64,000 nt of DNA from Methylocystis hirsuta (GTDB taxonomy: Bacteria; Pseudomonadota; Alphaproteobacteria; Rhizobiales; Beijerinckiaceae), in assembly GCF_003722355.1 (NCBI RefSeq), contig NZ_QWDD01000001.1, forward strand, positions 930,001 to 994,000, read 5' to 3'. Position 1 is the first letter of the stretch, and every line of letters starts with the position of its first letter. The translations under genes were made by a program, and so were the position numbers. This document shows positions 1 to 64,000 of the stretch, in pieces. The notes below the pieces were generated by a model. It ran no database searches and was not told the origin of the DNA. It saw nothing but the letters and a program-made list of their open reading frames with translations.

Positions 1-1167
1 CTCAAGGCGAAGGGCGCGTGCTTCGGCGAAAAAATGGGCTTCGAACGGCCCAATTGGTTCGCGGATTTGAGCGTGGGCGAAGCGCCGCGGGATCGCTATT
101 CATTCGGCAGGCCCGGCTGGTTCGATGCGGTCGGACGAGAGCATCGCGCATGCCGGGAGGCGGCGGCGCTTTTCGATCAGACAAGCTTCGCCAAGGCGCT
201 CATTGTCGGCAAAGACGCCGAAGCGGCGCTGTCCTGGATCGCGGCCAACACTGTCGCCAAGCCGCCGGGCGCCGTCACCTATACGCAGTTGTTGAACCAC
301 AAGGGCGGGATTGAATGCGATCTGACGATCACGCGATTGTCGAAGGACCGCTTCTATGTCGTGACGGGGACCGCCTTCGGCACGCACGACTTCGACTGGA
401 TCAGGCGATCGATTCCCGAGGGCATGGACGCTCGAGTGATCGACGTCACCTCGGCGAATTCCGTGCTGGCTCTGATGGGTCCGCGGGCGAGAGAGATTCT
501 GCAATCGTGCTGCGACGATGATCTTTCGAACGCCGCATTCCCATTCATGACGTCTCGCGAACTCCATTTGGCCGGCGCGCCGGCGCTGGCGATCCGCGTC
601 ACTTATGTGGGCGAACTCGGCTGGGAGCTTCACATCCCTGTCGATTTCGTCGTCTCGGTCTATGACGCGCTGGTTGTCGCGGGCGCGCCCTTCGGCCTTG
701 TCGACGCGGGCTATCGAGCGATCGAATCTCTGCGTCTGGAGAAGGGCTACCGCGCGTGGGGCGCCGATATCGGTCCGGATCACACGCCGCTGATGGCGGG
801 CCTGGGCTTCGCCGTCAAGATGAAGTCCGGCGCGCCTTTTCAGGGAAGAGACGCGCTCATTAAGGCCGGCGTGGATCCGTCGCCGCGTCTTCTCGCCGGC
901 TTCGCCGTCGACGATCCTGAGATCGCGCTGCTCGGGCGCGAAACGATCTATCGCAACGGCCTGCGCGTCGGATGGCTATCGAGCGGCGGCTATGGCTATT
1001 CGATCGGCAAGGCCATCGGTTACGGCTATGTTCGCAACTCGGACGGCGTCGATCCGGCTTTTGTGCTCTCTGGCGAATATCAACTCGAAATCGCCGGCGA
1101 GCGTCGGCCGGCGACCGTCTCTCTTTCGCCATTCTATGACCCGAAAGGCGAACGCCTACGCGCTTAG
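1..1167 (+). CDS. GcvT-domain C-terminal part of a dimethylglycine/sarcosine dehydrogenase-type protein (5' truncated by window)
   Basis: The reading frame is open from base 1, so the start lies upstream; the visible 388 residues are only the C-terminal part. The first residues contain GACFGEKMGFERPNWF, the linker typical of FAD-dependent dimethylglycine/sarcosine dehydrogenases just before their folate-binding GcvT-like domain. The rest matches that aminomethyltransferase-type fold (YVGELGWELH, then EKGYRAWGADIGPDHTP). In the family this domain accepts the C1 unit on tetrahydrofolate after demethylation of an N-methyl amino acid. The FAD domain is outside the window, so the substrate cannot be fixed. 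The 3' end is 10 bp from the convergent aminotransferase gene. Confidence 0.8.
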   Translation, partial: LKAKGACFGEKMGFERPNWFADLSVGEAPRDRYSFGRPGWFDAVGREHRACREAAALFDQTSFAKALIVGKDAEAALSWIAANTVAKPPGAVTYTQLLNHKGGIECDLTITRLSKDRFYVVTGTAFGTHDFDWIRRSIPEGMDARVIDVTSANSVLALMGPRAREILQSCCDDDLSNAAFPFMTSRELHLAGAPALAIRVTYVGELGWELHIPVDFVVSVYDALVVAGAPFGLVDAGYRAIESLRLEKGYRAWGADIGPDHTPLMAGLGFAVKMKSGAPFQGRDALIKAGVDPSPRLLAGFAVDDPEIALLGRETIYRNGLRVGWLSSGGYGYSIGKAIGYGYVRNSDGVDPAFVLSGEYQLEIAGERRPATVSLSPFYDPKGERLRA

Positions 1168-1176
1168 CCGTCGCGC

Positions 1177-2418
1177 CTACGCTTCAAGTGAATGGCCGAC
1201 GTCGGCGGCGCCGCGGAGATTGCGCGGCGCGTGAAATTTCGAGATCGCTTCCTCGACGGCGTCGAGCGCGAGATCGAGGTCGTCTTGCGATATGACGAAG
1301 GGCGGCGCCAAGCGCACGACCGTGTGATGCGTCGCGGTCGTCAGCACCCCCTTGGCGAGCAGGCCCTCGCAGATTTCTCGCGCCGTGGCATGGTTCGGGT
1401 CTATCTCAACGCCGGCCCAGAGGCCGCGCCCGCGAACTTCGCTGATCGCCGGAGCGCGCATCGCGTGCAGCCGTTGCAGCATTCTCGCGCCAAGCGCTTG
1501 GCTGCGTTCGACCAGCCGTTCGTCGCGAATGACATGCAGCGCCTCTAAACCAACGGCGGCGGCGAGAGCGCTGCCGCCGAAGGTCGACCCGTGCGAGCCG
1601 GGGGTGAAGACATCCATCACCTCGCGTTTCGCCACGAAAGCGGAGACGGGCAGAACGCCGCCGCCGAGCGCCTTTCCCAGCATCACGCCGTCGGGAAGGA
1701 TATTCTCATGCTCAAAGGCGAACCAGGCGCCGCTGCGCCCCAAACCCGATTGGATTTCGTCCAGCAGTAGCAAAACGCCGCGTTCGTCGCACAGTCGGCG
1801 CAGCCCCGTGAGCCAGCCGTCCGGCGGCACGATGACGCCTGCCTCGCCCTGGATCGGCTCGACGAGAATGGCGGCGGTCCGCGGAGTGATGGCGGCTTCG
1901 AAGGCGGCGAGATCGCCAAACGGGGCGGCGCGAAAGCCCGGCATGAACGGACCAAACCCCTCCCGATACTCGCGCTCCGAGGAGAAGCTGATGATCGTGG
2001 TTGTGCGGCCATGGAAATTGCCCGCGGCGACGATAATCTCTGGGTCGGCGATGCCCTTTACCCGATTGGCCCAGCGGCGCGCCGCCTTGATTGCCGTTTC
2101 CACCGCCTCGGCGCCGGTGTTCATCGGCAATGCGACGTCGAGCCCTGTCAGGGTGCAGAGCTCTTCGAGAAACGGCGCGAGCCGGTCATTGTAAAAGGCT
2201 CGCGACGGCACCGCGAGCCGCTGCGCCTGCTCAGCGAGCTTTGCAAGGATTCGGGGATGCGCGTGACCGAGGCTGACAGCTGAATAGGCGCTCATCATGT
2301 CGATGTAGCGCCGGCCTTCCACATCCCACAGATATGCGCCCTGTCCGCGCGTGAGTACGACGGGCAGCGGGTCGTAGTTTCTGGCGACGTGCGGGTTCCT
2401 GAACTCCGAGTTGTCCAT
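1177..2418 (-). CDS. Class III omega-aminotransferase, ornithine/lysine type (RocD-like)
   Basis: A 413-residue PLP-dependent class III aminotransferase. It shows the family signatures in order: N-terminal DVEGRRYIDMMSAYSAV, the NTGAEAVETAIKAARRW phosphate-binding region, FHGRTTT, the LLLDEIQSGLGRSG motif with the PLP-contacting Asp, and the Schiff-base lysine in GVMLGKALGGG. Length and motifs best fit ornithine delta-aminotransferase (ornithine to glutamate semialdehyde). The frame is open further upstream, but ATG at 2418 starts the conserved protein. It diverges from an ALDH7 gene and lies near a 2-oxoadipate decarboxylase, so an L-lysine epsilon-aminotransferase role, giving the ALDH7 substrate, is a reasonable alternative. 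The exact substrate is inference. Confidence 0.85.
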   Translation of the reverse strand: MDNSEFRNPHVARNYDPLPVVLTRGQGAYLWDVEGRRYIDMMSAYSAVSLGHAHPRILAKLAEQAQRLAVPSRAFYNDRLAPFLEELCTLTGLDVALPMNTGAEAVETAIKAARRWANRVKGIADPEIIVAAGNFHGRTTTIISFSSEREYREGFGPFMPGFRAAPFGDLAAFEAAITPRTAAILVEPIQGEAGVIVPPDGWLTGLRRLCDERGVLLLLDEIQSGLGRSGAWFAFEHENILPDGVMLGKALGGGVLPVSAFVAKREVMDVFTPGSHGSTFGGSALAAAVGLEALHVIRDERLVERSQALGARMLQRLHAMRAPAISEVRGRGLWAGVEIDPNHATAREICEGLLAKGVLTTATHHTVVRLAPPFVISQDDLDLALDAVEEAISKFHAPRNLRGAADVGHSLEA

Positions 2419-2442
2419 ATCCGAGAGCTTTTGGCGCGCATT

Positions 2443-2459
2443 CGCATTGGATAAATGCG
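2443..2459. promoter_or_regulatory. Palindrome in the divergent aminotransferase/ALDH7 promoter region
   Basis: The 130-bp gap between the divergent starts holds a perfect interrupted palindrome, CGCATT-N5-AATGCG, 25 bp upstream of the aminotransferase ATG. A second inverted pair (ATGTGC...GCACAT, 16-nt spacer) lies closer to the ALDH7 gene, around 2470-2500. Either could be an operator for a local regulator. No regulator gene is adjacent, so this is inference from symmetry and position only. Confidence 0.4.
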
Positions 2460-2548
2460 TGCGAACGTTCAATGTGCTGACTACATTACATGGGCACATG
2501 CGGGGCGCGGCGCCAGCCGCGCAGCAGCCGCGAACGTCGGGAGTTGAA

Positions 2549-4087
2549 ATGGAGGCGCGCGCTTTAGATCCTGGGCTCGCCGGGGAAGCCGCGACCCTCC
2601 TGCGCAAGCTGGGGGTCCAATCACAGACGTTTGAGCGCGGCCCGGTGACGATCCGCTCGCCGATTAACGGCGAGATCATCGCGCGCGTCGACGGCGTGGA
2701 TTCGGCGGCCGCGCATGGCGCCATCGCCCGCGCGGCGAAGGCGTTTCGCATCTGGCGCAACGTCCCGGCGCCCCGCCGTGGCGAGTTCGTGCGGCTGCTG
2801 AGCGAGGAGCTGAGGGCGGCCAAGACCGAGTTGGCGCGTCTTGTCACGATCGAGGCGGGCAAGATCACCACGGAGGGTCTCGGGGAAGTCCAGGAGATGA
2901 TCGACATCTGCGACTTCGCCGTGGGCCTCTCGCGTCAGCTCCACGGCTTGACCATCGCGACCGAGCGCCGCGGCCATCGGATGATGGAAACCTGGCGCCC
3001 GCTCGGCGTCGTCGGCGTGATCACCAGTTTCAACTTTCCGGTCGCGGTTTGGGCCTGGAACGCGGCGCTGGCGCTGGTCTGCGGAAATACGCTGGTTTGG
3101 AAGCCTTCGGAAAAGACTCCGCTTGTGGCGCTTGCGACCCAAGCGCTGTTCGAGCGCGCCGCAGCGCGTTTCGGCGATGCGCCCGAGGGGCTTTCAACCG
3201 TGCTTGTCGGCGGGCGCGACGTCGGTGAAATGCTTGTCGAAGACGCGCGGGTTCAACTCGTTTCCGCGACGGGTTCGACGGCGATGGGGCGCGCCATCGC
3301 GCCGCGCCTCGCGTCTCGCTTCGCGCGATCGATTCTGGAGCTTGGCGGCAACAACGCCGCCGTCGTTTGCGCCTCCGCGCCCCTTGATCTCACTGTGCGA
3401 GCGATCGCCTTCGCGGCCATGGGCACAGCGGGCCAGCGATGCACGACGCTCCGGCGGCTGATCGTTCATGAAGACGTCTATGACGACCTTCTCGGTCGCT
3501 TGCGGCGCGCCTACGCCACGGTTCCGGTCGGCGATCCCCGAGACGGCGCCGCGCTTGTCGGCCCGCTCATCGATCAGAACGCCTATGCGGCGATGCGCGC
3601 CGCGCTCGACGAAGCGCGCGCAGCAGGGGGCGCCATCCTCGGCGGAGAACGCGTGCTGACGGAGACATTCCCCGACGCGTTCTACGTGCGGCCGGCGCTC
3701 GTCGAAATGCCGGGGCAGACGGACGTCGTGCGGCGGGAGACATTCGCGCCCATCCTTTATGTGATGAAGTTCCGCAGCCTCGACGAAGCGATAGCGCTCA
3801 ATAACGATGTCGCACATGGCCTTGCGTCATCGATCTTTACCGCGCGTCTGGACGAAGCCGAGCGCTTCATGGCCGCCGACGGATCGGATTGCGGCATCGT
3901 AAATGTGAACATCGGACCTTCCGGCGCCGAAATCGGCGGAGCCTTCGGGGGCGAGAAGGACACCGGCGGCGGCCGCGAAGCGGGATCCGACTGCTGGAAG
4001 TTCTATATGCGTCGGGCCACCAACACGATTAACTATTCAGGCGAACTGCCGCTGGCGCAGGGCGTCAAATTCGATCTGAGTGTTTAG
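2549..4087 (+). CDS. amaB: ALDH7-family L-aminoadipate-semialdehyde dehydrogenase
   Basis: A 512-residue aldehyde dehydrogenase of the antiquitin/ALDH7 type. Diagnostic elements are VITSFNFPVAVWAWN, ELGGNNAAVV (general-base Glu), GTAGQRCTT with the catalytic Cys, and FAPILYVMKF. This family oxidises alpha-aminoadipate semialdehyde (or its cyclic piperideine-6-carboxylate form) to 2-aminoadipate with NAD in lysine catabolism. The frame extends to 2411, but ATG 2549, preceded by GGGAG, starts the conserved protein and gives the usual length. It diverges from a lysine/ornithine-type aminotransferase and is followed 71 bp downstream by the 2-oxoadipate dioxygenase/decarboxylase, which supports a lysine role. 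Confidence 0.85.
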   Translation: MEARALDPGLAGEAATLLRKLGVQSQTFERGPVTIRSPINGEIIARVDGVDSAAAHGAIARAAKAFRIWRNVPAPRRGEFVRLLSEELRAAKTELARLVTIEAGKITTEGLGEVQEMIDICDFAVGLSRQLHGLTIATERRGHRMMETWRPLGVVGVITSFNFPVAVWAWNAALALVCGNTLVWKPSEKTPLVALATQALFERAAARFGDAPEGLSTVLVGGRDVGEMLVEDARVQLVSATGSTAMGRAIAPRLASRFARSILELGGNNAAVVCASAPLDLTVRAIAFAAMGTAGQRCTTLRRLIVHEDVYDDLLGRLRRAYATVPVGDPRDGAALVGPLIDQNAYAAMRAALDEARAAGGAILGGERVLTETFPDAFYVRPALVEMPGQTDVVRRETFAPILYVMKFRSLDEAIALNNDVAHGLASSIFTARLDEAERFMAADGSDCGIVNVNIGPSGAEIGGAFGGEKDTGGGREAGSDCWKFYMRRATNTINYSGELPLAQGVKFDLSV

Positions 4088-4158
4088 CGCATGACGCTAC
4101 GCTCATGATTTCCGCCGCTGATGGATTAAATACCCGAGGGTAGCGAAGGTCCCAAAAA

Positions 4159-5604
4159 ATGAATGACGCTTCCGCTGACTCGATTCGGACGATGTTCGCA
4201 TCGGCGGTCTCGGACATGTATCAGGCCGAAGCGCCGCAGTATCGCGCGATGCAGGCGCTCGTCGCCGAGGTAAACCGGCAGACGCTCGCCGGCGAACCGC
4301 AACTCAAGCGGCGCCTCACGGAAAACAATGAACTCGAGCGACTCGACGTTGAGCGCCATGGCGCGATTCGCGTCGGAACCGCCGAGGAACTGTCGATGCT
4401 GCGCCGGCTCTTCGCGATCATGGGAATGGCGCCCGTCGGCTATTACGATCTGTCCATCGCCGGAATTCCGGTCCATTCGACCGCATTCCGTCCGATCGGC
4501 GAGAGCGCGTTGCGCGCCAATCCCTTTCGCATCTTCACTTCCCTTCTCAGGTTGGATCTCATCGCCGACGCGCAGGCGCGCGAGATCGCCGCCAAGGTTC
4601 TGGCGCAGCGCGACATTTTTACGCCGCGCTGCCGAACGCTGATCGATCTCTTCGAAAGACGTGGGTTCGACGATGGAGAGGCGCGCGAATTTGTCCTGGA
4701 AGCCGCGAAAATTTTTCGCTGGAACGGGCAGGCGACGGTTTCATCGGCGGTCTATCGGACGCTCCATGCGACGCATCCGTTGCTCGCCGACATCGTCTGT
4801 TTCAAAGGGCCGCACATCAACCATCTCACCTTGCACGCGCTCGATATCGACGCCGCGCACAGCGCCATGGCGGCGCGTGGCATGTATCCCAAGGCGATCG
4901 TCGAGGGGCCCCCGCGCCGCCGCTGCCCGATCCTGTTGCGCCAGACGAGCTTCAAGGCGCGCCCCGAGCCTGTCGAATTCATCGAGGAAGACGGCCGGCG
5001 CGTGACGGGCGCCCATGCCGCGCGTTTTGGCGAGATCGAGCAGAGAGGCGCGGCGCTGACGGCGAAGGGCCGCGCGCTTTACGACAGGCTTCTCGCCGAA
5101 GCTCAGGCCGCGGTTCCGCTCGCGACGGACGGCGCCAATGCGCTCGCGTTTAACGAGGAGCTGGCGCGGCGCTTCGCGGCGTTTCCCGACGACGATGAGA
5201 CGCTGCGGCGCGAAGAGCTCTCCTACTTCCATTATTCGGTCGATCCAAGCGCGAGGGGAAGTGAGCCGATGTCTCCTCCCTCGTTGGATGACCTTCTGCG
5301 GACTGGAACTCTGCGCGCCGAACCGATCGTTTACGAGGATTTCCTGCCGGTCAGCGCCGCAGGGATCTTTCGCTCGAATCTTGGGGAGCAGGGTGAAGAG
5401 GAATTGGTCGAGCGCGCCGACCGACGCGCCTTCGAGGCCGCGCTCGGCGCGCCGGTTTTCAATGAGCTCGCGCTCTACGAGGAAGCGGAGACGCACTCCT
5501 TAGGCGCAAGCCTGCAGGCGCTTGGCGTCGATCGCGCCGCTTCGGTTCAACCGCCAAAAACGGGCGCCGCGCCTATTGGCGCGGCGGAAACCAGCCATAA
5601 CTGA
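4159..5604 (+). CDS. hglS: 2-oxoadipate dioxygenase/decarboxylase (HglS/YdcJ, DUF1338)
   Basis: A 481-residue member of the HglS/YdcJ family, Fe(II)-dependent enzymes with a vicinal-oxygen-chelate core that convert 2-oxoadipate to D-2-hydroxyglutarate. Recognisable blocks are ERHGAIRVGT (the His and Arg of the metal/substrate site), MGMAPVGYYDLS followed by PVHSTAFRP, and GPHINHLTLHALD with another metal His. Starts at ATG 4159, downstream of the ALDH7 gene and on the same strand. Together with it and the aminotransferase, this suggests lysine breakdown via aminoadipate toward 2-oxoglutarate. The aminoadipate transaminase and D-2-hydroxyglutarate dehydrogenase are not seen in the window. Confidence 0.87.
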   Translation: MNDASADSIRTMFASAVSDMYQAEAPQYRAMQALVAEVNRQTLAGEPQLKRRLTENNELERLDVERHGAIRVGTAEELSMLRRLFAIMGMAPVGYYDLSIAGIPVHSTAFRPIGESALRANPFRIFTSLLRLDLIADAQAREIAAKVLAQRDIFTPRCRTLIDLFERRGFDDGEAREFVLEAAKIFRWNGQATVSSAVYRTLHATHPLLADIVCFKGPHINHLTLHALDIDAAHSAMAARGMYPKAIVEGPPRRRCPILLRQTSFKARPEPVEFIEEDGRRVTGAHAARFGEIEQRGAALTAKGRALYDRLLAEAQAAVPLATDGANALAFNEELARRFAAFPDDDETLRREELSYFHYSVDPSARGSEPMSPPSLDDLLRTGTLRAEPIVYEDFLPVSAAGIFRSNLGEQGEEELVERADRRAFEAALGAPVFNELALYEEAETHSLGASLQALGVDRAASVQPPKTGAAPIGAAETSHN

Positions 5605-5655
5605 GGAGTGCGGCGCTCGACGCATGGGCGGAGGCGCCGCGGTATCGGAAGGCGC

Positions 5656-6648
5656 ATGCGACGCATCCTGGTTACGGGCGCCCGCGGCCAGATCGGCGTT
5701 GAGCTGACGCTGGCGCTGCGAAAGCGATATGGCGCGGCGCGCGTCGTCGCCTCAGACCTCGCAGAGGCGCAGCCATTGGACGACCTTTATGAGCGCCTCG
5801 ACTGTATGCAGGCGGACGCGGTCGCCGATCTGATGCGGCGGCGCGATATCGACGTCGTCTACCACCTCGCAGCGCTTCTCTCGGCTGTCGCTGAGGACAG
5901 GCCGCAGGCCGCCTGGAGCGTCAATATGAGCGGCCTCTACAATGTGCTGGAGGCGGCGCGCCGCTTCGGTTGCCAGGTGTTTTTCCCAAGCTCTATTGCG
6001 GCGTTCGGTCCGTCAACGCCACGCCGCGGCACGCCGCAGATCACGATTCAGCGGCCAACGACCATCTACGGCGTCACCAAGGTCGCCGGCGAATTGCTGT
6101 GCGATTATTACGCGACGCGCTTTGGCGTCGATGCGCGCGGATTGCGCCTGCCGGGTCTCGTTTCTTCCGCGGCGCCGCCGGGCGGCGGCACGACCGACTA
6201 CGCCGTCGAAATGTTTCGCGCGGCTGCTTTGCGCAAGCGCTATTCCTGCTTCCTCGCTGCGGAGACCCGTCTCGACATGATGTATATGCCGGACGCGACG
6301 CGCGCGATCATGGAGCTCATGGAGGCAAAGCCCGAGCGCCTGCGGTTTCGCAACGCATATAACGTCACCGGCATGAGCGTCACGCCGCGCGAAATCGCCG
6401 CGGAAATTTGCAAACACGCGCCCACCTTCGCCGTGGACTACCGCATCGACCCGTTACGCCAAGCGATCGCCGACTCCTGGCCGCAGTCGCTTGACGCCAA
6501 TGCGGCGCGGGAAGATTGGGGGTTTGCGCCGCGCTTCGATCTCGCCGCCATGACGCGGGATATGCTCGTGCGTCTTGGCGCGGCGACAGATCCATTTGAC
6601 GATCCGAATTCTGACGAGGTCCCCAATGCCAATGCAGGGTTTGGCTAA
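5656..6648 (+). CDS. SDR-type L-threonine 3-dehydrogenase (NAD-dependent epimerase family)
   Basis: A 330-residue extended short-chain dehydrogenase. Visible are an N-terminal Rossmann motif GARGQIG (about residues 8-14), VVYHLAALLS, a catalytic Ser region (FFPSSIAAFG), and the YGVTK Tyr/Lys pair. These match the epimerase-like L-threonine dehydrogenases that make 2-amino-3-ketobutyrate. ATG 5656 is chosen because GGAAGG precedes it by a few bases and the Rossmann strand starts at once; the frame is open from 5608. Its 3' end overlaps the kbl gene by 23 bp, so the two enzymes of the threonine-to-glycine path are probably co-translated. Confidence 0.85.
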   Translation: MRRILVTGARGQIGVELTLALRKRYGAARVVASDLAEAQPLDDLYERLDCMQADAVADLMRRRDIDVVYHLAALLSAVAEDRPQAAWSVNMSGLYNVLEAARRFGCQVFFPSSIAAFGPSTPRRGTPQITIQRPTTIYGVTKVAGELLCDYYATRFGVDARGLRLPGLVSSAAPPGGGTTDYAVEMFRAAALRKRYSCFLAAETRLDMMYMPDATRAIMELMEAKPERLRFRNAYNVTGMSVTPREIAAEICKHAPTFAVDYRIDPLRQAIADSWPQSLDANAAREDWGFAPRFDLAAMTRDMLVRLGAATDPFDDPNSDEVPNANAGFG

Positions 6649-7885
6649 GGCGCTCGCCGCGCAGCTCGGCGAACTCTCGCAGGCCGGGCTGCTCAAAGGC
6701 GCGGAAAGCGTGCTTTGCGGCGTCATTGCTCCGCGTGACGGCTACGGTCCGCGCTATCTCGTCGAAGGCGAAGGCGACAAACCGTTCCTGCGCATGAACG
6801 CCAACAATTATCTCGGCATGTCGCTGCGCAAGGAGGTGATCGCCGCGGAGGAAGAGACGGCCACGAAGTTTGGCGCCGGGCCCGGCGCGGTGCGCTTCAT
6901 CAGCGGAACCTGGTCGCCTCACGTGGGCTTGGAGCGTCGGCTCGCCGCCTTTCATTCGCGGCGCTCGGCGATCATCTTTTCGTCGGCCTATGCGGCGATC
7001 ATGGGACTCATTCCGCAGCTCGTCAGCAAGCAGACCGCAGTCATCAGCGACGAGCTCAACCACAATTGCATCATCAACGCGATCTCGCTTGCCGCGCCTG
7101 CGGAGAAGCGGATCTACAAACATCTCGATATGGGCGAACTCGAGCGATGCCTCGACGAGGTCGCGAAATCATGCGCCCGCGCCATCATCGTGACCGACGG
7201 CGTGTTCAGCATGCGCGGCGATCACGCGCCGCTCGATCGCATCATGACGCTGGCGCGCAGTCGCGATAACGCCTTCGCGGAGGGCGCGATCGTCGTCGTC
7301 GACGATTCACATGGCGTCGGCGCGCTCGGCGCAACCGGGCGCGGCGCGGAGGAATATTCGCGGTCAGCTCCGGTCGACATTCTCGTGGCGACGCTCGGCA
7401 AGGCCTTCGGCGTCAATGGCGGCTATGTCGTCGGCGAGGAAATCCTCATCCGCTACCTGCGCGAGCGCTCGCCCTTCTACGTCTACTCCAACCCCATCAC
7501 GCCGGCGGAAGCCGCCGCCGCGCATAAGGCGATCGACGTCCTGGACAGTCCGAACGGCCTGTCGTTGCTCGAGCATCTGCGCTCCATGACCGCACGCTTC
7601 AAGGCGGGGCTCGTCAGGCTTGGCTTCGAGACGCTGCCCGGGGAGCATCCGGTCGCGCCGCTCGTGACCCGCGACAGCGCCCGCACCGTCGCGCTTGTCG
7701 AGCATCTGCGGCGGCGAGGCATTCTGGTTACTGGGCTGACCTATCCGGTCGTGCCGAGGGGCGACGAGGAGATCCGCTTTCAGATCAGCGCGGATCACAC
7801 GGGCGCCGACATCGACGCGGCTTTGGAGGCGCTGGCCGAGATGGCGGAATCGAAGGCTCCAGCTGCGCGAGCAAGCAAGCTTTAA
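6626..7885 (+). CDS. kbl: 2-amino-3-ketobutyrate CoA ligase / glycine C-acetyltransferase
   Basis: A 419-residue alpha-oxoamine synthase of PLP fold type I. It shows MNANNYLGMS at the N-terminus, GPGAVRFISGT, FSSAYAAIMG, the DDSHGVGALG Asp/His motif and the PLP lysine in ATLGKAFGVNGG. It cleaves 2-amino-3-ketobutyrate with CoA to glycine and acetyl-CoA. GAGG sits 7 bp before ATG 6626; a second in-frame ATG at 6632 is possible. It overlaps the upstream threonine dehydrogenase gene. In a serine-cycle methanotroph the glycine could feed serine hydroxymethyltransferase or glycine cleavage (inference). Confidence 0.9.
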   Translation: MPMQGLAKALAAQLGELSQAGLLKGAESVLCGVIAPRDGYGPRYLVEGEGDKPFLRMNANNYLGMSLRKEVIAAEEETATKFGAGPGAVRFISGTWSPHVGLERRLAAFHSRRSAIIFSSAYAAIMGLIPQLVSKQTAVISDELNHNCIINAISLAAPAEKRIYKHLDMGELERCLDEVAKSCARAIIVTDGVFSMRGDHAPLDRIMTLARSRDNAFAEGAIVVVDDSHGVGALGATGRGAEEYSRSAPVDILVATLGKAFGVNGGYVVGEEILIRYLRERSPFYVYSNPITPAEAAAAHKAIDVLDSPNGLSLLEHLRSMTARFKAGLVRLGFETLPGEHPVAPLVTRDSARTVALVEHLRRRGILVTGLTYPVVPRGDEEIRFQISADHTGADIDAALEALAEMAESKAPAARASKL

Positions 7886-7891
7886 CGCACT

Positions 7892-9223
7892 ATGTCTACC
7901 GTAGCGGCGCCGCCTGTTCAGCAGACGACAGTCGGGGGAATGACAATGGACAGCGCGCGCTATCATAAGGCGAGCATCGGAAATCGCTTGCTTCAGCCGG
8001 AAACGCTCATGCTGAGCTACGGCTATGATCCGACGCTGTCGGAAGGCGCGGTTAAGCCTCCGGTATTTCTAACGTCGACGTTCGTGTTTCGAACGGCCGA
8101 AGAGGGGCGCGACTTCTTCGACTATATGGCCGGCCGTCGTGCGCCGCCGGAAGGTGAAGAATCCGGACTCGTCTATTCACGGTTCAATCATCCCAATCTC
8201 GAGATCGTCGAGGACCGCCTGGCGATCTACGAGCACGCCGAATGCGGTCTCGTCTTTTCCTCCGGCATGTCGGCGATCGTCACCACGATTCTTGCCTTCG
8301 CGCGCCCAGGAGAAACGATCCTGCGCAGCCGTCCGCTCTATGGCGGCACGGAAGTTCTCATCGACAAGACGCTGGCGCCGTTCGGATTGACCGGCGTCGG
8401 CTTCACCGACGGGCTCGACGAAGACAATATCCGCGCCGCGGCCGCGCGCGCGATGGACGTCGGACGCATCGCGATGATCTTCATCGAGACGCCGTCCAAT
8501 CCAATGAACAGCCTGGTTGATATCGCGCTGGTGCGACATATCGCCGAAGATGTCGCGGAAAAACAGGGCTCGAGGCCGGTCATTTGCTGCGACAATACGC
8601 TGCTCGGGCCGGTATTCCAGTCGCCGCTCCGGCACGGCGCCGATTTGTCGCTCTATTCGCTGACGAAATATGTCGGCGGGCACAGCGATCTCATCGGCGG
8701 CGCAGTCGTCGGATCCTGCGCGCATCTGAAGACCATTCGCGCGATGCGCAGCGCCATCGGCACGCAGCTCGACGCGCATTCGTGCTGGATGCTTGGCCGC
8801 TCGCTCGAGACATTGTCTTTGCGCATGAACCGGGCGGCGGAGAACGCGGCGATCGTCGCGGAGTTTCTCGCCGGCCATCCCAAGGTGGCCCGCGTTCACT
8901 ATCCGCCGCTGCTGCCGGCTGATCATCCCGAAAGGTTGTTGATGGCGCGCCAGTCGAGTTCCGCCGGCTCCACCTTTTCCTTCGAGGTCGTGGGCGGACA
9001 AGCCGAAGCTTTCGCCTTCCTCAATCGGCTGCAGATCTTCAAGCTCGCCGTCAGCCTCGGCGGCACCGAATCGTTGATTTGTCATCCGACGACCACCGTG
9101 CATTCGGGGCTCACCGAAGAGGCCCGCCGCGAAATCGGCATTACGCCTTCGCTCGTTCGCGCATCGATCGGCATCGAACATCCGGACGATCTTATCGCCG
9201 ATCTGGCGCAGGCGTTCGATTGA
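7892..9223 (+). CDS. Cystathionine gamma-synthase/lyase-family PLP enzyme
   Basis: A 443-residue Cys/Met-metabolism PLP-dependent enzyme. Signatures include [18 protein letters not shown], the FSSGMSAI substrate loop, [32 protein letters not shown] and the PLP lysine in [16 protein letters not shown]. The family covers cystathionine synthases and lyases, methionine gamma-lyase and O-acetylhomoserine sulfhydrylases, and sequence alone does not decide among them. It begins 6 bp after kbl, so it is probably in the same operon as the threonine-degrading pair. An internal ATG at 7940 after a G-rich stretch is an alternative start. Confidence 0.85.
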
Positions 9224-9342
9224 TTAACCTTCGTCATAGCGTTCGCTGCCGTAAGCTGGGCGCTAAGCCCTGTTAATCGGGCGCCGCAGACATATCTATT
9301 CCAAGAGGCCTTTGAGGCCATAAATCGAGCTGAGACTGGACA

Positions 9343-9675
9343 ATGAGAGTAGCGAAGGAAGTGCGAGACGACCGAACCGTTCTGAGCATCCAGGAGGATC
9401 GCATCGATGCGCACAACTCGGGCGAGCTCAAGGACTTGGTGCTAAAGACGCTCGAAGGCGGCGCTCAAAACGTCGTTATCGATTTGGCGAGAGTTCAATT
9501 CATCGACAGCTCAGGGCTGGGGGCGCTGCTCTCCGGCTACAAGAATGCGAATTTGCGCTCGAGCGGGTTCGCTTTGGCGGGTCTGCAGCCGCGTGTCAGG
9601 TCGATGTTCGAACTGACGCGACTGCACCGTGTTTTCGATATCTATCCAAGCTTGCAGCTGGCGCTGAGCGCGTGA
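9343..9675 (+). CDS. STAS-domain anti-sigma factor antagonist (RsbV/SpoIIAA-like)
   Basis: A 110-residue single STAS domain. It contains VVIDLARVQFIDSSGLGALL; the serines of DSSG (about residues 56-57) are the phosphorylation site in SpoIIAA/RsbV proteins. Unphosphorylated antagonists bind the anti-sigma kinase and free its target. The next gene, overlapping or close, encodes just such a kinase, and a PP2C phosphatase lies at the far end of the unit, so a complete partner-switching set is present. The 119-bp gap upstream probably holds the operon promoter; I could not define it. Confidence 0.88.
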   Translation: MRVAKEVRDDRTVLSIQEDRIDAHNSGELKDLVLKTLEGGAQNVVIDLARVQFIDSSGLGALLSGYKNANLRSSGFALAGLQPRVRSMFELTRLHRVFDIYPSLQLALSA

Positions 9676-9704
9676 GTCCGCGAAAGGGGTGGGCGGGAAT
9701 CGAG

Positions 9705-10130
9705 ATGTGCGAGACAATCGTCAATCTGGACATCGTCGTTCCCAATCAAACAAAATATTTGCGTTTCGTTGGCGCAATTGCCGAGCAGCTTGCAAAAGAG
9801 CTGGACGTTCCGGAGGAGACACGCGACACCCTCGCTTTTCACCTCAATCTTGCGCTAACCGAGGCCGTCGCCAACGCCATACAGTACAGCTCCGCGGCAA
9901 ATTCGGCCGACTCCGTTCGGATCTCTTTTTCGGTGAAGGACGCCAATCTTTCCGTCCGGGTTTTCGATCACGGCGGAGGTTTCGACCTTGCTGCTCTGCC
10001 GACGCCCGAGTTCGACGAACTTCGCGAACGCGGCCGCGGCATATTCTTCATTCGCTCTGTGATGGACTCTGTTCAATATCACAAGACGGATTCGGGCAAT
10101 GTTCTCGAAATGCGCAAGAAGATCGCCTAG
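9705..10130 (+). CDS. Anti-sigma regulatory factor, GHKL serine kinase (RsbW-like)
   Basis: A 141-residue GHKL-ATPase-fold protein of the RsbW/SpoIIAB type. The N box is seen as HLNLALTEAVANAIQY, the G1 box as VFDHGGGFD and the G2 region as ERGRGIFFIRSVMD. Such proteins bind a sigma factor or other target and phosphorylate the STAS partner. The frame opens at a GTG (9672) overlapping the STAS stop codon; ATG 9705 starts the conserved part and has a G-rich stretch before it. The stop lies 7 bp before the glutamate dehydrogenase frame. The controlled sigma factor or other target is not in the window. Confidence 0.88.
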   Translation: MCETIVNLDIVVPNQTKYLRFVGAIAEQLAKELDVPEETRDTLAFHLNLALTEAVANAIQYSSAANSADSVRISFSVKDANLSVRVFDHGGGFDLAALPTPEFDELRERGRGIFFIRSVMDSVQYHKTDSGNVLEMRKKIA

Positions 10131-10137
10131 CTGATGG

Positions 10138-13100
10138 TTGCCCGTGCTTCGCTCTCCGGACACATTGACGTCTGAGACGCCCCGCGCCGGGGACTGGGAT
10201 TCTGCGGTGCGGGATTTCCTCCGCCGCGCCGGTCGCTGGTACGGGCTGAATCTTTCCGGCGAGTCGCTTGACGCGCTGCCCAAATCCTATCGCTATCTCG
10301 TGCCGGCGCGGCGCGCCGCGCGCGATCTCGCGCTGATTGCGGCCAACCAAAGCGAGCGCGAGATCGTCGAATTGCGTTCGCTGCGCGGCCCCGCAGCCGA
10401 TGCAGCCCGATACGAAGTTCGCCTGATTGGCGCCAAAGATCATGCGCTCGATGAACTTCTGCCGATGCTGCAGAACCTCGGACTGCGCGTCGCAGATCAA
10501 ATTCAGTTCGCGCTCAATCTCAGAATCGGGCCGCGTTTTATTCGAAGCTTCATCGTCGAACCCTCCATGCGCAGCGGCGCGAGCGTCGCACGATCGCACG
10601 GTCGACTGTTGGAGGCGCTCAAAGCCGTGCTCTCAGCCGAAGTCGAGAGCGACGCCTTGAACGGGCTGGTCTTGGTCACTGAGCTTGACTGGCGGCAGAT
10701 CGATCTCTTTCGCGCCTATAGCAACTACTATCAGCAGCTCGGCCTGCGGATCGAGCGCACCCGCATCTATCGCGCGCTTTTGCACGGTCCGGCGGTCGTC
10801 CAACTCCTCTATCGTTACTTCGAAGCGCGGTTCGAACCGGATCGCGGCGGACGCGACTCTTTCGAGATCGAGTTGGAGTCGCTCACGCCGATCAGGGCTC
10901 AGCTTGTCGACGTATTGGACAAGGTCACGGACGGTGGCGACGATCGCATTCTTCGCGACCTCTTCAATCTCATTGATGCGACGGTGCGCACCAACTTCTA
11001 TTTTTGCGGCGAATGGGCGCGGAAGTTCATTGCTCTAAAGATCAGCAGTCTCGGCGTGTTCAACATGCCGGCCCCAAAGCCTATGGCGGAGATCTACGTT
11101 CATTCTCCGTCTATGGAAGGCGTGCATCTGCGGGGTGCGAAAGTCGCGCGCGGCGGCATACGTTGGTCGGACCGGCCCGAGGACTTTCGCGGCGAAGTCC
11201 TGGCGCTGATGCAGACCCAGATGATCAAGAACGCCCTCATCGTGCCGCAGGGCGCCAAGGGCGGCTTTGTTCTGAAGCTTCCCTTTGAAGACGCAACGCA
11301 GCGGCAGCGCCTCGGGAAGGAGGCTTACTCGCAATTCTTGCGTGGCCTTCTCGATCTCACGGACAATCTGAAAGATTCAAGAATCGTCCGGCCGCCAGAA
11401 CTCGTCGCCTATGACGGCCCCGATCCTTATCTCGTTGTTGCGGCTGACAAAGGCACCGCCACCTGGGCTGACGTCGCGAATGAGATTTCGAAGTCCTACG
11501 GCTTCTGGCTCGGCGACGCCTTTGCGAGCGGCGGCGCACATGGCTATCATCATAAGCGACTGGGCATTACTGCGCGCGGCGCCTGGGTCTGCGTAAGACG
11601 GCACTTCCATGAACTCGGCCGCGACGTCGATGCGGAGCCGATTACCGTTGTGGGAGTCGGCTCGATGGATGGCGACGTCTTCGGAAATGGCATGCTGCAC
11701 ACGCCGAACATTCGGCTGCTCGGCGCGTTCGACGGCCAGTACATCTTCATCGACCCCAAGCCGGATCCGCTCAGCTCCTTCGCCGAGCGTCGCCGTCTGT
11801 TCCACCTGCCACAGTCGACGTGGCGCGACTATAACCCGGCGCTGATCTCACGAGGCGGGGGCGTCTATCGGCGCGACGCCAAGGATATACCGCTAAGCCC
11901 AGAGATGCGCGCGTGGCTTGGCGTGCGGCATAGCGCCATCGATGGCGAAGCGCTGGTCCGATGGCTCTTGATCGCGCCTGTGGATCTGTTGTGGATGGGC
12001 GGCGTCGGCACGTATGTCAAGGCGAGCTCGGAGACGAATGAGAGCGTCGGCGATCGCGTCAACGACGGCGCGCGCGTCGATGCGCTGCAGCTTCGCGCCA
12101 AGGTGGTAGGCGAAGGCGCCAACCTCGCCTTTACGCAGCGGGGGCGCGTTGAATACGCCCTGAGAGGCGGCCGGATTAATACCGACGCTGTCGACAACTC
12201 GGCCGGCGTTGATCTCTCCGATCACGAAGTCAATTTGAAGACTCTGCTGCACACGCGACCGGACGAGAACGCGCCAGACGTCGCAGATCCGAATCGCTTG
12301 CTCGAATCCCTCACCGAGGAGGTTTGCGCGTCCGTATTGCAGGACAACGACCAACAGAGTCTTTGCCTGTCATTGGATCGCGCGCGGCGCCGCATCAATC
12401 TCGATCCATTCATGGACCTCGCGGAGCAACTTGAAAACGCCGGCTATATCAATCCTGCGGCCGAGGCCTTCCCGACACGAAAGGATGTCTCGGCGCGTGA
12501 GACGAAAGAGCTGACGCGACCGGAGCTCGCCTTGCTGATGGCCAGTTCGAAGCTGGCGCTGAAGCAGAGGTTGCTGGAAGACGAGGCGTTTCTGCAGGGT
12601 TCCTGGTCGTATGAATTTCTGGCGAGCTATTTTCCAGAATATCTGCGGTCTCATTTTTCGGAGCGGATCAGGAGTCATTCACTCGCGCGGGAAATCGCCG
12701 TCACGATGATCTGCAACAAAGTCGTCGATCAGGCGGGAGTTTGCTTCCTGCTGCTGGGGGAGGGATTGGTCCCAACTCTGCTCAGCTATGCCGTCAAGCT
12801 CTATCTTTCCTTCGATCGAATCTTCGAGGGCGATCGATGGCGCGCCAGTTTTCGCGAAAGCCGCGAATTGGACGCCGCGCGTCAGTATGCGCTGCTTCTC
12901 CAACTCGAAGACGCGCTGGCGTACATGTGCCACTGGGCCATGCGACGTGGGCGTCGGCTGAGCCCCGACGACGAAGACATCGAGCGCTGGCGTTCCGATC
13001 TGCGCGCCTATCGTGAACGCGTGGGTGTGAGCGAAACGCAGGATGAACAGTCTGTGGCGGCGCCCTATTTCGATCGGCTGCGGGATTTTCCTTTTCTTGT

Positions 13101-13551
13101 CGCGCTTACCCGCGAATCGGGAGAGGACATGCGGGTCGCTGGCGCGTATTTTGATAAGGCCGCCAATCTGTTTGGACTGCAAAAGCTGACCGCCCTTCTC
13201 GCGGAGGTGAAGCCAAGAGACCTCTGGGAACAACAGTTGCAGGCTGCGCTGGACGCGCGAATGCGGGATGCGTCCGCGCGCATCGCGTCCATGCAATTGC
13301 TGAGCGGAATTGCCGACGCGCGGGCTTTATTTCGAAATGTCGGCCTGGAGTTTCGTCTCGCCGGGCTTGAGCGGCTGGCGTTCAAACTCGAGGCTTCGCT
13401 CTTGACGACGCTGACGCCCTTCGCAGCCTTCGTCGCCGAGCTGAACGCCCTGGTCGACGCGTGCGACGCCGCTTATCGCAGCCGCTCGGCAGAGGACGCG
13501 GACAGGGCGCGAAAGCCAAGCCGCGCGTCCTCGGATGCAGGAGCTTCGTAG
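10138..13551 (+). CDS. NAD-specific glutamate dehydrogenase, N-terminally shortened
   Basis: A 1137-residue protein of the large bacterial NAD-GDH family, which is usually near 1600 residues. The dehydrogenase core is complete to the eye: GGIRWSDRPEDFRGEV, KNALIVPQGAKGGF with the substrate lysine, LGITARGAWV, a nucleotide-binding VGVGSMDGDVFGNGML and the C-terminal helical region. The core begins near residue 339, roughly 450 residues earlier than usual, so the first regulatory ACT-type domains are absent and only a last one (LPMLQNLGLRVAD) remains. The start is TTG 10138 (GTG 10144 possible). It is tightly packed between an RsbW-like gene and a PP2C phosphatase gene (3-bp gap), implying co-transcription. 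Confidence 0.82.
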   Translation: MPVLRSPDTLTSETPRAGDWDSAVRDFLRRAGRWYGLNLSGESLDALPKSYRYLVPARRAARDLALIAANQSEREIVELRSLRGPAADAARYEVRLIGAKDHALDELLPMLQNLGLRVADQIQFALNLRIGPRFIRSFIVEPSMRSGASVARSHGRLLEALKAVLSAEVESDALNGLVLVTELDWRQIDLFRAYSNYYQQLGLRIERTRIYRALLHGPAVVQLLYRYFEARFEPDRGGRDSFEIELESLTPIRAQLVDVLDKVTDGGDDRILRDLFNLIDATVRTNFYFCGEWARKFIALKISSLGVFNMPAPKPMAEIYVHSPSMEGVHLRGAKVARGGIRWSDRPEDFRGEVLALMQTQMIKNALIVPQGAKGGFVLKLPFEDATQRQRLGKEAYSQFLRGLLDLTDNLKDSRIVRPPELVAYDGPDPYLVVAADKGTATWADVANEISKSYGFWLGDAFASGGAHGYHHKRLGITARGAWVCVRRHFHELGRDVDAEPITVVGVGSMDGDVFGNGMLHTPNIRLLGAFDGQYIFIDPKPDPLSSFAERRRLFHLPQSTWRDYNPALISRGGGVYRRDAKDIPLSPEMRAWLGVRHSAIDGEALVRWLLIAPVDLLWMGGVGTYVKASSETNESVGDRVNDGARVDALQLRAKVVGEGANLAFTQRGRVEYALRGGRINTDAVDNSAGVDLSDHEVNLKTLLHTRPDENAPDVADPNRLLESLTEEVCASVLQDNDQQSLCLSLDRARRRINLDPFMDLAEQLENAGYINPAAEAFPTRKDVSARETKELTRPELALLMASSKLALKQRLLEDEAFLQGSWSYEFLASYFPEYLRSHFSERIRSHSLAREIAVTMICNKVVDQAGVCFLLLGEGLVPTLLSYAVKLYLSFDRIFEGDRWRASFRESRELDAARQYALLLQLEDALAYMCHWAMRRGRRLSPDDEDIERWRSDLRAYRERVGVSETQDEQSVAAPYFDRLRDFPFLVALTRESGEDMRVAGAYFDKAANLFGLQKLTALLAEVKPRDLWEQQLQAALDARMRDASARIASMQLLSGIADARALFRNVGLEFRLAGLERLAFKLEASLLTTLTPFAAFVAELNALVDACDAAYRSRSAEDADRARKPSRASSDAGAS

Positions 13552-13554
13552 CGC

Positions 13555-16161
13555 ATGGAAACCGTCGCGGCCGATCGCGCCATTCTCGACGCTTTCGATG
13601 AGGCTCTTTGTATCCTCGAGGCGTCGGGCGCCCTGCGATCGATGAACCGAGCCGCCGAACGTCTCACGGGCTATTGCGAAAGGGAGCTTCGCGGCCAGCC
13701 GTTCTTTCCGCGGCTTCTCGCGCCAGACGCCGATGATTGCGAGCCTCCGTCGCCGTCGCCGTCGCCGCGCGCCCGCGAGCGGCTGTCCCTGCGCATTCGG
13801 CGCAAGGATGGACGAACGCTTGACGTTCGATGCGAGATCGACGCGCTTTCCGGCAATGGCGATGGCGGATCGTTGCTCAAACTTCGTTCTGTCGACGGGC
13901 CGACTGAGGCGGATGCGCTCGACGAGACGACGAAAAAGCTTGAAACCATCTTCGGCGGCATGGTCGACGGTCTCGTCGTCATCAACGAGGCCGGCGACAT
14001 ATTGCTCTTCAGCAGAGGCGCGGAGAAGCTGTTCGGCTACCGCGCCGAAGAAGCGCTCGGAAGAAACGTCAAGATGCTGATGCCCTCGCCCTATCGCGAG
14101 GCGCATGACGGCTATCTCGCCGCCTACAGGGAAACCGGCGTCAAGAAGATCATCGGCGTCGGCCGCGAGGTCGTCGGACGGCGCAAGAACGGCACGACGT
14201 TCCCGATGTATCTCTCGATCGGCGAAATCTGGCTCGACGGCACGCGCTACTTTGTCGGCGTCACCCATGATTTGACGCGCCTGAAACGCGCCGAAGACCG
14301 GTTGCTGACGCTCTCCGCCGCCGTCGAACAAAGTCCGATCGCGGTGATGATCACCAATAAGGATGGCGAGATCGAATATGTGAACAGCCGCTTCGCCAGC
14401 CTGACCGGCTATCCGCCGCATGAGCTCATCGGCCGCAATCCGCGGATGCTTCAATCGAAGCGGACGGAGAGCGATCAATATCGGCGGCTCTGGGAGAGCA
14501 TTCGCGCCGGCGTTGAATGGCGCGGACAGATCCAGGACAGAAGAAAGGACGGCAAGCTCTATTGGGCTTCCGAAATCATCACCCCGCTGCGCGACGCGAA
14601 AGGCGAGATTACCCATTATCTCGCCATTCAGCAGGACATCACCGAACAGAAGCGCGACAAGGAGGCGCTGTTCGAGAGCGAACAGCGTTTCCGGCAGATC
14701 GCCGACATGGCCGGCGATTGGCTGTGGGAGCAGGATCCGGACGGCCGCTACACTTATAGCAGCGGCGCCGTCGAGGACGTGCTGGGCATGACGCCCGAAG
14801 AGATTCTCGGCAAGACTTATGTCGATCTCTTCGCCAAGGAGAGCGCAAACGACGCCGCTCTCAAGACGGCGCCGCGCCCGATCGCGCCGCGCCGGGCCTT
14901 CCATCGCGTCGTCAATCACTACCGTCACAAGAACGACGGCGACGTCTTCACCGAGTCGACCGGCGCGCCGATCTTCGACGAAGCCGGCCGACTGGTAAAA
15001 TGGCGCGGCGTCGACCACGACATCACCTCGCGCAAGACATTCGAAGACATGTTGCGCGTGCGCAACCGCGCGATCGAAGCGGTGCCGATCGGCATTGCGG
15101 TCTGGGACGCGCAGGCGCCCCGCGTTCCGAACATCTACGTCAATCCGGCGCTGAGCCGGATCACCGGCTTCACCCGCGAAGAGCTGCTCGGGCACAGCTT
15201 GCATCTGTTGCGCGGGCCGGAGACGGATCCTGCGGCGCTCGAGGAGATCCGCAACGCGATCGTGCATCGCACGAGCTGCCAGGTGGTGGTGAAATTCTAC
15301 CGCAAGGACGGCGTCTCCTTCTGGGACGAGCTCTCCATCTCGCCGGTCGCCAATGAGGCGGGGCGCATCACCCATTTCGTCAGCGTTCACGCGGATATTT
15401 CCGACCGCCGCCGCGTCGAAGAGAACCGCCACGAACTCGAAATCGCCAAGCAGATCCAGCTGTCGCTGCTGCCGAACGCGCCGCTGCGCACCCCGCATAT
15501 GGAGATCGCCGGAATCTGCGTGCCGGCGACGCATGTCGGCGGCGATTATTTCGACTATTTCGAAAATTCCGGCGTGGTCGACATCGTCATCGCCGACGTT
15601 TCCGGCCATAGCGTCGGCGCCGCGCTGATCATGACCGAAGTGCGCAGCACGCTGCGCGCCGAAACGCGAAAGGCGACCAACGCTTTGAGCGGGCCGGCGG
15701 AGCTGTTGCGCGACCTCAATGAGCTCCTGCACGAGGACCTGACCGCCGCGGACCTCTTCATCACCATGTTCTATTGCCGCTTCCTGCCGCAGACGCGCAC
15801 GCTGCAATACGCCAACGCCGGCCAAAATCCGCCGCTGCTGCTGCGCGCGGACGGCGCGGTGTGCGTGCAGCTCGACGCCGACGGCCTGGTGCTCGGCGTC
15901 GTCCGCGCGGTGGATTTCAAGGAGGGGAGCCTCGAACTCGCCGCGGGCGACAAGCTGCTGTTCTACACCGATGGAATCACCGAGGCGCAAAACCGCCAGG
16001 GCGACTTCTTTGGACTGGAACGCCTGTCCGCCGCTTTCATGCAGCATCGCGGGCTCTCGCCGCGAGACCTCATCAAGGCGGTGCTCGCCGACGTGCGCGC
16101 CTTCCGCGGCGCGGCGCCCGCAACGGACGACGTCGCCATGGTGGTGGCGCAAGTGTGCTGA
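13555..16161 (+). CDS. Multi-PAS PP2C (SpoIIE/RsbU-type) phosphatase with FixL-like PAS
   Basis: An 868-residue sensor phosphatase. Four to five PAS domains occupy about residues 1-610, and a SpoIIE/PP2C phosphatase domain fills about 630-868 (HVGGDYFDYF, IADVSGHSVGAALIM, FYTDGITEAQNRQG, ATDDVAMVV, carrying the metal-binding Asp residues). The second PAS is strikingly FixL-like: His184 in YREAHDGYL and Arg204 in GVGREVVGRR align with the heme-ligating His200 and O2-contacting Arg220 of Bradyrhizobium FixL, followed by NGTTFPMYLSIGE. It would dephosphorylate the STAS antagonist encoded at the start of the unit. Heme binding is inference. No membrane segments are seen, so it is cytoplasmic. Confidence 0.88.
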   Translation: METVAADRAILDAFDEALCILEASGALRSMNRAAERLTGYCERELRGQPFFPRLLAPDADDCEPPSPSPSPRARERLSLRIRRKDGRTLDVRCEIDALSGNGDGGSLLKLRSVDGPTEADALDETTKKLETIFGGMVDGLVVINEAGDILLFSRGAEKLFGYRAEEALGRNVKMLMPSPYREAHDGYLAAYRETGVKKIIGVGREVVGRRKNGTTFPMYLSIGEIWLDGTRYFVGVTHDLTRLKRAEDRLLTLSAAVEQSPIAVMITNKDGEIEYVNSRFASLTGYPPHELIGRNPRMLQSKRTESDQYRRLWESIRAGVEWRGQIQDRRKDGKLYWASEIITPLRDAKGEITHYLAIQQDITEQKRDKEALFESEQRFRQIADMAGDWLWEQDPDGRYTYSSGAVEDVLGMTPEEILGKTYVDLFAKESANDAALKTAPRPIAPRRAFHRVVNHYRHKNDGDVFTESTGAPIFDEAGRLVKWRGVDHDITSRKTFEDMLRVRNRAIEAVPIGIAVWDAQAPRVPNIYVNPALSRITGFTREELLGHSLHLLRGPETDPAALEEIRNAIVHRTSCQVVVKFYRKDGVSFWDELSISPVANEAGRITHFVSVHADISDRRRVEENRHELEIAKQIQLSLLPNAPLRTPHMEIAGICVPATHVGGDYFDYFENSGVVDIVIADVSGHSVGAALIMTEVRSTLRAETRKATNALSGPAELLRDLNELLHEDLTAADLFITMFYCRFLPQTRTLQYANAGQNPPLLLRADGAVCVQLDADGLVLGVVRAVDFKEGSLELAAGDKLLFYTDGITEAQNRQGDFFGLERLSAAFMQHRGLSPRDLIKAVLADVRAFRGAAPATDDVAMVVAQVC

Positions 16162-17023
16162 GGAAAAAGCGCGCACGAAAATGTCCCGCCGCCGTGCGGC
16201 GCGGGGGGCGAGCGGTCCGGGACGCCCCGGCCGTCGCTGGCCGCAGCGCAAGAATTGTCTTCGACTGCCGGTTTCTCCCGGACACGGATCGCGTCGTCTC
16301 GCCGCCTCCGGGCTGAGGGAGCCGCTCCCCATCGTTCGGGTAACCGACGCCTGCGCCATCCTCGGATATTGTGGTCCGGGCTTTCAAAGCCTGCACATGA
16401 GCTTCGCTAAGCCTTGCGGCTCTTCGAAGGGCTCATGCGTCTCCGCGCAAAGGAGAGAAGCCCAGACCGGCGACGCGCCGCCGGACCAGGGAACGAGGGT
16501 CGTTCGTCCCGCCGGATCCGTCCCTCGCCGGCGCCGCTCGACCCTGAGCCGCGCCCTCGCTTGACGAAGGCAGGCGGAGGATAGGAATTTATTCAGTGGA
16601 TGTCAAGAGGGCCGCGGGCGAGGCCAATTTTGAAGTAAAAATTGCTACTTTCAATAGTGAGTTACTTCCTCCAGGACGCGACCGGCAACTCGCTTATGGC
16701 GCCCGGTCGAGTCAATGTCCGTCTCAAGGGCTTTGAGTATCGGGTAGCGTCTCAGTTTGAGTTTAGGCTGTGGAAAAAAAAGCGAAAACTTTTGGCTGCC
16801 AGGCGGGATGGCCCCTTCGCGCCAGAAGCGGACATCGGCTGCTTGCCCGAAGGCGGTCCTTTGTCAGGCGATTGACACGACTAGCCCGATTCAGAAGAGT
16901 TTCGACGTCGGTCAAGGGGTAAGGATGGGGAGGAGAATCAACGTCGCTTCGTCAGAAGGGAGGCGGGCAGAGTCGCAGCACGCTCCGTATTGAGGAATTG
17001 ATGCCGTTTGTTAGATAGATGTG
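16162..17023. other. 860-bp stretch without a convincing gene
   Basis: No open frame here has a recognisable product. Composition drops from GC-rich to AT-richer around 16590, marking entry into the variable region. A short inverted repeat, TTGAAGTA-N8-TACTTTCAA, lies at 16630-16654. At 16743-16769 there is a 27-bp sequence whose inverted partner is at 22423-22449. A 77-codon frame at 16642-16875 shows no known family features. Confidence 0.5.
16743..16769 (+). repeat. Left member of a 27-bp imperfect inverted repeat
   Basis: The 27-nt sequence beginning GGTAGC and containing the core GTCTCAGTTTGA matches the reverse complement of 22423-22449 at 22 of 27 positions. The two face inward and bracket the Mrr/STAND gene and its inserted IS66, as terminal inverted repeats of a transposon would. 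No matching target duplication was recognised outside them. Confidence 0.5.
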
Positions 17024-18605
17024 ATGCCAAACTACGATTTTTCTCAACTCTCCGCGTTCGATTTCGAAATGCTAGTGCACGGCCTGCTCGAAAAGGAGTT
17101 GGGTTGCCGGATTGAGGCGTTCAAGTCCGGCCGAGACCGAGGAATTGACTTGCGATATTCGTGCCCGTGGCTTGGAACGAAGACGGTCATTCAATGCAAG
17201 CACTATGTCGGATCAGGATTTAGTAAGCTTCTAAGCAACCTCAAAAAGGATGAGGCACCGAAGGTATTAGCTCTGACTCCAGACCGCTATATGCTGGTAA
17301 CGTCCGTAGGCCTCACGCCAGACAACAAAGACGAGATCCTGAGTGTGTTCGAGCCCTACATCGGTTCGACCGACGATATCATCGGCCAGACCGAGATCAA
17401 CCAGCTCTTAGAAAAACACCCTGACATAGAGCAGAAAAACTTCAAGCTTTGGCTTACGAGCAAGGCCGTTTTGGACCGCGCAATTCACAACGCCGAACAT
17501 TGTCAGACGGAGTTTGCTATCGAAAAAGTCACCAAAAGGCTTCCTTTATATGTGCAGAACGACTGCTACCCGCGAGCGACAGAAATCTTGAGCAAAACCA
17601 ACGTCGTCATCATCTCAGGAGAGCCAGGTATAGGGAAAACAACGCTTGCGGATATGATCATGTTCTCGTTCCTGAGCGAGGGTTATACGCCTGTAATCAT
17701 AAAATCGGATCTGAAGGAAGGACGCTCGCTCTACAACAAGGGTGAGAAGCAGATATTTTACTACGATGACTTTCTCGGTCAGACATTCCTTCGAGAACGA
17801 CACGGCTTTTTGTTACGAAATGAAGATGCCTCTCTTATCGATTTTGTAGAGATGATCCATTTTTCGCCAAATGCGAAGCTTATCATGACGACGCGGGAGC
17901 ATATTCTTTCCAACGCGCTGTTGGGTTCGGAGCGTTTGCGCCGAAGCCCGCTTTTAGATCACAGGTGCATCATGCAGATCGCCGATTACGGACGGCCTGC
18001 AAGGGCCAGAATTCTTTATAATCATATCTATTTCAGCGATCTGCCGGAGAGCTATAAAAGAGCTCTGATCGACGATAACTTCTATGATGAGATCCTCAGA
18101 CATCGGAATTTCAATCCGCGTCTGATTGAATGGCTGTCGTCCTACAGGAGGATCAGGGAGACCGAACCCAGCAAATACCGCGAGTTCATCCTGGGGATTT
18201 TGCAAAATCCGCAAGAGATCTGGCACGAAGCCTTTCAGCGGCAGATCTCGGATTATGCGCGAAGCGTGCTCTTGGCGCTCTTCACCTTCGGGGGGAAGGC
18301 TGCGGTTAATATCCTTAGGATAGCCTGGAAGAACCTTAGCGAATTTGAGGCACGGAAGTACAACTATCCGCTGTCACCAGACGGCTACGAATCGGCATTG
18401 AAAGAGGTGGAGGGAAGCTTCGTCGCGATTACAAAGGGAATGGTCGAGTTTCTGAACCCCTCAATCAAGGACTTTATCACCGGCGAGCTAATTGCCAGTC
18501 CGGAACGACTGAGCGATCTAGTTCAAACCTCGTTAAGGTTTGAGCAACTTGTTACGCTGTGGCGCTGGTCATTGCAGTCAAAGAGTACTAGTTCTCGCGA
18601 GGTCA
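17024..18605 (+). pseudogene. 5' part of an Mrr-type nuclease / nSTAND3 NTPase gene, split by IS66
   Basis: Codes for the first 527 residues of a protein of about 769. The N-terminal 100 residues form an Mrr-like restriction-endonuclease fold: FEMLVHGLLEKELG, then GRDRGIDLRY and VIQCKHY, a D-(x)n-QxK catalytic pattern. A STAND-type P-loop NTPase follows: Walker A GEPGIGKTT near residue 200, Walker B-like IFYYDDFLG and LIMTTREH. Such fusions are typical of phage-defence STAND proteins. Translation now runs into IS66 and stops at 18637. Rejoining 18605 to 21459 keeps the frame and restores the C-terminal part. GTG 17021 is an alternative start. Base composition is AT-richer than its neighbours. 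Confidence 0.82.
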
Positions 18606-18710
18606 GTATCCCTTCGCCGGCGGCCGCCTGGCTTTGAACTCGATTTTGGAGATAGCTGTCTGAAGAGTGGCTCGATGATCGTGTCCACTTGAGCCACATG
18701 GACACTATCA

Positions 18711-19091
18711 TTGATATCGGTCGGCAAAGACGGCGAACTGGCGCCGATCAGGCGCAAACGTCGGTCCTGGAACCGGGACGACAAGCGTCGGATCGTCGAT
18801 GAGAGCCGCGAAGAAGGCGCATCGATTGCCGAAGTGGCGCGGCGGCACGCGCTTAACGCCAATCAGCTTTTCACCTGGCGCCGAGAGTTCAACCTCGACC
18901 CTGCCGCGCGGAAGACTATCACGCCAATACTACCGGTGACGATCGCGCCGGACACCGCCGCAGAAGGTTCCACTTCGGGATCGCGCGGCCAGATGGAAAT
19001 CGTTCTTTCGGAAGGCGACCGGATCCTCGTCTGGGCTGATGTCGAGACGGCGGCGTTGTCGCGCGTATTGAAGGCGCTGTCGCGGCGATGA
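18711..19091 (+). CDS. tnpA: IS66 TnpA-like accessory protein
   Basis: A 126-residue protein with an N-terminal helix-turn-helix of the IS66 Orf1/TnpA type: RRSWNRDDKRRIVDES, then IAEVARRHALNANQLFTWRREF. The frame opens with TTG at 18711. Its end overlaps the tnpB ATG by 4 bp (ATGA), typical of the translationally coupled IS66 genes. Confidence 0.88.
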   Translation: MISVGKDGELAPIRRKRRSWNRDDKRRIVDESREEGASIAEVARRHALNANQLFTWRREFNLDPAARKTITPILPVTIAPDTAAEGSTSGSRGQMEIVLSEGDRILVWADVETAALSRVLKALSRR

Positions 19092-19435
19092 TTCCGATTC
19101 CGAACGGCGTCAGGGTCTGGATTGCGACTGGGCATACCGACATGCGGCGCGGCATGCAGGGTCTGGCGCTTCAGGTTCAGGAGACTCTGAAGCGCGATCC
19201 TCATGCGGGCGATCTTTATATTTTCCGAGGTCGCCGCGGTGATCTCGCCAAGATCCTTTGGCACGATGGAATCGGGCTATCGCTTTACGCCAAACGATTG
19301 GACCGCGGAAAGTTCATATGGCCGTCGGCGTCGGGGGGCGCAGTGTCGATCTCGGCGGCGCAGATGGCGTATATGCTCGAAGGGATAGACTGGCGGAATC
19401 CGCAACTGACATGGCGGCCCAAGAGCGCCGGTTAG
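19088..19435 (+). CDS. tnpB: IS66 TnpB-like accessory protein
   Basis: A 115-residue protein with the IS66 Orf2 pattern: MIPIPNGVRVWIATGHTDMR near the start, then GDLYIFRGRRGDLAKILWHDG and GLSLYAKRLDRGKFIWP. In IS66 elements TnpA and TnpB assist the TnpC transposase; their biochemical role is not well defined. It overlaps tnpA by 4 bp. Confidence 0.9.
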   Translation: MIPIPNGVRVWIATGHTDMRRGMQGLALQVQETLKRDPHAGDLYIFRGRRGDLAKILWHDGIGLSLYAKRLDRGKFIWPSASGGAVSISAAQMAYMLEGIDWRNPQLTWRPKSAG

Positions 19436-19519
19436 CGTGCGCGGATTGCGTCGAAAAAATTGGGGTCGCGTGCATTTTAGGGCGGCTCAAATCACGCGAT
19501 TTATGATTCACTTCGTCTC

Positions 19520-21172
19520 ATGGATGCCGCTCGCGCCGTTCTTGCCCGAGAAAACGCCGCCCTGAAAGCGGCGCTGGCCGTTGCGCAGACCAAGAGCCTG
19601 GACGTTGCGGCGGAACTGGCGGTCGCCCGCGCGAAAGCGTCGGAAGACATGGCGCTGATCGCGCAGCAGAAGCTTCGGATTGCGAAACTGGAGCGTCAGG
19701 TCTATGGGCAGCGGTCGGAGCGCTCGGCGCGGCTGATCGATCAACTGGCGCTCACCTTCGAAGAGCTGGAAACCAGCGCGACGGAAGACGAGCTTGCCGC
19801 CGAAAGGGCCGTCGCCAGGACGACGACGGTCGCTGGATTTACGCGCAAGCGCCCGGAGCGCAATACGTTCCCCGACCACCTTCCGCGCGAGCGCGTGGTG
19901 ATCGACCCGCCGACGGCATGCGAATGCTGCGGGAGCGCTCGCCTGCGCAAGCTCGGCGAGGATGTGACGCGCACATTGGAAACGACGCCCCGTCAGTGGA
20001 AGGTCATCGAGACGGTTCGGGAGAAGTTCACCTGCCGGGATTGCGAGAAGATCAGCCAGGCGCCGGCGCCATTCCATGTGATTGCGCGGGGATGGGCGGG
20101 GGCGAGCCTGCTGGCGATGATCGTGTTCGAGAAGTTCGGCCAGCACCAGCCTTTGAACCGTCAGGCCGAGCGTTATGCCCTGGAAGGCGTGCCGATCGCG
20201 CTGTCGACCATGGCCGACGCTGTGGGCTCGGTGTGCACAACGCTCGAACCGCTCCTTCGCCTTGTGGAATCTCACGTCATGGCGGCCGAACGCCTGCATG
20301 GCGATGATACGACCGTGCCGGTTCTGGCCGAAGGCAAAACCGATACCGGGCGGTGCTGGATTTATGTTCGAGACGACAAGCCGTTCGGCGGCGCCGGGCC
20401 GCCGGCGGCGATGTTCTATTACTCGCGCGATCGCCGGGGCGAGCATCCGCAGGCGCATCTGGCGGGATATGCCGGCATCCTGCAAGCCGACGCCTATGAC
20501 GGATACAACAGGCTCTATCTGGCGGACCGCAAGCCTGGCCCGGTCAAAGAGGCGGCGTGCTGGGTTCACGCGCGGCGCCCCTTCTTCGCCATGGCTGATC
20601 TGGACGAAAACGCGCGCCGCAAGGCTGCTGGCAAAAAGGAAATCCCTTTGTCGCCGATCGCGATCGAGGTCGTTCGCCGCATCGACGCCCTGTTCGAGAT
20701 CGAGCGGTCCATCAATGGAAAGAGCGCCGAAGAACGCCTGGCGGTCCGCCGCACGCTGAGCGGGCCGCTGGTCGATGATCTGCGGGTCTATTTGCGCGAG
20801 CAGGCGGCCAGGCTCTCGCGCGGGCACGACCTGGTCAAGGCTATCAATTACATGCTCAAGCGTTGGGCCGCGTTCACGCTATTCCTTGACGACGGACGCG
20901 TGTGCTTGTCCAACAATGCTGCGGAACGAGGGCTAAGAGGCATCGCGCTGGGAAGAAAATCATGGCTGTTCTGCGGGTCAGATCGCGGAGGGCAGCGCGC
21001 TGCGGCCATGTACAGTCTCATTGTCACAGCCAAAATGAATGGCGTCGATCCGCAGGCTTGGCTCGCAGACGTTTTGTCACGTATCGCCGCCCATCCAGCC
21101 CACCGGATTGATGAACTGCTGCCGTGGAACTGGGCGCCACAAGGTTCGACAATCTCCGCTCGTGCGGCCTGA
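19520..21172 (+). CDS. tnpC: IS66-family transposase TnpC
   Basis: A 550-residue DDE transposase. An N-terminal coiled-coil/leucine-rich stretch is followed by a Cys zinc-finger-like pair ([22 protein letters not shown]), the catalytic core ([23 protein letters not shown]; then the Glu region near [21 protein letters not shown]) and the IS66 C-terminal domain ([19 protein letters not shown]). It appears intact, so the element may still be able to move. Confidence 0.92.
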
Positions 21173-21174
21173 TC

Positions 21175-21407
21175 ATGCACGTCAACAAAATCGCCCACGT
21201 CAGGACGATCAGCCTCGTCGCCAAACAACTCGGCGAAAACGAGGATTGGCTGTTTGACGTCGCCGCCGAGATGGAGCCTGAAGACGGCCTCATATGGTCT
21301 ACGGGATCGGGGACGACGGCGTTATGGCGTTCACCGCCTTCGGGATCGAAACCTTGGTCGAGCTGATCAAACTCTACAAAGATGATCCAACGCTTTTGAA
21401 GCGTTGA
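21175..21407 (+). pseudogene. IS66 passenger small protein, one-base frameshift
   Basis: ATG 21175 begins MHVNKIAHVRTISLVAKQLG. The frame reads through GLIW at about 21297 and then becomes nonsense. Shifting by -1 there restores a sensible continuation (YGIGDDGVMAFTAFGIETLV, ending TLLKR) to a stop at 21405-21407. The composite of about 78 residues resembles small proteins often found after tnpC in IS66 elements. This is either a true one-base lesion or a sequencing error. Function unknown. Confidence 0.6.
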
Positions 21408-21450
21408 ACTCAGGAAACTGCGAAGCCCGCGGTCTACGCCGGATGGCTAC

Positions 21451-22186
21451 CGAGGTCATTGGCGGTGCGAACGAGCAATTCGTGTCGGCCGTCGAAGCAG
21501 CGATTGCCCGGCCATATCGGCTGGTGACCATCTTTGAGAAGGGTAGCGCAGAGAAAAGGGTCGATATTTATCCGGAAGAACGCTTAGCGGCCCTGATAGC
21601 AATGACCGATGACCTGCAATCCGAAAGGCTGCTCGCCCTTGTGCCAACCGTCATCAATTCAGTCTTGGAGAGGTGGGAAGAGACGGCGCCTGATTTCGAG
21701 GAGACGACGGGCATTCTCTTCCACATGGAGGAGGAGAACTGGAGCAGGGCACGACTCGATCCGGCCTTATACGAGACCCTTCGCGGGCAAATGTTCGCTA
21801 ATTTGGAGCACGCCTATTCGTTTATTGATTTCATGCATGTCGAAAGCTTTCTGAATGAAACGAAAATCGCAGCAACAGATGATGAGAACGAGTCCGTTTC
21901 CTCGGGGTTCGGCAGTTATATCAGCTCACAATTTTCGCAGGACCTCTACGATACGAGCTCAAGCAGCGAAGCTCTCGACGATATGGCAGATTTCTTCTCG
22001 CGAATGATTCGTGAGCATGGATACGATATATCCGAGGAGTACGGGCGTGTCATGGAATTGCTCGCGGAGCGCGATGAACGCGCCGAGCGCCACGCCGATG
22101 AATATCGAGGCGCATGGCAAGGTGAACGGAATTTTGAAAGGGCTGATGAGGAATCTATTTCGAGCATGTTCGATAGTCTCAGATAG
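21451..22186 (+). pseudogene. 3' part of the Mrr/nSTAND3 gene, separated by IS66
   Basis: After the second copy of the target duplication, the frame continues GGANEQFVSAVEAAIARPYR to a stop at 22186, adding about 242 residues to the upstream part. This C-terminal region is acidic and helical with no catalytic motif I recognise; in STAND proteins this position usually holds the sensor region. An ATG within the IS border (21443) could start a separate product, but no ribosome site is evident. The link to the 5' part rests on frame restoration after removing the IS and one 8-bp repeat. Confidence 0.8.
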
Positions 22187-22422
22187 CGCTCGTTCTCGGT
22201 AAGGACGCTGCGCACCGGCTGCAGCCAACTTCCTGGCGATCGACCGAGCGACGACTGGCCAGTTAGAAGAATGACCTGATCCGTGACGCGAACCCGTAGC
22301 GTATGAGCCATCCTGTGGTCCGCAATAGTGGAAAAAAACCAAGGATATGCCCTTTCAATGGCAGGAAAGGGTCAAATCAAGTCAGTCATCATCCACTCGG
22401 TGAGCGACTGCTACGGGACGTA

Positions 22423-22449
22423 AGCCGAAGTTCAAACTGAGACATTACC
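22423..22449 (-). repeat. Right member of the 27-bp imperfect inverted repeat
   Basis: The reverse complement starts GGTAAT and contains the same GTCTCAGTTTGA core as 16743-16769 (22 of 27 identical). It lies about 240 bp after the end of the split Mrr/STAND gene. The bases between 22187 and 22422 contain no gene I can support. Confidence 0.5.
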
Positions 22450-22504
22450 GAGTGTCGGATGTTAAACTGGTGTGACAATCTATGGGCTGCCGAAGGGCGG
22501 CGCG

Positions 22505-22540
22505 CATGCTTCGAGACGGCGCCTTCGGCGCCTCCTCATC
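22505..22540. repeat. Left half of a palindromic intergenic repeat interrupted by IS5
   Basis: The bases up to the IS5 end (gcttcgagacg..., then cctcctca) resemble the first half of the repeat unit at 26259-26311. The second half (catgagggcgcgag) resumes right after the IS at about 23710. So the insertion sequence sits inside a repeat copy. No clear target duplication could be assigned. Confidence 0.6.
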
Positions 22541-23709
22541 CTGGAGACCTTTGCACGAATCGGGCGGCGTGATTCACTCTTTCCGAAGAGCGGGAGGATG
22601 ATCATGCCGAAGCGTCGGGTTGGGCAGCTTGATTTTGTCGATGGGCTGATTGCGCAGCGTTCACTGTCGCGGCCTTCGGCTCTGATGGAGATTGCGGGTC
22701 TCGTCGACTGGGCGCCGTTCGAGAAACTCTTGAATGCGCTTCCGGTCGCGGCGAGAGGCGAGCCGTCCTATCCGGCGCTCGTCATGTTCAAGGCGCTGCT
22801 CTTGCAGCGCTGGCATGGCTTGTCCGATCCGGAGATGGAGGCGGCGCTGGCCGATCGTCTGAGTTTCATGGCCTTTGCTGGCCTGTCGGTCGGCGATCCG
22901 ACGCCGGATCACTCCACGATCTGGCGATTTCGCGAGAAGCTTGGCGTCCATGGTCTGCTCGACAAGCTGCTTGCCGAAGCCAATCGCCAGATCGCGGCGG
23001 CCGGCCTGATGGTCAGGCAAGGAACCATGATCGACGCGACGCTGGTGACGAGCGCCGCGCGGCGTCCGCGCATGGACGAAGGCAAGACGAGCGCGACAGA
23101 CAAGGAGGCGCGGTTCGGCACAACCAATGAACGTGGCCGTTTCGCCTTCGGCTACAAGATGCATGTCGCCGTCGACGCCGGCTCTGGCCTCGTGCGCAAC
23201 ATGAAGCTGACGCCGGCCAATGTGCAGGACGTCGCGGTGGCGCCGCAGCTGCTCGACCATGCGGACGGGGTCGTCTATGCGGACCGCGGCTACGACAGCG
23301 ACGGATTGCGCGCAGAGCTGGGGCGCCGCGACCTGGGCGACGGCCTCATGCGCAGAAGGCGCGGCCGGCCGCTGACGGCGGCGGAGATCCTGCGCAATCA
23401 CGAACTGTCGCTGACTCGACGCGCGGTCGAAAGCCTGTTCGGCACGATGAAGCGAACTTATCGGCTTGGCCGCATGCGCGCCTTTACGCAATCGCGCAAC
23501 GTCGCCGATCTCACGCTCTTCTGCCTCGCCTTCAATCTGCGTCGCTGGCGCGTCCTCGCCGCGCCGTAAGCGCCACCGGCGTCGCTCCAAGGCGTTCTAG
23601 CGACGAGGCGCATGCAGCCGCCCGCACTCAACCCATGCCTTCAAGGCGATCAAACCGACCCAAAACACGCTACTCGCGCCAAAACACCTTCCCGTGCAAA
23701 AGTCTCCAG
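22541..23709 (+). mobile_element. IS5-family insertion sequence (about 1.17 kb)
   Basis: A single transposase gene is flanked by inverted repeats: the left end reads CTGGAGACCTTTGCACG, and the right end read inward gives CTGGAGACTTTTGCACG (one mismatch in 17). Position and size fit an IS5-type element. The flanking bases (catc / catg) do not form a perfect duplication, so the precise ends are uncertain by a few bases. Confidence 0.82.
22604..23569 (+). CDS. IS5-family transposase
   Basis: A 321-residue DDE transposase with the IS5 N-terminal domain (ALVMFKALLLQRWHGLSDPE, then DPTPDHSTIWRFREKL) and the catalytic core (GTMIDATLV with the first Asp, VYADRGYDSDGLR with the second, and RAVESLFGTMKRTYRL carrying the Glu). 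ATG 22604 follows GGGAGG by 6 bp; the frame extends upstream without support. It appears intact. Confidence 0.92.
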   Translation: MPKRRVGQLDFVDGLIAQRSLSRPSALMEIAGLVDWAPFEKLLNALPVAARGEPSYPALVMFKALLLQRWHGLSDPEMEAALADRLSFMAFAGLSVGDPTPDHSTIWRFREKLGVHGLLDKLLAEANRQIAAAGLMVRQGTMIDATLVTSAARRPRMDEGKTSATDKEARFGTTNERGRFAFGYKMHVAVDAGSGLVRNMKLTPANVQDVAVAPQLLDHADGVVYADRGYDSDGLRAELGRRDLGDGLMRRRRGRPLTAAEILRNHELSLTRRAVESLFGTMKRTYRLGRMRAFTQSRNVADLTLFCLAFNLRRWRVLAAP

Positions 23710-23743
23710 CATGAGGGCGCGAGCTGGGATGGCGCTCTCCAGT

Positions 23744-23884
23744 GTCATTCCCGACAGGCCGAAGGCCTGATCGGGAATCCACAGCAAATTCGTGAATGAT
23801 CGGCTTTTCTGGATTCCCGATCGCGCGCGATGCGCGCGTCGGGAATGACATCAAGCCTATCGCCAAGCGCGCGTCGGGAATGAC
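23744..23884. repeat. Palindromic intergenic repeats (gtcattcccga / tcgggaatgac type)
   Basis: Two hairpin-like units lie in opposite orientation (gtcattcccgacaggcc...cgggaatcca and tggattcccgatcgcg...cgtcgggaatgac), with a third partial copy ending at 23884. These are short imperfect palindromes of the REP type seen between genes in many alphaproteobacteria. The rest of 23570-24043 holds no gene I can support. Confidence 0.75.
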
Positions 23885-24043
23885 ACAAAACCTTATCCGG
23901 GCGTGCCGATCGCAAGGGGCGTTGGAAGGGACAGTTTTGCTCGCGCGTTTCAAACGACAGCGACGGTCCCGCTACGCCCCTTGACGCGCCGCTTGCGCAA
24001 CCAATTTCACACAGATGCGCCCAGCGCTGGCGAGGGTAAGACA

Positions 24044-24355
24044 ATGGCGATTTTTCGTGTTCGTGAAGTCAAATTCATTGAGACCGAAGGCGGCCACGTC
24101 AAGTTGAAGCCGCTGCGTGAATATGAGCGGGAATCATCCGATGCGGCGAGCGTTATCGCCGAGGTCAGCCGCTTCTTCGAGATGGAGCTCTCCAGTCCCA
24201 AGGCTCTCGACGTCGTCGATTTCGACGAGGTGATCGTTCTCGACGAAAAAGGCGCGGTCATCGCGCGCTTCGGCGTCGCCGACTTCTGGGAAAAGGAGTG
24301 GAACGCCGTCGCCGCGAGAGCAGGTTCCGAAAAAGTTGACAGACTTTTTCGATGA
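24044..24355 (+). CDS. Hypothetical protein, 103 aa
   Basis: I do not recognise this protein. It is short and acidic, with no signal peptide, membrane segment or metal motif. It has alternating strand-like segments (EVIVLDEKGAVIARFGVADFWE) and a helical stretch (AASVIAEVSRFFEMEL). ATG 24044 is preceded by GCGAGGG at suitable spacing; the open frame from 23903 runs through a repeat and is not supported. It stands alone between mobile elements and is followed by a long inverted repeat. Confidence 0.6.
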   Translation: MAIFRVREVKFIETEGGHVKLKPLREYERESSDAASVIAEVSRFFEMELSSPKALDVVDFDEVIVLDEKGAVIARFGVADFWEKEWNAVAARAGSEKVDRLFR

Positions 24356-24379
24356 GAAGCTGTTCAACGTTTAGATGCT

Positions 24380-24425
24380 GAGCGTTTCCTATCGATCACA
24401 TGAGTCATGTGATCGATAAGCGCTC
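24380..24425. repeat. Long inverted repeat downstream of the 24044-24355 gene
   Basis: Perfect 14-nt arms TATCGATCACATGA and TCATGTGATCGATA (24390-24403 and 24405-24418) surround a single G. They are extended outward by GAGCG (24380-24384) and CGCTC (24421-24425). It could form a strong hairpin in RNA or a protein-binding dyad in DNA. There is no T-tract, so a classical terminator is not evident. Confidence 0.6.
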
Positions 24426-24458
24426 TAAAGGCGACGCCGCGCCGATCGCGCGCTCGGC

Positions 24459-24929
24459 TTAAGGAGACTCGCCGCGAAAGGCCGCTTCGACCGCGGCGAT
24501 GTCGATCTTCACCATGCCGAGCATCGCCTGAAAGGCGCGGCCGGCCGCGGCGCGATCTTCATCCATAAACATGCGCGGCAGGGCTTCCGGCACGATCTGC
24601 CAGCGGACGCCGAAGCGGTCTTTGAGCCAGCTGCATTGGATTTTGGCGCCGCCGCCTTCGAGCAGCTTTTCCCAAATCTCGTCGGTCTCGCGCTGATCCT
24701 TGGTCGTCACCGAGATCGAAAAGGCTTCATTGTGGCTCGGCTCGCAGCCCATGTTCAGCGCCTGATAGGGCGCGCCGGCGAGGGTGAAGGAGACGAGCAG
24801 CGCCGGCCCGTCCGGCTCGCGGCGGAAGGCGCTTTCGAACGCCGAGTCCGGAATGAGCGAGACATAGAAGCGCGCCGCTTCCTCCGCCTGATCCTTGAAG
24901 GCGATACAGGTTCTGACTTTCGACTGCAT
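24459..24929 (-). CDS. VOC-family (PhnB/3-demethylubiquinone methyltransferase-like fold) protein
   Basis: A 156-residue protein of the VOC/PhnB-like family: CIAFKDQAEEAARFYVSLIP, FTLAGAPYQALNMG, and WLKDRFGVRWQIVPEALPRM. Such proteins often appear as stand-alone members of unknown substrate in stress or regulator operons. ATG 24929 is preferred over ATG 24956 because AAGGAG lies just before it. No metal-binding set can be assigned with confidence. Confidence 0.8.
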   Translation of the reverse strand: MQSKVRTCIAFKDQAEEAARFYVSLIPDSAFESAFRREPDGPALLVSFTLAGAPYQALNMGCEPSHNEAFSISVTTKDQRETDEIWEKLLEGGGAKIQCSWLKDRFGVRWQIVPEALPRMFMDEDRAAAGRAFQAMLGMVKIDIAAVEAAFRGESP

Positions 24930-25026
24930 GGCTGCTCCTTGCTTCGTGTCGGTCATTTCTACGAGCGATCGGGTGAAGGTTTCCTTGCATGTTTGTCATG
25001 GCCCCGCGACTCGCGAAGAAGGGGCT

Positions 25027-25058
25027 GAGTTCCGGGGGATGGCCATCCCCCGGAACTC
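25027..25058. repeat. Perfect 32-bp palindrome upstream of the IS110 transposase
   Basis: GAGTTCCGGGGGATGG is followed immediately by its exact reverse complement. It lies 101 bp upstream of the transposase start, in the non-coding segment 24930-25158. IS110-type elements keep a structured bridge RNA in a non-coding end, so this palindrome may be part of that end or a border structure. The IS ends were not identified. Confidence 0.6.
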
Positions 25059-25158
25059 GGACGAACGGGACCGTGGTTTCCTTGGCTCGAACCGTGGATG
25101 AGCTTGGTCCGTTCGTCCTCGCGCTCGGCCTGAACAGATGATTGGGAGCACGTCCCGA

Positions 25159-26130
25159 ATGCAAGGCAAGGCATTGCCCGACCAAAGCGCGCAAGCGCAA
25201 GTTTACGTCGGCGTCGACGTCTGTAAAGACTGGCTCGACGTTTATTTCCATCCGCTTGGCAAGGCCCTGCGGATCGCCAACGACCGTCACGGCTTGAAGC
25301 ACCTGAAACGCGCGTGCGAAGGCGTCGCCATCGCGCGCCTCGTTTTGGAGGCGACCGGCAAGTATCATCGGCAAGCGCATCGCAGCCTTCATGCGGCGGG
25401 CCTGCCCGTAGCCGTGGTCAATCCGCTGCGTTCGCGATTGTTCGCCGAGGCGGTTGGCGCGCTCGCCAAGACCGATCGGATCGACGCGCGCATGCTGGCG
25501 TTGCTTGGCGCGCGCCTCGATCCGGCCGCCGCGCCGCCGGCAGGCGAAGCCATGGACGGGCTGCAGGAGCTCGTGCGCGCCAGGCAATCCGCCGTGGCCG
25601 ACAAGACCGCGCTCTCCAATCGCGCCGGCGAGGCTGAAACGGATTTTTTGCGCGTCGAGCTGGCGCAGCTCATCGCCGAGGCGGAACGTCATATTGCTCG
25701 CCTCGACGAAGAGATCGGACGACGCATCGACACCGACGAACGGCTGGCCGAGCGCTTTCGCATCCTTTTGTCGATCAAGGGCGTCGGCCCCATCGCGGCG
25801 ATGACGCTCCTTTCCTGTCTTGGCGAAATCGGCGCTTGCTCGGGAAAAGGCGCGGCCATGCTCGCGGGCCTCGCCCCGATCGCCCGCGACAGTGGCGACA
25901 AAAATGGCCAGCGGCGCATCCGCGGAGGGCGCGCCCATGTGCGGACCGCCCTCTATATGGCGGCCGTCGCCGCCGCGAGATGGAACCCTGATCTCGCCGC
26001 CTTTTACAAACGTCTACGCGAAAACGGAAAAGCCGCCAAAATCGCCATCACGGCCGTCATGCGAAAAATCGTCGTTCTCGCAAACGTCCTCATCCGTGAA
26101 AATCGTCAGTGGACCCCAACGCGGCCTTGA
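25159..26130 (+). CDS. IS110-family transposase
   Basis: A 323-residue DEDD recombinase. The N-terminal RuvC-like domain shows VGVDVCKDWLDV (first Asp), LEATGKYHR (Glu) and KTDRIDARMLALLG (Asp pair). The C-terminal domain shows LLSIKGVGPIAAMTLL, LAGLAPIARDSG and the serine-containing RGGRAHVRTALYMAAV region. ATG 25159 or the upstream ATG 25138 could start it. It looks intact. The noncoding 5' flank of about 200 bp is where a guide (bridge) RNA would be expected in the IS110 subgroup. Confidence 0.9.
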   Translation: MQGKALPDQSAQAQVYVGVDVCKDWLDVYFHPLGKALRIANDRHGLKHLKRACEGVAIARLVLEATGKYHRQAHRSLHAAGLPVAVVNPLRSRLFAEAVGALAKTDRIDARMLALLGARLDPAAAPPAGEAMDGLQELVRARQSAVADKTALSNRAGEAETDFLRVELAQLIAEAERHIARLDEEIGRRIDTDERLAERFRILLSIKGVGPIAAMTLLSCLGEIGACSGKGAAMLAGLAPIARDSGDKNGQRRIRGGRAHVRTALYMAAVAAARWNPDLAAFYKRLRENGKAAKIAITAVMRKIVVLANVLIRENRQWTPTRP

Positions 26131-26141
26131 CACAAAACACA

Positions 26142-26313
26142 GATGCTCATCCTAAAGGAGCGTGCGGAGCACGCGTCTCGAGGTTTCCTCATCCTGAGGA
26201 GCGTGCGGAGCACGCGTCTCGAAGGACGAGGAAACCGTCACGCCGTCTTCTGGAACTCGCCCTCGTGCTTCGAGACGCGCCTTTCAGGCGCTCCTCAGCA
26301 TGAGGGCGAGGAT
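26142..26313. repeat. Cluster of three palindromic intergenic repeats
   Basis: Three copies of an imperfect palindrome (cctcatcctgaggagcgtg...cacgcgtctcgaagg and its inverse) lie at about 26142-26183, 26186-26230 and 26259-26311, the last in opposite orientation. The same family occurs at 27366-27421 and, interrupted by IS5, around 22505/23710. Confidence 0.8.
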
Positions 26314-26373
26314 GGCTGTCTTTCACCCGATTGCATTGCGCTTCGAACGTGAAGCTGGACAAACTCCATAAAG

Positions 26374-26385
26374 GTTGATATCAAC
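26374..26385. promoter_or_regulatory. Probable MarR operator
   Basis: The perfect 12-bp palindrome GTTGATATCAAC lies 11 bp before the marR-type ATG. Position and symmetry fit autoregulation by the MarR-family product of the next gene, a common arrangement. Inference only. Confidence 0.55.
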
Positions 26386-26396
26386 ATAATGTCGTC

Positions 26397-26873
26397 ATGT
26401 CAAAGAAGCTGCCGATCGAGGTCGTTCATGAGGTTCGCGACTGTTGTCTCTGCCTTGCGACGCAGCGCGCCGCGCGCATGCTCGCGCGACGCTTCGATCG
26501 CGCCTTCGCGCCGCTCGGTCTCACCAACGGCCAGTTCTCGCTGATGATGTCGCTCAACGCGCCGCAGGCGCCGACGCTCGGGCGGCTCGCGCAGGCGCTC
26601 GCCATGGATCGCACGACGCTCACCGCCGCGCTGAAATCCCTGGAGCGGCGCGGGCTCGTCGAGACGCGACTTGACGAGAAGGACCGCCGCGCCCGCAGAC
26701 TGTTTTTGACAAACGCAGGCGGCGATCTGCTCGCGGCGGCGCTGCCGATCTGGCGGCGCGAACATGCCGCGCTCGACGCGCAATTTTCGCACAGCGAAGG
26801 ACAAAAGCTGCGCAAGGCGCTGCGCAAATTAGGGGCTGAAACTCAAACCGAAGGAAAGGACGTCAAATCATGA
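26397..26873 (+). CDS. MarR-family transcriptional regulator
   Basis: A 158-residue winged-helix regulator. An N-terminal dimerisation helix (CCLCLATQRAARMLARRF) precedes NGQFSLMMSLN, the recognition region TLGRLAQALAMDRTTLTAAL and the wing KSLERRGLVETRLDEKDRRARR. Three cysteines near the N-terminus (DCCLC) could be redox-sensitive, which is speculative. It overlaps the next VOC gene by 4 bp (ATGA), so the two are translationally coupled. A perfect palindrome lies just upstream of its start. Confidence 0.9.
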   Translation: MSKKLPIEVVHEVRDCCLCLATQRAARMLARRFDRAFAPLGLTNGQFSLMMSLNAPQAPTLGRLAQALAMDRTTLTAALKSLERRGLVETRLDEKDRRARRLFLTNAGGDLLAAALPIWRREHAALDAQFSHSEGQKLRKALRKLGAETQTEGKDVKS

Positions 26874-27358
26874 ACGCCAATGCAGAGAATGATCGTCAAT
26901 GCATGCGATCAATCACGCCGCATCTCATCTGCGCCGGCGCCGCCGACGCGATCGAATTTTATAAGAAGGCTTTCGGCGCCGAAGAGATGATGCGCATGCC
27001 CGGGCCCGACGGACGACTGATGCATGCGGCGGTAAAAATCGGCGACTCCATGCTGATGCTTGTCGACGAAATGCCGGAATGGGGCGCGCTTGGGCCGAAG
27101 GCGCTCAAGGGCTCGCCGGTCACGATCCATCTCATGGTCGACAATGTCGACGAGGTGTACGCGCGCGCCATCGCCGCCGGGGCGAGCGCGAAAATGCCGG
27201 TCGCCGACATGTTCTGGGGCGACCGCTATGGGAAGCTGGTCGACCCCTTCGGCCATGAATGGTCGATCGCGACGCATGTGCGCGACCTGACGCCGGAAGA
27301 GATTCTCGAGGCGGGCCGCGCGGCGATGGCGAAGGGCTGCGCCGAGGCGACGGCGTAA
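26870..27358 (+). CDS. VOC-family (glyoxalase/PhnB-like) protein
   Basis: A 162-residue protein with the VOC fold pattern: ITPHLICAGAADAIEFYKKAFGAEE, HAAVKIGDSMLMLVDE, and DMFWGDRYGKLVDPFGHEW. The family includes resistance, isomerase and unknown-function members; the ligand cannot be told from sequence. Translational coupling to the MarR gene suggests its expression responds to the compound the regulator senses. Confidence 0.87.
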   Translation: MNANAENDRQCMRSITPHLICAGAADAIEFYKKAFGAEEMMRMPGPDGRLMHAAVKIGDSMLMLVDEMPEWGALGPKALKGSPVTIHLMVDNVDEVYARAIAAGASAKMPVADMFWGDRYGKLVDPFGHEWSIATHVRDLTPEEILEAGRAAMAKGCAEATA

Positions 27359-27365
27359 GGGAACG

Positions 27366-27421
27366 GGCGTCCTCGTCCTTCGAGACGCGTGCTGCGCACG
27401 CTCCTCAGGATGAGGGAGCCC
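27366..27421. repeat. Palindromic intergenic repeat, single copy
   Basis: The sequence tcctcgtccttcgagacg...cgctcctcaggatgaggg is a further copy of the repeat clustered at 26142-26313. It lies between the VOC gene and a convergent small secreted-protein gene. Confidence 0.75.
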
Positions 27422-27487
27422 TTCACCCGAATTGCCCGGCCTGAGGAAGGAAGCGGGCCGGGAGGCCGGCCCGCTCACGCCAGGCGC

Positions 27488-27742
27488 TTAGTCATTATCG
27501 AGCCTGTAACAGGAAAAATCGCGATCGGTGAAGCCGGTGCGCCAGTCTTTCAGATCGTAACGGTAGCCCGGCGGAGAGGGGAATCGACAGTCTCCCGCGT
27601 AGGAGGGCGGTCGGGCCCTTCCATACCAGCCCGGCTGGCCTGGAGAATATCCTGGGGACTGCGCCAAGGCCGACCCCGCCGTGGCGCTGATCAGCGCCAA
27701 GGCCAACGCGCCGGCGAAGAGCTGTCGCGTCCTGGTTTGCAT
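27488..27742 (-). CDS. Small secreted protein, 84 aa
   Basis: The N-terminus is a clear Sec signal peptide (TRTRQLFAGALALALISATAGSALAQ), giving a mature chain of about 57 residues rich in Pro, Gly and Tyr, with two Cys (GDCRFP, DFSCYRL) that could form a disulfide. No known domain recognised. It probably acts in the periplasm or outside the cell. Function unknown. Confidence 0.7.
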   Translation of the reverse strand: MQTRTRQLFAGALALALISATAGSALAQSPGYSPGQPGWYGRARPPSYAGDCRFPSPPGYRYDLKDWRTGFTDRDFSCYRLDND

Positions 27743-27918
27743 TGCTCGCCTCCCGTCGAAGCATCAGACGCGAGAACAACCCGGTGTTTCATGGGAATGT
27801 TCCGGCGGCATGGGAGCGCGGCCATTTTTGCGGGCATTGCGTTCCTTCACGCCAGGCGCGCGGCAGGGGCCCCCGCCGGCTGGCCCTTTCGGCGCAACTC
27901 GTGTAGTCCATCCCGTGA

Positions 27919-28995
27919 ATGAGCCAGGAAACCGAAGGCAAAAAACGCGGCATGTTCTCCCGCCTGTTTGGCGGCGGCCAGAGCGCGCCCGCGCCCGAAG
28001 CGGCGCCCGAAACGGCCCCCCAGCCGGCGCCGGAGCAAGAGGCGCCGGAGAAAGAAAAGCGCAGCTGGTGGTCGCGCCTGTCCGGCGGCCTCTCGCGCAC
28101 CTCGCAGGCGATCACCCAGGGCGTCGCCGACGTTTTCACCAAGCGTAAGCTCGACGCGCTGACGCTCGAGGAGCTCGAAGACGTGCTGCTGAGGGCCGAT
28201 CTTGGCGTCGGCGCCGCGACGCGCATCACCGAGGCGGTCGGCAAGGCGCGCTACGAGCGCGACATCGAGCCCGAGGAAGTGCGCGAAATCCTCGCGCGCG
28301 AAGTCGAGCGCGTGCTGGCGCCGGTCGCGCTGCCGCTCGTCGTCGACGACAGCAAGTCGCCCTTCATCATCCTCGTCGTCGGCGTCAACGGCTCGGGCAA
28401 GACGACGACCATCGCCAAGCTCGCCTCAAGATGGACCGGCGAGGGCAAGACGGTCGTGCTCGCGGCGGGCGACACCTTCCGCGCCGCGGCGGTCGAGCAG
28501 CTCAAGGTCTGGGGCGCACGGCTCGGCGCCGAGGTCGTATCGGGCGCGGAAGGCGCCGATGCGGCGGCGCTCGCCTTCGACGCGATCAAGCGCGCGAAAG
28601 AGCAGGGCGCCGACATTTTGCTCATGGACACGGCGGGCCGACTGCAAAATCGCGCCGAGTTGATGGCCGAGCTTGAAAAAATCGTCCGGGTGATAAAAAA
28701 AGCCGAAACAGAGGCGCCGCATGCGGTGCTGCTCGTTCTCGACGCCACCGTCGGACAGAACGCGCTGCAGCAGGTGGATGTTTTCGAGCGGGTCGCTGGC
28801 GTCACCGGCCTGGTGATGACCAAGCTCGACGGCACCGCGCGGGGCGGCATTCTGGTCGCGATCGCCGAGACTTACGGCCTGCCGATCCACTTCATCGGGG
28901 TGGGCGAAAGCGCCGACGATCTCGAGCCGTTCGCGGCGCGCGACTTCGCGCGGGCGATCGCGGGGCTTGAAGAAACGTCAGAGGCGGAAAGCTAA
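27919..28995 (+). CDS. ftsY: Signal recognition particle receptor FtsY
   Basis: A 358-residue SRP-family GTPase. The acidic, Pro/Glu-rich N-terminal part (about residues 1-55) is the membrane-interacting A region. The N domain follows, then the G domain: GVNGSGKTTTIAKLA (P-loop), DTFRAAAVEQL, DTAGRLQNRAELM and TKLDGTARGG. It docks ribosome-SRP complexes at the inner membrane. The start ATG 27919 lacks a strong upstream site. It is followed 5 bp later by yciB, a likely operon. Confidence 0.95.
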   Translation: MSQETEGKKRGMFSRLFGGGQSAPAPEAAPETAPQPAPEQEAPEKEKRSWWSRLSGGLSRTSQAITQGVADVFTKRKLDALTLEELEDVLLRADLGVGAATRITEAVGKARYERDIEPEEVREILAREVERVLAPVALPLVVDDSKSPFIILVVGVNGSGKTTTIAKLASRWTGEGKTVVLAAGDTFRAAAVEQLKVWGARLGAEVVSGAEGADAAALAFDAIKRAKEQGADILLMDTAGRLQNRAELMAELEKIVRVIKKAETEAPHAVLLVLDATVGQNALQQVDVFERVAGVTGLVMTKLDGTARGGILVAIAETYGLPIHFIGVGESADDLEPFAARDFARAIAGLEETSEAES

Positions 28996-29000
28996 GAGAG

Positions 29001-29603
29001 ATGACGCAGGAAACGGCCATCGCGGCAAAACGAAAGCTCAATCCCTGGCTGAAGCTGGCGCTGGAACTCGGACCTCTGCTGCTGTTCTTCGTCGTCAACT
29101 CCAAATACGGCATTTTCGCCGCGACCGGCGTGCTGATGGCCGGCGTCGTCCTGACACTTGCCGTCTCATGGGCGATCACGCGACATCTGCCGGCGATGCC
29201 GGTGGTCACCGCCGTGCTGGTGCTGGTGTTCGGCTCGCTCACCTACTTTCTGCATGACGAAACCTTCATCAAGCTGAAGGTGACGATCCTTTACACGCTG
29301 TTCGGCGCCGGCCTGATCGGCGCGCTCTATTTCGGCAAGCTGCTGCTGCCGATCGTCTTTGACATGGCGATCCACATTGACGACGCCGGCTGGCGCAAGC
29401 TCACCCTACGCTGGGGCCTGTTCTTTTTCGCGCTCGCTGGGCTCAATGAAGTCCTGCGCCGCATTCTGACGACCGACGACTGGGTGAATTTCAAGGTTTT
29501 CGGCATATTGCCGCTGACGCTCGTCTTCGCGCTGGCGCAGGCGCCGCTCATCATGCGCCACGAAATTCGCCCCGAGGACGAAGACTCCGAAACGCATTTC
29601 TGA
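29001..29603 (+). CDS. yciB: Inner-membrane protein YciB (septation protein A family)
   Basis: A 200-residue polytopic membrane protein with about five hydrophobic segments. It shows the family's ELGPLLLFFVVNSKYGIF near the N-terminus and GWRKLTLRWGLFFFALAGLNE in the middle. YciB proteins influence cell-envelope synthesis and division. It follows ftsY directly. Confidence 0.92.
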   Translation: MTQETAIAAKRKLNPWLKLALELGPLLLFFVVNSKYGIFAATGVLMAGVVLTLAVSWAITRHLPAMPVVTAVLVLVFGSLTYFLHDETFIKLKVTILYTLFGAGLIGALYFGKLLLPIVFDMAIHIDDAGWRKLTLRWGLFFFALAGLNEVLRRILTTDDWVNFKVFGILPLTLVFALAQAPLIMRHEIRPEDEDSETHF

Positions 29604-29824
29604 TCTCGGCGCGCGCCTCTGAACTTGATCGCATCGCCGCACGCGCATTTGCGCGCGAATCGCTCAGACACGTTCTTGCTCCAAGATCAACTCCTCTTCA
29701 TGATCGGCCGCGCCCCTGCGCCGATGATTTCAAGCGCATCCGCGCTGTCCGTCGCGCGCGGGTTGCAATCGACGCGCGTTCGGGCGAAGAGAGTCTTCAG
29801 GTTTACGGGGGCTGAGTCGAATCC

Positions 29825-29968
29825 TTGCCGAGTCTCATCCGCTTTCTGATCGTCGTCGGCGCCATCGTCGCGATCGTCTACGGCGTCATGGTCGCGCTCG
29901 TCGCTTATGTGACGCCGCAACCGCGCCAGATGACCTATACGATCCCGGCGCAGCGGTTGAACAAGTGA
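29825..29968 (+). CDS. Small single-pass membrane protein, 47 aa
   Basis: A short frame starting at TTG 29825 gives a 47-residue protein with one transmembrane helix (FLIVVGAIVAIVYGVMVALV) followed by a short tail (TPQPRQMTYTIPAQRLNK). Similar very small proteins are commonly encoded just before xerD in Rhizobiales, sometimes labelled histidine kinase without basis. The conserved place and the helix support a real gene; the non-ATG start is inference. The remaining 29604-29824 shows nothing recognisable. Confidence 0.65.
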   Translation: MPSLIRFLIVVGAIVAIVYGVMVALVAYVTPQPRQMTYTIPAQRLNK

Positions 29969-30018
29969 CGGCTGTCATTCGTGACGCCTGCGCGGAATGA
30001 TGCTGGGGAGTTAAGCGC

Positions 30019-30972
30019 ATGAAAGCCGGCGCAGCGCGCCAGCTCGACGCCTTTCTCGACATGCTGGCCGCGGAGCGCGGCGCGGCGCGCAACACGCAGG
30101 ACGCCTATCGGCGCGATCTTTCCGATTATATCGCGCATCTGTCCGCGAACGGCCGAGATCCCGGTGTAGCGACGACGGAAGACATCCGCGCCTATCTCGC
30201 CTCATTGGAGCCGCGCGGCATGTCGGCGGCCACCGTGGCGCGGCGCATTTCGGCGATTCGCCAGTTCCATAAATTTCTCTACGTCGACCGCCATCGCGAC
30301 GTCGACCCGGCCTCGGCGCTCGATGGACCGCGGCTGCGGCGCAGCGCGCCCGGCGTATTCTCCACCGCGGAAATCGATCGGCTGCTTGCGGCCGCGAGCG
30401 AAGGGCTCGATGACGAGGCGCGGCCAGCTCGCGAGCGGCTGCGGGCGGCGCGGCTCTATGCGCTGCTCGAAACGCTTTACGCCACCGGCCTGCGCGTCTC
30501 CGAACTCGTGTCGCTGCCAAAAACCGCCGCGCATTCGCGCGATCCTTTCATCGTCATTCGCGGCAAGGGCGGGCGCGAACGCTTGGCACCGCTGACCGAT
30601 CGCGCGCGCCGCGCGCTTCTTTCCTACCGCAAGCTGCTTGAGGAGATGGCGCTAGAGCGCGCAGGCTCGAGCTTTCTCTTCCCTGCCGACAGCGACAGCG
30701 GTCATCTCACGCGCCAGGCCTTCGCGCGCGATCTCAAGGCGCTTGCGAGCGCCGCCGGCCTGCCTGCCGCCGAGATGCATCCGCATGCGCTGCGCCACGC
30801 CTTTGCCAGCCATCTGCTGCAGAACGGCGCCGATCTGCGGGTGGTGCAGGAACTGCTTGGTCACGCGGACATCTCGACGACGCAGATCTATACGCATGTG
30901 CTCGACGAGCGCATGCGGGCGATGGTGCGCGATCTGCATCCGCTGTCGGAGACGACGGATAAGCTACGCTGA
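30019..30972 (+). CDS. xerD: Tyrosine recombinase XerD
   Basis: A 317-residue tyrosine recombinase. The N-terminal SAM-like domain (FLDMLAAERGAARNTQDAYRR) precedes the catalytic domain with Arg in YATGLRVSELVSL, the HALRHAFASHL His-x-x-Arg box, LGHADIS and the nucleophile Tyr in TTQIYTHV. Length and neighbour gene fit XerD, which with XerC resolves chromosome dimers at dif. Confidence 0.92.
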   Translation: MKAGAARQLDAFLDMLAAERGAARNTQDAYRRDLSDYIAHLSANGRDPGVATTEDIRAYLASLEPRGMSAATVARRISAIRQFHKFLYVDRHRDVDPASALDGPRLRRSAPGVFSTAEIDRLLAAASEGLDDEARPARERLRAARLYALLETLYATGLRVSELVSLPKTAAHSRDPFIVIRGKGGRERLAPLTDRARRALLSYRKLLEEMALERAGSSFLFPADSDSGHLTRQAFARDLKALASAAGLPAAEMHPHALRHAFASHLLQNGADLRVVQELLGHADISTTQIYTHVLDERMRAMVRDLHPLSETTDKLR

Positions 30973-31057
30973 GCCGCCCTGGGCGCTTTTTCCGTTGAAT
31001 GTTGCGACGCGCTCAACGTAAGCTTTTCCGCGCATTTGAGCGACCGAGGAGCGTGGG

Positions 31058-31621
31058 ATGGCGAAGAACGCGATGGACTTTCGGCCAGAGGAAGAGAATG
31101 TCGCCTATATTGGCGCCGGCGTGACGCTCAAGGGCGAAATCTCCGCCTCGGATCTCATCATCGTCGACGGCGCGATTGAGGGCGACGTCTCCGCGCGCGT
31201 CATTAAGGTCGGGCAGGGCGGCGTCATCCGCGGCAACGTCAGCGCCACGGAAGCCGACGTGAGCGGCTGGATTTCCGATCATATCGAGATCAAGCAGTTG
31301 CTCGTCGTGCGCGCCAGCGGGCGCGTCGAGGGTAAAATTACCTATGGCGAGATCGAATTGGAGAAGGGCGCCGTCATCGCTGGCGAACTGACCGCGATCG
31401 AGGATTATCGCGCCGCGAAGCCCGCGCCGGCGGCGAAGCCCGCCGCCGAACGCCTGGAGGTCGCCGGCGCGCCGCCGAAACCCTCTTCGCTCGATCGCAT
31501 CAATGAGGCGGTGCGCGGCGCCAAAGGGGCCAAGGGCGCTCTCTATCTCGCCGCCGAGGGCGAGGCGAAGCGGGTCGCGACGCGGACGCTGCTCGGCCGC
31601 AAGAGTTCGGCGGGCTCGTGA
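31058..31621 (+). CDS. Bactofilin-family cytoskeletal protein
   Basis: A 187-residue protein with the repeating beta-helix of bactofilins: YIGAGVTLKGEISASDLIIV, DGAIEGDVSARVIKVGQGG, VRASGRVEGKITYGEIELEKGA. The N-terminal tail and the Ala/Pro-rich C-terminal tail are variable, as usual. Bactofilins polymerise on the membrane and organise envelope proteins. RBS GAGGAGCGTGGG precedes the ATG. An IS element is inserted 21 bp after its stop. Confidence 0.92.
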   Translation: MAKNAMDFRPEEENVAYIGAGVTLKGEISASDLIIVDGAIEGDVSARVIKVGQGGVIRGNVSATEADVSGWISDHIEIKQLLVVRASGRVEGKITYGEIELEKGAVIAGELTAIEDYRAAKPAPAAKPAAERLEVAGAPPKPSSLDRINEAVRGAKGAKGALYLAAEGEAKRVATRTLLGRKSSAGS

Positions 31622-31642
31622 GGCTGATCCTTGCGTGACAGC

Positions 31643-33031
31643 TGTCGATAGCGAATTAAGTTGGCCGGATTTGGTAGCACATCATCTGTCCGCTGCTTCT
31701 ACTTTTGTTCTCCTGTGGGATTGTGGGCAAGGCGAGAGCCTTGTCCACACTTCCACAGGCTGGCCGCCGAGCGGATTCAAGCGGCTTTTCTTTCTTCCTG
31801 GAGGGCGCCCTTTTCGTCGTAGCGCGCGAGGCATCGCGGGCCGTGGAAGACGGCGTGGGTTCCATCGGGATAGCAGCGCACCTTCACCCGCGCCTTGACG
31901 AAATGCGCGCGCAGCGGGCTTTCGGGAATCTGAAGCTTGAGCCGGTTGAACGACACGCAGTTGTCGTTGCCGACCTGGCGCTCCTCCTGCACGCATAAAA
32001 TCTCGCAAAGATCGACGCCGGAGATCGCCACGAAAGCCGAGCCCTCCTGCGTTGGCGCCACCGCGAACCGGGCGTTGTGCGACGGAATATAGACCTCGCG
32101 CAGGAACCGGTTGGCCGCCGCGACCGTGTCGATCCCCGCAAGCGCCAGCTCCTTCACCAGTCGATCCTGCAAGGTCTGGAACACCCGCTCCGAGCGCCCG
32201 CGCGCCTGCGGAGAATACGCCGCGATATGCTCGACGCCCAGATGCGCCAGCGCCCGTCCGACCTGCGTCGGCTTCGACCGGTCGACCTTGCCGCCCGCTT
32301 CCGGCGTGTGAAAATAATGCGCGCCGCGATCCGTGTAGAGCGAAAGCGGCAGGCCATGTTCGCCAAACACCTCCGCCAGCGCGCGGAAGGTCGAAGCCGT
32401 CCCTTCCTCCTCGACCAGAAACGCCGAGTAGATTTGGCTCGTCGCGTCGTCCAGCGTGACGATCAGATCGAGCGCCGGCCGCCCCTCGAGCCACATATGC
32501 CGCGATCCGTCCTGATGCAGCATCATGCCGGGAAGCGGGCGCCGCTCGCGCTTGCGCCGATGCGCGCCGCGCTTGGGCGCCTTCTCCAGCAAACCCCGCC
32601 CATGCAGGAAGGTCTTCGTCCAGGTGTAGCCCCATTTGAACCCGTGCATGCGCACCAGATGCTCGTGAAAATGCTTCGCGGTGAAGCCAGCGTACCGACC
32701 GCGATACAGAGCCTCCACTTCTTCGCTCCGATCAACCGGAACCCGCTTGACAGACGCCTTGCCGAGCCGCCGGTCGAGAAGGCCCGCTTCGCCCTCCTCC
32801 TCATAGCGTTGACGCCAGCGCCGGAACGTCCGCTCGCCAACCCCCAACAGTTCCGCCGCTTCCAGCTGACTAAACTCAGCCGCCTCGTAACGACTCAATA
32901 GGCTCAGGAACTTGATCATTCGCACACCCTGAAGGGCTTCCGTCCGGCGCATCAAACCCTCCGAAAAGGGCCCCGACGCTACCGGACAGATCGTGCGCTA
33001 CCTAAACCGGTCATATCGTGTGCTACTGACA
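31643..33031 (-). mobile_element. ISNCY/IS1202-like insertion sequence (1389 bp) with 17-bp target duplication
   Basis: The ends are inverted repeats: left TGTCGATAGC, right read inward TGTCAGTAGC, with further matches inward (GGTAGC, ATCTGTCCG). A perfect 17-bp direct repeat GATCCTTGCGTGACAGC flanks it at 31626-31642 and 33032-33048. So long a duplication is unusual for IS elements generally, but long duplications are known in the IS1202-related group. The element lies between the bactofilin gene and tRNA-Glu. Confidence 0.9.
31777..32955 (-). CDS. ISNCY (IS1202-like) family transposase
   Basis: A 392-residue transposase. The N-terminal helix-turn-helix (FSQLEAAELLGVGERTFRRW) is followed by an rve-type DDE core: LHQDGSRHMW (first Asp), LYTDRGAHYFHT (second Asp) and the Glu in QARGRSERVFQTLQDRL. 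The C-terminal part (YPDGTHAVFHGPRCLARYDE) is typical of the ISNCY group. It appears intact. Confidence 0.9.
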   Translation of the reverse strand: MMRRTEALQGVRMIKFLSLLSRYEAAEFSQLEAAELLGVGERTFRRWRQRYEEEGEAGLLDRRLGKASVKRVPVDRSEEVEALYRGRYAGFTAKHFHEHLVRMHGFKWGYTWTKTFLHGRGLLEKAPKRGAHRRKRERRPLPGMMLHQDGSRHMWLEGRPALDLIVTLDDATSQIYSAFLVEEEGTASTFRALAEVFGEHGLPLSLYTDRGAHYFHTPEAGGKVDRSKPTQVGRALAHLGVEHIAAYSPQARGRSERVFQTLQDRLVKELALAGIDTVAAANRFLREVYIPSHNARFAVAPTQEGSAFVAISGVDLCEILCVQEERQVGNDNCVSFNRLKLQIPESPLRAHFVKARVKVRCYPDGTHAVFHGPRCLARYDEKGALQEERKAA

Positions 33032-33089
33032 GATCCTTGCGTGACAGCTTGCCCGGCGGGCGGCGGCGGTCTATAGAACGCTCCTTCCC

Positions 33090-33165
33090 GCTCCCTTCGT
33101 CTAGCGGTCTAGGACGTCGCCCTCTCACGGCGAAAACAGGGGTTCGAGTCCCCTAGGGAGCGCCA
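33090..33165 (+). tRNA. tRNA-Glu (CUC anticodon)
   Basis: A 76-nt cloverleaf including encoded CCA. The acceptor stem is gctccct/agggagc (33090-33096 with 33155-33161), the anticodon stem tcgcc/ggcga encloses loop ctctcac with anticodon CTC, and the T-arm carries ggttcgagtcc. It closely follows bacterial tRNA-Glu. A recombinase remnant reads into it from the other strand, so its 3' end probably served as an integration site. Confidence 0.96.
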
Positions 33166-33447
33166 TTTGCGTATAAAACTGCGAACACCCTTGCCGATTT
33201 GTTCTCCGGCGATGACAGCCTGTTCCAGGCTGGCTTTCGAGCCGTGGATGCGGATGATTTTGTCGTCCACCTCGATGGCGTCGACGATCGAGCGCGAATA
33301 GGCTTTCCGAAAGGTGGTCTCGCCGCTGGCTATGCGCTCCCGCATGAAAGCGCCGAAGCGCTCGACCTGATCCGGCTCCAACGTGATCTCAGGCGCAAGC
33401 TGAACCTTGATGTGCTCCAACGCCGCCTTGGCGCGGTCGCGGCGTCA
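33109..33447 (-). pseudogene. C-terminal remnant of a site-specific recombinase abutting tRNA-Glu
   Basis: The frame gives DRAKAALEHIKVQLAPE and onward to GKGVRSFIRKWRSLGDSNP, the tail commonly found in rhizobial serine-recombinase-type integrases whose 3' end runs into a tRNA gene. Only about 110 residues remain; the catalytic domain is missing. At about 33447 the sequence changes abruptly into a multicopper oxidase in another frame. Interpreted as the scar of an integrated element at the tRNA. Confidence 0.6.
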
Positions 33448-33785
33448 AATTCGATTGTTCGAGTGACGCCGACCGGAACGTCGGTCGTTGACTCCGGCCA
33501 GCGCGCCATCTGCGGAACCCAACCACCATCCGTGCCTGTCACCGAAAAGTGATGGCCATGCAGATGAACCGGATGATTGGTCATCGTCAGATTGGCCATT
33601 CGAATGCGTACGCGTTCGCCGATGCGCGCGACCATCGGATCGATGCCGGGAAAAACCCTGCTGTTCCAGGCCCAGATGTTGAAGTCGGTCATCTCCGAGC
33701 CCCCGGGCATATAGGTTCCCGGCTCGAAGCGATAGGCGCTCATGAGGAAGGCGTAGTCGCGATCGGCGTGGCGCTCATTTGTCGC
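33440..33785 (-). pseudogene. Internal fragment of a multicopper oxidase
   Basis: About 115 residues of a cupredoxin domain: AFLMSAYRFEPGTYMP, MTDFNIWAWNSRVFPG, and NHPVHLHGHHF with copper-site histidines. It is cut at both ends: the N-terminal domains are missing, and the C-terminal HCH copper motif is replaced by the recombinase tail. No function is expected. The stretch 33786-34223 upstream shows only short frames without recognisable products. Confidence 0.7.
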
Positions 33786-34223
33786 GAACCAACTGCTCGG
33801 CCTCTTCACAGCCGATCTCTTTCTTGGCGCGCGTCGTGTCGTCGATGCTGACTAGGTTAAGGCGTCGCCGCACGGGCGCTTTGGGATCTCGGTATGGCGC
33901 CGCGGGCAGGACTCTGACAGTCAAAACCAAATTGCTCGAACCGATCGCGCAGAGCGCGTGTAAAGGTATCGAACATTCAATGTATAAGTTTCAGTCAGTC
34001 GCGATGTCTGCCCACGAATGACGGACAGATCGCCGCATATGCGAACAGCGTTTACGAAGATATAGCGTTCGAACTTCGAGGCATATCGAGAGGCATCTTC
34101 GTTGCAAGACGCCGATGCTGCTTGATGCTGTCTTCGATCAATCAGCGATCATTCAAGGTGCGCAGAGCGACGACGAAGGCTTGCGACCTGGTCGCGCGGG
34201 TTTGCCGAAGCCGGGGTTCGAAA

Positions 34224-34844
34224 ATGCGGACAGCCTTTATGAAAATGCTCAACAGTAGAGTTATCAGGTTGACGCTGGCGGCTCTGGTTGTCCAGGCGTT
34301 CGTCGCGACGATGTTTGTCGATGCGACGTTCGATCGCGGGATCGCTTCGCCCAACGCGCCGTTGCGCCCGAACTTTCGTTTGCAGTCTTCGGAGGGCTCT
34401 ATCGTTGACAGCCATTTGCTGCGCGGGCGCCCCTATCTGCTCTTTTTTGGTTTCGCCAACTGCCCTGCGATCTGTCCGACAACGCTCATGGAAACGCAGG
34501 CGCTTTTGCGTGAAGCGGGCGCGGCGACGCATACATTTCCCATTTACTTCGTGTCGGTCGATCCCGCGAGAGACACGCCAGAGGCGTTGAGGGACTTCGT
34601 CAGAGGCTTTGGCGATAATGTCCTTGGCCTTATGGGCTCTGACGAAGATGTTGCGGCTGCCGCCAAGTCGGTGCGAGTCTATTTTTCCAAAAGCAAGAAT
34701 GCGTCGTCCGAGAGCCTCGATCACAGCGCTCTCGTCTATCTTGTGAGCAGCGGCGGTGAGGTGGTCAGCACGGTTTCTGTTGATGAACCGAAGGCGAGCG
34801 CGCTGTATAAAATTCGAACACTTTCCGTGTTTGGAAGATTATAG
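34224..34844 (+). CDS. SCO1/SenC-family copper chaperone-like protein
   Basis: A 206-residue protein with one N-terminal membrane anchor (LTLAALVVQAFVATMFV) and a thioredoxin-fold SCO domain facing the periplasm. It has the copper-binding CPAICPTTL cysteine pair, VSVDPARDTPEAL, and the distal copper-ligand His in SLDHSALVYLV. SCO proteins deliver copper to the CuA site of cytochrome oxidase or act in redox/copper homeostasis. The frame is open from 34122; ATG 34224 or 34239 precedes the anchor. It lies in a copper-flavoured group upstream of the sMMO genes. Confidence 0.87.
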   Translation: MRTAFMKMLNSRVIRLTLAALVVQAFVATMFVDATFDRGIASPNAPLRPNFRLQSSEGSIVDSHLLRGRPYLLFFGFANCPAICPTTLMETQALLREAGAATHTFPIYFVSVDPARDTPEALRDFVRGFGDNVLGLMGSDEDVAAAAKSVRVYFSKSKNASSESLDHSALVYLVSSGGEVVSTVSVDEPKASALYKIRTLSVFGRL

Positions 34845-34962
34845 ACAGGCGGCATCTGCTCGTGCGTCATATTGACGCCGCGCCTATTTAAGTCACGTGA
34901 ATGTTTGACGCTTTGTTGGAACCGTTTTAGCGTTCCTGTTACTCAGAAATGGCGAGCGAACT

Positions 34963-35364
34963 GTGATCCAAGCGGGGGACCAGAACACGTCGGCACTGCG
35001 CGGCGCCCTACATTGGGCGGCGGCATTTGTTCTGTTCTTCAATGCTGTCGCGTTCGGATTTGCCAGCGGCGCGATGGCGGATATCGGCGGGAGCGGCGTC
35101 CTGAGCGTCGTGTGCGGCTCCAGCGTCGATCTGGCGCAGGACGACGCCGGGTCGAAAGCGCCCAGCAAAGCGCATTGCGTCGCTTGTGCGATCCTTCACG
35201 CCAGCTCCGCAGTTGAAAATGCCTTGGCGGAGATTCCCGCGAAGACGGCGCCGGACGAAGCGCCGCCGGTCTTGCTTGTTTCTATTTTCAATCCCGATGC
35301 AATTCAGGCTGCGCCTGAACTGCGTCCTTTGTGTTCGCGCGCGCCTCCTTCGCGCACTGTCTGA
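34963..35364 (+). CDS. DUF2946-like protein
   Basis: A 133-residue protein beginning with GTG 34963. A hydrophobic N-terminal segment (LHWAAAFVLFFNAVAFGFAS) is followed by a small domain with Cys residues (SVVCGSS, HCVACAILH) and a low-complexity tail, the layout of DUF2946 proteins, which often lie near copper or TonB-type genes. A metal-related role is inference from the His/Cys motif and the SCO neighbour. Confidence 0.6.
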   Translation: MIQAGDQNTSALRGALHWAAAFVLFFNAVAFGFASGAMADIGGSGVLSVVCGSSVDLAQDDAGSKAPSKAHCVACAILHASSAVENALAEIPAKTAPDEAPPVLLVSIFNPDAIQAAPELRPLCSRAPPSRTV

Positions 35365-35470
35365 CGCCGAAAAGCATGTCCGGGCGGCTGGCGAGAAGCC
35401 ATCGTCCGTCGGATATGGGTTTCTTTCAGACGTGGCCACGCTTTCCGTGCGCCTTCAGGAGGACTGCTCA

Positions 35471-36034
35471 ATGAGCGCTGCATCTAATCGCGCAATATAC
35501 AACGATGCCCTTCGCGCCGCCGTCGTCGGCATCGCCGCAGGAGCGCTGGCGTTTCTGGCGCTGGGCCCCACCTCTCCCTTTGGGCTGCAGGTCTGGGCGC
35601 TTCTGACCGGATGGGCTTCCTTTCTCCTGCTTGGAGGCGGACTCGACGGCCTTCGTAAATCGGCGATCCATTCGCTATTCGGCGCCTCTCTCGCACTCGG
35701 CGCGTTGGTCTTTGCAACGCATCAACCCGAAGCGCTTGGCGTCGACTTCGCCGTCTGGGCCGCGCTCGGCGTCGCTGTGACGGTGGCGCTGGTTACGCTC
35801 GCGGCGCGCTTGCCGTTGCTCGGCAGCGTTCCCGCGTCACTGCTGGGCTACGTCAGTGTGCTTGTCGCGACTTTGCCGGATTACCGTGTCGAGAGGATTT
35901 TGTCTCCGAGCGTCGGGAATCCGGTGTTCGGCGCCGTCGCGTCGCTGATCATCGGCGCCTTATTCGCCTATGCAGCGGAAGAGATTGTGCAGCGGCTTCG
36001 TTCGCGCGTGAGCGAGTCGATCGCCAAGGCATAG
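35471..36034 (+). CDS. DUF1097-family inner-membrane protein
   Basis: A 187-residue membrane protein with about five hydrophobic segments (AAVVGIAAGALAFLALG; LTGWASFLLLGGGLDG; GASLALGALVFAT; and others), matching DUF1097 (YcdZ-like). AGGAGG stands 8 bp before ATG 35471; the frame is open further upstream but overlaps the preceding gene's end. Function unknown. It ends 114 bp before mmoR. Confidence 0.75.
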   Translation: MSAASNRAIYNDALRAAVVGIAAGALAFLALGPTSPFGLQVWALLTGWASFLLLGGGLDGLRKSAIHSLFGASLALGALVFATHQPEALGVDFAVWAALGVAVTVALVTLAARLPLLGSVPASLLGYVSVLVATLPDYRVERILSPSVGNPVFGAVASLIIGALFAYAAEEIVQRLRSRVSESIAKA

Positions 36035-36128
36035 CGGCGATCGCATCGAATATCGCCACGGGGCGCCCGACATCGGGGGCGCCGCGCGCCAAATTTCGCG
36101 CCGAGCACGGCCGTGATCGCTCACAAGC

Positions 36129-36134
36129 TATAAT
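36129..36134 (+). promoter_or_regulatory. Possible -10 box upstream of mmoR
   Basis: A perfect TATAAT lies 14 bp before the first mmoR ATG, but no good -35 is found 16-18 bp upstream. Weak evidence; a start at ATG 36158 or 36161 would leave a short leader. Confidence 0.3.
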
Positions 36135-36148
36135 CGCGAAAGACTGTC

Positions 36149-38218
36149 ATGGGTCATATGATGCGTGGGAGCGCCGTTGCGGCATTCGCCCGCGACGGAG
36201 AAAAGCCCCCTCCGGAAGTTTTCGAACTCGAGAGACCGAGCGCCGCGTGGGACTGGATGCGCCAGACCGGTCAGGCTCCTCAGGGGGCGGACTGGGTGCG
36301 GCCACAGGTGCTTGAAGCTTGGGCGCGCTGCATCGACGAATATGATCTGCCGCCGGGCTCAGATTTTGGGCCACGAATGGCGATGCATGCGCAGGTTTGC
36401 CGCATTGACCACGCCAAGCAGAGTTTATGCGACGCTTTCGCCGCGGGCCTGCCGCTCATGGTCTACAATCTGCGTCCATTCCTCGATGAAGGGAATGTGA
36501 CGATCCTTCTGGCCGACACACAAGGTCATGTCGTGCACCTACTCGATGCTGGTCTGCGCATCATGTCCGCTGGCCAAAATCTCGCCCGCATCGGCGTTGG
36601 CTGGCACGAGGCCAGCATCGGCAACAATGGCCTGGGAACCGCGTGCCTTCTCGATGAGCCGGCGGCATTCGAGGGCAAGGAGCATTTCTCGCGCGCGTTT
36701 CATCCATTCGCGACCGCGGGATGTCCAATCCTTGGCTCCGACGGCCGCGCCTGCGCGACGATCGGCATGGTGACCGACAGACGAGATACCGCGAAACTGA
36801 TGCTCGGTTTCTTGCGGATCACGTGTCAGCTCCTTGAGGCGCGGCTTTTCGAACGCTTCGCGACCGAGGGCTATCTCTTACGTCTGCGCCATCGCAACGG
36901 CGCCGACACTCTCGCGGAACAGTCGACGCTCATCGACGGCAAGCTTCTCGTTTCGGCCGAAGGCGTCATTGAAGGCGCAAATCGTTCGACCATCGACCTC
37001 CTTGGCGTGGATAGCGTCGCCTCTGTTATTGGCAAGCCGTTCCGCGATGTCCTTGGCGTCGATTTGTTCGATATTGTCGGCGAGAGCGAGGCGGCAGGCG
37101 TCCGCCATTTGACCGTCAGCAAAACCCAGCGGCACATCCGTCTCGAAGCGCTTCGTCTGGATGCCGTCGCTGAGGGGCGTCATGCGCGCGTGAAGATCAA
37201 AGCGGCGGAGCGCGAAGAACCGTGGCGAGATCATGTGTCGGAGGCTGCGCTGCAAAAGGCTTCCGCGGTGCTGCAACGGGATATCTCACTTCTGATCACC
37301 GGTGAATCGGGCGTCGGCAAGGATCATCTGATCCGGCGGCTGCATGCGAGCGGGCCACGAAAGGATCGGCCGCTCGTCGCGATCAATTGTGCGGCCATCC
37401 CGCGGGAACTCATCGAAAGCGAACTCTTCGGCTATGAGGGCGGCAGCTTTACCGGCGCTCGAGCCAAGGGAAAGAAAGGAAAATTTGTCGAGGCCGACGG
37501 CGGCGTGCTGTTTCTCGACGAGATCGGCGACATGGCGCTCGATCTCCAGGCGACTCTGTTGCGTGTTCTCGATTCTTCAGAGGTGGTTCCAATTGGCTCT
37601 CACCGGCCGATCAAAGTCGACGTGCGCGTCGTTGCGGCGACCAACTGTCAGCTGCGGGAAATGGTCAAGGACGGAAAATTTCGCCGCGACCTTTATTACC
37701 GGCTCAACGGAGTGCAAATCTGGCTGCCGCCGCTACGCGAGCGCCCGGACCGCCTCCAGCTTCTCGATCATCTGCTTGCATGCGAACAGGAAGGGCAAGG
37801 CGACCGTAAGCGTTTATGCGACGAGGTGCGCGCCTTGTTTTTTCGTCATCCATGGCCCGGCAATATTCGTGAGGCGCGTAACGTCATACGGTCTTCGCTG
37901 GCGGTTGCGCGTGACGGCGTTATCCGTTTTGAGGATCTGCCGCATGATTTTGTCGAGGAGGACGAGACGGAGGCTTCCGATAAATTTGCTGATATGCGCG
38001 CGTCTGTCGCGCCAGCCAACTGGCCGACAGCTGTCCGTAAAACGGCTCTTTCCGACTGGGAGGAGCAGGCTGTGCGCGCGGCGTTGACGGAGTGCGAAGG
38101 CAATATCGCCAAGGCGGCGCGTCGCCTCGGGATCACGCGCGCAACGCTCTATCACAAAATGGATCGCTACGGCATGCGCAGCGCACGCCGCATCGCCGCC
38201 CCCGAGGCAAGCAGATGA
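36149..38218 (+). CDS. mmoR: MmoR, sigma-54-dependent activator of the sMMO operon
   Basis: A 689-residue enhancer-binding protein. About residues 70-240 form a GAF-like sensor region (WHEASIGNNGLGTACLLDEP). The AAA+ domain follows: Walker A GESGVGKD near residue 384, a loop reading GSFTGA near residue 432 where the sigma-54-contact motif is normally GAFTGA, and Walker B GGVLFLDEIGDM. The C-terminal Fis-type helix-turn-helix is NIAKAARRLGITRATLYHKM. Position upstream of mmoG and mmoX identifies it as MmoR, required for sMMO expression. ATGs at 36149, 36158 and 36161 are all possible starts. Confidence 0.9.
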   Translation: MGHMMRGSAVAAFARDGEKPPPEVFELERPSAAWDWMRQTGQAPQGADWVRPQVLEAWARCIDEYDLPPGSDFGPRMAMHAQVCRIDHAKQSLCDAFAAGLPLMVYNLRPFLDEGNVTILLADTQGHVVHLLDAGLRIMSAGQNLARIGVGWHEASIGNNGLGTACLLDEPAAFEGKEHFSRAFHPFATAGCPILGSDGRACATIGMVTDRRDTAKLMLGFLRITCQLLEARLFERFATEGYLLRLRHRNGADTLAEQSTLIDGKLLVSAEGVIEGANRSTIDLLGVDSVASVIGKPFRDVLGVDLFDIVGESEAAGVRHLTVSKTQRHIRLEALRLDAVAEGRHARVKIKAAEREEPWRDHVSEAALQKASAVLQRDISLLITGESGVGKDHLIRRLHASGPRKDRPLVAINCAAIPRELIESELFGYEGGSFTGARAKGKKGKFVEADGGVLFLDEIGDMALDLQATLLRVLDSSEVVPIGSHRPIKVDVRVVAATNCQLREMVKDGKFRRDLYYRLNGVQIWLPPLRERPDRLQLLDHLLACEQEGQGDRKRLCDEVRALFFRHPWPGNIREARNVIRSSLAVARDGVIRFEDLPHDFVEEDETEASDKFADMRASVAPANWPTAVRKTALSDWEEQAVRAALTECEGNIAKAARRLGITRATLYHKMDRYGMRSARRIAAPEASR

Positions 38219-38547
38219 ATTCCGACGATCGTGAATTCATTGAGGAGGCGGCAAAGCGTCTCGACGCCACGCTCGAACAACTCCAGGCCGAAGAGATACG
38301 CCTCCGCGGGATCGTTGGAGATGCGCGCGCTAACGAGCTTCGCGCCTTCTGGCTCAACGAGTTTGACGACGTCGACATGGAGGAAATCCGCCGTGGGCTG
38401 GATTTCGACGACCGCTCGCTCTTGTGGGTCTGGAATCGCCTGCATCGGAATCGCGATCGTCGCGCGCGCGCAGGCAGAAGCGCCATGATCATGAATGCCG
38501 GACGCGACGATCTCGACGCAACGCCGCCGAAAAAGAAAACTGAATAG
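38215..38547 (+). CDS. Small hypothetical protein between mmoR and mmoG, 110 aa
   Basis: The ATG overlaps the mmoR stop codon (ATGA), so translation is coupled. The product starts with an acidic helical segment (EFIEEAAKRLDATLEQLQAEEIRLRG) and ends in a basic tail (RRARAGRSAMIM, PPKKKTE). No known domain, cysteine motif or membrane segment is visible. It lies 36 bp before mmoG. Its placement between activator and chaperonin suggests a part in sMMO regulation or MmoR folding, which is inference. Confidence 0.7.
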   Translation: MNSDDREFIEEAAKRLDATLEQLQAEEIRLRGIVGDARANELRAFWLNEFDDVDMEEIRRGLDFDDRSLLWVWNRLHRNRDRRARAGRSAMIMNAGRDDLDATPPKKKTE

Positions 38548-38583
38548 CTGAAAAACAACAGAACAAGGCAAGGCAGGAAACCC

Positions 38584-40266
38584 ATGGCTAAGGACATTCA
38601 ATTCGGCGATGGAGTCCGCCGGGACATTCTCGTCGGCGTCCGTACGCTCGCCGACTCTGTCGGCGTCACGCTCGGGCCACGTGGACGAAACGTCATCATC
38701 GAGCACCGCGCTCATGGACTGCCGCCGGTCGCAACGAAGGACGGGGTCACCGTCGCACAAGCCATCGAACTGCCGGGAAGACGCGAAAGTATCGGCGTGT
38801 CGATGGTTCGCGCCATGGCGACGACGGTCTCGCGAGAGGCCGGTGACGGCACGACGACCGCGGTCGTTTTGGCGCGCCGCATCGCCGAGGACACCCGTAA
38901 GGCGCTCGCGTCGGGAATGAACCCGCGCGAATTGACCATCGGGATCGAACGCGCGATGAAGGCTGTCGACGAGGAACTCGTTCGTCAGGCAAGGCCCTGT
39001 ACGGAGCGGACCAGGCTTTCGCATGTCGCGACCATCGCGTCGGGGGGCGAGGAAGATATTGGCGAGATCGTCGCCGACGCGCTTGACCAGGCCGGCGCGG
39101 GCGGCGTGATCTCGGCCGAACTCGGCGAAGGCGTCTGCGACGAAATCGAATGCGTCGACGGCATGCGCTGGGAGCAGGGCTATCGGTCGCCCTATTTCAT
39201 GACCGACAGCAAGCGGCAGCTGGCGGAATTGCAAGACGCCTATGTGCTGATCTACGACCGGGTGATCAACGATTTTTCCGAGCTCATCCCGACGCTGGAA
39301 ATCGTGCGTGAAACTGGCGGCAGTCTCCTCGTCGTCGCAGAGAATTTCGAGGACTCCGCGCTCCCCGGTCTACTGCTCAACCATATTCGCAAAAACCTGC
39401 TTTCCATTGCGGTCAAGGGGCCAGGCTTCGGCGACAGTCGCTACGACTATCTGCTCGATCTTGCGGCGTTGACCGGCGCGCGGCCGATCATGGAGTCCTT
39501 TGGCGAAGATCTCAGCAGCGTGACGCGGACGCATCTCGGCAAAGCGCGTCGTGTCGTCGCGAGCGAGGACGCGACGATCGTCATCGGCGCGGGCGGCGAT
39601 CCGGAAGCAATCGCGGACCGTCTGGCGCGCGCGCGGCGAGAACTCGACTGGATCGTCAATGGAGATCGGTCCCAAGGCTCGCCTTCGGGAAAGCGCCGCG
39701 AGGTCGAAAAGCTCGAAGGGCGCATCAGCGCGCTCACCGGCAAGATGATGACGATTAAGGTTGGCGGATATTCGGACGTGCTCATCAAGGAGCGCCTTCA
39801 ACGCGTCGACAATGCGCTCAATTCGGCGCGTATGGCGCGCGAGCAGGGCGTCGTCGCAGGAGGCGGCGTCGCGCTCTACCGGGCGCGGCGCGCGCTCGAA
39901 CATTTGACAGGAGAGGGTCTCGACCAAAACCATGGCGTTGCGATCGTTCGCGATGCGCTTGACGAACCGTTGCGCCGGATCGCCGCCAATGCGGGGCTAG
40001 ACGCCAACGAACTTCTGTTCGAACTGCGCCGCGGCGACAGCGATTTCTTCGGCTTCGACGTGCGTAGAGGGCAATGGGGCGATATGTACGAGATGGGCGT
40101 CATCGATCCTGTTGGGGTTACGCGTCTTGCCTTGCGTAATGCGGTCGGGACGGCGACCTCCTTAATGATGGTGGAATGCGCGGTCACGATTCTTCCGCCA
40201 GACGATCCGACATTCGGCTTTAGCGGCGGAGCGGCGGCGGCGACGCGAGAAGATCCGCGTTGCTGA
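38584..40266 (+). CDS. mmoG: MmoG, GroEL-like chaperonin of the sMMO locus
   Basis: A 560-residue group I chaperonin homologue. It retains VTLGPRGRNVI, KDGVTVAQAIEL, the ATPase motif GDGTTTAVVLA (Asp kept) and EQGVVAGGGVALYRA. It diverges from housekeeping GroEL in the apical domain and lacks the C-terminal GGM repeat, ending instead in REDPRC. In Methylosinus MmoG is needed with MmoR for sMMO gene expression. A GGCAGGAAA stretch precedes the ATG, and a hairpin follows the gene. Confidence 0.93.
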   Translation: MAKDIQFGDGVRRDILVGVRTLADSVGVTLGPRGRNVIIEHRAHGLPPVATKDGVTVAQAIELPGRRESIGVSMVRAMATTVSREAGDGTTTAVVLARRIAEDTRKALASGMNPRELTIGIERAMKAVDEELVRQARPCTERTRLSHVATIASGGEEDIGEIVADALDQAGAGGVISAELGEGVCDEIECVDGMRWEQGYRSPYFMTDSKRQLAELQDAYVLIYDRVINDFSELIPTLEIVRETGGSLLVVAENFEDSALPGLLLNHIRKNLLSIAVKGPGFGDSRYDYLLDLAALTGARPIMESFGEDLSSVTRTHLGKARRVVASEDATIVIGAGGDPEAIADRLARARRELDWIVNGDRSQGSPSGKRREVEKLEGRISALTGKMMTIKVGGYSDVLIKERLQRVDNALNSARMAREQGVVAGGGVALYRARRALEHLTGEGLDQNHGVAIVRDALDEPLRRIAANAGLDANELLFELRRGDSDFFGFDVRRGQWGDMYEMGVIDPVGVTRLALRNAVGTATSLMMVECAVTILPPDDPTFGFSGGAAAATREDPRC

Positions 40267-40293
40267 CGACCAATCGCCTAACGGAAGCATCAA

Positions 40294-40318
40294 GGCGGCG
40301 TATCGTGGATGCGCCGCC
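40294..40318 (+). terminator. Stem-loop after mmoG
   Basis: GGCGGCG and CGCCGCC (7-bp stem, 11-nt loop) lie 27 bp after the mmoG stop. No T-run follows, so it may be a weak or Rho-assisted terminator separating mmoR-mmoG from mmoX. The rest of 40267-40661 holds the mmoX promoter and a leader; no gene is seen. Confidence 0.5.
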
Positions 40319-40472
40319 TCTGCATTTGGTCCTCGTCGCGAAGGCTGCGTCGTCCGATGCGTATAGATTTCGAACGCCTGTATAAATGTTTTACTTGCGC
40401 ATGCATTTCGACATCGTGCGCGTCGTATCGAGAATCCGTTAAAAACCAATGCATTCTAGTAATTGAATCCGT

Positions 40473-40488
40473 TGGCATACGCTTTGCG
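40473..40488 (+). promoter_or_regulatory. Sigma-54 promoter of mmoX
   Basis: TGGCAT-N5-TTGCG matches the -24/-12 consensus (TGGCAC-N5-TTGCA) with exact spacing. It predicts transcription from about 40500 and a leader of about 160 nt before the mmoX ATG. It fits the known sigma-54 control of sMMO in Methylosinus and the MmoR activator upstream. Upstream AT-rich DNA (40370-40460) is where MmoR sites would be expected; no convincing repeat was found. Confidence 0.82.
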
Positions 40489-40661
40489 ATTAAGTAAGTA
40501 ACGTCGTTCCTTGAAATCATCATCTTGGCGCGGCGTAGGGTCGTTCGGTCTTTTGCGGCCTCGCAAGACTCCGGCGCCGAAGGGGCTCAGTCATCGCATT
40601 CGTCACACACGGACGGGATGTTGGGCCCGAAAACATTCGAAGAAATCTTTGAGGAGGAAGC

Positions 40662-42245
40662 ATGGCTATCAGTCTCGCGACAAAAGCGGCGACCGACGCG
40701 CTAAAAGTCAATCGCGCGCCGGTGGGAGTCGAGCCGCAGGAGGTCCACAAGTGGCTGCAAAGCTTCAATTGGGACTTCAAGAACAACCGCACCAAATACG
40801 CCACCAAGTATCACATGGCGAACCAGACCAAGGAGCAGTTCAAGGTCATCGCCAAGGAATACGCGCGTATGGAAGCGGCGAAGGACGAACGCCAGTTCGG
40901 CACGCTGCTCGACGGTCTCACGCGTCTTGGCGCGGGCAACCGTGTGCATCCACGTTGGGGCGAGACCATGAAGGTCATCTCCAACTTCCTCGAGGTCGGC
41001 GAATACAACGCGATTGCCGCTTCGGCGATGTTGTGGGATTCCGCGACGGCGGCCGAGCAGAAGAACGGCTATCTCGCGCAGGTGCTCGACGAAATTCGTC
41101 ATACGCATCAGTGCGCCTTCATCAACCACTATTATTCGAAGCATTATCACGATCCGGCTGGCCACAATGACGCGCGTCGCACCCGCGCCATCGGGCCGCT
41201 CTGGAAGGGCATGAAGCGCGTCTTCGCGGACGGCTTTATTTCCGGCGACGCGGTCGAATGCTCAGTCAACCTGCAGCTTGTCGGCGAGGCCTGCTTCACC
41301 AACCCGCTGATCGTCGCGGTCACGGAGTGGGCGTCGGCCAATGGCGACGAGATCACGCCGACCGTGTTCCTCTCGGTCGAGACGGACGAGCTTCGTCACA
41401 TGGCGAACGGCTATCAGACGGTGGTCTCGATCGCCAATGATCCGGCGGCGGCGAAATATCTGAACACCGATCTGAACAACGCCTTCTGGACGCAGCAGAA
41501 ATACTTCACGCCAGCGCTTGGCTATCTCTTCGAGTACGGCTCGAAGTTCAAGGTCGAGCCGTGGGTGAAGACCTGGAACCGTTGGGTCTACGAGGATTGG
41601 GGTGGAATCTGGATTGGTCGTCTTGGCAAGTATGGCGTGGAGAGCCCGCGCTCGTTGCGCGACGCCAAGGTCGACGCCTATTGGGCGCACCACGATCTTG
41701 CGCTTGCGGCTTACGCGCTGTGGCCGCTCGGCTTCTCGCGTCTGTCGCTGCCGGACGAAGAGGATCAGGCGTGGTTCGAGGCCAACTATCCCGGTTGGGC
41801 CGATCACTACGGCAAGATCTACAACGAGTGGAAGAAGCTTGGCTACGAAGATCCCAAGAGCGGGTTCATTCCATACGCCTGGCTGGTCCAGAACGATCAC
41901 GAGGTCTACATCGACCGCGTTTCGCAGGTGCCGTTCATTCCGTCCCTCGCCAAGGGCTCAGGCTCGCTGCGCGTTCACGAGTTCAACGGCCAGAAGCACT
42001 CGCTCACGGATGAGTGGGGCGAGCGCATGTGGCTCACCGAGCCGGAGCGCTACGAATGCCACTCAATCTTCGAGCAGTACGAAGGTCGCGAGCTGTCGGA
42101 AGTGATCGCCGAAGGTCATGGCGTCCGCTCGGACGGCAAGACGCTGATCGCCCAGCCGCATGTGCGTGGCGACAATCTCTGGACGCTCGAGGACATCAAG
42201 CGCGCCGGCTGCGTCTTCCACGACCCGCTCGCGAAGTTCAACTGA
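40662..42245 (+). CDS. mmoX: Soluble methane monooxygenase hydroxylase, alpha subunit
   Basis: A 527-residue subunit carrying the carboxylate-bridged di-iron site that oxidises methane to methanol. Ligands fall at the standard numbering: Glu114 (FLEVGEYNAI), Glu144 and His147 (DEIRHTHQ), Glu209 (LQLVGEACF), Glu243 and His246 (ETDELRHMAN). Cys151 of the active site is also present. A strong ribosome site GAGGAGG precedes ATG 40662. First gene after the sigma-54 promoter. Full length and no lesion. Confidence 0.98.
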   Translation: MAISLATKAATDALKVNRAPVGVEPQEVHKWLQSFNWDFKNNRTKYATKYHMANQTKEQFKVIAKEYARMEAAKDERQFGTLLDGLTRLGAGNRVHPRWGETMKVISNFLEVGEYNAIAASAMLWDSATAAEQKNGYLAQVLDEIRHTHQCAFINHYYSKHYHDPAGHNDARRTRAIGPLWKGMKRVFADGFISGDAVECSVNLQLVGEACFTNPLIVAVTEWASANGDEITPTVFLSVETDELRHMANGYQTVVSIANDPAAAKYLNTDLNNAFWTQQKYFTPALGYLFEYGSKFKVEPWVKTWNRWVYEDWGGIWIGRLGKYGVESPRSLRDAKVDAYWAHHDLALAAYALWPLGFSRLSLPDEEDQAWFEANYPGWADHYGKIYNEWKKLGYEDPKSGFIPYAWLVQNDHEVYIDRVSQVPFIPSLAKGSGSLRVHEFNGQKHSLTDEWGERMWLTEPERYECHSIFEQYEGRELSEVIAEGHGVRSDGKTLIAQPHVRGDNLWTLEDIKRAGCVFHDPLAKFN

Positions 42246-42273
42246 TCTCTCCAAGTGTAACTCCCAAATTGTA

Positions 42274-42297
42274 CGCCGGACGCATCTGCGCCCGGCG
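42274..42297 (+). other. Stem-loop between mmoX and mmoY
   Basis: CGCCGG-A-CGC / GCG-C-CCGGCG with a 4-nt loop forms a strong RNA hairpin 28 nt after the mmoX stop and about 40 nt before mmoY. No U-tract. It could stabilise an mmoX mRNA segment or cause partial termination, adjusting subunit output. Confidence 0.65.
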
Positions 42298-42335
42298 AAC
42301 CAATCACGAATCACTAAAATCCGAGGAAATATGAG

Positions 42336-43523
42336 ATGTCTCAACCGCAAAGCTCGGCCGTCACCAAGCGCGGCCTGATTGATCCCGAACGCGCCGCGAT
42401 CATTCTCAAGGCGATCCCCGACCATCCGCTCGATACGCAGCGCAAATATCACTACTTCATTCAGCCACGCTGGAAGCGCCTGTGTGAATACGAGCAGCTC
42501 TCCGTCTATGCGCAGCCCAATCCGGACTGGATCGCCGGCGGCCTCGACTGGGGCGACTGGACGCAGAAATTCCACGGCGGCCGTCCGTCATGGGGCAATG
42601 AAAGCACGGAGCTCCGCACCACCGACTGGTATCGCCATCGCGATCCGGCGCGCCGCTGGCATGCGCCCTATGTGAAGGACAAGTCGGAAGAAGCGCGCTA
42701 TACGCAGCGCTTTCTCGCGGCCTATTCCGCCGAAGGCTCGATCCGCACGATCGACCCCTACTGGCGCGATGAGATCCTCAACAAATATTACGGCGCGCTG
42801 CTCTACAATGAATACGGGTTGTTCAACTCGCATTCATCGGTTGGCCGGGATTGTCTCTCGGACACCATTCGTCAGTCGGCGACCTTCGCCGGTCTCGACA
42901 AGGTCGACAATGCGCAGATGATCCAGATGGAGCGTCTGTTCATCGCCAAGCTCGTTCCCGGCTTCGACGCATCGACCGACATACCGAAGAAAATCTGGAC
43001 GACCGATCCGATCTATGCAGGCGCTCGCGCGGCGGTTGAAGAGATCTGGCAGGGCATTCAGGACTGGAATGAGATCCTGTGGGCCGGCCATTGCGTCTAT
43101 GACGCGCTGTTCGGTCAATTCGTGCGTCGCGAATTCTTCCAGCGGCTCGCGACGGTTTATGGCGACACGCTGACGCCGTTCTTCACGGCGCAGTCGCAGA
43201 CCTATTTCCAGATCACACGCGGCGCGATGGAGGATCTCTTCGTTTATTGTCTCGCCAATGATCCGGAATTTGGCGCGCATAATCGCACCTACCTTCACGC
43301 CTGGACCGATCAGTATCTCGACAAGTCGGTCGTGGCGCTCAGGGACTTCGTCGGTCTCTACGCCAAGGTCGAGAACGTCGCCGGCGCGACGGATCGCGCT
43401 GGCGTGTCGGAAGCGCTGCATCGCGTCTTCGGCGACTGGAACGCCGATTACGCCGAAAAGATTGGCTACAAGGTCAATATCGACCAGAGGGTCGACGCTG
43501 TGCTGGCTGGCCTCAAGAAGTAA
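42336..43523 (+). CDS. mmoY: Soluble methane monooxygenase hydroxylase, beta subunit
   Basis: A 395-residue subunit, homologous in fold to MmoX but without the iron ligands. Characteristic segments are YFIQPRWKRLCEYEQLSVYA and DCLSDTIRQSATFAGLDKVDNAQ. It pairs with MmoX and MmoZ in the (alpha beta gamma)2 hydroxylase. Starts 90 bp after mmoX. Length is as in other methanotrophs. Confidence 0.97.
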   Translation: MSQPQSSAVTKRGLIDPERAAIILKAIPDHPLDTQRKYHYFIQPRWKRLCEYEQLSVYAQPNPDWIAGGLDWGDWTQKFHGGRPSWGNESTELRTTDWYRHRDPARRWHAPYVKDKSEEARYTQRFLAAYSAEGSIRTIDPYWRDEILNKYYGALLYNEYGLFNSHSSVGRDCLSDTIRQSATFAGLDKVDNAQMIQMERLFIAKLVPGFDASTDIPKKIWTTDPIYAGARAAVEEIWQGIQDWNEILWAGHCVYDALFGQFVRREFFQRLATVYGDTLTPFFTAQSQTYFQITRGAMEDLFVYCLANDPEFGAHNRTYLHAWTDQYLDKSVVALRDFVGLYAKVENVAGATDRAGVSEALHRVFGDWNADYAEKIGYKVNIDQRVDAVLAGLKK

Positions 43524-43535
43524 GGAAACGTCGAA

Positions 43536-43952
43536 ATGACAACCTCCCATAACGCTTACAATGCCGGCATCATGCAGAAATCCGGCAAGGCCTTCGCCGA
43601 CGAGTTTTTCGCCGAAGAAAATCAGGTCGTGCATGAGTCCAACGCCGTGGTGCTCGTTCTCATGAAGAGCGATGAAATCGACGCGATCGTCGAGGACATC
43701 ATCCTCAAGGACGGCAAGGCCAAGAATCCGACGATCGTCGTCGAGGACAAGGCCGGCTTCTGGTGGATCAAGGCCGATGGCGCGATCGAGATCGACGCGG
43801 CTGAAGCCTCTGATCTGCTGGGCAAGACGTTCTCGGTTTACGACCTTCTCGTGAATGTGTCGTCGACCGTGGGGCGGGCCTATACGCTCGGCTCGAAATT
43901 CACCATCACCTCGGAACTCATGGGCCTCGATCGCGCCCTCACCGACATCTGA
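43536..43952 (+). CDS. mmoB: sMMO regulatory (coupling) protein B
   Basis: A 138-residue cofactorless effector. It has the flexible N-terminal tail (SHNAYNAGIMQKSGKAFADE) and the core VLVLMKSDEIDAIVEDIILK, then GFWWIKADGAIEIDAAEASDLLG. It binds the hydroxylase, controls access of O2 and methane to the di-iron site and competes with the reductase. It starts 12 bp after mmoY. Confidence 0.97.
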   Translation: MTTSHNAYNAGIMQKSGKAFADEFFAEENQVVHESNAVVLVLMKSDEIDAIVEDIILKDGKAKNPTIVVEDKAGFWWIKADGAIEIDAAEASDLLGKTFSVYDLLVNVSSTVGRAYTLGSKFTITSELMGLDRALTDI

Positions 43953-43981
43953 TCGTCGGCTGAACGATAAGGAATGCACCA

Positions 43982-44497
43982 ATGGGGAAGAAAGAACCCA
44001 TCCATGACAACGCCACGCGCGCGACTTGGGAAGACAAGATCTCCAAGCTGACGAGCGTCGATGCGGCGACGAAGTTCATTCAGGATTTCCGTCTCGCCTA
44101 TTCGTCGCCCTGGCGCAAGAGCTACGCCCTCGACACCGACTATCAATACATCGAACGCAAAATCGAGGAAAAGCTCTCGCAGCTCAAAGTCGGCCACCTG
44201 CCCGTCAGCGCGCTGATGACGAAAACGTCGGCCGGCGAGGACGCCGCCGCCGTCGAGGCGACCTGGATCGGCAAGATGAAGGCGGCGAAGAACAAGTATG
44301 ACGCCGAGCGCATCCATGTCGAATTCCGGCAGCTCTACAAGCCGCCGGTGATGCCGGTGAATGTCTTCCTGCGCACTGACGCGGCGCTCGGCGCTTTGCT
44401 CATGGAAATGCGCAACACCGACTACTACGCGACGCCGCTGGCAGGCTTGCGCAAAGAGCGCGGCGTGAAAGTCCTGTATCTGCAGAAGGCGTCCTGA
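43982..44497 (+). CDS. mmoZ: Soluble methane monooxygenase hydroxylase, gamma subunit
   Basis: A 171-residue helical subunit that stabilises the hydroxylase. It shows [20 protein letters not shown] and [23 protein letters not shown], typical of MmoZ. It lies 29 bp after mmoB and is followed by a strong stem-loop. Confidence 0.97.
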
Positions 44498-44523
44498 TCG
44501 CATCGTCGATCGATGGATATTGA

Positions 44524-44549
44524 GGGCTCGGGCGGAAGCGCCCGGGCTC
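44524..44549 (+). other. Stem-loop between mmoZ and mmoD
   Basis: An 11-bp stem (GGGCTCGGGCG with CGCCCGGGCTC, two G-U pairs) is closed by a GAAG tetraloop, 26 nt after mmoZ and 27 nt before mmoD. No U-run follows, so partial termination or 3'-end protection of the hydroxylase mRNA is more likely than full termination. Confidence 0.7.
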
Positions 44550-44576
44550 CTATCCATGGCTGCACTGGAGGCGCGA

Positions 44577-44942
44577 ATGTTTAGCTTGGAATTTGAAGCT
44601 CGCGGCGAGGGTCGCGATCCGGCTGCGGACCCGAACGCGATGCTGCTTCATGCATCGACGCGCTATGCCGCGTATGGCCGTGATCTCGAATATATGTGGC
44701 ACTGGGAAATCCTGCGTGACGACGAGTTCGTGCAGGAAGGATGTTCATTGTCGGAGCGCTCCGCGCGCGAAGCCGTGGCGCTCGTCGTCCGATTTTTCGA
44801 GCGTCAAGATTGCGCGAGCGCATCCGGCGTCAACGTAGACGGAATCCGGAACTTGCTCAGAGACGCTGGTCTCGGCGCGCCCGAAGTCGTGCGCGGCGCC
44901 GAATCCGTGCAGCGAGGCAAAGATAATCCTCAGGGCGACTGA
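44577..44942 (+). CDS. mmoD: MmoD, sMMO component D (regulatory/assembly protein)
   Basis: A 121-residue protein recognised by its place between mmoZ and mmoC and by MFSLEFEARGEG, MLLHASTRYAAYGRDLEYMW and WEILRDDEFVQEG. MmoD is linked to hydroxylase assembly and to the copper switch between the two methane monooxygenases. ATG 44577, preceded by GGAGG, is chosen; the frame is open from 44520 through the hairpin. It ends 1 bp before mmoC. Confidence 0.92.
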   Translation: MFSLEFEARGEGRDPAADPNAMLLHASTRYAAYGRDLEYMWHWEILRDDEFVQEGCSLSERSAREAVALVVRFFERQDCASASGVNVDGIRNLLRDAGLGAPEVVRGAESVQRGKDNPQGD

Positions 44943-44943
44943 A

Positions 44944-45978
44944 ATGTACCAGATCACTATCGAAACCGAGGAAGGGGAAACCTGTTCCTTCGAATGCGGG
45001 CCCAACGAAGACGTGATTTCCGCCGGCCTCCGCCAAAGCGTCATCCTCATGTCCTCGTGCCGGGCGGGCGGCTGCGCGACATGCAAGGGCGAATGTACTG
45101 ATGGCGACTACGAACTCTTCGACGTCAGCGTTCAAGCCCTGCCGCCCGACGAAGAGGAAGACGGCATGGTGCTGCTTTGCCGCACCTTTCCGCGAAGCGA
45201 CCTGCACATCATGGTCCCGTATACTTTTGATCGCATTTCCTTCGAGGCGATCCAGACCAACTGGGTCGGCGAGATCAAGACCTGCGACAAGGTGTCGTCG
45301 AATGTCATTCGACTGGTCGTGCAGGTCCTGACGTCCGACGGCACGTCGCCGATTTCGCTCAACTTCATGCCGGGTCAGTTCGTCGACATTGAAATTCCCG
45401 GCACGCACACGCGGCGCTCCTATTCGATGGCGTCGCTTTCCGGCGACGGGGCGCTGGAATTCTTCATCCGCATTTTGCCTGAGGGCGCCTTTTCGAAGTT
45501 CCTGACGAATGACGCGAAGGTCGGCATGAGGCTCAATCTGCGCGGACCGACAGGCGCATTCAATTTGCGCGATAGCGGCGCGCGACCCCGCTATTTCGTC
45601 GGCGGCGGCACCGGATTGTCGCCTGTATTGTCGATGGTCCGGCACATGAAGAGTAGCGGCGATCAGACGCCGGCGAAGCTTTTCTTCGGCGTAACGCGGC
45701 GGGATGAGCTCTTCTATGTCGACGAACTCAAGACGCTTAAGAGCGCGATGCCCAATCTGGAATTGCGAGTCGCCGTGGTTGAAGGCGGCGATGGCAATGG
45801 CGTTGCGGGCGGAACGGTGATTGATCTGCTTCAAGCCGAACTGGCGAAAGATGACGCGCGGCCGGACATCTATCTGTGCGGACCGCCCGCGATGATCGAC
45901 GCCGCCTTCGCCGCGGCCGAGACGGCCGGCGTGCCGAAGCAACAGGTCTATCAGGAGAAGTTTCTTGCCTCAGGTTAG
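44944..45978 (+). CDS. mmoC: sMMO reductase (2Fe-2S, FAD, NADH)
   Basis: A 344-residue reductase. The ferredoxin domain has Cys39, Cys44, Cys47 and Cys79 (SSCRAGGCATC; LLCR). The FAD domain has TRRSYSMAS and the NAD domain GGGTGLSPVLSM and YLCGPPAMID. It passes electrons from NADH to the hydroxylase. Last gene of the operon. No clear terminator is seen in the 71 bp before the convergent flotillin gene. Confidence 0.97.
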   Translation: MYQITIETEEGETCSFECGPNEDVISAGLRQSVILMSSCRAGGCATCKGECTDGDYELFDVSVQALPPDEEEDGMVLLCRTFPRSDLHIMVPYTFDRISFEAIQTNWVGEIKTCDKVSSNVIRLVVQVLTSDGTSPISLNFMPGQFVDIEIPGTHTRRSYSMASLSGDGALEFFIRILPEGAFSKFLTNDAKVGMRLNLRGPTGAFNLRDSGARPRYFVGGGTGLSPVLSMVRHMKSSGDQTPAKLFFGVTRRDELFYVDELKTLKSAMPNLELRVAVVEGGDGNGVAGGTVIDLLQAELAKDDARPDIYLCGPPAMIDAAFAAAETAGVPKQQVYQEKFLASG

Positions 45979-46049
45979 ACGCGCCTCTGTGGACAAGGGG
46001 TTATCGGGTTCATCATGCGTTTGTGACGGCGATATGTGTGCTCAACCTC

Positions 46050-47798
46050 TTATTTTGCCTCCCCCGCGGGCTCGGCGTGCGCCTTGACGGCGGCCACGCC
46101 CTCCACCAGAGACTCGAGCGACGCGCCGGAGAGGCCCAGCTCCTTCATTAGGCCGTCGATCACCGGAGCCTGCGCGCGATAGGCCAGCGCTGCGGTAACT
46201 GCGTCATGGGCGAGATTGCCCGAGCCGTTGCTGACGCCGCCATTGCCAACCTGCGACGGTCCGCGCGGCGTGATGCCGTCGACCTGCACGATCTTGATCG
46301 AGTCGATCGCCTCCAAGGGCCGGACGGACTCGCGCACGATCTCGGGCAGAACCTTCAGCAGGGCGAGCTTCGTCTGCAGGGACACCTGATTGGACGAGAG
46401 CAGGTTGGCCGCCTCGTTGACGGCCCGCTGGCCCGCCGCCTCGACTTCGAAGCGGACCCGGGCGGCTTCCGCCCGCAACTTCTCGGCCTCCGCCTCGCCT
46501 TCCGCCGCGAGCTTCACCGCGGCGGCGCGATTGGCGGCGGCGTCCTTCTCCGCTTCCGCCTCGACCTTGATCGAGATCGCCTGACGTTCGGCTTCCTTCG
46601 CGGCTTCGATGAGTTCGATCCGCTTGGCGCGTTCGGCCACTTCGGTCTGGCGGCTGGTGACGACCTGCTCCTCCGCCGCCACCGCCTTGGCGCGTGCGGC
46701 GTCGGCCTCGGCTTTGGCCTGACTTTCCTCGCGGCTTTTGTTTTGAACGGCGATCTGCTGTTCCTGCCGGGCGAGTTCGACCGCCTGCTGCTGCGCGATC
46801 TTGGCTTCCTGGATCGTGCGATCCGCCTCGATCTGTTTGGCGTCGACCTGCTGCTTGGCGAGAATGCGCGCTTCGTCCGCCTCGCGGTTGCGCTGCGCCT
46901 GCTCGCGCGCGATCTCGGCCGCTTGCTCGGCCCGGCGAACTTCGATCTCTCTTGTCTGCTCCAGCAACGCAAATTCCGTTTCGCGTTTGATCTGCAGCGA
47001 CTGCCGCTCGGCCTCGAGATTCTTCGTCTCGATCTGGACACGCGTGTCCTGTTCGATATCGTTTCGCGTCTTCCTGCGCATTTCGATCTGCTCGGTGAGC
47101 TTGGTGAGGCCTTCCGCGTCGAATGCGTTATTGGCGTTGAAATGTTCGATCGAGGTCTGGTCCAGTCCGGTCAGCGAGACCGATTCAAGTTCGAGGCCGT
47201 TCATCGCAAGGTCTGACGACGAAACCTGCTGCACCTTCTGTACGAAATCGGCGCGCTGTTCGTGCAACTGGTTCATCGTCATGCCGGCCGCCACGGAGCG
47301 CAGTGCGTCAACGAACTTGCCTTCGACGAGATCCTTGAGCGCCTCGGGTTGCATGGTGCGCGCGCCGAGCGTTTGCGCCGCCATCGCGATCGCCGCCGAG
47401 TCAGGTCGCACGCGCACATAGAACTCCGCCTTCACGTCGATGCGAAGGCGATCGAGGGTGATCAATGCGTCGCTGTTCTTGCGCTCGACGGCGAGGCGCA
47501 CGGTGTTCATGTTCACCGGCATGGTTTCATGCAGCACGGGCAGAACCAGCGCGCCGCCGTTCATCACGACTTTCTCGCCGCCGAACCCGGTCCGGACAAA
47601 TCCAATCTGCTTCGAAGCCCGCTTGTATAAGCGGGTGATGATCACGCCGAATGTCAGCAGCAGGAAGAGGAGGATGACGGCGTAAACGCCGATCTGGATC
47701 AGATGCGCATCCATCTTATCACTTTGAATATGCAAGGCGGGCAGTTCGGCTAGGGTGATGGCCTCTTGCGTTGTTTTGATGACGTTGAAGGGAATCAT
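46050..47798 (-). CDS. Flotillin-like SPFH/Band 7 protein (YqiK type)
   Basis: A 582-residue protein. One membrane segment (IGVYAVILLFLLLTFGVIIT, about residues 36-55) is followed by the SPFH/Band 7 domain (GGALVLPVLHETMPV; VKAEFYVRVRP) and a long Ala/Glu-rich coiled coil (about residues 240-460) ending in a flotillin tail. Such proteins scaffold membrane microdomains. GGAGCGGCG precedes the ATG. Downstream of a YqiJ gene on the same strand, the usual partner. Confidence 0.92.
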   Translation of the reverse strand: MIPFNVIKTTQEAITLAELPALHIQSDKMDAHLIQIGVYAVILLFLLLTFGVIITRLYKRASKQIGFVRTGFGGEKVVMNGGALVLPVLHETMPVNMNTVRLAVERKNSDALITLDRLRIDVKAEFYVRVRPDSAAIAMAAQTLGARTMQPEALKDLVEGKFVDALRSVAAGMTMNQLHEQRADFVQKVQQVSSSDLAMNGLELESVSLTGLDQTSIEHFNANNAFDAEGLTKLTEQIEMRRKTRNDIEQDTRVQIETKNLEAERQSLQIKRETEFALLEQTREIEVRRAEQAAEIAREQAQRNREADEARILAKQQVDAKQIEADRTIQEAKIAQQQAVELARQEQQIAVQNKSREESQAKAEADAARAKAVAAEEQVVTSRQTEVAERAKRIELIEAAKEAERQAISIKVEAEAEKDAAANRAAAVKLAAEGEAEAEKLRAEAARVRFEVEAAGQRAVNEAANLLSSNQVSLQTKLALLKVLPEIVRESVRPLEAIDSIKIVQVDGITPRGPSQVGNGGVSNGSGNLAHDAVTAALAYRAQAPVIDGLMKELGLSGASLESLVEGVAAVKAHAEPAGEAK

Positions 47799-47869
47799 GT
47801 TCGCCGCTCCAAATACAGGGAATCCGATCCGGCCTGACGCCCGCGGATTCCGCCATGTTTTGCCCCAAC

Positions 47870-48496
47870 TCAGTCGAGCCGAGGCAAGTATGTGTCGCCG
47901 CGCGTGATCGCGCGGAAGTTTTCGCCTTCCTGTCGGACAAGAAGGACACGTTCGCCCTCGCCGAAGGTCTGCCCGTCATTGTCCGGCTCGACCATGACAT
48001 GATGCGTCTGGCCAAAATGATCGACGACGCGCGCGCGCGCTGGATTGCCCTTCGCGGCTCTGCCGATGACAATCTCCGCTTCGCGCCCGACCAGCGCGAC
48101 CAGGTCGATCGCGGTGGTTTCGTCGCGCGGCATAATGGCGGCGAGCGGACGTGCGAGCGCTCCCGTTACCGGGATTGCGGCCAGCGCCGCGATGGGGCCG
48201 GCAAGCCATGCCGACAGCGTGTGTCCGGTCAACGCGGCGAGCGCCTGCTGGCCGGCGAGGCCGATCAGTCCGAAGGCCGTCAGCAGCAGCATCGCCCACA
48301 TCAGAAATGGCAAGCGCCGTAGCCCCATCAGGGAAAGAAGCCCCGCATCGATCGTCAGGCTCCCCGGCGGATCGATCTCGGCGTCGCCGTCAATCATGTC
48401 GCCGAGACCAAGGATCTGCACGAGCCCCAGCAACACCATCAGCGCGATGGCGACGCTAAACGGCAGATTCTCTGGCAGAAGGAACGACTCGATCAT
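47870..48496 (-). CDS. YqiJ-like membrane protein with OB-fold (NfeD-like) domain
   Basis: A 208-residue protein with three or four N-terminal membrane segments (FSVAIALMVLLGLVQILGL; LPFLMWAMLLLTAFGLIGL; LAGPIAALAAIPVTGAL) and a C-terminal OB-fold (LVALVGREAEIVIGRA, RVLLVRQEGENFRAI). YqiJ/NfeD proteins pair with flotillins, here the next gene. Likely a membrane-domain stabilising unit. Confidence 0.85.
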   Translation of the reverse strand: MIESFLLPENLPFSVAIALMVLLGLVQILGLGDMIDGDAEIDPPGSLTIDAGLLSLMGLRRLPFLMWAMLLLTAFGLIGLAGQQALAALTGHTLSAWLAGPIAALAAIPVTGALARPLAAIMPRDETTAIDLVALVGREAEIVIGRAAKGNPARARVVDHFGQTHHVMVEPDNDGQTFGEGERVLLVRQEGENFRAITRGDTYLPRLD

Positions 48497-48508
48497 TCTC
48501 GCTGCGCC

Positions 48509-49693
48509 TCACTCGAGCGCGTCGAGCAGTCCGCCGGCGCGCCCGCCGGCCGCCTGCGCCTCGACCTGGCCTTGAGCGTGAGCAATACACGCCTTCGACT
48601 TGCCGACTTCGCTTTCCAAAGCCGCAACCGTCTGCTTCATGGTCTCAAGCGCCTGCGCTTTGAATGAATCGATGCTGTCCATCGTGTCGTAGATATTCTG
48701 GAAGGCGCGGCGGAGCGTTTCGAGGGGAATCGTCGCGCTGGACGCCTGCTCATGGATTCGCGAGGTATTATCGCGCAGCATCTGACCCGTGCTGTCGATG
48801 ATATTCGCGGTCGTGGCGTTGAGCGCGCCAATCTGATCGAGCACCAGCTTCTCGTTCGTCAGCGCCTGCGCGACCGTTACGGCGGTGCGGAGCGCGCCAA
48901 CCGTCGTGGTGGACGCGCGGTCAACGCCCTTGATGAGCTCGATGTTGTTTTTCTTCACGAGATCAAGGGCGAGATAGCCCTGCACGCTGACCGCCATTTG
49001 AGTCAGCAAATCCTGAGTCCTCTGACGCAGATAGAATAAGGCGCTTTCGCGTAACGCTTTCGCCTTGGCCGGTTCAGTCGCATCGAGATCCGCCGCGCGG
49101 GACTCGAGTTCCATATCGAGCGCCTGCGACATAAAGATCATCTGCTCGAGCCGACCGAGCGCGACCCACAAATTCTGCCGCTCCACATCAATCGCGGTGT
49201 TGTCCTTCAGCAATTCGTCCTTGCCGCTCTGCAGGCGGGCAAGGATCGTCGCGATGTGGCTTTGCGCGCTCCTGTAAGCGTCGAAATAGCCGCGCAGCCG
49301 GTTGCCGAACGGAATGACGCCAAACAGCCTGCGCGGAGCGAAGAGGTCGCCCTGCCGGAGCGGATCGAGATCCTCGACGGTGCGGCGCAGCGCGGCGATG
49401 TCGGCGCCGAGGCTCGACGTCTCATCCATCGCGCGGACCGGCCGATTCAGGAAACGGTTTGAGTGGTTCGCAGCTTCGGAAATTTCGCGACGGCCCAAAT
49501 TGGTGACCTGGTCGACGCGCCGGCCGAATTCGGGCGAATGACAATCCTGCGCGACGAGGTCGTCCACGAACTCGACGACACGCCCCTTCAGTTTCGACTT
49601 TTGCTCTTCGTCGACCGGCACCAAGCCAATGGCCTTCTCGGGCGGCACGACTGGCGCAGGTTCAGGCGGGGCCAGTTTAAATTCATCGCTCAC
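48509..49693 (-). CDS. TelA/KlaA-family toxic-anion-resistance-like protein
   Basis: A soluble all-helical protein of about 394 residues matching TelA: VTNLGRREISEAANHSNRF, the middle GVIPFGNRLRGYFDAYRSAQSHI, LWVALGRLEQMIFMSQALD and VDRASTTTVGALRTAVTVAQAL. Despite its name the family is widely linked to membrane-stress systems. GTG 49693 begins the plausible N-terminus; the frame extends to 49786 with unlikely sequence. It lies between a YjfC-like ligase and YqiJ/flotillin genes. Confidence 0.87.
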   Translation of the reverse strand: MSDEFKLAPPEPAPVVPPEKAIGLVPVDEEQKSKLKGRVVEFVDDLVAQDCHSPEFGRRVDQVTNLGRREISEAANHSNRFLNRPVRAMDETSSLGADIAALRRTVEDLDPLRQGDLFAPRRLFGVIPFGNRLRGYFDAYRSAQSHIATILARLQSGKDELLKDNTAIDVERQNLWVALGRLEQMIFMSQALDMELESRAADLDATEPAKAKALRESALFYLRQRTQDLLTQMAVSVQGYLALDLVKKNNIELIKGVDRASTTTVGALRTAVTVAQALTNEKLVLDQIGALNATTANIIDSTGQMLRDNTSRIHEQASSATIPLETLRRAFQNIYDTMDSIDSFKAQALETMKQTVAALESEVGKSKACIAHAQGQVEAQAAGGRAGGLLDALE

Positions 49694-50070
49694 AGAGAGA
49701 ATCGTCCATTCCAAAATGGCCAAACGGAATCGTTTTCGGCGGCAAATCTGTGCCGTCGGCTGGGTCTTGGCAAGCCGGGGCTCCACGAAGCGGGCGGACG
49801 GGGGTCTTGGTTCGCCAGATTTGAAGATTTGCGGCGTCTCGCCTAATTTATTTCACGATGCGGGACTGTAAGACGAATTTCGCTATTAATTCAACTCCTA
49901 TTAGTGTTGCAGATAGTCCACCGCGCTCTGAGACGCCATAGTGTTGCGCTTCGCCATGGACCCGGCGAGCGCGCAGATGGGCCGGCTATTCGTTTCAGAC
50001 GATCGCGCCACCCGCCTGAGCAATTGACTAAAGGGCAATCTCAAGGCGTCGCCGCCTTGACGCGTCGATT
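49694..50070. other. 377-bp gap with no gene recognised
   Basis: Short frames only. AT-rich around 49850-49910, where a minus-strand promoter for the TelA gene may lie, but no clear -35/-10 pair could be defined. Confidence 0.4.
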
Positions 50071-51228
50071 TCAACCGACGATCGCATGCGGTACAAACCG
50101 CGAGCGATTGGAGGTGATGAGCGCCCTATCCTCGCGGATGCCAAGACCCGCCGGCGCATCGCCAACGAGCCAGCAGCCGAGGACCGGACGCCGGCCGTCG
50201 AAAACGGGCAGGGGGCAGAGCGCCTGGCGCACATATCCTTCTTGGCCATAGCCGTCCGTCTCGCCGCGCGCGATGCAGCCCCCGTCGATGAGTTCGACGT
50301 CGGCCCCCTCGCGTGAGTAGAGCGGCTTGCGCGCATAATGCGCGCCGAGCTCTTTCGCGCGCGGGTCGTCCTCGAAATAGCAGGGCAAGAGGTTCTTATG
50401 GCCCGGCGCCATGTCCCAGAGCAGCGCCAGCGCGCCCTTGTTCGATAGGATCATCCTCCAGGGCGGCTCGACGAAGCGCGTCCGACCGACGGCGGGGGAT
50501 TTGCCGAAAGGGTCGGCGAACATCCATTCCCAGGGATAGAGCTTGAAGAGGAAATCGATCTTGCGCAGATCTGGATCGACGAACTCCTCGCGTCGCAACC
50601 CTATTCCACTGATGTCGAGAAGCTTGGTCGCGAGCCCCGCCTCCCGCGCGCATTCGGCGAGATAAGTCGTCGTTCCCGCATCTTCCGCGCTTTTCGACAT
50701 GCAGCAGAGATGCAGCAAACGGCCCTGTGTAACCTCCCCCAAACGCGCGACAAGCTTCTCGTGTAGCGAGTTGAACTGATCGGCGTTTGGCGGCAACTCG
50801 CCCCGCGCGATTTGAGATTGGAGCCAATGCCATTGCACGACTGATGATTCATAAAGGCTTGTCGGCGTGTCGGCGTTGAACTCGAGGAGCTTGGGATCGC
50901 TCTTCCCGTCATAGACGAAATCGAAGCGGCCGTAGAGCGAGGGGTCGCGCATGATCCAGCTTGCGCGAATCACATCGAAGGCGAATTCTGGAATTCTTAG
51001 TCGCCGCAGCAGATCGTCCTGTTTGACGACCTTCTCTACGAGAGAAAGGCACAGCGCATTTAGTTCCGCCGTCGTCGCCTCGATCCTGTGCTCTATCTCC
51101 GCCAGCGAAAAGACGTATCGGGCGCTTTCCTCCCAATAAGGTTCGCCGTTCGCATAGGCGTAGTCGAAGCCCATCTTTTTCGCCTCGGCTTCGAAGTTTG
51201 GACGCGGCGACGAGGTCTCACGCTTCAC
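50071..51228 (-). CDS. Glutathionylspermidine synthase-like ATP-grasp protein (YjfC/YgiC type)
   Basis: A 385-residue ATP-grasp enzyme: GEPYWEESARYVFSLAEIE, YGRFDFVYDGKSDPKLLEFNADTPTSLYES, LFKLYPWEWMFADPFG, and the C-terminal KPLYSREGADVELI. It lacks the amidase half of E. coli Gsp, like YjfC/YgiC. These enzymes are thought to make amide bonds with a polyamine or peptide; the real substrate is unknown. Starts with GTG overlapping the stop of the preceding membrane-protein gene. Confidence 0.88.
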   Translation of the reverse strand: MKRETSSPRPNFEAEAKKMGFDYAYANGEPYWEESARYVFSLAEIEHRIEATTAELNALCLSLVEKVVKQDDLLRRLRIPEFAFDVIRASWIMRDPSLYGRFDFVYDGKSDPKLLEFNADTPTSLYESSVVQWHWLQSQIARGELPPNADQFNSLHEKLVARLGEVTQGRLLHLCCMSKSAEDAGTTTYLAECAREAGLATKLLDISGIGLRREEFVDPDLRKIDFLFKLYPWEWMFADPFGKSPAVGRTRFVEPPWRMILSNKGALALLWDMAPGHKNLLPCYFEDDPRAKELGAHYARKPLYSREGADVELIDGGCIARGETDGYGQEGYVRQALCPLPVFDGRRPVLGCWLVGDAPAGLGIREDRALITSNRSRFVPHAIVG

Positions 51229-51596
51229 TAGCCGCCTCCACCATGCCCGGCGCCGAAGCCCCCGAAGCCGCCGAATCTCGCGGACCCATCACCGCCGCCC
51301 CCGCCCCCGCCGTGACTGGAGGATCCCGAAGAGTCGGAGGAGCAGGCGGTCTCACTCGTCGAGTTCATCGCGCCTTCCGGAGCGCATCTGGCGTGTTCGA
51401 TCCACTGAATCACGACAAGCAGCACAAAGGCCACCGCGAGAGGCACGCCGAGGGCGAGGCAGGCGCGGTAGAGCGCGCGCCGTTGCTCTTCTTCCGTGGA
51501 GCCCGGCGGCGCTCCGGCGAAGCCTTTAGGCGCGTTGGAGATGATCGGCGGCGGTTTGACGCCGCGCTTGCCGGACGTTCCGTCTGCCTCCGTCAT
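51228..51596 (-). CDS. Membrane protein with Gly/Ser-rich tail, 122 aa
   Basis: A single membrane helix (ACLALGVPLAVAFVLLVVIQ, about residues 45-64) follows a Pro-rich cytoplasmic part. The tail carries two Cys and a Ser- and Gly-rich end (SSDSSGSSSHGGGG, then FGGFGGFGAGHGGGG). Unrecognised, but overlapping by 1 bp with the ATP-grasp gene and 1 bp from the DUF350 gene. The glycine-rich tail is a possible substrate of the adjacent ATP-grasp ligase (speculative). Confidence 0.75.
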   Translation of the reverse strand: MTEADGTSGKRGVKPPPIISNAPKGFAGAPPGSTEEEQRRALYRACLALGVPLAVAFVLLVVIQWIEHARCAPEGAMNSTSETACSSDSSGSSSHGGGGGGGDGSARFGGFGGFGAGHGGGG

Positions 51597-51597
51597 G

Positions 51598-52002
51598 TCA
51601 CGGGCTCATGCAAGCCGCGCTGAGGATGCCGGCCGAAATCGACACGGCCGCGACCCAGAGCGCGGCGGCGATCGCGTTCTGCTGAATCGCCTGCGACAGA
51701 CCTGGATGCCCAAACCTCGCTAGGCGATAGGCGAGCACTTGCACGGCGAAAGCGACGAAGCCCCAGGCCACGAACTGGAGCGGCGCCTGCGTGTTGTGGA
51801 TCGCGCCGGCGAGCGCGATGGAAAAGCCGATGAGGCTGCCCCCGAACGCGATCGCGGCTGAGGCGTTGTGCTCGTGAACGATGAGCTGGAACTCGCGGTG
51901 CGGCGTCAGCCAAACATAGGTGATGCAAAAGGCCACACAAAATGCGAGGGCGGCGGCAAAATAGGCTGCGAACGCAAGCAGTCCAGTAAGAAAGTCGTTC
52001 AG
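51598..52002 (-). CDS. DUF350-family membrane protein (YjfL-like)
   Basis: About 134 residues with four hydrophobic helices, including LLAFAAYFAAALAFCVAFCI, AFGGSLIGFSIALAGAI and AIAAALWVAAVSISAGILSA, the two-by-two pattern of DUF350/YjfL. ATG 51936 would delete the first helix. An in-frame CTG at 52002, after a run of Gs, restores the usual 132-residue length and is preferred. First gene of a minus-strand set that continues to flotillin. Confidence 0.75.
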   Translation of the reverse strand: MNDFLTGLLAFAAYFAAALAFCVAFCITYVWLTPHREFQLIVHEHNASAAIAFGGSLIGFSIALAGAIHNTQAPLQFVAWGFVAFAVQVLAYRLARFGHPGLSQAIQQNAIAAALWVAAVSISAGILSAACMSP

Positions 52003-52239
52003 AGTCGCCCCCCGAAAATCGAACTATTCGCCCGGCAAGGGCGCAGGCGTCGCTCTGGACAAGCTCCGGCGAACCCGCGCGACCCGGTATTGCAGAATGC
52101 ACTCCAATCTGCATGCCACTAACTTGCCCCAGCTTTATTGACAAGGCGGAGGCCGGTAGAAAATTCCACAGGGCCGCAGACCGAAGTCGCCTACGTGCGG
52201 TCGCTCGTTTCTCAAATTTCGCTTCGGCAAGCCGCGAGT

Positions 52240-52860
52240 TCAGTTTGCGGGCGGATAATAAGCCGTCCGGAACAGAACGCGCGTCGCGTCCCTCGATTCC
52301 CGTACGACGGTTTCAGCCGGCAGCTCGCGCAGTTCGTCAGGTGAAAAATTCGCTGGCAATCCCACAGCGACGGCAATCCCCGAACTGATCGCCTTCTGGA
52401 TGAGCGGCAGCGGGTTCGGCGAGAAATCCCGCCAGCCGAAGCGCGCCTTCTTGAAATACTCCGGTCCGCCCCAGGGCGGATCGATATTCAGCGCATCGAA
52501 TGAGAGCTTGGAACAGGCCTCCATGACGTCGTCATGGATAAATTCTATCCGCTGCGAGACGCCATAGATCTCAGCGTTACGCTTCGCCATGGCAAGCCTG
52601 TCGCGATCGATGTCGACGGCGATGACGCGCTTTCCGCATCTGGCGAATCCGATCGCCGATCCGCCGATGCCGCAAAAGGCGTCCAATACGGTGTGACCGC
52701 TCAGGAGATTGCCGATCTCCAGCGCAAACCGCTCCGGCTTGACGGAGAATAGCCCCACTTCATCGGTTTCAACGCCTTCATCCCACTTCGAAAACAACTC
52801 GTGACGACGATCCCAATATTTTTGGGTCCGTTCGCCAAAAGGGCTTTTCAGGCTGGTCAT
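52240..52860 (-). CDS. TGS1-like (trimethylguanosine synthase family) methyltransferase
   Basis: A 206-residue Rossmann-type methyltransferase. It shows KYWDRRHELFSKWDEGVETD and GLFSVKPERFA, SAM-binding VLDAFCGIGGSAIGFA, VDIDRDRLAMAKRNAE and the catalytic DPPWGGPEY. These blocks, in this order, are those of eukaryotic TGS1 cap hypermethylases, although bacteria have no m7G cap. The bacterial substrate is unknown. Stands alone; a terminator-like hairpin lies upstream. Confidence 0.82.
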   Translation of the reverse strand: MTSLKSPFGERTQKYWDRRHELFSKWDEGVETDEVGLFSVKPERFALEIGNLLSGHTVLDAFCGIGGSAIGFARCGKRVIAVDIDRDRLAMAKRNAEIYGVSQRIEFIHDDVMEACSKLSFDALNIDPPWGGPEYFKKARFGWRDFSPNPLPLIQKAISSGIAVAVGLPANFSPDELRELPAETVVRESRDATRVLFRTAYYPPAN

Positions 52861-52972
52861 AGGAAGAGCAAAGGGGCGGGGAGCGCAAAGGGGGCTGAGC
52901 CTTCAGCACTCGATCACATGGCGCGATCCCAAACAAGCGCCTCACGCCAATCGCCAGACGCCTCGGCTCAAG

Positions 52973-53002
52973 AAAAAGCGCCCGGCCAGGTTGACCGAGC
53001 GC
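52973..53002 (-). terminator. Intrinsic terminator on the minus strand
   Basis: Read on the minus strand, GCGCTCGG / CCGGGCGC (8-bp stem, 9-nt loop) is followed by TTTTTCTT. No protein gene ends here, so it may end a small RNA or leader transcribed from within 53003-53290. The remainder of 52861-53297 holds no gene I can support. Confidence 0.65.
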
Positions 53003-53297
53003 CAGTCGAGGGGGAGAGGGGAGCTCCGTGTCGATGGAACCCATCATGATTGAGAATTGTTCCAGGACGCCGCGTCGGAACGTGTGAACGCTGGCTTTAT
53101 TGTCGATGCTTCAGGTTTTGCTAACGAAGTTTCCCTTGCGCGTGAGGGACGCGACGCCTCGCGCTTGAAAACCGTCGCAGCTCGCGTCGCCTCCTCCCGC
53201 GACCCCGCGCCTCCTTGACGAAACGGCTCCGCCTATGCCCATTGAGCGCGATTTTCCGATCGCGCCGGCGCGCCATTGCGCCAGGGAGACATAGCCG

Positions 53298-54494
53298 ATG
53301 AACATCCACGAATATCAGGCCAAGGCCGTTCTGCGCGACTTCGGCGCGCCCGTTGCTGACGGCGTCGCCGTGCTGCGCGCCGAGGACGCGCGCGCAGCCG
53401 CCGAAAAGCTCCCCGGCCCGGTCTATGTGGTGAAGGCGCAGATCCATGCCGGCGGGCGCGGCAAGGGCAAGTTCAAGGAAGCGAGCGCCGGCGACAAGGG
53501 CGGCGTGCGCATCGCCAAATCGATCGACGAGGCGGAAGCCTTCGCCAAGCAGATGCTGGGCGCAACGCTGGTGACGCTGCAGACCGGCGAGGCCGGCAAG
53601 CAGGTCAACCGCCTCTACATCGAAGACGGCGCCGACATCGACAAGGAATTCTATCTCTCGATGCTGATCGACCGTGCAACGTCGCGCATCGCCTATGTGG
53701 TCTCGACCGAAGGCGGCATGGACATCGAAAAGGTGGCGCATGACACGCCCGAGAAGATCGTGACCTTCTCGGTCGATCCGGCGACGGGGCTGATGCCGCA
53801 TCACGGCCGCCAGGTCGCCGCGGCGCTCGGCCTCACCGGCGATCTCGCCAAACAGGCGGGCGCACTGACGGAGAAGCTCTACGCCGCCTTCGTGGCCAAG
53901 GACATGGAGCTCTTGGAGATCAATCCGCTGATCGTCACCAAGGACGGCAGACTGCGCTGCCTCGACGCCAAGGTCAGCTTCGAAAACAACGCGCTCTATC
54001 GCCACCCCGACATGGTCGAGCTGCGCGACAAGAGCGAAGAGGACGAGAAGGAGATCGAGGCGTCGAAATACGACCTCGCCTATATCTCGCTGCCCGGCAA
54101 TATCGGCTGCATGGTCAATGGCGCCGGCCTCGCCATGGCGACGATGGACATCATCAAGCTCTACGGCGAGTTCCCCGCGAACTTCCTCGACGTCGGCGGC
54201 GGCGCCACGACCGAGAAGGTGACGGCCGCGTTCAAGATCATCACCGCCGATCCGAATGTGAAGGGCATTCTCGTCAATATCTTCGGCGGGATCATGCGCT
54301 GCGACACCATCGCCGAAGGCGTGATCGCGGCGGTGAAGGAGGTGGGTCTCAAAGTGCCGCTCGTGGTGCGGCTCGAAGGCACCAATGTCGATCTCGGCAA
54401 GAAGATCATCAATGAGTCGGGCCTCAACGTCATTCCCGCCGACGATCTCGACGACGCAGCGCAAAAGATCGTCGCCGCGATCAGAAAGGCGTGA
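53298..54494 (+). CDS. sucC: Succinate-CoA ligase (ADP-forming), beta subunit
   Basis: A 398-residue ATP-grasp subunit of the TCA-cycle enzyme. It begins [19 protein letters not shown] and shows [45 protein letters not shown] and [15 protein letters not shown]. The canonical SucC N-terminus argues against the serine-cycle malate-CoA ligase MtkA, which is similar. Unusually sucD does not follow; the next gene, on the same strand, encodes a TPR protein. Confidence 0.9.
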
Positions 54495-54662
54495 GCTTTC
54501 CTTTGGGCTTCTCCCGCAAGTGGGAGAAGCCCGGGCGTGATTTCTTCCGCCTTGCGTCATCGGCCCAAAAGGGCCATCTTTAGGCGCGACTTTGGACTTT
54601 TAGGCCGCCTGTTCTCCGTAAGGCGGCCCTCGCGCGCGATCGTCGCGTTTAGGGAAGCGCCA

Positions 54663-56450
54663 GTGCCCAATTCAGCTCTTCTGTTTGCGTCTCCGGCCAG
54701 CCGCGCGAGACGCGCTCTGGCGCGCCTGTCGTGCATCTTGCTTGCAGGATCGGGCGCCTTCGGGCTGTCCTGCGACAGCAGCCTCGCGGCGCGGGAAAAT
54801 ATCGTCGTGGCGCGGCCCTTCGAGGTCGGCTCGAGCCTCTCGGGCAATTATCTCGCCGCGATCGTCGCCGGCGCGCAGCGCGACACGCTCGCCGCGTCGA
54901 CCTTCTTCCGCGAGGCGTTGCGCGACGATCCCAAAAACTCCGATCTCGCCGACCGCGCCTTCGTCGCGGCGCTCGCCAACGGCAATATGTCGGAGGCCCT
55001 CTCGCTGACGAGCCGCGTGATCGCGCATGACCGCACCAACGGGCTGGCGCATCTCGCCCGCGGCGTCGATCAGATCAAGAACCGCAAATACGCCGCGGCG
55101 CGCGCCGAACTCGCAAAGGGCGGCGGCGACCGTCGCCGCGACATCACCTCGACGCTGCTCTCCGCATGGAGTTACGCCGGCGCCAAGGACACGCGTCACG
55201 CCCTCTCGACGCTCGATACGCTCAGCGACGACGCCTTCGTGGTGTTTCGCGACTATCATGCGGGCCTGATCGCCGATCTCGGCGGCGACAAGGCGGAGGC
55301 TGAAAAGCGCTTCAAGTCCGCTTACACCGCCGAGAAGAACACGCTGCGGCTGGTCGACGCCTATGCGCGCTTCCTCGCGACGCGCGGGCGGCGCGACGAG
55401 GCGAAACAGCTCTATCTCGCCTTCGACGAGGTCGCGCCCAATCACCCGATCGTCGTCGCCGGTCTCGCCGCGCTCGAGGAGGGCAAGCCGCTGCCGCCCT
55501 TCGTGCGCACCGCCGACGAAGGCGCGGGTGAAGTGCTGTACGGGCTGGGCGCCGTCGGCGGCCGCCAGGGCGACGAACTCGCCTCGCTCATCTATCTGCG
55601 CCTCGCTTTGCATCTTGCGCCGGAGAACGCTCTCGCCATCGTCACGCTTGGCGACGTCTATGAGCGCATGAAGCAGGAAGAGGCCGCCATCGATCTTTAT
55701 CAAAGCGTGCCGAAGGACAGTCCGCTGCGCGTCAACGCCGACGTGCAGGCGGCGCTTCTGCTGGAGACGCTCGGCAAAACCAAAGAGGCGAGCGAAAATC
55801 TGTCCGCGATCGTCGCCGCCAACCCCAAGAATCAGGAGGCTTTGACGGCGCTCGGCAATCTTCAGCGCTCGCGCAAGGCGTTCGCCGACGCCGCCGTGAC
55901 CTATACCCGCGTGCTCGATTTGCGGTCCAAGGCGGACAAGGGTCTGTGGCTGCTCTACTATTATCGCGGCATCGCCAACGAACGGCGCAAGGATTGGCCG
56001 GCCGCGGAAGCCGATCTCAAGAAGGCGCTGGATCTCAACCCCGACCAGCCGCTGGTGTTGAACTATCTCGGCTATTCGTGGGTCGACAAGGGCTCCAATC
56101 TCGACGAAGCCTTCAAGATGCTGCGCCGCGCCGTCGATCTGCGGCAGCGCGACGGCTATGTCGTCGACAGTCTCGGCTGGGCCTATTACCGCTTGGGGCG
56201 CTATGACGACGCCGTGCGCGAATTGGAGAAGGCGATCGACCTGAAGCCGTCAGACCCGGTGATCAACGACCATCTCGGCGACGCCTATTGGCGCGTCGGC
56301 CGCAAGCTCGAAGCGCATTTCCAGTGGAACCATGCGCGCGACCTCAATCCGGAGCCCGACGAACTGCCGAAGATTCTCGACAAGATCAACCACGGCATGT
56401 CGGACGCGCCGACGCTGGCCCATGACAAGGCGGCGCAGAACGGCGGGTGA
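54663..56450 (+). CDS. Exported tetratricopeptide-repeat protein
   Basis: A 595-residue protein starting at GTG 54663 after AGGGAAG. The N-terminus is a signal peptide (RRALARLSCILLAGSGAFGLS) ending near a Cys that might be lipidated. At least ten TPR-like helical hairpins fill the rest (WPAAEADLKKALDLNPDQPL; YDDAVRELEKAIDLKPSDP). Probably a periplasmic or outer-membrane-facing scaffold. Partners unknown. Confidence 0.85.
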   Translation: MPNSALLFASPASRARRALARLSCILLAGSGAFGLSCDSSLAARENIVVARPFEVGSSLSGNYLAAIVAGAQRDTLAASTFFREALRDDPKNSDLADRAFVAALANGNMSEALSLTSRVIAHDRTNGLAHLARGVDQIKNRKYAAARAELAKGGGDRRRDITSTLLSAWSYAGAKDTRHALSTLDTLSDDAFVVFRDYHAGLIADLGGDKAEAEKRFKSAYTAEKNTLRLVDAYARFLATRGRRDEAKQLYLAFDEVAPNHPIVVAGLAALEEGKPLPPFVRTADEGAGEVLYGLGAVGGRQGDELASLIYLRLALHLAPENALAIVTLGDVYERMKQEEAAIDLYQSVPKDSPLRVNADVQAALLLETLGKTKEASENLSAIVAANPKNQEALTALGNLQRSRKAFADAAVTYTRVLDLRSKADKGLWLLYYYRGIANERRKDWPAAEADLKKALDLNPDQPLVLNYLGYSWVDKGSNLDEAFKMLRRAVDLRQRDGYVVDSLGWAYYRLGRYDDAVRELEKAIDLKPSDPVINDHLGDAYWRVGRKLEAHFQWNHARDLNPEPDELPKILDKINHGMSDAPTLAHDKAAQNGG

Positions 56451-56870
56451 TTACCCCTTCTCGCCCGCCATCTCCAGCACGACTCGCCATTCTTCGTCGC
56501 TCACCGGCTGCACGGAGAGGCGCGAATTGTTGACGAGCACCATGTCCTTCAGGCGCGGCTCGGCTTTGATCTCGGCCAGCGTCACCGGCTTTTTCAGCGC
56601 CTTCACCGCCTTCAGATCGACCATGCCGAATTTGCCGCTCTCGTCGGTGTGGTCGGGATAATAGGTCTTGATGATCTCGACGATGCCGACGACCGCCTTG
56701 TCCTCGTTCGAATGATAGAAGAAGCCTTTGTCGCCCTTCTTCATCGCCATCAGATTGAGTTTGGCGGAATGGTTGCGCACGCCGTTCCAGAACGTGCCCT
56801 TGGCCCCGGCCTTCGCCTGCTGATCCCAGGACCAGCTCGACGGCTCGCTTTTGAGTAGCCAATGCGCCAC
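56451..56870 (-). CDS. EVE-domain protein
   Basis: A 139-residue EVE (PUA-like) domain starting AHWLLKSEPSSWSWDQQ, with WNGVRNHSAKLNLMAMKKGD, FFYHSNE and a C-terminal LSVQPVSDEEW. EVE domains bind modified bases in DNA or RNA. GTG 56870 overlaps the stop codon of the upstream YciI gene (TAGTG), implying coupled translation. Its end is next to the TPR gene's stop, convergent. Confidence 0.9.
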   Translation of the reverse strand: MAHWLLKSEPSSWSWDQQAKAGAKGTFWNGVRNHSAKLNLMAMKKGDKGFFYHSNEDKAVVGIVEIIKTYYPDHTDESGKFGMVDLKAVKALKKPVTLAEIKAEPRLKDMVLVNNSRLSVQPVSDEEWRVVLEMAGEKG

Positions 56871-57151
56871 TAGAGCTGCGCTCCCACCACGCGTTTCCAA
56901 GGTTTCAGCTCCACCGAGGCGAAGAGGCCGGCGGCGGCGTAAGGGTCTTCGCTGAGCAGCGCGCGCGCCGCCGCCTCGTTCTCGCAGTCGAGAATGAGCA
57001 TGGAGCCGACGGGGGTCTCGCCGTCGAGAAAGGGGCCGCCGAGCTTCACGCGCGCGGCATGCGTGTCGAGGAAGGCGAGATGCGCGGCGCGGGTCGACAT
57101 GCGCAGCTCGACGTGATCGGGCTTATCCAGGCAAAGGGCGACAAAGAACAC
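56870..57151 (-). CDS. YciI-like protein
   Basis: A 93-residue ferredoxin-like-fold protein starting at GTG 57151: FFVALCLDKPDHVELRM, STRAAHLAFLDTHA with the conserved His, GGPFLDGETPVGSMLIL and DPYAAAGLFASVELKPW. The frame extends upstream without support. The molecular role of YciI proteins is mostly undefined; here coupled to an EVE-domain gene, a frequent pairing in proteobacteria. Confidence 0.88.
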   Translation of the reverse strand: MFFVALCLDKPDHVELRMSTRAAHLAFLDTHAARVKLGGPFLDGETPVGSMLILDCENEAAARALLSEDPYAAAGLFASVELKPWKRVVGAQL

Positions 57152-57279
57152 AGGCGGCCTCGCGTAAGCGTGACGAACGCGCAACTTGTTCCAAAGCGCG
57201 CGACGCGGGTCAACAGCGCCGCCGACGAAATTACGATTTCATATTCGTGCCGAGGTCTTCGGGAAGGGCAAGGCGCGCT

Positions 57280-58323
57280 TTAGGCGCGCTTTGCCGACGC
57301 CTCGAACTCCTGCGCGACGACGCGGTCGCCGAAATCGATGATGGCTTCGCGCAGAGCGGAGATTTCGGCGTCGCTCGCTGTGACGGGAACGACGGTCAAA
57401 GCCTTGGACCCGTTGGCGGCGCGACGCAGATTGGCCCGCTCCGCGCGCAGCGCCTCGACGGCGCCCTGCAGCATGGCGTTGTCGGCGCGCGCCGATTCGA
57501 GCTTTCCGGCGGCGTCGTTCGCTTCGGCGCGCGCGACGCGCAGCGCCCCTTCCAAGTGGTCGCCGTCGCTCTTTAAGCGTTCTTCAGCGGCTTTGAGCTG
57601 CGCCCGCGCCGCGTCGAGTTCGGCGGCGAGCGTCTCTCCCAGCGTGCGGGTCGCGGCAAGTTCGCCCGAAATGCGCGTCAGCAGATCTTCAAGCTCCGTC
57701 GCCCGCGCCCCCGACTGGGCGGCGCGCGCATGCTCGTCGCGCAAGACCTGCAGCTCGCGCTGCATCTCGCCATTGTGCTGATGCAGCGCCGCGACGCGCG
57801 ACTCATAGGCGGCGACGAAACCGTCCAGCTGCGCCCCGGCCCCTTCGTCTTGCGCCGCCGTCTCCGACCGAATCAGGCGCAGTTGCGCGACGCGGCCTTC
57901 GGCGCGGTCGGTCATTTCGTGCAGCGCTCGCTCCGTGGCGTTCAGAAGCTCGGTGCGCTCGCCCAAAACTTTCTCCGCCTCATTGACGCGCAGGTTCATG
58001 TCGCGATTGTCGGCTTCGGCGCGATTGAGCTGCGTGTCGAGATCGGCGATCCGCGCGACATGGCGGCCGATCGTCGCGAGATCGTTCGCCCGGGCGGTTT
58101 GCGTCGCCTCCATCGCTTGTTCGAGCCGCCGCTCGCGCACGGCGAATTCCGCGCGCAGCAGATCGCGCTCGGCGACGACTTCCTCCATCGACATCGGCGC
58201 AAGCATCTGCAGCCGTCGCATCGAAAGACGAAGCGCGCGCCGCCAGAAAGCGGGGAGGAACATCAAGGCGAAAAGCCCGGCGACGAGGAAGCCGAGCGCG
58301 AAATACATCGCTTGTTCGATCAA
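57280..58323 (-). CDS. Membrane-anchored coiled-coil protein
   Basis: About 347 residues. One N-terminal membrane segment (MYFALGFLVAGLFALMFLPAF) is followed by a basic patch (RRALRLSMRRL) and a long Ala/Glu/Arg coiled coil to about residue 310. TTG 58323 with AAGGA upstream is chosen; ATG 58308 is the alternative. Similar proteins are common in Rhizobiales but uncharacterised. Function unknown. Confidence 0.75.
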   Translation of the reverse strand: MIEQAMYFALGFLVAGLFALMFLPAFWRRALRLSMRRLQMLAPMSMEEVVAERDLLRAEFAVRERRLEQAMEATQTARANDLATIGRHVARIADLDTQLNRAEADNRDMNLRVNEAEKVLGERTELLNATERALHEMTDRAEGRVAQLRLIRSETAAQDEGAGAQLDGFVAAYESRVAALHQHNGEMQRELQVLRDEHARAAQSGARATELEDLLTRISGELAATRTLGETLAAELDAARAQLKAAEERLKSDGDHLEGALRVARAEANDAAGKLESARADNAMLQGAVEALRAERANLRRAANGSKALTVVPVTASDAEISALREAIIDFGDRVVAQEFEASAKRA

Positions 58324-58617
58324 GACGCAGCAATCCTTGATCCGTCTCAAGGCGGACGGCGCTGCCGATTCTGCCACGTAATGACGCGGAACGCAAAGCA
58401 CGAGCGACGGTTCGTCGGCTCGGCGTCGCCAACTGCGATCGCGGCTCGCGGCGTCGTCCATTTGGATGACGACTTTCCCCGCAGCGGGCCGCAGAACGCG
58501 GAAGCAACCGCCGCGGGCGTTGCTCGCGGCAAGCAGGAGAAGCTAAATGAACTTATCCGCTGGCGTTTTTTGCGGTGGCCGCGCGCGCGGCGCGCCGCGA
58601 TTCGGGCGGACTCGCCG

Positions 58618-59043
58618 ATGAGCGCCATGCGCTGTCCCGGCGCTCCCGCGCTTCTTTTCGGCGACCCGGCCGAAAGAAGCCCGCAAGACGCCAATGAGAA
58701 AGTCTTCGCCACCACGCTTGCGGCGGATGAAAGCTTTCTCGCCGCCGCGCAAACGCAGGCCGCGCCGGCCGCGCGCATCCGATTCGCGCCGACGTGCGTT
58801 GAAAACGACTGCGCCCATTGGAGCGGCGGCGGATGCGCGTTGCTGGGCCGAATCGCGCAACTGCTTGCCAAGGCGGGCGCGCCGGTGAAGCCGAGCCCGG
58901 CCTTCGACTGCAGCATTCGTCATGATTGCCGCTGGCGCCGGCAGCGCGGCGACGAGGCCTGCGGCATTTGCGGCTTCGTCGCCAGGGAGCCGCTCGGTTC
59001 GTCTCCGCCGCGCGCGGGTGCGAGCCGCCAGCCGGTCTTTTGA
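58618..59043 (+). CDS. Cysteine-rich small protein, 141 aa
   Basis: The C-terminal half contains two dense Cys clusters (CVENDCAHWSGGGCALL and FDCSIRHDCRWRRQRGDEACGICGF), nine cysteines in the whole protein, with Trp and His between. This looks like a metal (Zn or Fe-S) site rather than a secreted disulfide protein, as no signal peptide is present. I recall similar uncharacterised proteins but no function. ATG 58618 is the first sensible start. Confidence 0.6.
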   Translation: MSAMRCPGAPALLFGDPAERSPQDANEKVFATTLAADESFLAAAQTQAAPAARIRFAPTCVENDCAHWSGGGCALLGRIAQLLAKAGAPVKPSPAFDCSIRHDCRWRRQRGDEACGICGFVAREPLGSSPPRAGASRQPVF

Positions 59044-59097
59044 ACAGGGCCCTTCTGAACGACGCCCTTGCGCGTTACGTCGGCGCGTCCGATCGGA

Positions 59098-59694
59098 TCA
59101 GAACGGGTTCCAGGTCGATTCCGGCGTGAATTTCAGATAGCCGAGATTAAGGCCCAGCCGTGCGCCCAGTCCCGAGCGCACCGGCATGACGACGACCTCG
59201 TCATTGTTGAGCGCGGTGAATCCGAGGCCGCCGACGAGATAGGCTGATCCGGCGGCGCCGGAGTACCGCCGATAGATCGAGTCGACGGACGGCAGATTGT
59301 AGACGAGCATCATCGTCCGGTCGCCGTCGGCGCCGGCGTCGATGCCGATCGAGGGGCCTTGCCAAAACACCCGCTGCTGACCGGCGTTGCGCGTATACAT
59401 CGTGCCCTCGCCATAGCGGAGCCCGCCGACGAATGCGCCGCTCGCCTCCTGGCCGAGGATGTAGGCGTTCGGACGGCCCCACTGCCGCGAGGCGCGCTCG
59501 ACGCCCTCGGCGAGGCCGCGGGAAATGGAGCCGAAAAAGCGGTGGCCGTTCTCGACGATCTCATCGCTCGAATAGGTTTCGGGCCGCTGCGCCGCGCGGG
59601 CGAAAGAAGCAGGAGCCGCCCACGCGCAGGCCGAGGCGGCGGCGAGGCGAAACAGGTCGCGGCGCGAGGCGGCGTTGAACGAAGGTTTGCTCAT
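59098..59694 (-). CDS. DUF1134 exported protein
   Basis: A 198-residue protein. The N-terminus looks like a Tat-type signal (SRRDLFRLAAASACAWAAPA). The mature part matches DUF1134: YSSDEIVENGHRFFGSISRGLA, RPNAYILGQEASGAF, GLRYGEGTMYT, and GPSIGIDAGADGDRTMMLVYNL. Members are common in alphaproteobacteria and of unknown role. ATG 59694 is chosen over upstream frame extension. Confidence 0.87.
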   Translation of the reverse strand: MSKPSFNAASRRDLFRLAAASACAWAAPASFARAAQRPETYSSDEIVENGHRFFGSISRGLAEGVERASRQWGRPNAYILGQEASGAFVGGLRYGEGTMYTRNAGQQRVFWQGPSIGIDAGADGDRTMMLVYNLPSVDSIYRRYSGAAGSAYLVGGLGFTALNNDEVVVMPVRSGLGARLGLNLGYLKFTPESTWNPF

Positions 59695-59820
59695 GACGAC
59701 GAACTCCAGGACGAACGTGTTCAAGCGCCATGCGTCGGCGTCAACGATGGCCGACCCGCGGCGCAGTTGCGTCGCAAAGGCGACAGGCGGGTTTGCGCCC
59801 GCCAAAATCGCGCGCCGCAG

Positions 59821-60678
59821 TTAAGGAAGCGTTGCGGCGGCTTTGAGCGCCGCCGCGTCGGCCCAGGCGACGAACGGACCATTGCGATAGTCGTCGGCCT
59901 TCTTGCCGTAGCGCAGCGGCGCGCCGTCCGGATCGAGCGTGACGCCGCCGGCCGAGCGCAGCACGGCGTCGCCCGCGGCGGTGTCCCACTCCATCGTCGG
60001 TCCGAAACGCGGATAGACGTCCGCCTCGCCGTTGGCGAGCAGGCAGAATTTAATCGAGGAGCCGACGGGCGCGCTGCGCGCGATGCGCTGTCTCGAGAGA
60101 AACGCTTTCGTCGCCTCATCGAGGTGAGACTTCGAAATCAACGCGACCAACCCATCGGCGGGACGCGGCCGCGCGCGCAGCGGACGCCAGTCCTGCGATG
60201 GCGGCAGCGATCCGCCAGGGACCGCCCGCGCCTCATAGCCGTGCGCGCCGGCGAACCAGACGCGGCCTTGCGCCGGCGCGTAAACCGCGCCGACGCGCGG
60301 CGCGTTCTTCTCGGCGAGCGCCACATTGATGGTGAACTCGGTGCTGCGGGCGAGAAACTCGCGCGTGCCGTCAATCGGATCGATCAACAAAAAGGCGTCG
60401 CCGGCGCCGAGCGTCGCGCCGCGCGAGACGCTCTCCTCGGCCAAAAAGGGCACGCCGGGCAGCGCCGCTTCCAACTCGCGGAGCAGATAGGCCTCGATCC
60501 GCTCGTCCGCCTCGGTCACCGGCGACGTATCGCCCTTGAGGCGCGACGCGATATTCGGATTGGCCAGCGTCTCCATCGCCAGGGCGCCCGCCGCAACCGC
60601 GATGTTCGCGAACAGGCGGGCGAGGTTTTCGATGTCGTCGAGCGCGCCCGCCGACTGAAAAATTTTCTCCGCCGCCAT
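59821..60678 (-). CDS. cysQ: 3'(2'),5'-bisphosphate nucleotidase CysQ
   Basis: A 285-residue member of the inositol-phosphatase superfamily. Metal-site motifs are KGDTSPVTEADERIE, FLAEES and LIDPIDGTREFL, plus the C-terminal GPTMEWDTAAGDAVLRSAGG. The family removes the 3'-phosphate from PAP formed in sulfate assimilation. Stand-alone gene. Confidence 0.9.
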   Translation of the reverse strand: MAAEKIFQSAGALDDIENLARLFANIAVAAGALAMETLANPNIASRLKGDTSPVTEADERIEAYLLRELEAALPGVPFLAEESVSRGATLGAGDAFLLIDPIDGTREFLARSTEFTINVALAEKNAPRVGAVYAPAQGRVWFAGAHGYEARAVPGGSLPPSQDWRPLRARPRPADGLVALISKSHLDEATKAFLSRQRIARSAPVGSSIKFCLLANGEADVYPRFGPTMEWDTAAGDAVLRSAGGVTLDPDGAPLRYGKKADDYRNGPFVAWADAAALKAAATLP

Positions 60679-60868
60679 CGTTCGATTCCCCCAACGTTTG
60701 TTTGCGATTAAAGGCGCACGTCATTTGCAATCCGCGTGGCGCCAGCTAGGTTCGTTTTAGCCTGAACGCAGTGATTCGCGCGCCGCGTCAGTCCGCCGCG
60801 CATCATACAGGAAGATCGGACCAAGCTTCCTTCAGACGTCGCCGCCTTCACCCGCTTTGGATGGCATC

Positions 60869-61546
60869 ATGACCAAATTCTCGCTCGACCCTCTCGATCT
60901 TGCCGCGCTCCTGTCCTCGCGGGTCTGCCACGACGTGATTTCGCCGGTGGGCGCCATCGTCAATGGTCTTGAAGTTCTCGAGGAGGAGAAGGACGCCGAG
61001 ATGCGCGGCCATGCGCTGGCGCTGATCAAATCGAGCGCCAATGAGGCTTCGGCGCGGCTGCAGTTTTGCCGGCTCGCCTTCGGCGCCGCGGGTTCGAAAG
61101 GCGCGTCGATCGACACCGGCGACGCGGAACTGGTGACGCGCCAGCTGATCGCCGACGAGCGCACGCAGCTCTTTTGGAGCGTTCCGCGCGTGCTGATGTC
61201 CAAGAACAAGGTCAAGCTGCTGCTGAACCTCTGCGTCTTGGCCGACGCGGCGATCCCCCGGGGCGGCGTGATCTCCGTGAGCTCAACGGGCGAAGACGAT
61301 CGGGTGACTTTCAGGATCGAGGCGAAAGGCGTCAATGCGCGCGTCGCGTCGAACGTTCCCCGCCTGCTCGAAGGCGAATCGGAAGAGGGCGCGATCGACG
61401 CACGCGCCATTCAGGCCTATTACGCGGGCCTCGTCGCCTCCTCCTGCGGAATGCAGGTCATCGTCTCAAGCGAGCCCGAACTTGTGACGATCGAAGCCGT
61501 TCCGATGCAAGCGGACGTGGCCGCCGCAGTGAGCGCCGTCGCCTGA
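60869..61546 (+). CDS. chpT: Histidine phosphotransferase ChpT
   Basis: A 225-residue protein with the phospho-accepting His21 in SSRVCHDVISPVGAIVNGLE, followed by a degenerate GHKL-like domain (MSKNKVKLLLNLCVLADAAIP). ChpT passes phosphate from CckA to CtrA and CpdR in the alphaproteobacterial cell-cycle relay. ATG 60869 is preferred to the upstream TTG. Its target ctrA lies 2 kb downstream on the other strand. Confidence 0.92.
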   Translation: MTKFSLDPLDLAALLSSRVCHDVISPVGAIVNGLEVLEEEKDAEMRGHALALIKSSANEASARLQFCRLAFGAAGSKGASIDTGDAELVTRQLIADERTQLFWSVPRVLMSKNKVKLLLNLCVLADAAIPRGGVISVSSTGEDDRVTFRIEAKGVNARVASNVPRLLEGESEEGAIDARAIQAYYAGLVASSCGMQVIVSSEPELVTIEAVPMQADVAAAVSAVA

Positions 61547-61700
61547 GAAGGCGCCAGCCGGGAATCAGCTTTCTGTGACTCTGCGCTGAGGGCGACGCGG
61601 ATTCTCTTTGCAGCTGGCTGTAAGCTTGCAATAGTTTGTCTATGCGGACCGGACCGAAGAAAGTGGGGTTGCGAAGCTTCACCTTTTCCCGAAGGCCCAG

Positions 61701-61958
61701 ATGAACACCCATAAGAATGCCCGTTTGACGCCGAACGGTCGAGCGCACTTGGCGCGGCTGTTTGCGCCAAGACCGCCCGAAAAATGGATCGAGCGGTTGC
61801 AGGCAAGAGCCGAAAGGCTGACCGATCGTTCGACTCGCGCGCGACGCTATATCACTTGCCAGCCGCGCCAAGTGCAAATAGCTCGTCCGAACAAGGCAAA
61901 AAGCGCAGTTAATTTGTGCGGTTTCTTTCAAGCATGTATCGTGATGCCGCTATTTTGA
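61701..61958 (+). pseudogene. Degenerate N-terminal fragment of an IS481-type transposase
   Basis: The frame starts NTHKNARLTPNGRAHLAR, the usual opening of IS481 transposases, and later shows KWIERLQARAERLTDRSTRARR, resembling the end of the helix-turn-helix region. The intervening helix-turn-helix is shortened and the DDE core is absent. A decayed remnant between chpT and the toxin-antitoxin-like genes. Confidence 0.5.
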
Positions 61959-61997
61959 AGCGGTCAACTTTTTTGCAGACGCAAAAGAGGGCTTGAC

Positions 61998-62013
61998 ACA
62001 ACAATAATGTTGT
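61998..62013. promoter_or_regulatory. Inverted repeat operator candidate upstream of the DUF6932/XRE genes
   Basis: ACAACA-N4-TGTTGT directly follows a perfect TTGACA (61993-61998) and ends 6 bp before the first ATG. A repressor bound here would block the promoter, as expected for autoregulation by the XRE protein of the pair. A -10 (TAAATA at 62015) would overlap the start codon, so the real transcription start is unclear. Confidence 0.55.
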
Positions 62014-62019
62014 CTAAAT

Positions 62020-62463
62020 ATGATTCCGACGTTCAACGAGAAGGGAAATCTCCCCCCTGGGTTGCATAAAGCCACTTGGGAGGAGTTCACCGAAAGGTAT
62101 GGCGTAACAACTCACCGCAAGCGTCTAATCGAGCTTATGCAGAAGCTGATAGTGCACTTAAAAGAAGTGCAATGTCAAAATCTGTTTGTCGATGGTAGCT
62201 TCGTAACGAATAAAGAGGTGCCAAATGATTATGATGCATGCTGGGATGTGACCGGGGTAAAAATAGAACGAATGGACCCAGTACTCTTGGTCTTCACAAC
62301 AGAGGGCAAGGAGAAGATGGTGATAAAATACGGTGGTGATCTTCGGCCGGACAAGTTCTCGCCATTTGAAACGAATGTTAGCTATCTGGAATTTTTCCAG
62401 ATAGATCGTGAGGGGGACCGAAAGGGCATCATCCATCTCTCTCTTCAGGAGATAGAGCTATGA
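62020..62463 (+). CDS. DUF6932-like nucleotidyltransferase-fold protein (putative toxin)
   Basis: A 147-residue protein beginning MIPTFNEKGNLPPGLHKATW, the conserved opening of DUF6932-type proteins. LFVDGSFVTNKEVPNDYDACWD resembles the GS-x(n)-DxD nucleotidyltransferase motif of MNT/HEPN-type modules. AT-rich and with codon use unlike its neighbours, suggesting recent acquisition. It overlaps the XRE gene by 4 bp (ATGA). No Shine-Dalgarno is visible. Toxin activity is inference from motif and pairing. Confidence 0.7.
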   Translation: MIPTFNEKGNLPPGLHKATWEEFTERYGVTTHRKRLIELMQKLIVHLKEVQCQNLFVDGSFVTNKEVPNDYDACWDVTGVKIERMDPVLLVFTTEGKEKMVIKYGGDLRPDKFSPFETNVSYLEFFQIDREGDRKGIIHLSLQEIEL

Positions 62464-62891
62464 TCAAGAATGAACGGCAGCTTGCTGCTGCCAAAAAGCA
62501 GCTTGCTGTACTGACAAAAGCAGCAAATGCTTTGCGGAAAGCCGGGTCATCAGATCCAATGAATGCTGTTCGGATCAGCTCTCTGGAAGCAGATGCTGAG
62601 AAGCTCAATATGCAAATACAGACATACAACAAAGCATCAGAAGGTGTTTTTGATGCTGCCTGCCTTACGTCTGTTGAGCATGTAGGCGAGGAGCTAATAA
62701 ATGCCCGAATTGCAAGTGGGCTTACTCAGGAGCAGTTGGCGAGGAAGGCCAGCTTGGAAGCTCAGCAAATTCAAAGATGGGAAAGTACTCTGTATCAAAC
62801 TACTAACCTAAAGACTTTAAAAAGGATAAGGGATATTATAATGTCTTCAATTGGACATGAAAAGAATGCGGTTTTCTGTGAGTGTGATTGA
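62460..62891 (+). CDS. XRE-family helix-turn-helix protein (putative antitoxin)
   Basis: A 143-residue protein. The N-terminal half is a helical/coiled region (LAAAKKQLAVLTKAANALRK; ISSLEADAEKLNMQIQTYNK); the C-terminal half is an XRE helix-turn-helix (INARIASGLTQEQLARKASL, then QIQRWESTLYQTTNL). Translation is coupled to the upstream DUF6932 gene. It probably represses its own promoter through the inverted repeat at 61998-62013 and neutralises the partner. A strong hairpin follows. Confidence 0.75.
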   Translation: MIKNERQLAAAKKQLAVLTKAANALRKAGSSDPMNAVRISSLEADAEKLNMQIQTYNKASEGVFDAACLTSVEHVGEELINARIASGLTQEQLARKASLEAQQIQRWESTLYQTTNLKTLKRIRDIIMSSIGHEKNAVFCECD

Positions 62892-62943
62892 CGGTGTCAA
62901 TGCGTGGGGAGTTGTTTTTGGCTTTCCACGCTAAAGGCATGGG

Positions 62944-62983
62944 CTCCTTGGCCGTCAGCTTTAAATTGCTGGCGGCCAAGGAG
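62944..62983 (+). terminator. Strong hairpin after the DUF6932/XRE pair
   Basis: 16-nt arms (CTCCTTGGCCGTCAGC and GCTGGCGGCCAAGGAG, one G-U) enclose an 8-nt AT loop, 52 bp after the XRE stop. There is no long T-run, so it is either a terminator or a mobile-repeat hairpin. Bases 62984-63158 hold nothing recognised. Confidence 0.55.
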
Positions 62984-63158
62984 TGTACAATATTGTTTGT
63001 GGCCTATTGTAAAGAGTGATGGATGGACGAAGCGATCAAGATTTATGCACAAAACCCGCGCCTTCGATTTTTAAGGGCTCTCCCCGTGCAAAATGACACG
63101 CGAAATGATGGGCTGATTCCCCCTAGTTAAGACAAGGGCCTTTCGGGAAACAAAGCCC

Positions 63159-63410
63159 ATGCCAATCGGCATCCCTGATCAGGAAGCTTAGTTTGAGGCG
63201 CTCGTTGCACAGGGCAACTTCTCCTTGATCGAGGAAGCCGTCGGCCAACAACATGGATGAATGCATCGCCGAGCGAGAGCTTGGAAATGACGATTTGGCT
63301 TGGGCCAAGCCACTTGTCGAAGCGGGGCGCTTGAACGCGGGGAATTTATTTCGCTTGAGGAGCATAAGGCGCGTAACGCGGCCCGTCTTGCGGCGCTCAA
63401 AAGGGTGACG
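63159..63410 (+). pseudogene. Decayed ribbon-helix-helix antitoxin gene
   Basis: ATG 63159 reads MPIGIPDQEA, then a stop, then FEALVAQGNFSLIEEAVGQQ. After a frame change comes IAERELGNDDLAWAKPLVEAGRL, and after another ISLEEHKARNAARLAALK. In order these are the parts of a ParD/CopG-like antitoxin of about 85 residues. In-frame stop and frameshifts make it a pseudogene. A toxin gene was not recognised after it. Confidence 0.6.
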
Positions 63411-63524
63411 CCTTGCGTATCGTCGCTGACCTGCCGACGCGGATTGGGCCGAGATTCTCGCCGAGGTGCCGGTGAAGCGGCTTATCGCGCCGCCGACAAA
63501 TACAGTCGTGGCGTTGAGAGCCTC

Positions 63525-64000
63525 TCACGCCGTAATGCGCTCGTCCGCTTCGCTTGGCTCGCGCAGCACATAGCCGCGGCCCCAGACGGTCTCGATGTAG
63601 TTGCGGCCTTCGCTGGCGTTGGCGAGTTTCTTGCGCAATTTGCAAATGAACACGTCGATGATCTTCAATTCGGGCTCGTCCATCCCGCCATAAAGATGAT
63701 TGAGGAACATCTCCTTCGTCAGCGTCGTGCCCTTGCGCAGCGAGAGCAACTCCAGCATCTGATATTCCTTGCCGGTCAGATGCACGCGGGCGCCGCTGAC
63801 TTCCACCGTCTTCTGGTCGAGGTTGACGATGAGGTCGCCGGTGATGATGATCGATTGAGCGTGGCCCTTCGAGCGGCGGACGATGGCGTGAATGCGCGCG
63901 ACGAGTTCGTCCTTATGAAAAGGCTTCGTCAGATAATCGTCGGCGCCGAAGCCTAGGCCCTTCACCTTGTCTTCGATGCCGGCGAGTCCGGACAGAATGA
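63525..64000 (-). CDS. ctrA: Cell-cycle response regulator CtrA (N-terminal part beyond window)
   Basis: The frame runs to the window edge, so about the last 158 residues are seen. The end of the receiver domain ([27 protein letters not shown], with the conserved Thr-Lys-Pro) leads into the OmpR-type winged helix ([57 protein letters not shown]). This is CtrA, the master cell-cycle regulator, and it receives phosphate from ChpT. The phospho-acceptor Asp is outside the window. Confidence 0.93.

Follow-up and report, generated by a model that had tools for sequence, protein, structure and literature searches.

A probable single-gene STAND defence candidate of Methylocystis hirsuta interrupted by a recent IS66 insertion

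Two open coding stretches lie on either side of an IS66-family element in a 64,000-nucleotide stretch of the Methylocystis hirsuta genome (the window, the whole stretch of DNA that was analysed), which raised the question of whether they are the halves of one gene, what the intact gene would encode and how recently it was broken. The left half starts with an ATG at 17024 and is open through 527 codons, while the right half has 241 open codons before a stop codon at 22184-22186 (Table 1). The 2845-bp element and the perfect 8-bp repeat CGAGGTCA at its ends, both described in the initial annotation, proved exact to the base. Once the element and one copy of the repeat were removed, the single nucleotide left over from the left half and the two nucleotides leading the right half made one continuous register, so that the halves rejoin in frame as had been proposed. 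By count (527 + 1 + 241) the rejoined protein has about 769 residues, again as proposed, and both halves are indeed still free of stops. The two remaining frames of the right half contain 7 and 17 stops, and base shuffling gave no stop-free sequence in 2000 attempts for the left half or in 2000 for the right half. In the window the CGAGGTCA 8-mer occurs three times, always on the plus strand; two of these copies adjoin the ends of the element and the third does not. The left-half frame extends ten codons beyond codon 527, over the junction and into the element. No second copy of the gene was found in the 4.2-Mb genome (four contigs), where the left half gave a single match at a cut-off of E 0.01.

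Table 1. Features of the split gene, the inserted element and the surrounding segment (window positions).
Feature	Position	Strand	Basis or remark
Segment (gene, flanks, IS66), approximate extent	16619..22502		Replaced in eight relatives
Left part of split gene: Mrr-type nuclease, linker, nSTAND3 NTPase, mostly helical region after	17024..18605	+	527 codons + 1 nt
Mrr_cat match, residues 8-64, with D38, D42, Q57, K59 (D...QxK)	17045..17215	+	Pfam, E 1.3e-6
nSTAND3 NTPase, residues 176-337	17549..18034	+	Pfam, E 1.3e-47
Left copy of 8-bp target duplication CGAGGTCA	18598..18605		Identical to right copy
IS66-family element, 2845 bp	18606..21450	+	Direct repeats, ORFs, copy comparison
IS66 first ORF (HTH_Tnp_1)	18711..19091	+	Pfam
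IS66 TnpB (PF05717, TnpB_IS66)	19088..19435	+	Pfam
IS66 DDE transposase (PF03050, DDE_Tnp_IS66)	19520..21172	+	Pfam
Right copy of 8-bp target duplication CGAGGTCA	21451..21458		Identical to left copy
Right part of split gene, fast-evolving C-terminal part	21459..22186	+	2 nt + 241 codons + stop

An N-terminal Mrr-type nuclease with a D...QxK pattern and a STAND P-loop NTPase in the middle of the protein had been read from the letters of the left half, and Pfam HMMs recovered both as Mrr_cat and nSTAND3, each above the Pfam cut-offs. The nuclease pattern is represented by D38/D42 and Q57-x-K59, which we take to be the catalytic residues of the predicted Mrr-type nuclease. The nSTAND3 domain (PF20720) carries the Walker A motif GEPGIGKT from residue 199, YYDD from residue 246 and TTR from residue 289. 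In an alignment of the homologues (MAFFT alignment A1) the columns of the nuclease and NTPase motifs were nearly invariant.

Naturally separate genes that simply flank an insertion sequence would be another way to read the two halves, and two homologues, in Sinorhizobium (L008) and Priestia (L053), are in fact annotated as two coding sequences. However, in these plasmid copies the breaks fall near codon 70 and at codons 215-238, respectively, away from the junction in the window, and neither involves an insertion sequence. Orthologues did not carry the halves as separate genes: a single frame of 748-825 codons was present in 17 of the 21 homologue loci (L002, L004-L007 and L009-L016 with 748-823 codons; L043, L044, L046 and L047 with 766-825 codons), the other four being the broken L008, L048, and L049 and L050, two pieces from one genome. 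Loci L011 and L016 gave near-identical scores and may represent one gene. Homologues spanning the junction were also found. The left half matched L007 over residues 6-513 with 45% identity and the right half matched it over residues 537-761 with 20.7% identity (E 3.6e-7), and more right-half matches were obtained with L044, L043 and L048 by blastp and with L009, the homologue on Rhizobium ruizarguesonis plasmid p3, by phmmer. In the closest homologues the matches are collinear on either side of the junction, while in the remaining intact homologues a right-half match was undetectable and frame length alone covers the junction. The single-frame homologues, the collinear matches to L007 and the C-terminal profile score given below together indicate that the halves are one gene. 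The perfect 8-bp duplication and the matching reading frame at the junction also speak against separate genes, a reading which is ruled out by the single-gene homologues that match both sides of the junction and to which we assign a negligible probability.

Searched by itself at E up to 1, the right half matched nothing in Pfam, PADLOC and NCBIfam or, by tblastn, in plasmids, nor did it match PHROGs at 0.001, and in the family-level genome search it matched its own genome alone. Against a C-terminal profile of four intact homologues (L007, L009, L043 and L044) it scored 65.9 bits, while the best of 2000 shuffles reached 10.5, and its alignment to the profile reached the common end F-D-S-L-R. 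Judged by this sequence comparison, the right half is the true C-terminus of the split gene. Among six intact homologues the C-terminal part was less identical than the rest of the protein in all 15 pairs (for example, 33.3% vs. 56.3% and 17.9% vs. 40.6% identity), and the absence of the right half from plasmids by tblastn is consistent with this divergence of the tail. In the structure model of a homologue the portion matching the right half was helical. Overall, the tail appears fast-evolving and sensor-like. In alignment A1 the row of the right half was misplaced over most of its length, the end excepted; the C-terminal tests were independent of A1 and of a further alignment, A2, which held the right half as one row and fed the structure prediction.

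The best PADLOC model for the left half was PDC-S73 (PDLC05079; E 3.7e-161, profile positions 1-513 of 752), a listed single-gene phage-defence candidate whose profile is fitted by the nuclease-STAND part of the gene. Almost the whole of this profile was covered by homologues L007 and L010, and L007 and L009, which belong to the C-terminal profile, both match PDC-S73. The C-terminal part of the gene is homologous to that of the members by the profile score above, yet it was missed by the PADLOC profile alone. The gene in the window is discontinuous, split at codon 528 by IS66, and is a broken member of the group. In the open-licence literature no paper was found for PDC-S73 by name and nothing was found for nSTAND3 with Mrr and phage.

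Structure prediction of the left half gave a model of moderate confidence (pLDDT 72.8, pTM 0.40), and in the model of a full-length homologue the tail was poor, with residues 671-760 under 50. The best solved-structure match of the left-half model in Foldseek was Avs4 (8dgf), with an alignment that reaches from one end of the half to the other, a TM-score of 0.27 on the query and an rmsd of 16.1 (13.7 by VIA); in the fold comparison ORC chains outscored Avs4 and other AAA+ chains scored about equal. Because of the low TM-score and high rmsd, the match speaks for domain order and not for a common fine structure. Avs4 (AVAST type 4) has an N-terminal nuclease followed by a STAND NTPase, the order seen in the window's gene, but its chain of 1534 residues is about twice as long as the 769 residues here, and in place of its long C-terminal repeat sensor the gene has a C-terminal part of about 240 residues. 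The Avs4 sensor is presumably of the TPR type and portal-binding, and the portal is named in the title of 8dgf. At E up to 1, the PADLOC matches of the left half included no Avs model, and 8dgf was absent from the sequence matches listed, including the best 60 of 156 from a search that used alignment A1. The left-half model also had a fold match to an Avs5 structure (9jap). In Avs5 (SIR2-nSTAND3-repeat), too, nSTAND3 follows an N-terminal effector and precedes a variable C-terminus, but the effector is a SIR2 NADase, whereas the window's gene has an Mrr-type nuclease. In addition, the N-terminal 158-177 residues matched the PADLOC models Aga_TIR- and Aga_REase-TIR-PNTD1-PNTD2 of TIR/argonaute-associated proteins (E 1.1e-38 and 6.3e-29); the N-terminal domain alone is common to these proteins and the window's gene, where a STAND NTPase follows it. 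Proteins with a TIR-domain annotation were also among the matches of the N-terminal domain of L007.

The GC content is 49.4% in the left half and 52.5% in the right half, compared with 61.8% in the window. Homologue counts cover plasmids, phages, sampled genomes and contigs. At E 1e-20 the left half matched two of the 298 sampled genomes of the family, its own and one of another genus, and thus the genus itself yielded no intact orthologue. Wider searches, each count including the own genome, gave two carriers among 385 genomes of the class (left half), seven among 397 genomes of the order (L007 protein query) and eleven matches among 374 genomes of the phylum (PDC-S73 model), two of the eleven being the N-terminal domain alone. 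Matches were present in 56 of 72,556 plasmid records; in 28 of them a single place covered 80% or more of the query, and 31 of the 56 were typed conjugative. Phage records gave two matches in 50,697, both unannotated faecal contigs, viral contigs gave one relative (L054) and E. coli genomes gave no DNA match. The surroundings were viewed in 10 of the 56 plasmid records and in one of the two phage records. Four of the ten plasmid regions held neighbours which we take to be defence genes (DUF1837 with a DEAD helicase, SIR2, HEPN and AbiEii-like), while no confident defence-gene neighbour was seen in the other six; repABC was near the gene in two regions.

The site of the segment was compared within the genus. 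The upstream gene at 13555-16161 was matched at E 1e-200 by 31 of the 39 genus genomes, own included, and the downstream stretch was taken from 8 of the 11 relatives with the locus there. In all eight the flanks of the segment were in the same order, and none had a left-half match at E 1e-20. Two of them (L038 and L040) have about 200 bp in place of the segment and the other six have different DNA of about 1.3-2 kb. With the flanks kept and the segment absent or replaced in relatives, the site is a variable spot at which the gene was gained, and the segment is an acquired, low-GC segment in an accessory location. Among the cargo of the site in relatives, a 178-codon protein of L037 was at first considered SLATT-like, but the label was dropped because neither Pfam (E 0.01) nor PADLOC (E 0.001) gave it a match. 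No RNA families were found at gathering scores in the 16-24 kb region.

The inserted element has the traits of IS66, with three ORFs including TnpB_IS66 and DDE_Tnp_IS66 and an 8-bp target duplication. Its terminal inverted repeats are imperfect and start with GTA. At least five full copies are present in the genome (40 of 122 candidates scored), and the perfect 8-bp repeat was found at five of five. The copy in the window is one base off three of the others and two off the fourth in 2845, and a sixth match was a 69-bp piece running into N. At least five near-identical copies with perfect repeats indicate that the element spread recently in this lineage and that the insertion is young, which bears out the recent inactivation proposed in the initial annotation. 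The eight genus relatives held a full-length relative of the element at no more than about 78% identity, with pieces of about 250 bases at up to 92% (37 of 100-126 candidates scored per genome), and the best relative on plasmids had 89.6% identity over 78% of the length; Methylocystis and Methylosinus plasmids were among those with relatives. The distance to the copies of the genus relatives, together with the gene itself being a newcomer in the genome, would also fit a gene that arrived with IS66 already inside, the element then spreading from it through the genome. However, no interrupted orthologue carrying this IS66 was seen, and the gene's copy has a private base at position 880 of the element that the four others lack, which disfavours a source role although it could be a later change. 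We consider such an arrival quite unlikely.

The gene probably reached the genome by horizontal transfer, belongs to the single-gene STAND proteins of PADLOC's PDC-S73 group and was recently inactivated by IS66. STAND proteins are described as having an N-terminal effector, a central NTPase and a C-terminal sensor, and Avs1-4 as nucleases that kill the cell once they recognise a phage protein, be it terminase, portal or another (PMC12931631). By analogy, we infer an anti-phage role in which the C-terminal part of the intact protein would sense a phage product, the ATP-dependent STAND switch would be released and the protein would oligomerise; the N-terminal Mrr-type nuclease would then cut DNA and the infected cell would be killed or arrested, as for Avs1-4. 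The left half here would give at most a nuclease-STAND fragment, followed by ten residues from the junction and the element and without a sensor, and the system is for this reason most likely off in this strain; a cut that parts the nuclease and ATP switch from the sensor-like tail is expected to cause loss of function. Where the locus had been described as an inactivated anti-phage gene, the recent and clean disruption held, and the anti-phage role is suggested by membership of a listed candidate family.

A truncated left product might nevertheless still be made and be active as a sensorless nuclease-STAND protein, or interfere with other STAND proteins, so that function would be changed and not ended. 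The left half does stay open with its nuclease and NTPase motifs intact, but STAND proteins are described as switched via the C-terminal sensor (PMC12931631) and loss of the sensor would presumably leave the protein off. The promoter scan gave three sites, none on the plus strand, against a mean of 2.8 in shuffles, and selection would be expected to act against a nuclease without restraint; this reading is very improbable. The terminator scan found four terminators vs. a mean of 6.4 in shuffles. The intact protein could also have been a restriction factor, Mrr-like and directed at modification or plasmids, instead of a sensor of phage proteins. The Mrr_cat domain of the left half would suit such a factor, and of the 30 plasmid matches listed (from 56 records), 15 carry 'restriction endonuclease' as an annotated name. 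On the other side, a STAND NTPase with a variable tail is the effector-NTPase-sensor layout of Avs proteins (PMC12931631) and Avs4 was the best solved-structure match, and a restriction factor appears unlikely.

Breaks were also seen in other carriers. The orthologue in genome G753 is interrupted by a 2505-bp stretch with IS1595-like coding (named by eye), flanked by perfect copies of CTTGCACG; with the element removed, the empty site reads in frame. In G1049, residues 327-761 adjoin IS21-like genes (named by eye) and contain one internal stop, and no N-terminal part was detected within the 6.5 kb examined. Fourteen carriers were counted over the family, class, order and phylum searches (G000, G122, G450, G702, G753, G874, G947, G973, G1049, G1074, G1090, G1130, G1133 and G1205), leaving out G880 and G931, which match by the N-terminal domain only (frames of 663 and 660 codons), and the weak G339 (776-codon frame). 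An intact frame of 753-825 codons was present in 11 of the 14. An insertion sequence lies in or beside the broken gene in 3 of 14 carriers. The own genome was selected for its broken gene, and leaving it out gives 2 of 13. For rough comparison, 3 of 86 PF18766 matches were in frames under 700 codons. Fisher's test gave p 0.13 without the own genome and 0.034 with it, a loose comparison of a domain search, in which two of the three short frames were on small contigs, with carriers from three queries; an excess of carriers broken by insertion sequences is not established. We hold only tentatively, and regard as doubtful, that PDC-S73 is a compact Avs4-layout protein of about 770 residues with its own short sensor, costly enough that hosts were repeatedly selected to break it, cleanly by IS66 here and by the IS1595-like element in G753, with G1049 truncated beside IS21-like genes.

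As a single case of a defence gene switched off, the locus is well preserved and ordinary; the repeated clean breakage and the unassigned short sensor-like tail could raise it above that level. It records to the base, and at a recent stage, the loss of a likely defence gene of which both halves survive, and it highlights a little-studied family with intact members on rhizobial and other plasmids. If it is true that the repeated breaks by insertion sequences reflect a cost, the family would suit study of the trade-off between phage immunity and self-harm.

The gene split by IS66 (the Mrr_cat and nSTAND3 phage-defence candidate, PADLOC type PDC-S73) had broken orthologues in other genomes. The orthologue in G753 was cleanly split by a different element, of IS1595-like type as judged by eye, with a perfect duplication CTTGCACG at both sides. 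In the truncated orthologue in G1049, the retained residues came after istA/istB genes, assigned by eye as IS21-like, and contained one stop.

Counting the IS66, the split gene and its surroundings held three insertion sequences in 8 kb. The other two, one with DDE_Tnp_1 and one of the IS110 family, were absent from the corresponding place in relative L038. This site, on the downstream side of the PAS gene, is variable: six of the matching loci in eight genus relatives (L035-L042) held other DNA there.

The five full IS66 copies of the own genome (G000) showed zero indels relative to one another. Reading of the window sequence by eye showed a short frame past the IS66 transposase (21175-21407) with an apparent frameshift midway, which is common to all five copies since they lack mutual indels. 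The IS66 piece that runs into N possibly marks a further copy within the unread stretch.

Coordinates of homologues and mobile elements
Feature	Position	Strand	Remark
Prosthecochloris plasmid homologue	L010 2099-5482		
Truncated orthologue of split gene	L052 (G1049) 1280-5008	reverse	residues 327-761 present
IS-split orthologue of PDC-S73-type gene	L051 (G753) 2275-4795	reverse	different IS, 2505 bp
IS66 piece	L022 = G000:C1:2589932-2590000		first 69 bases, then N
DDE_Tnp_1 element	window about 22542-23703		near split gene
IS110-family element	window about 24985-26181		near split gene

The Prosthecochloris homologue adjoins annotated diversity-generating retroelement genes (Avd and RNA-directed DNA polymerase), and formylglycine-generating-enzyme-like proteins were also annotated beside it. 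On plasmids of rhizobia and Roseibium, proteins annotated as TIR (H56-H59) carry an N-terminal domain with approximately 42% identity to that of homologue L007 (3838-4320); the domain would be a module swapping between defence architectures.
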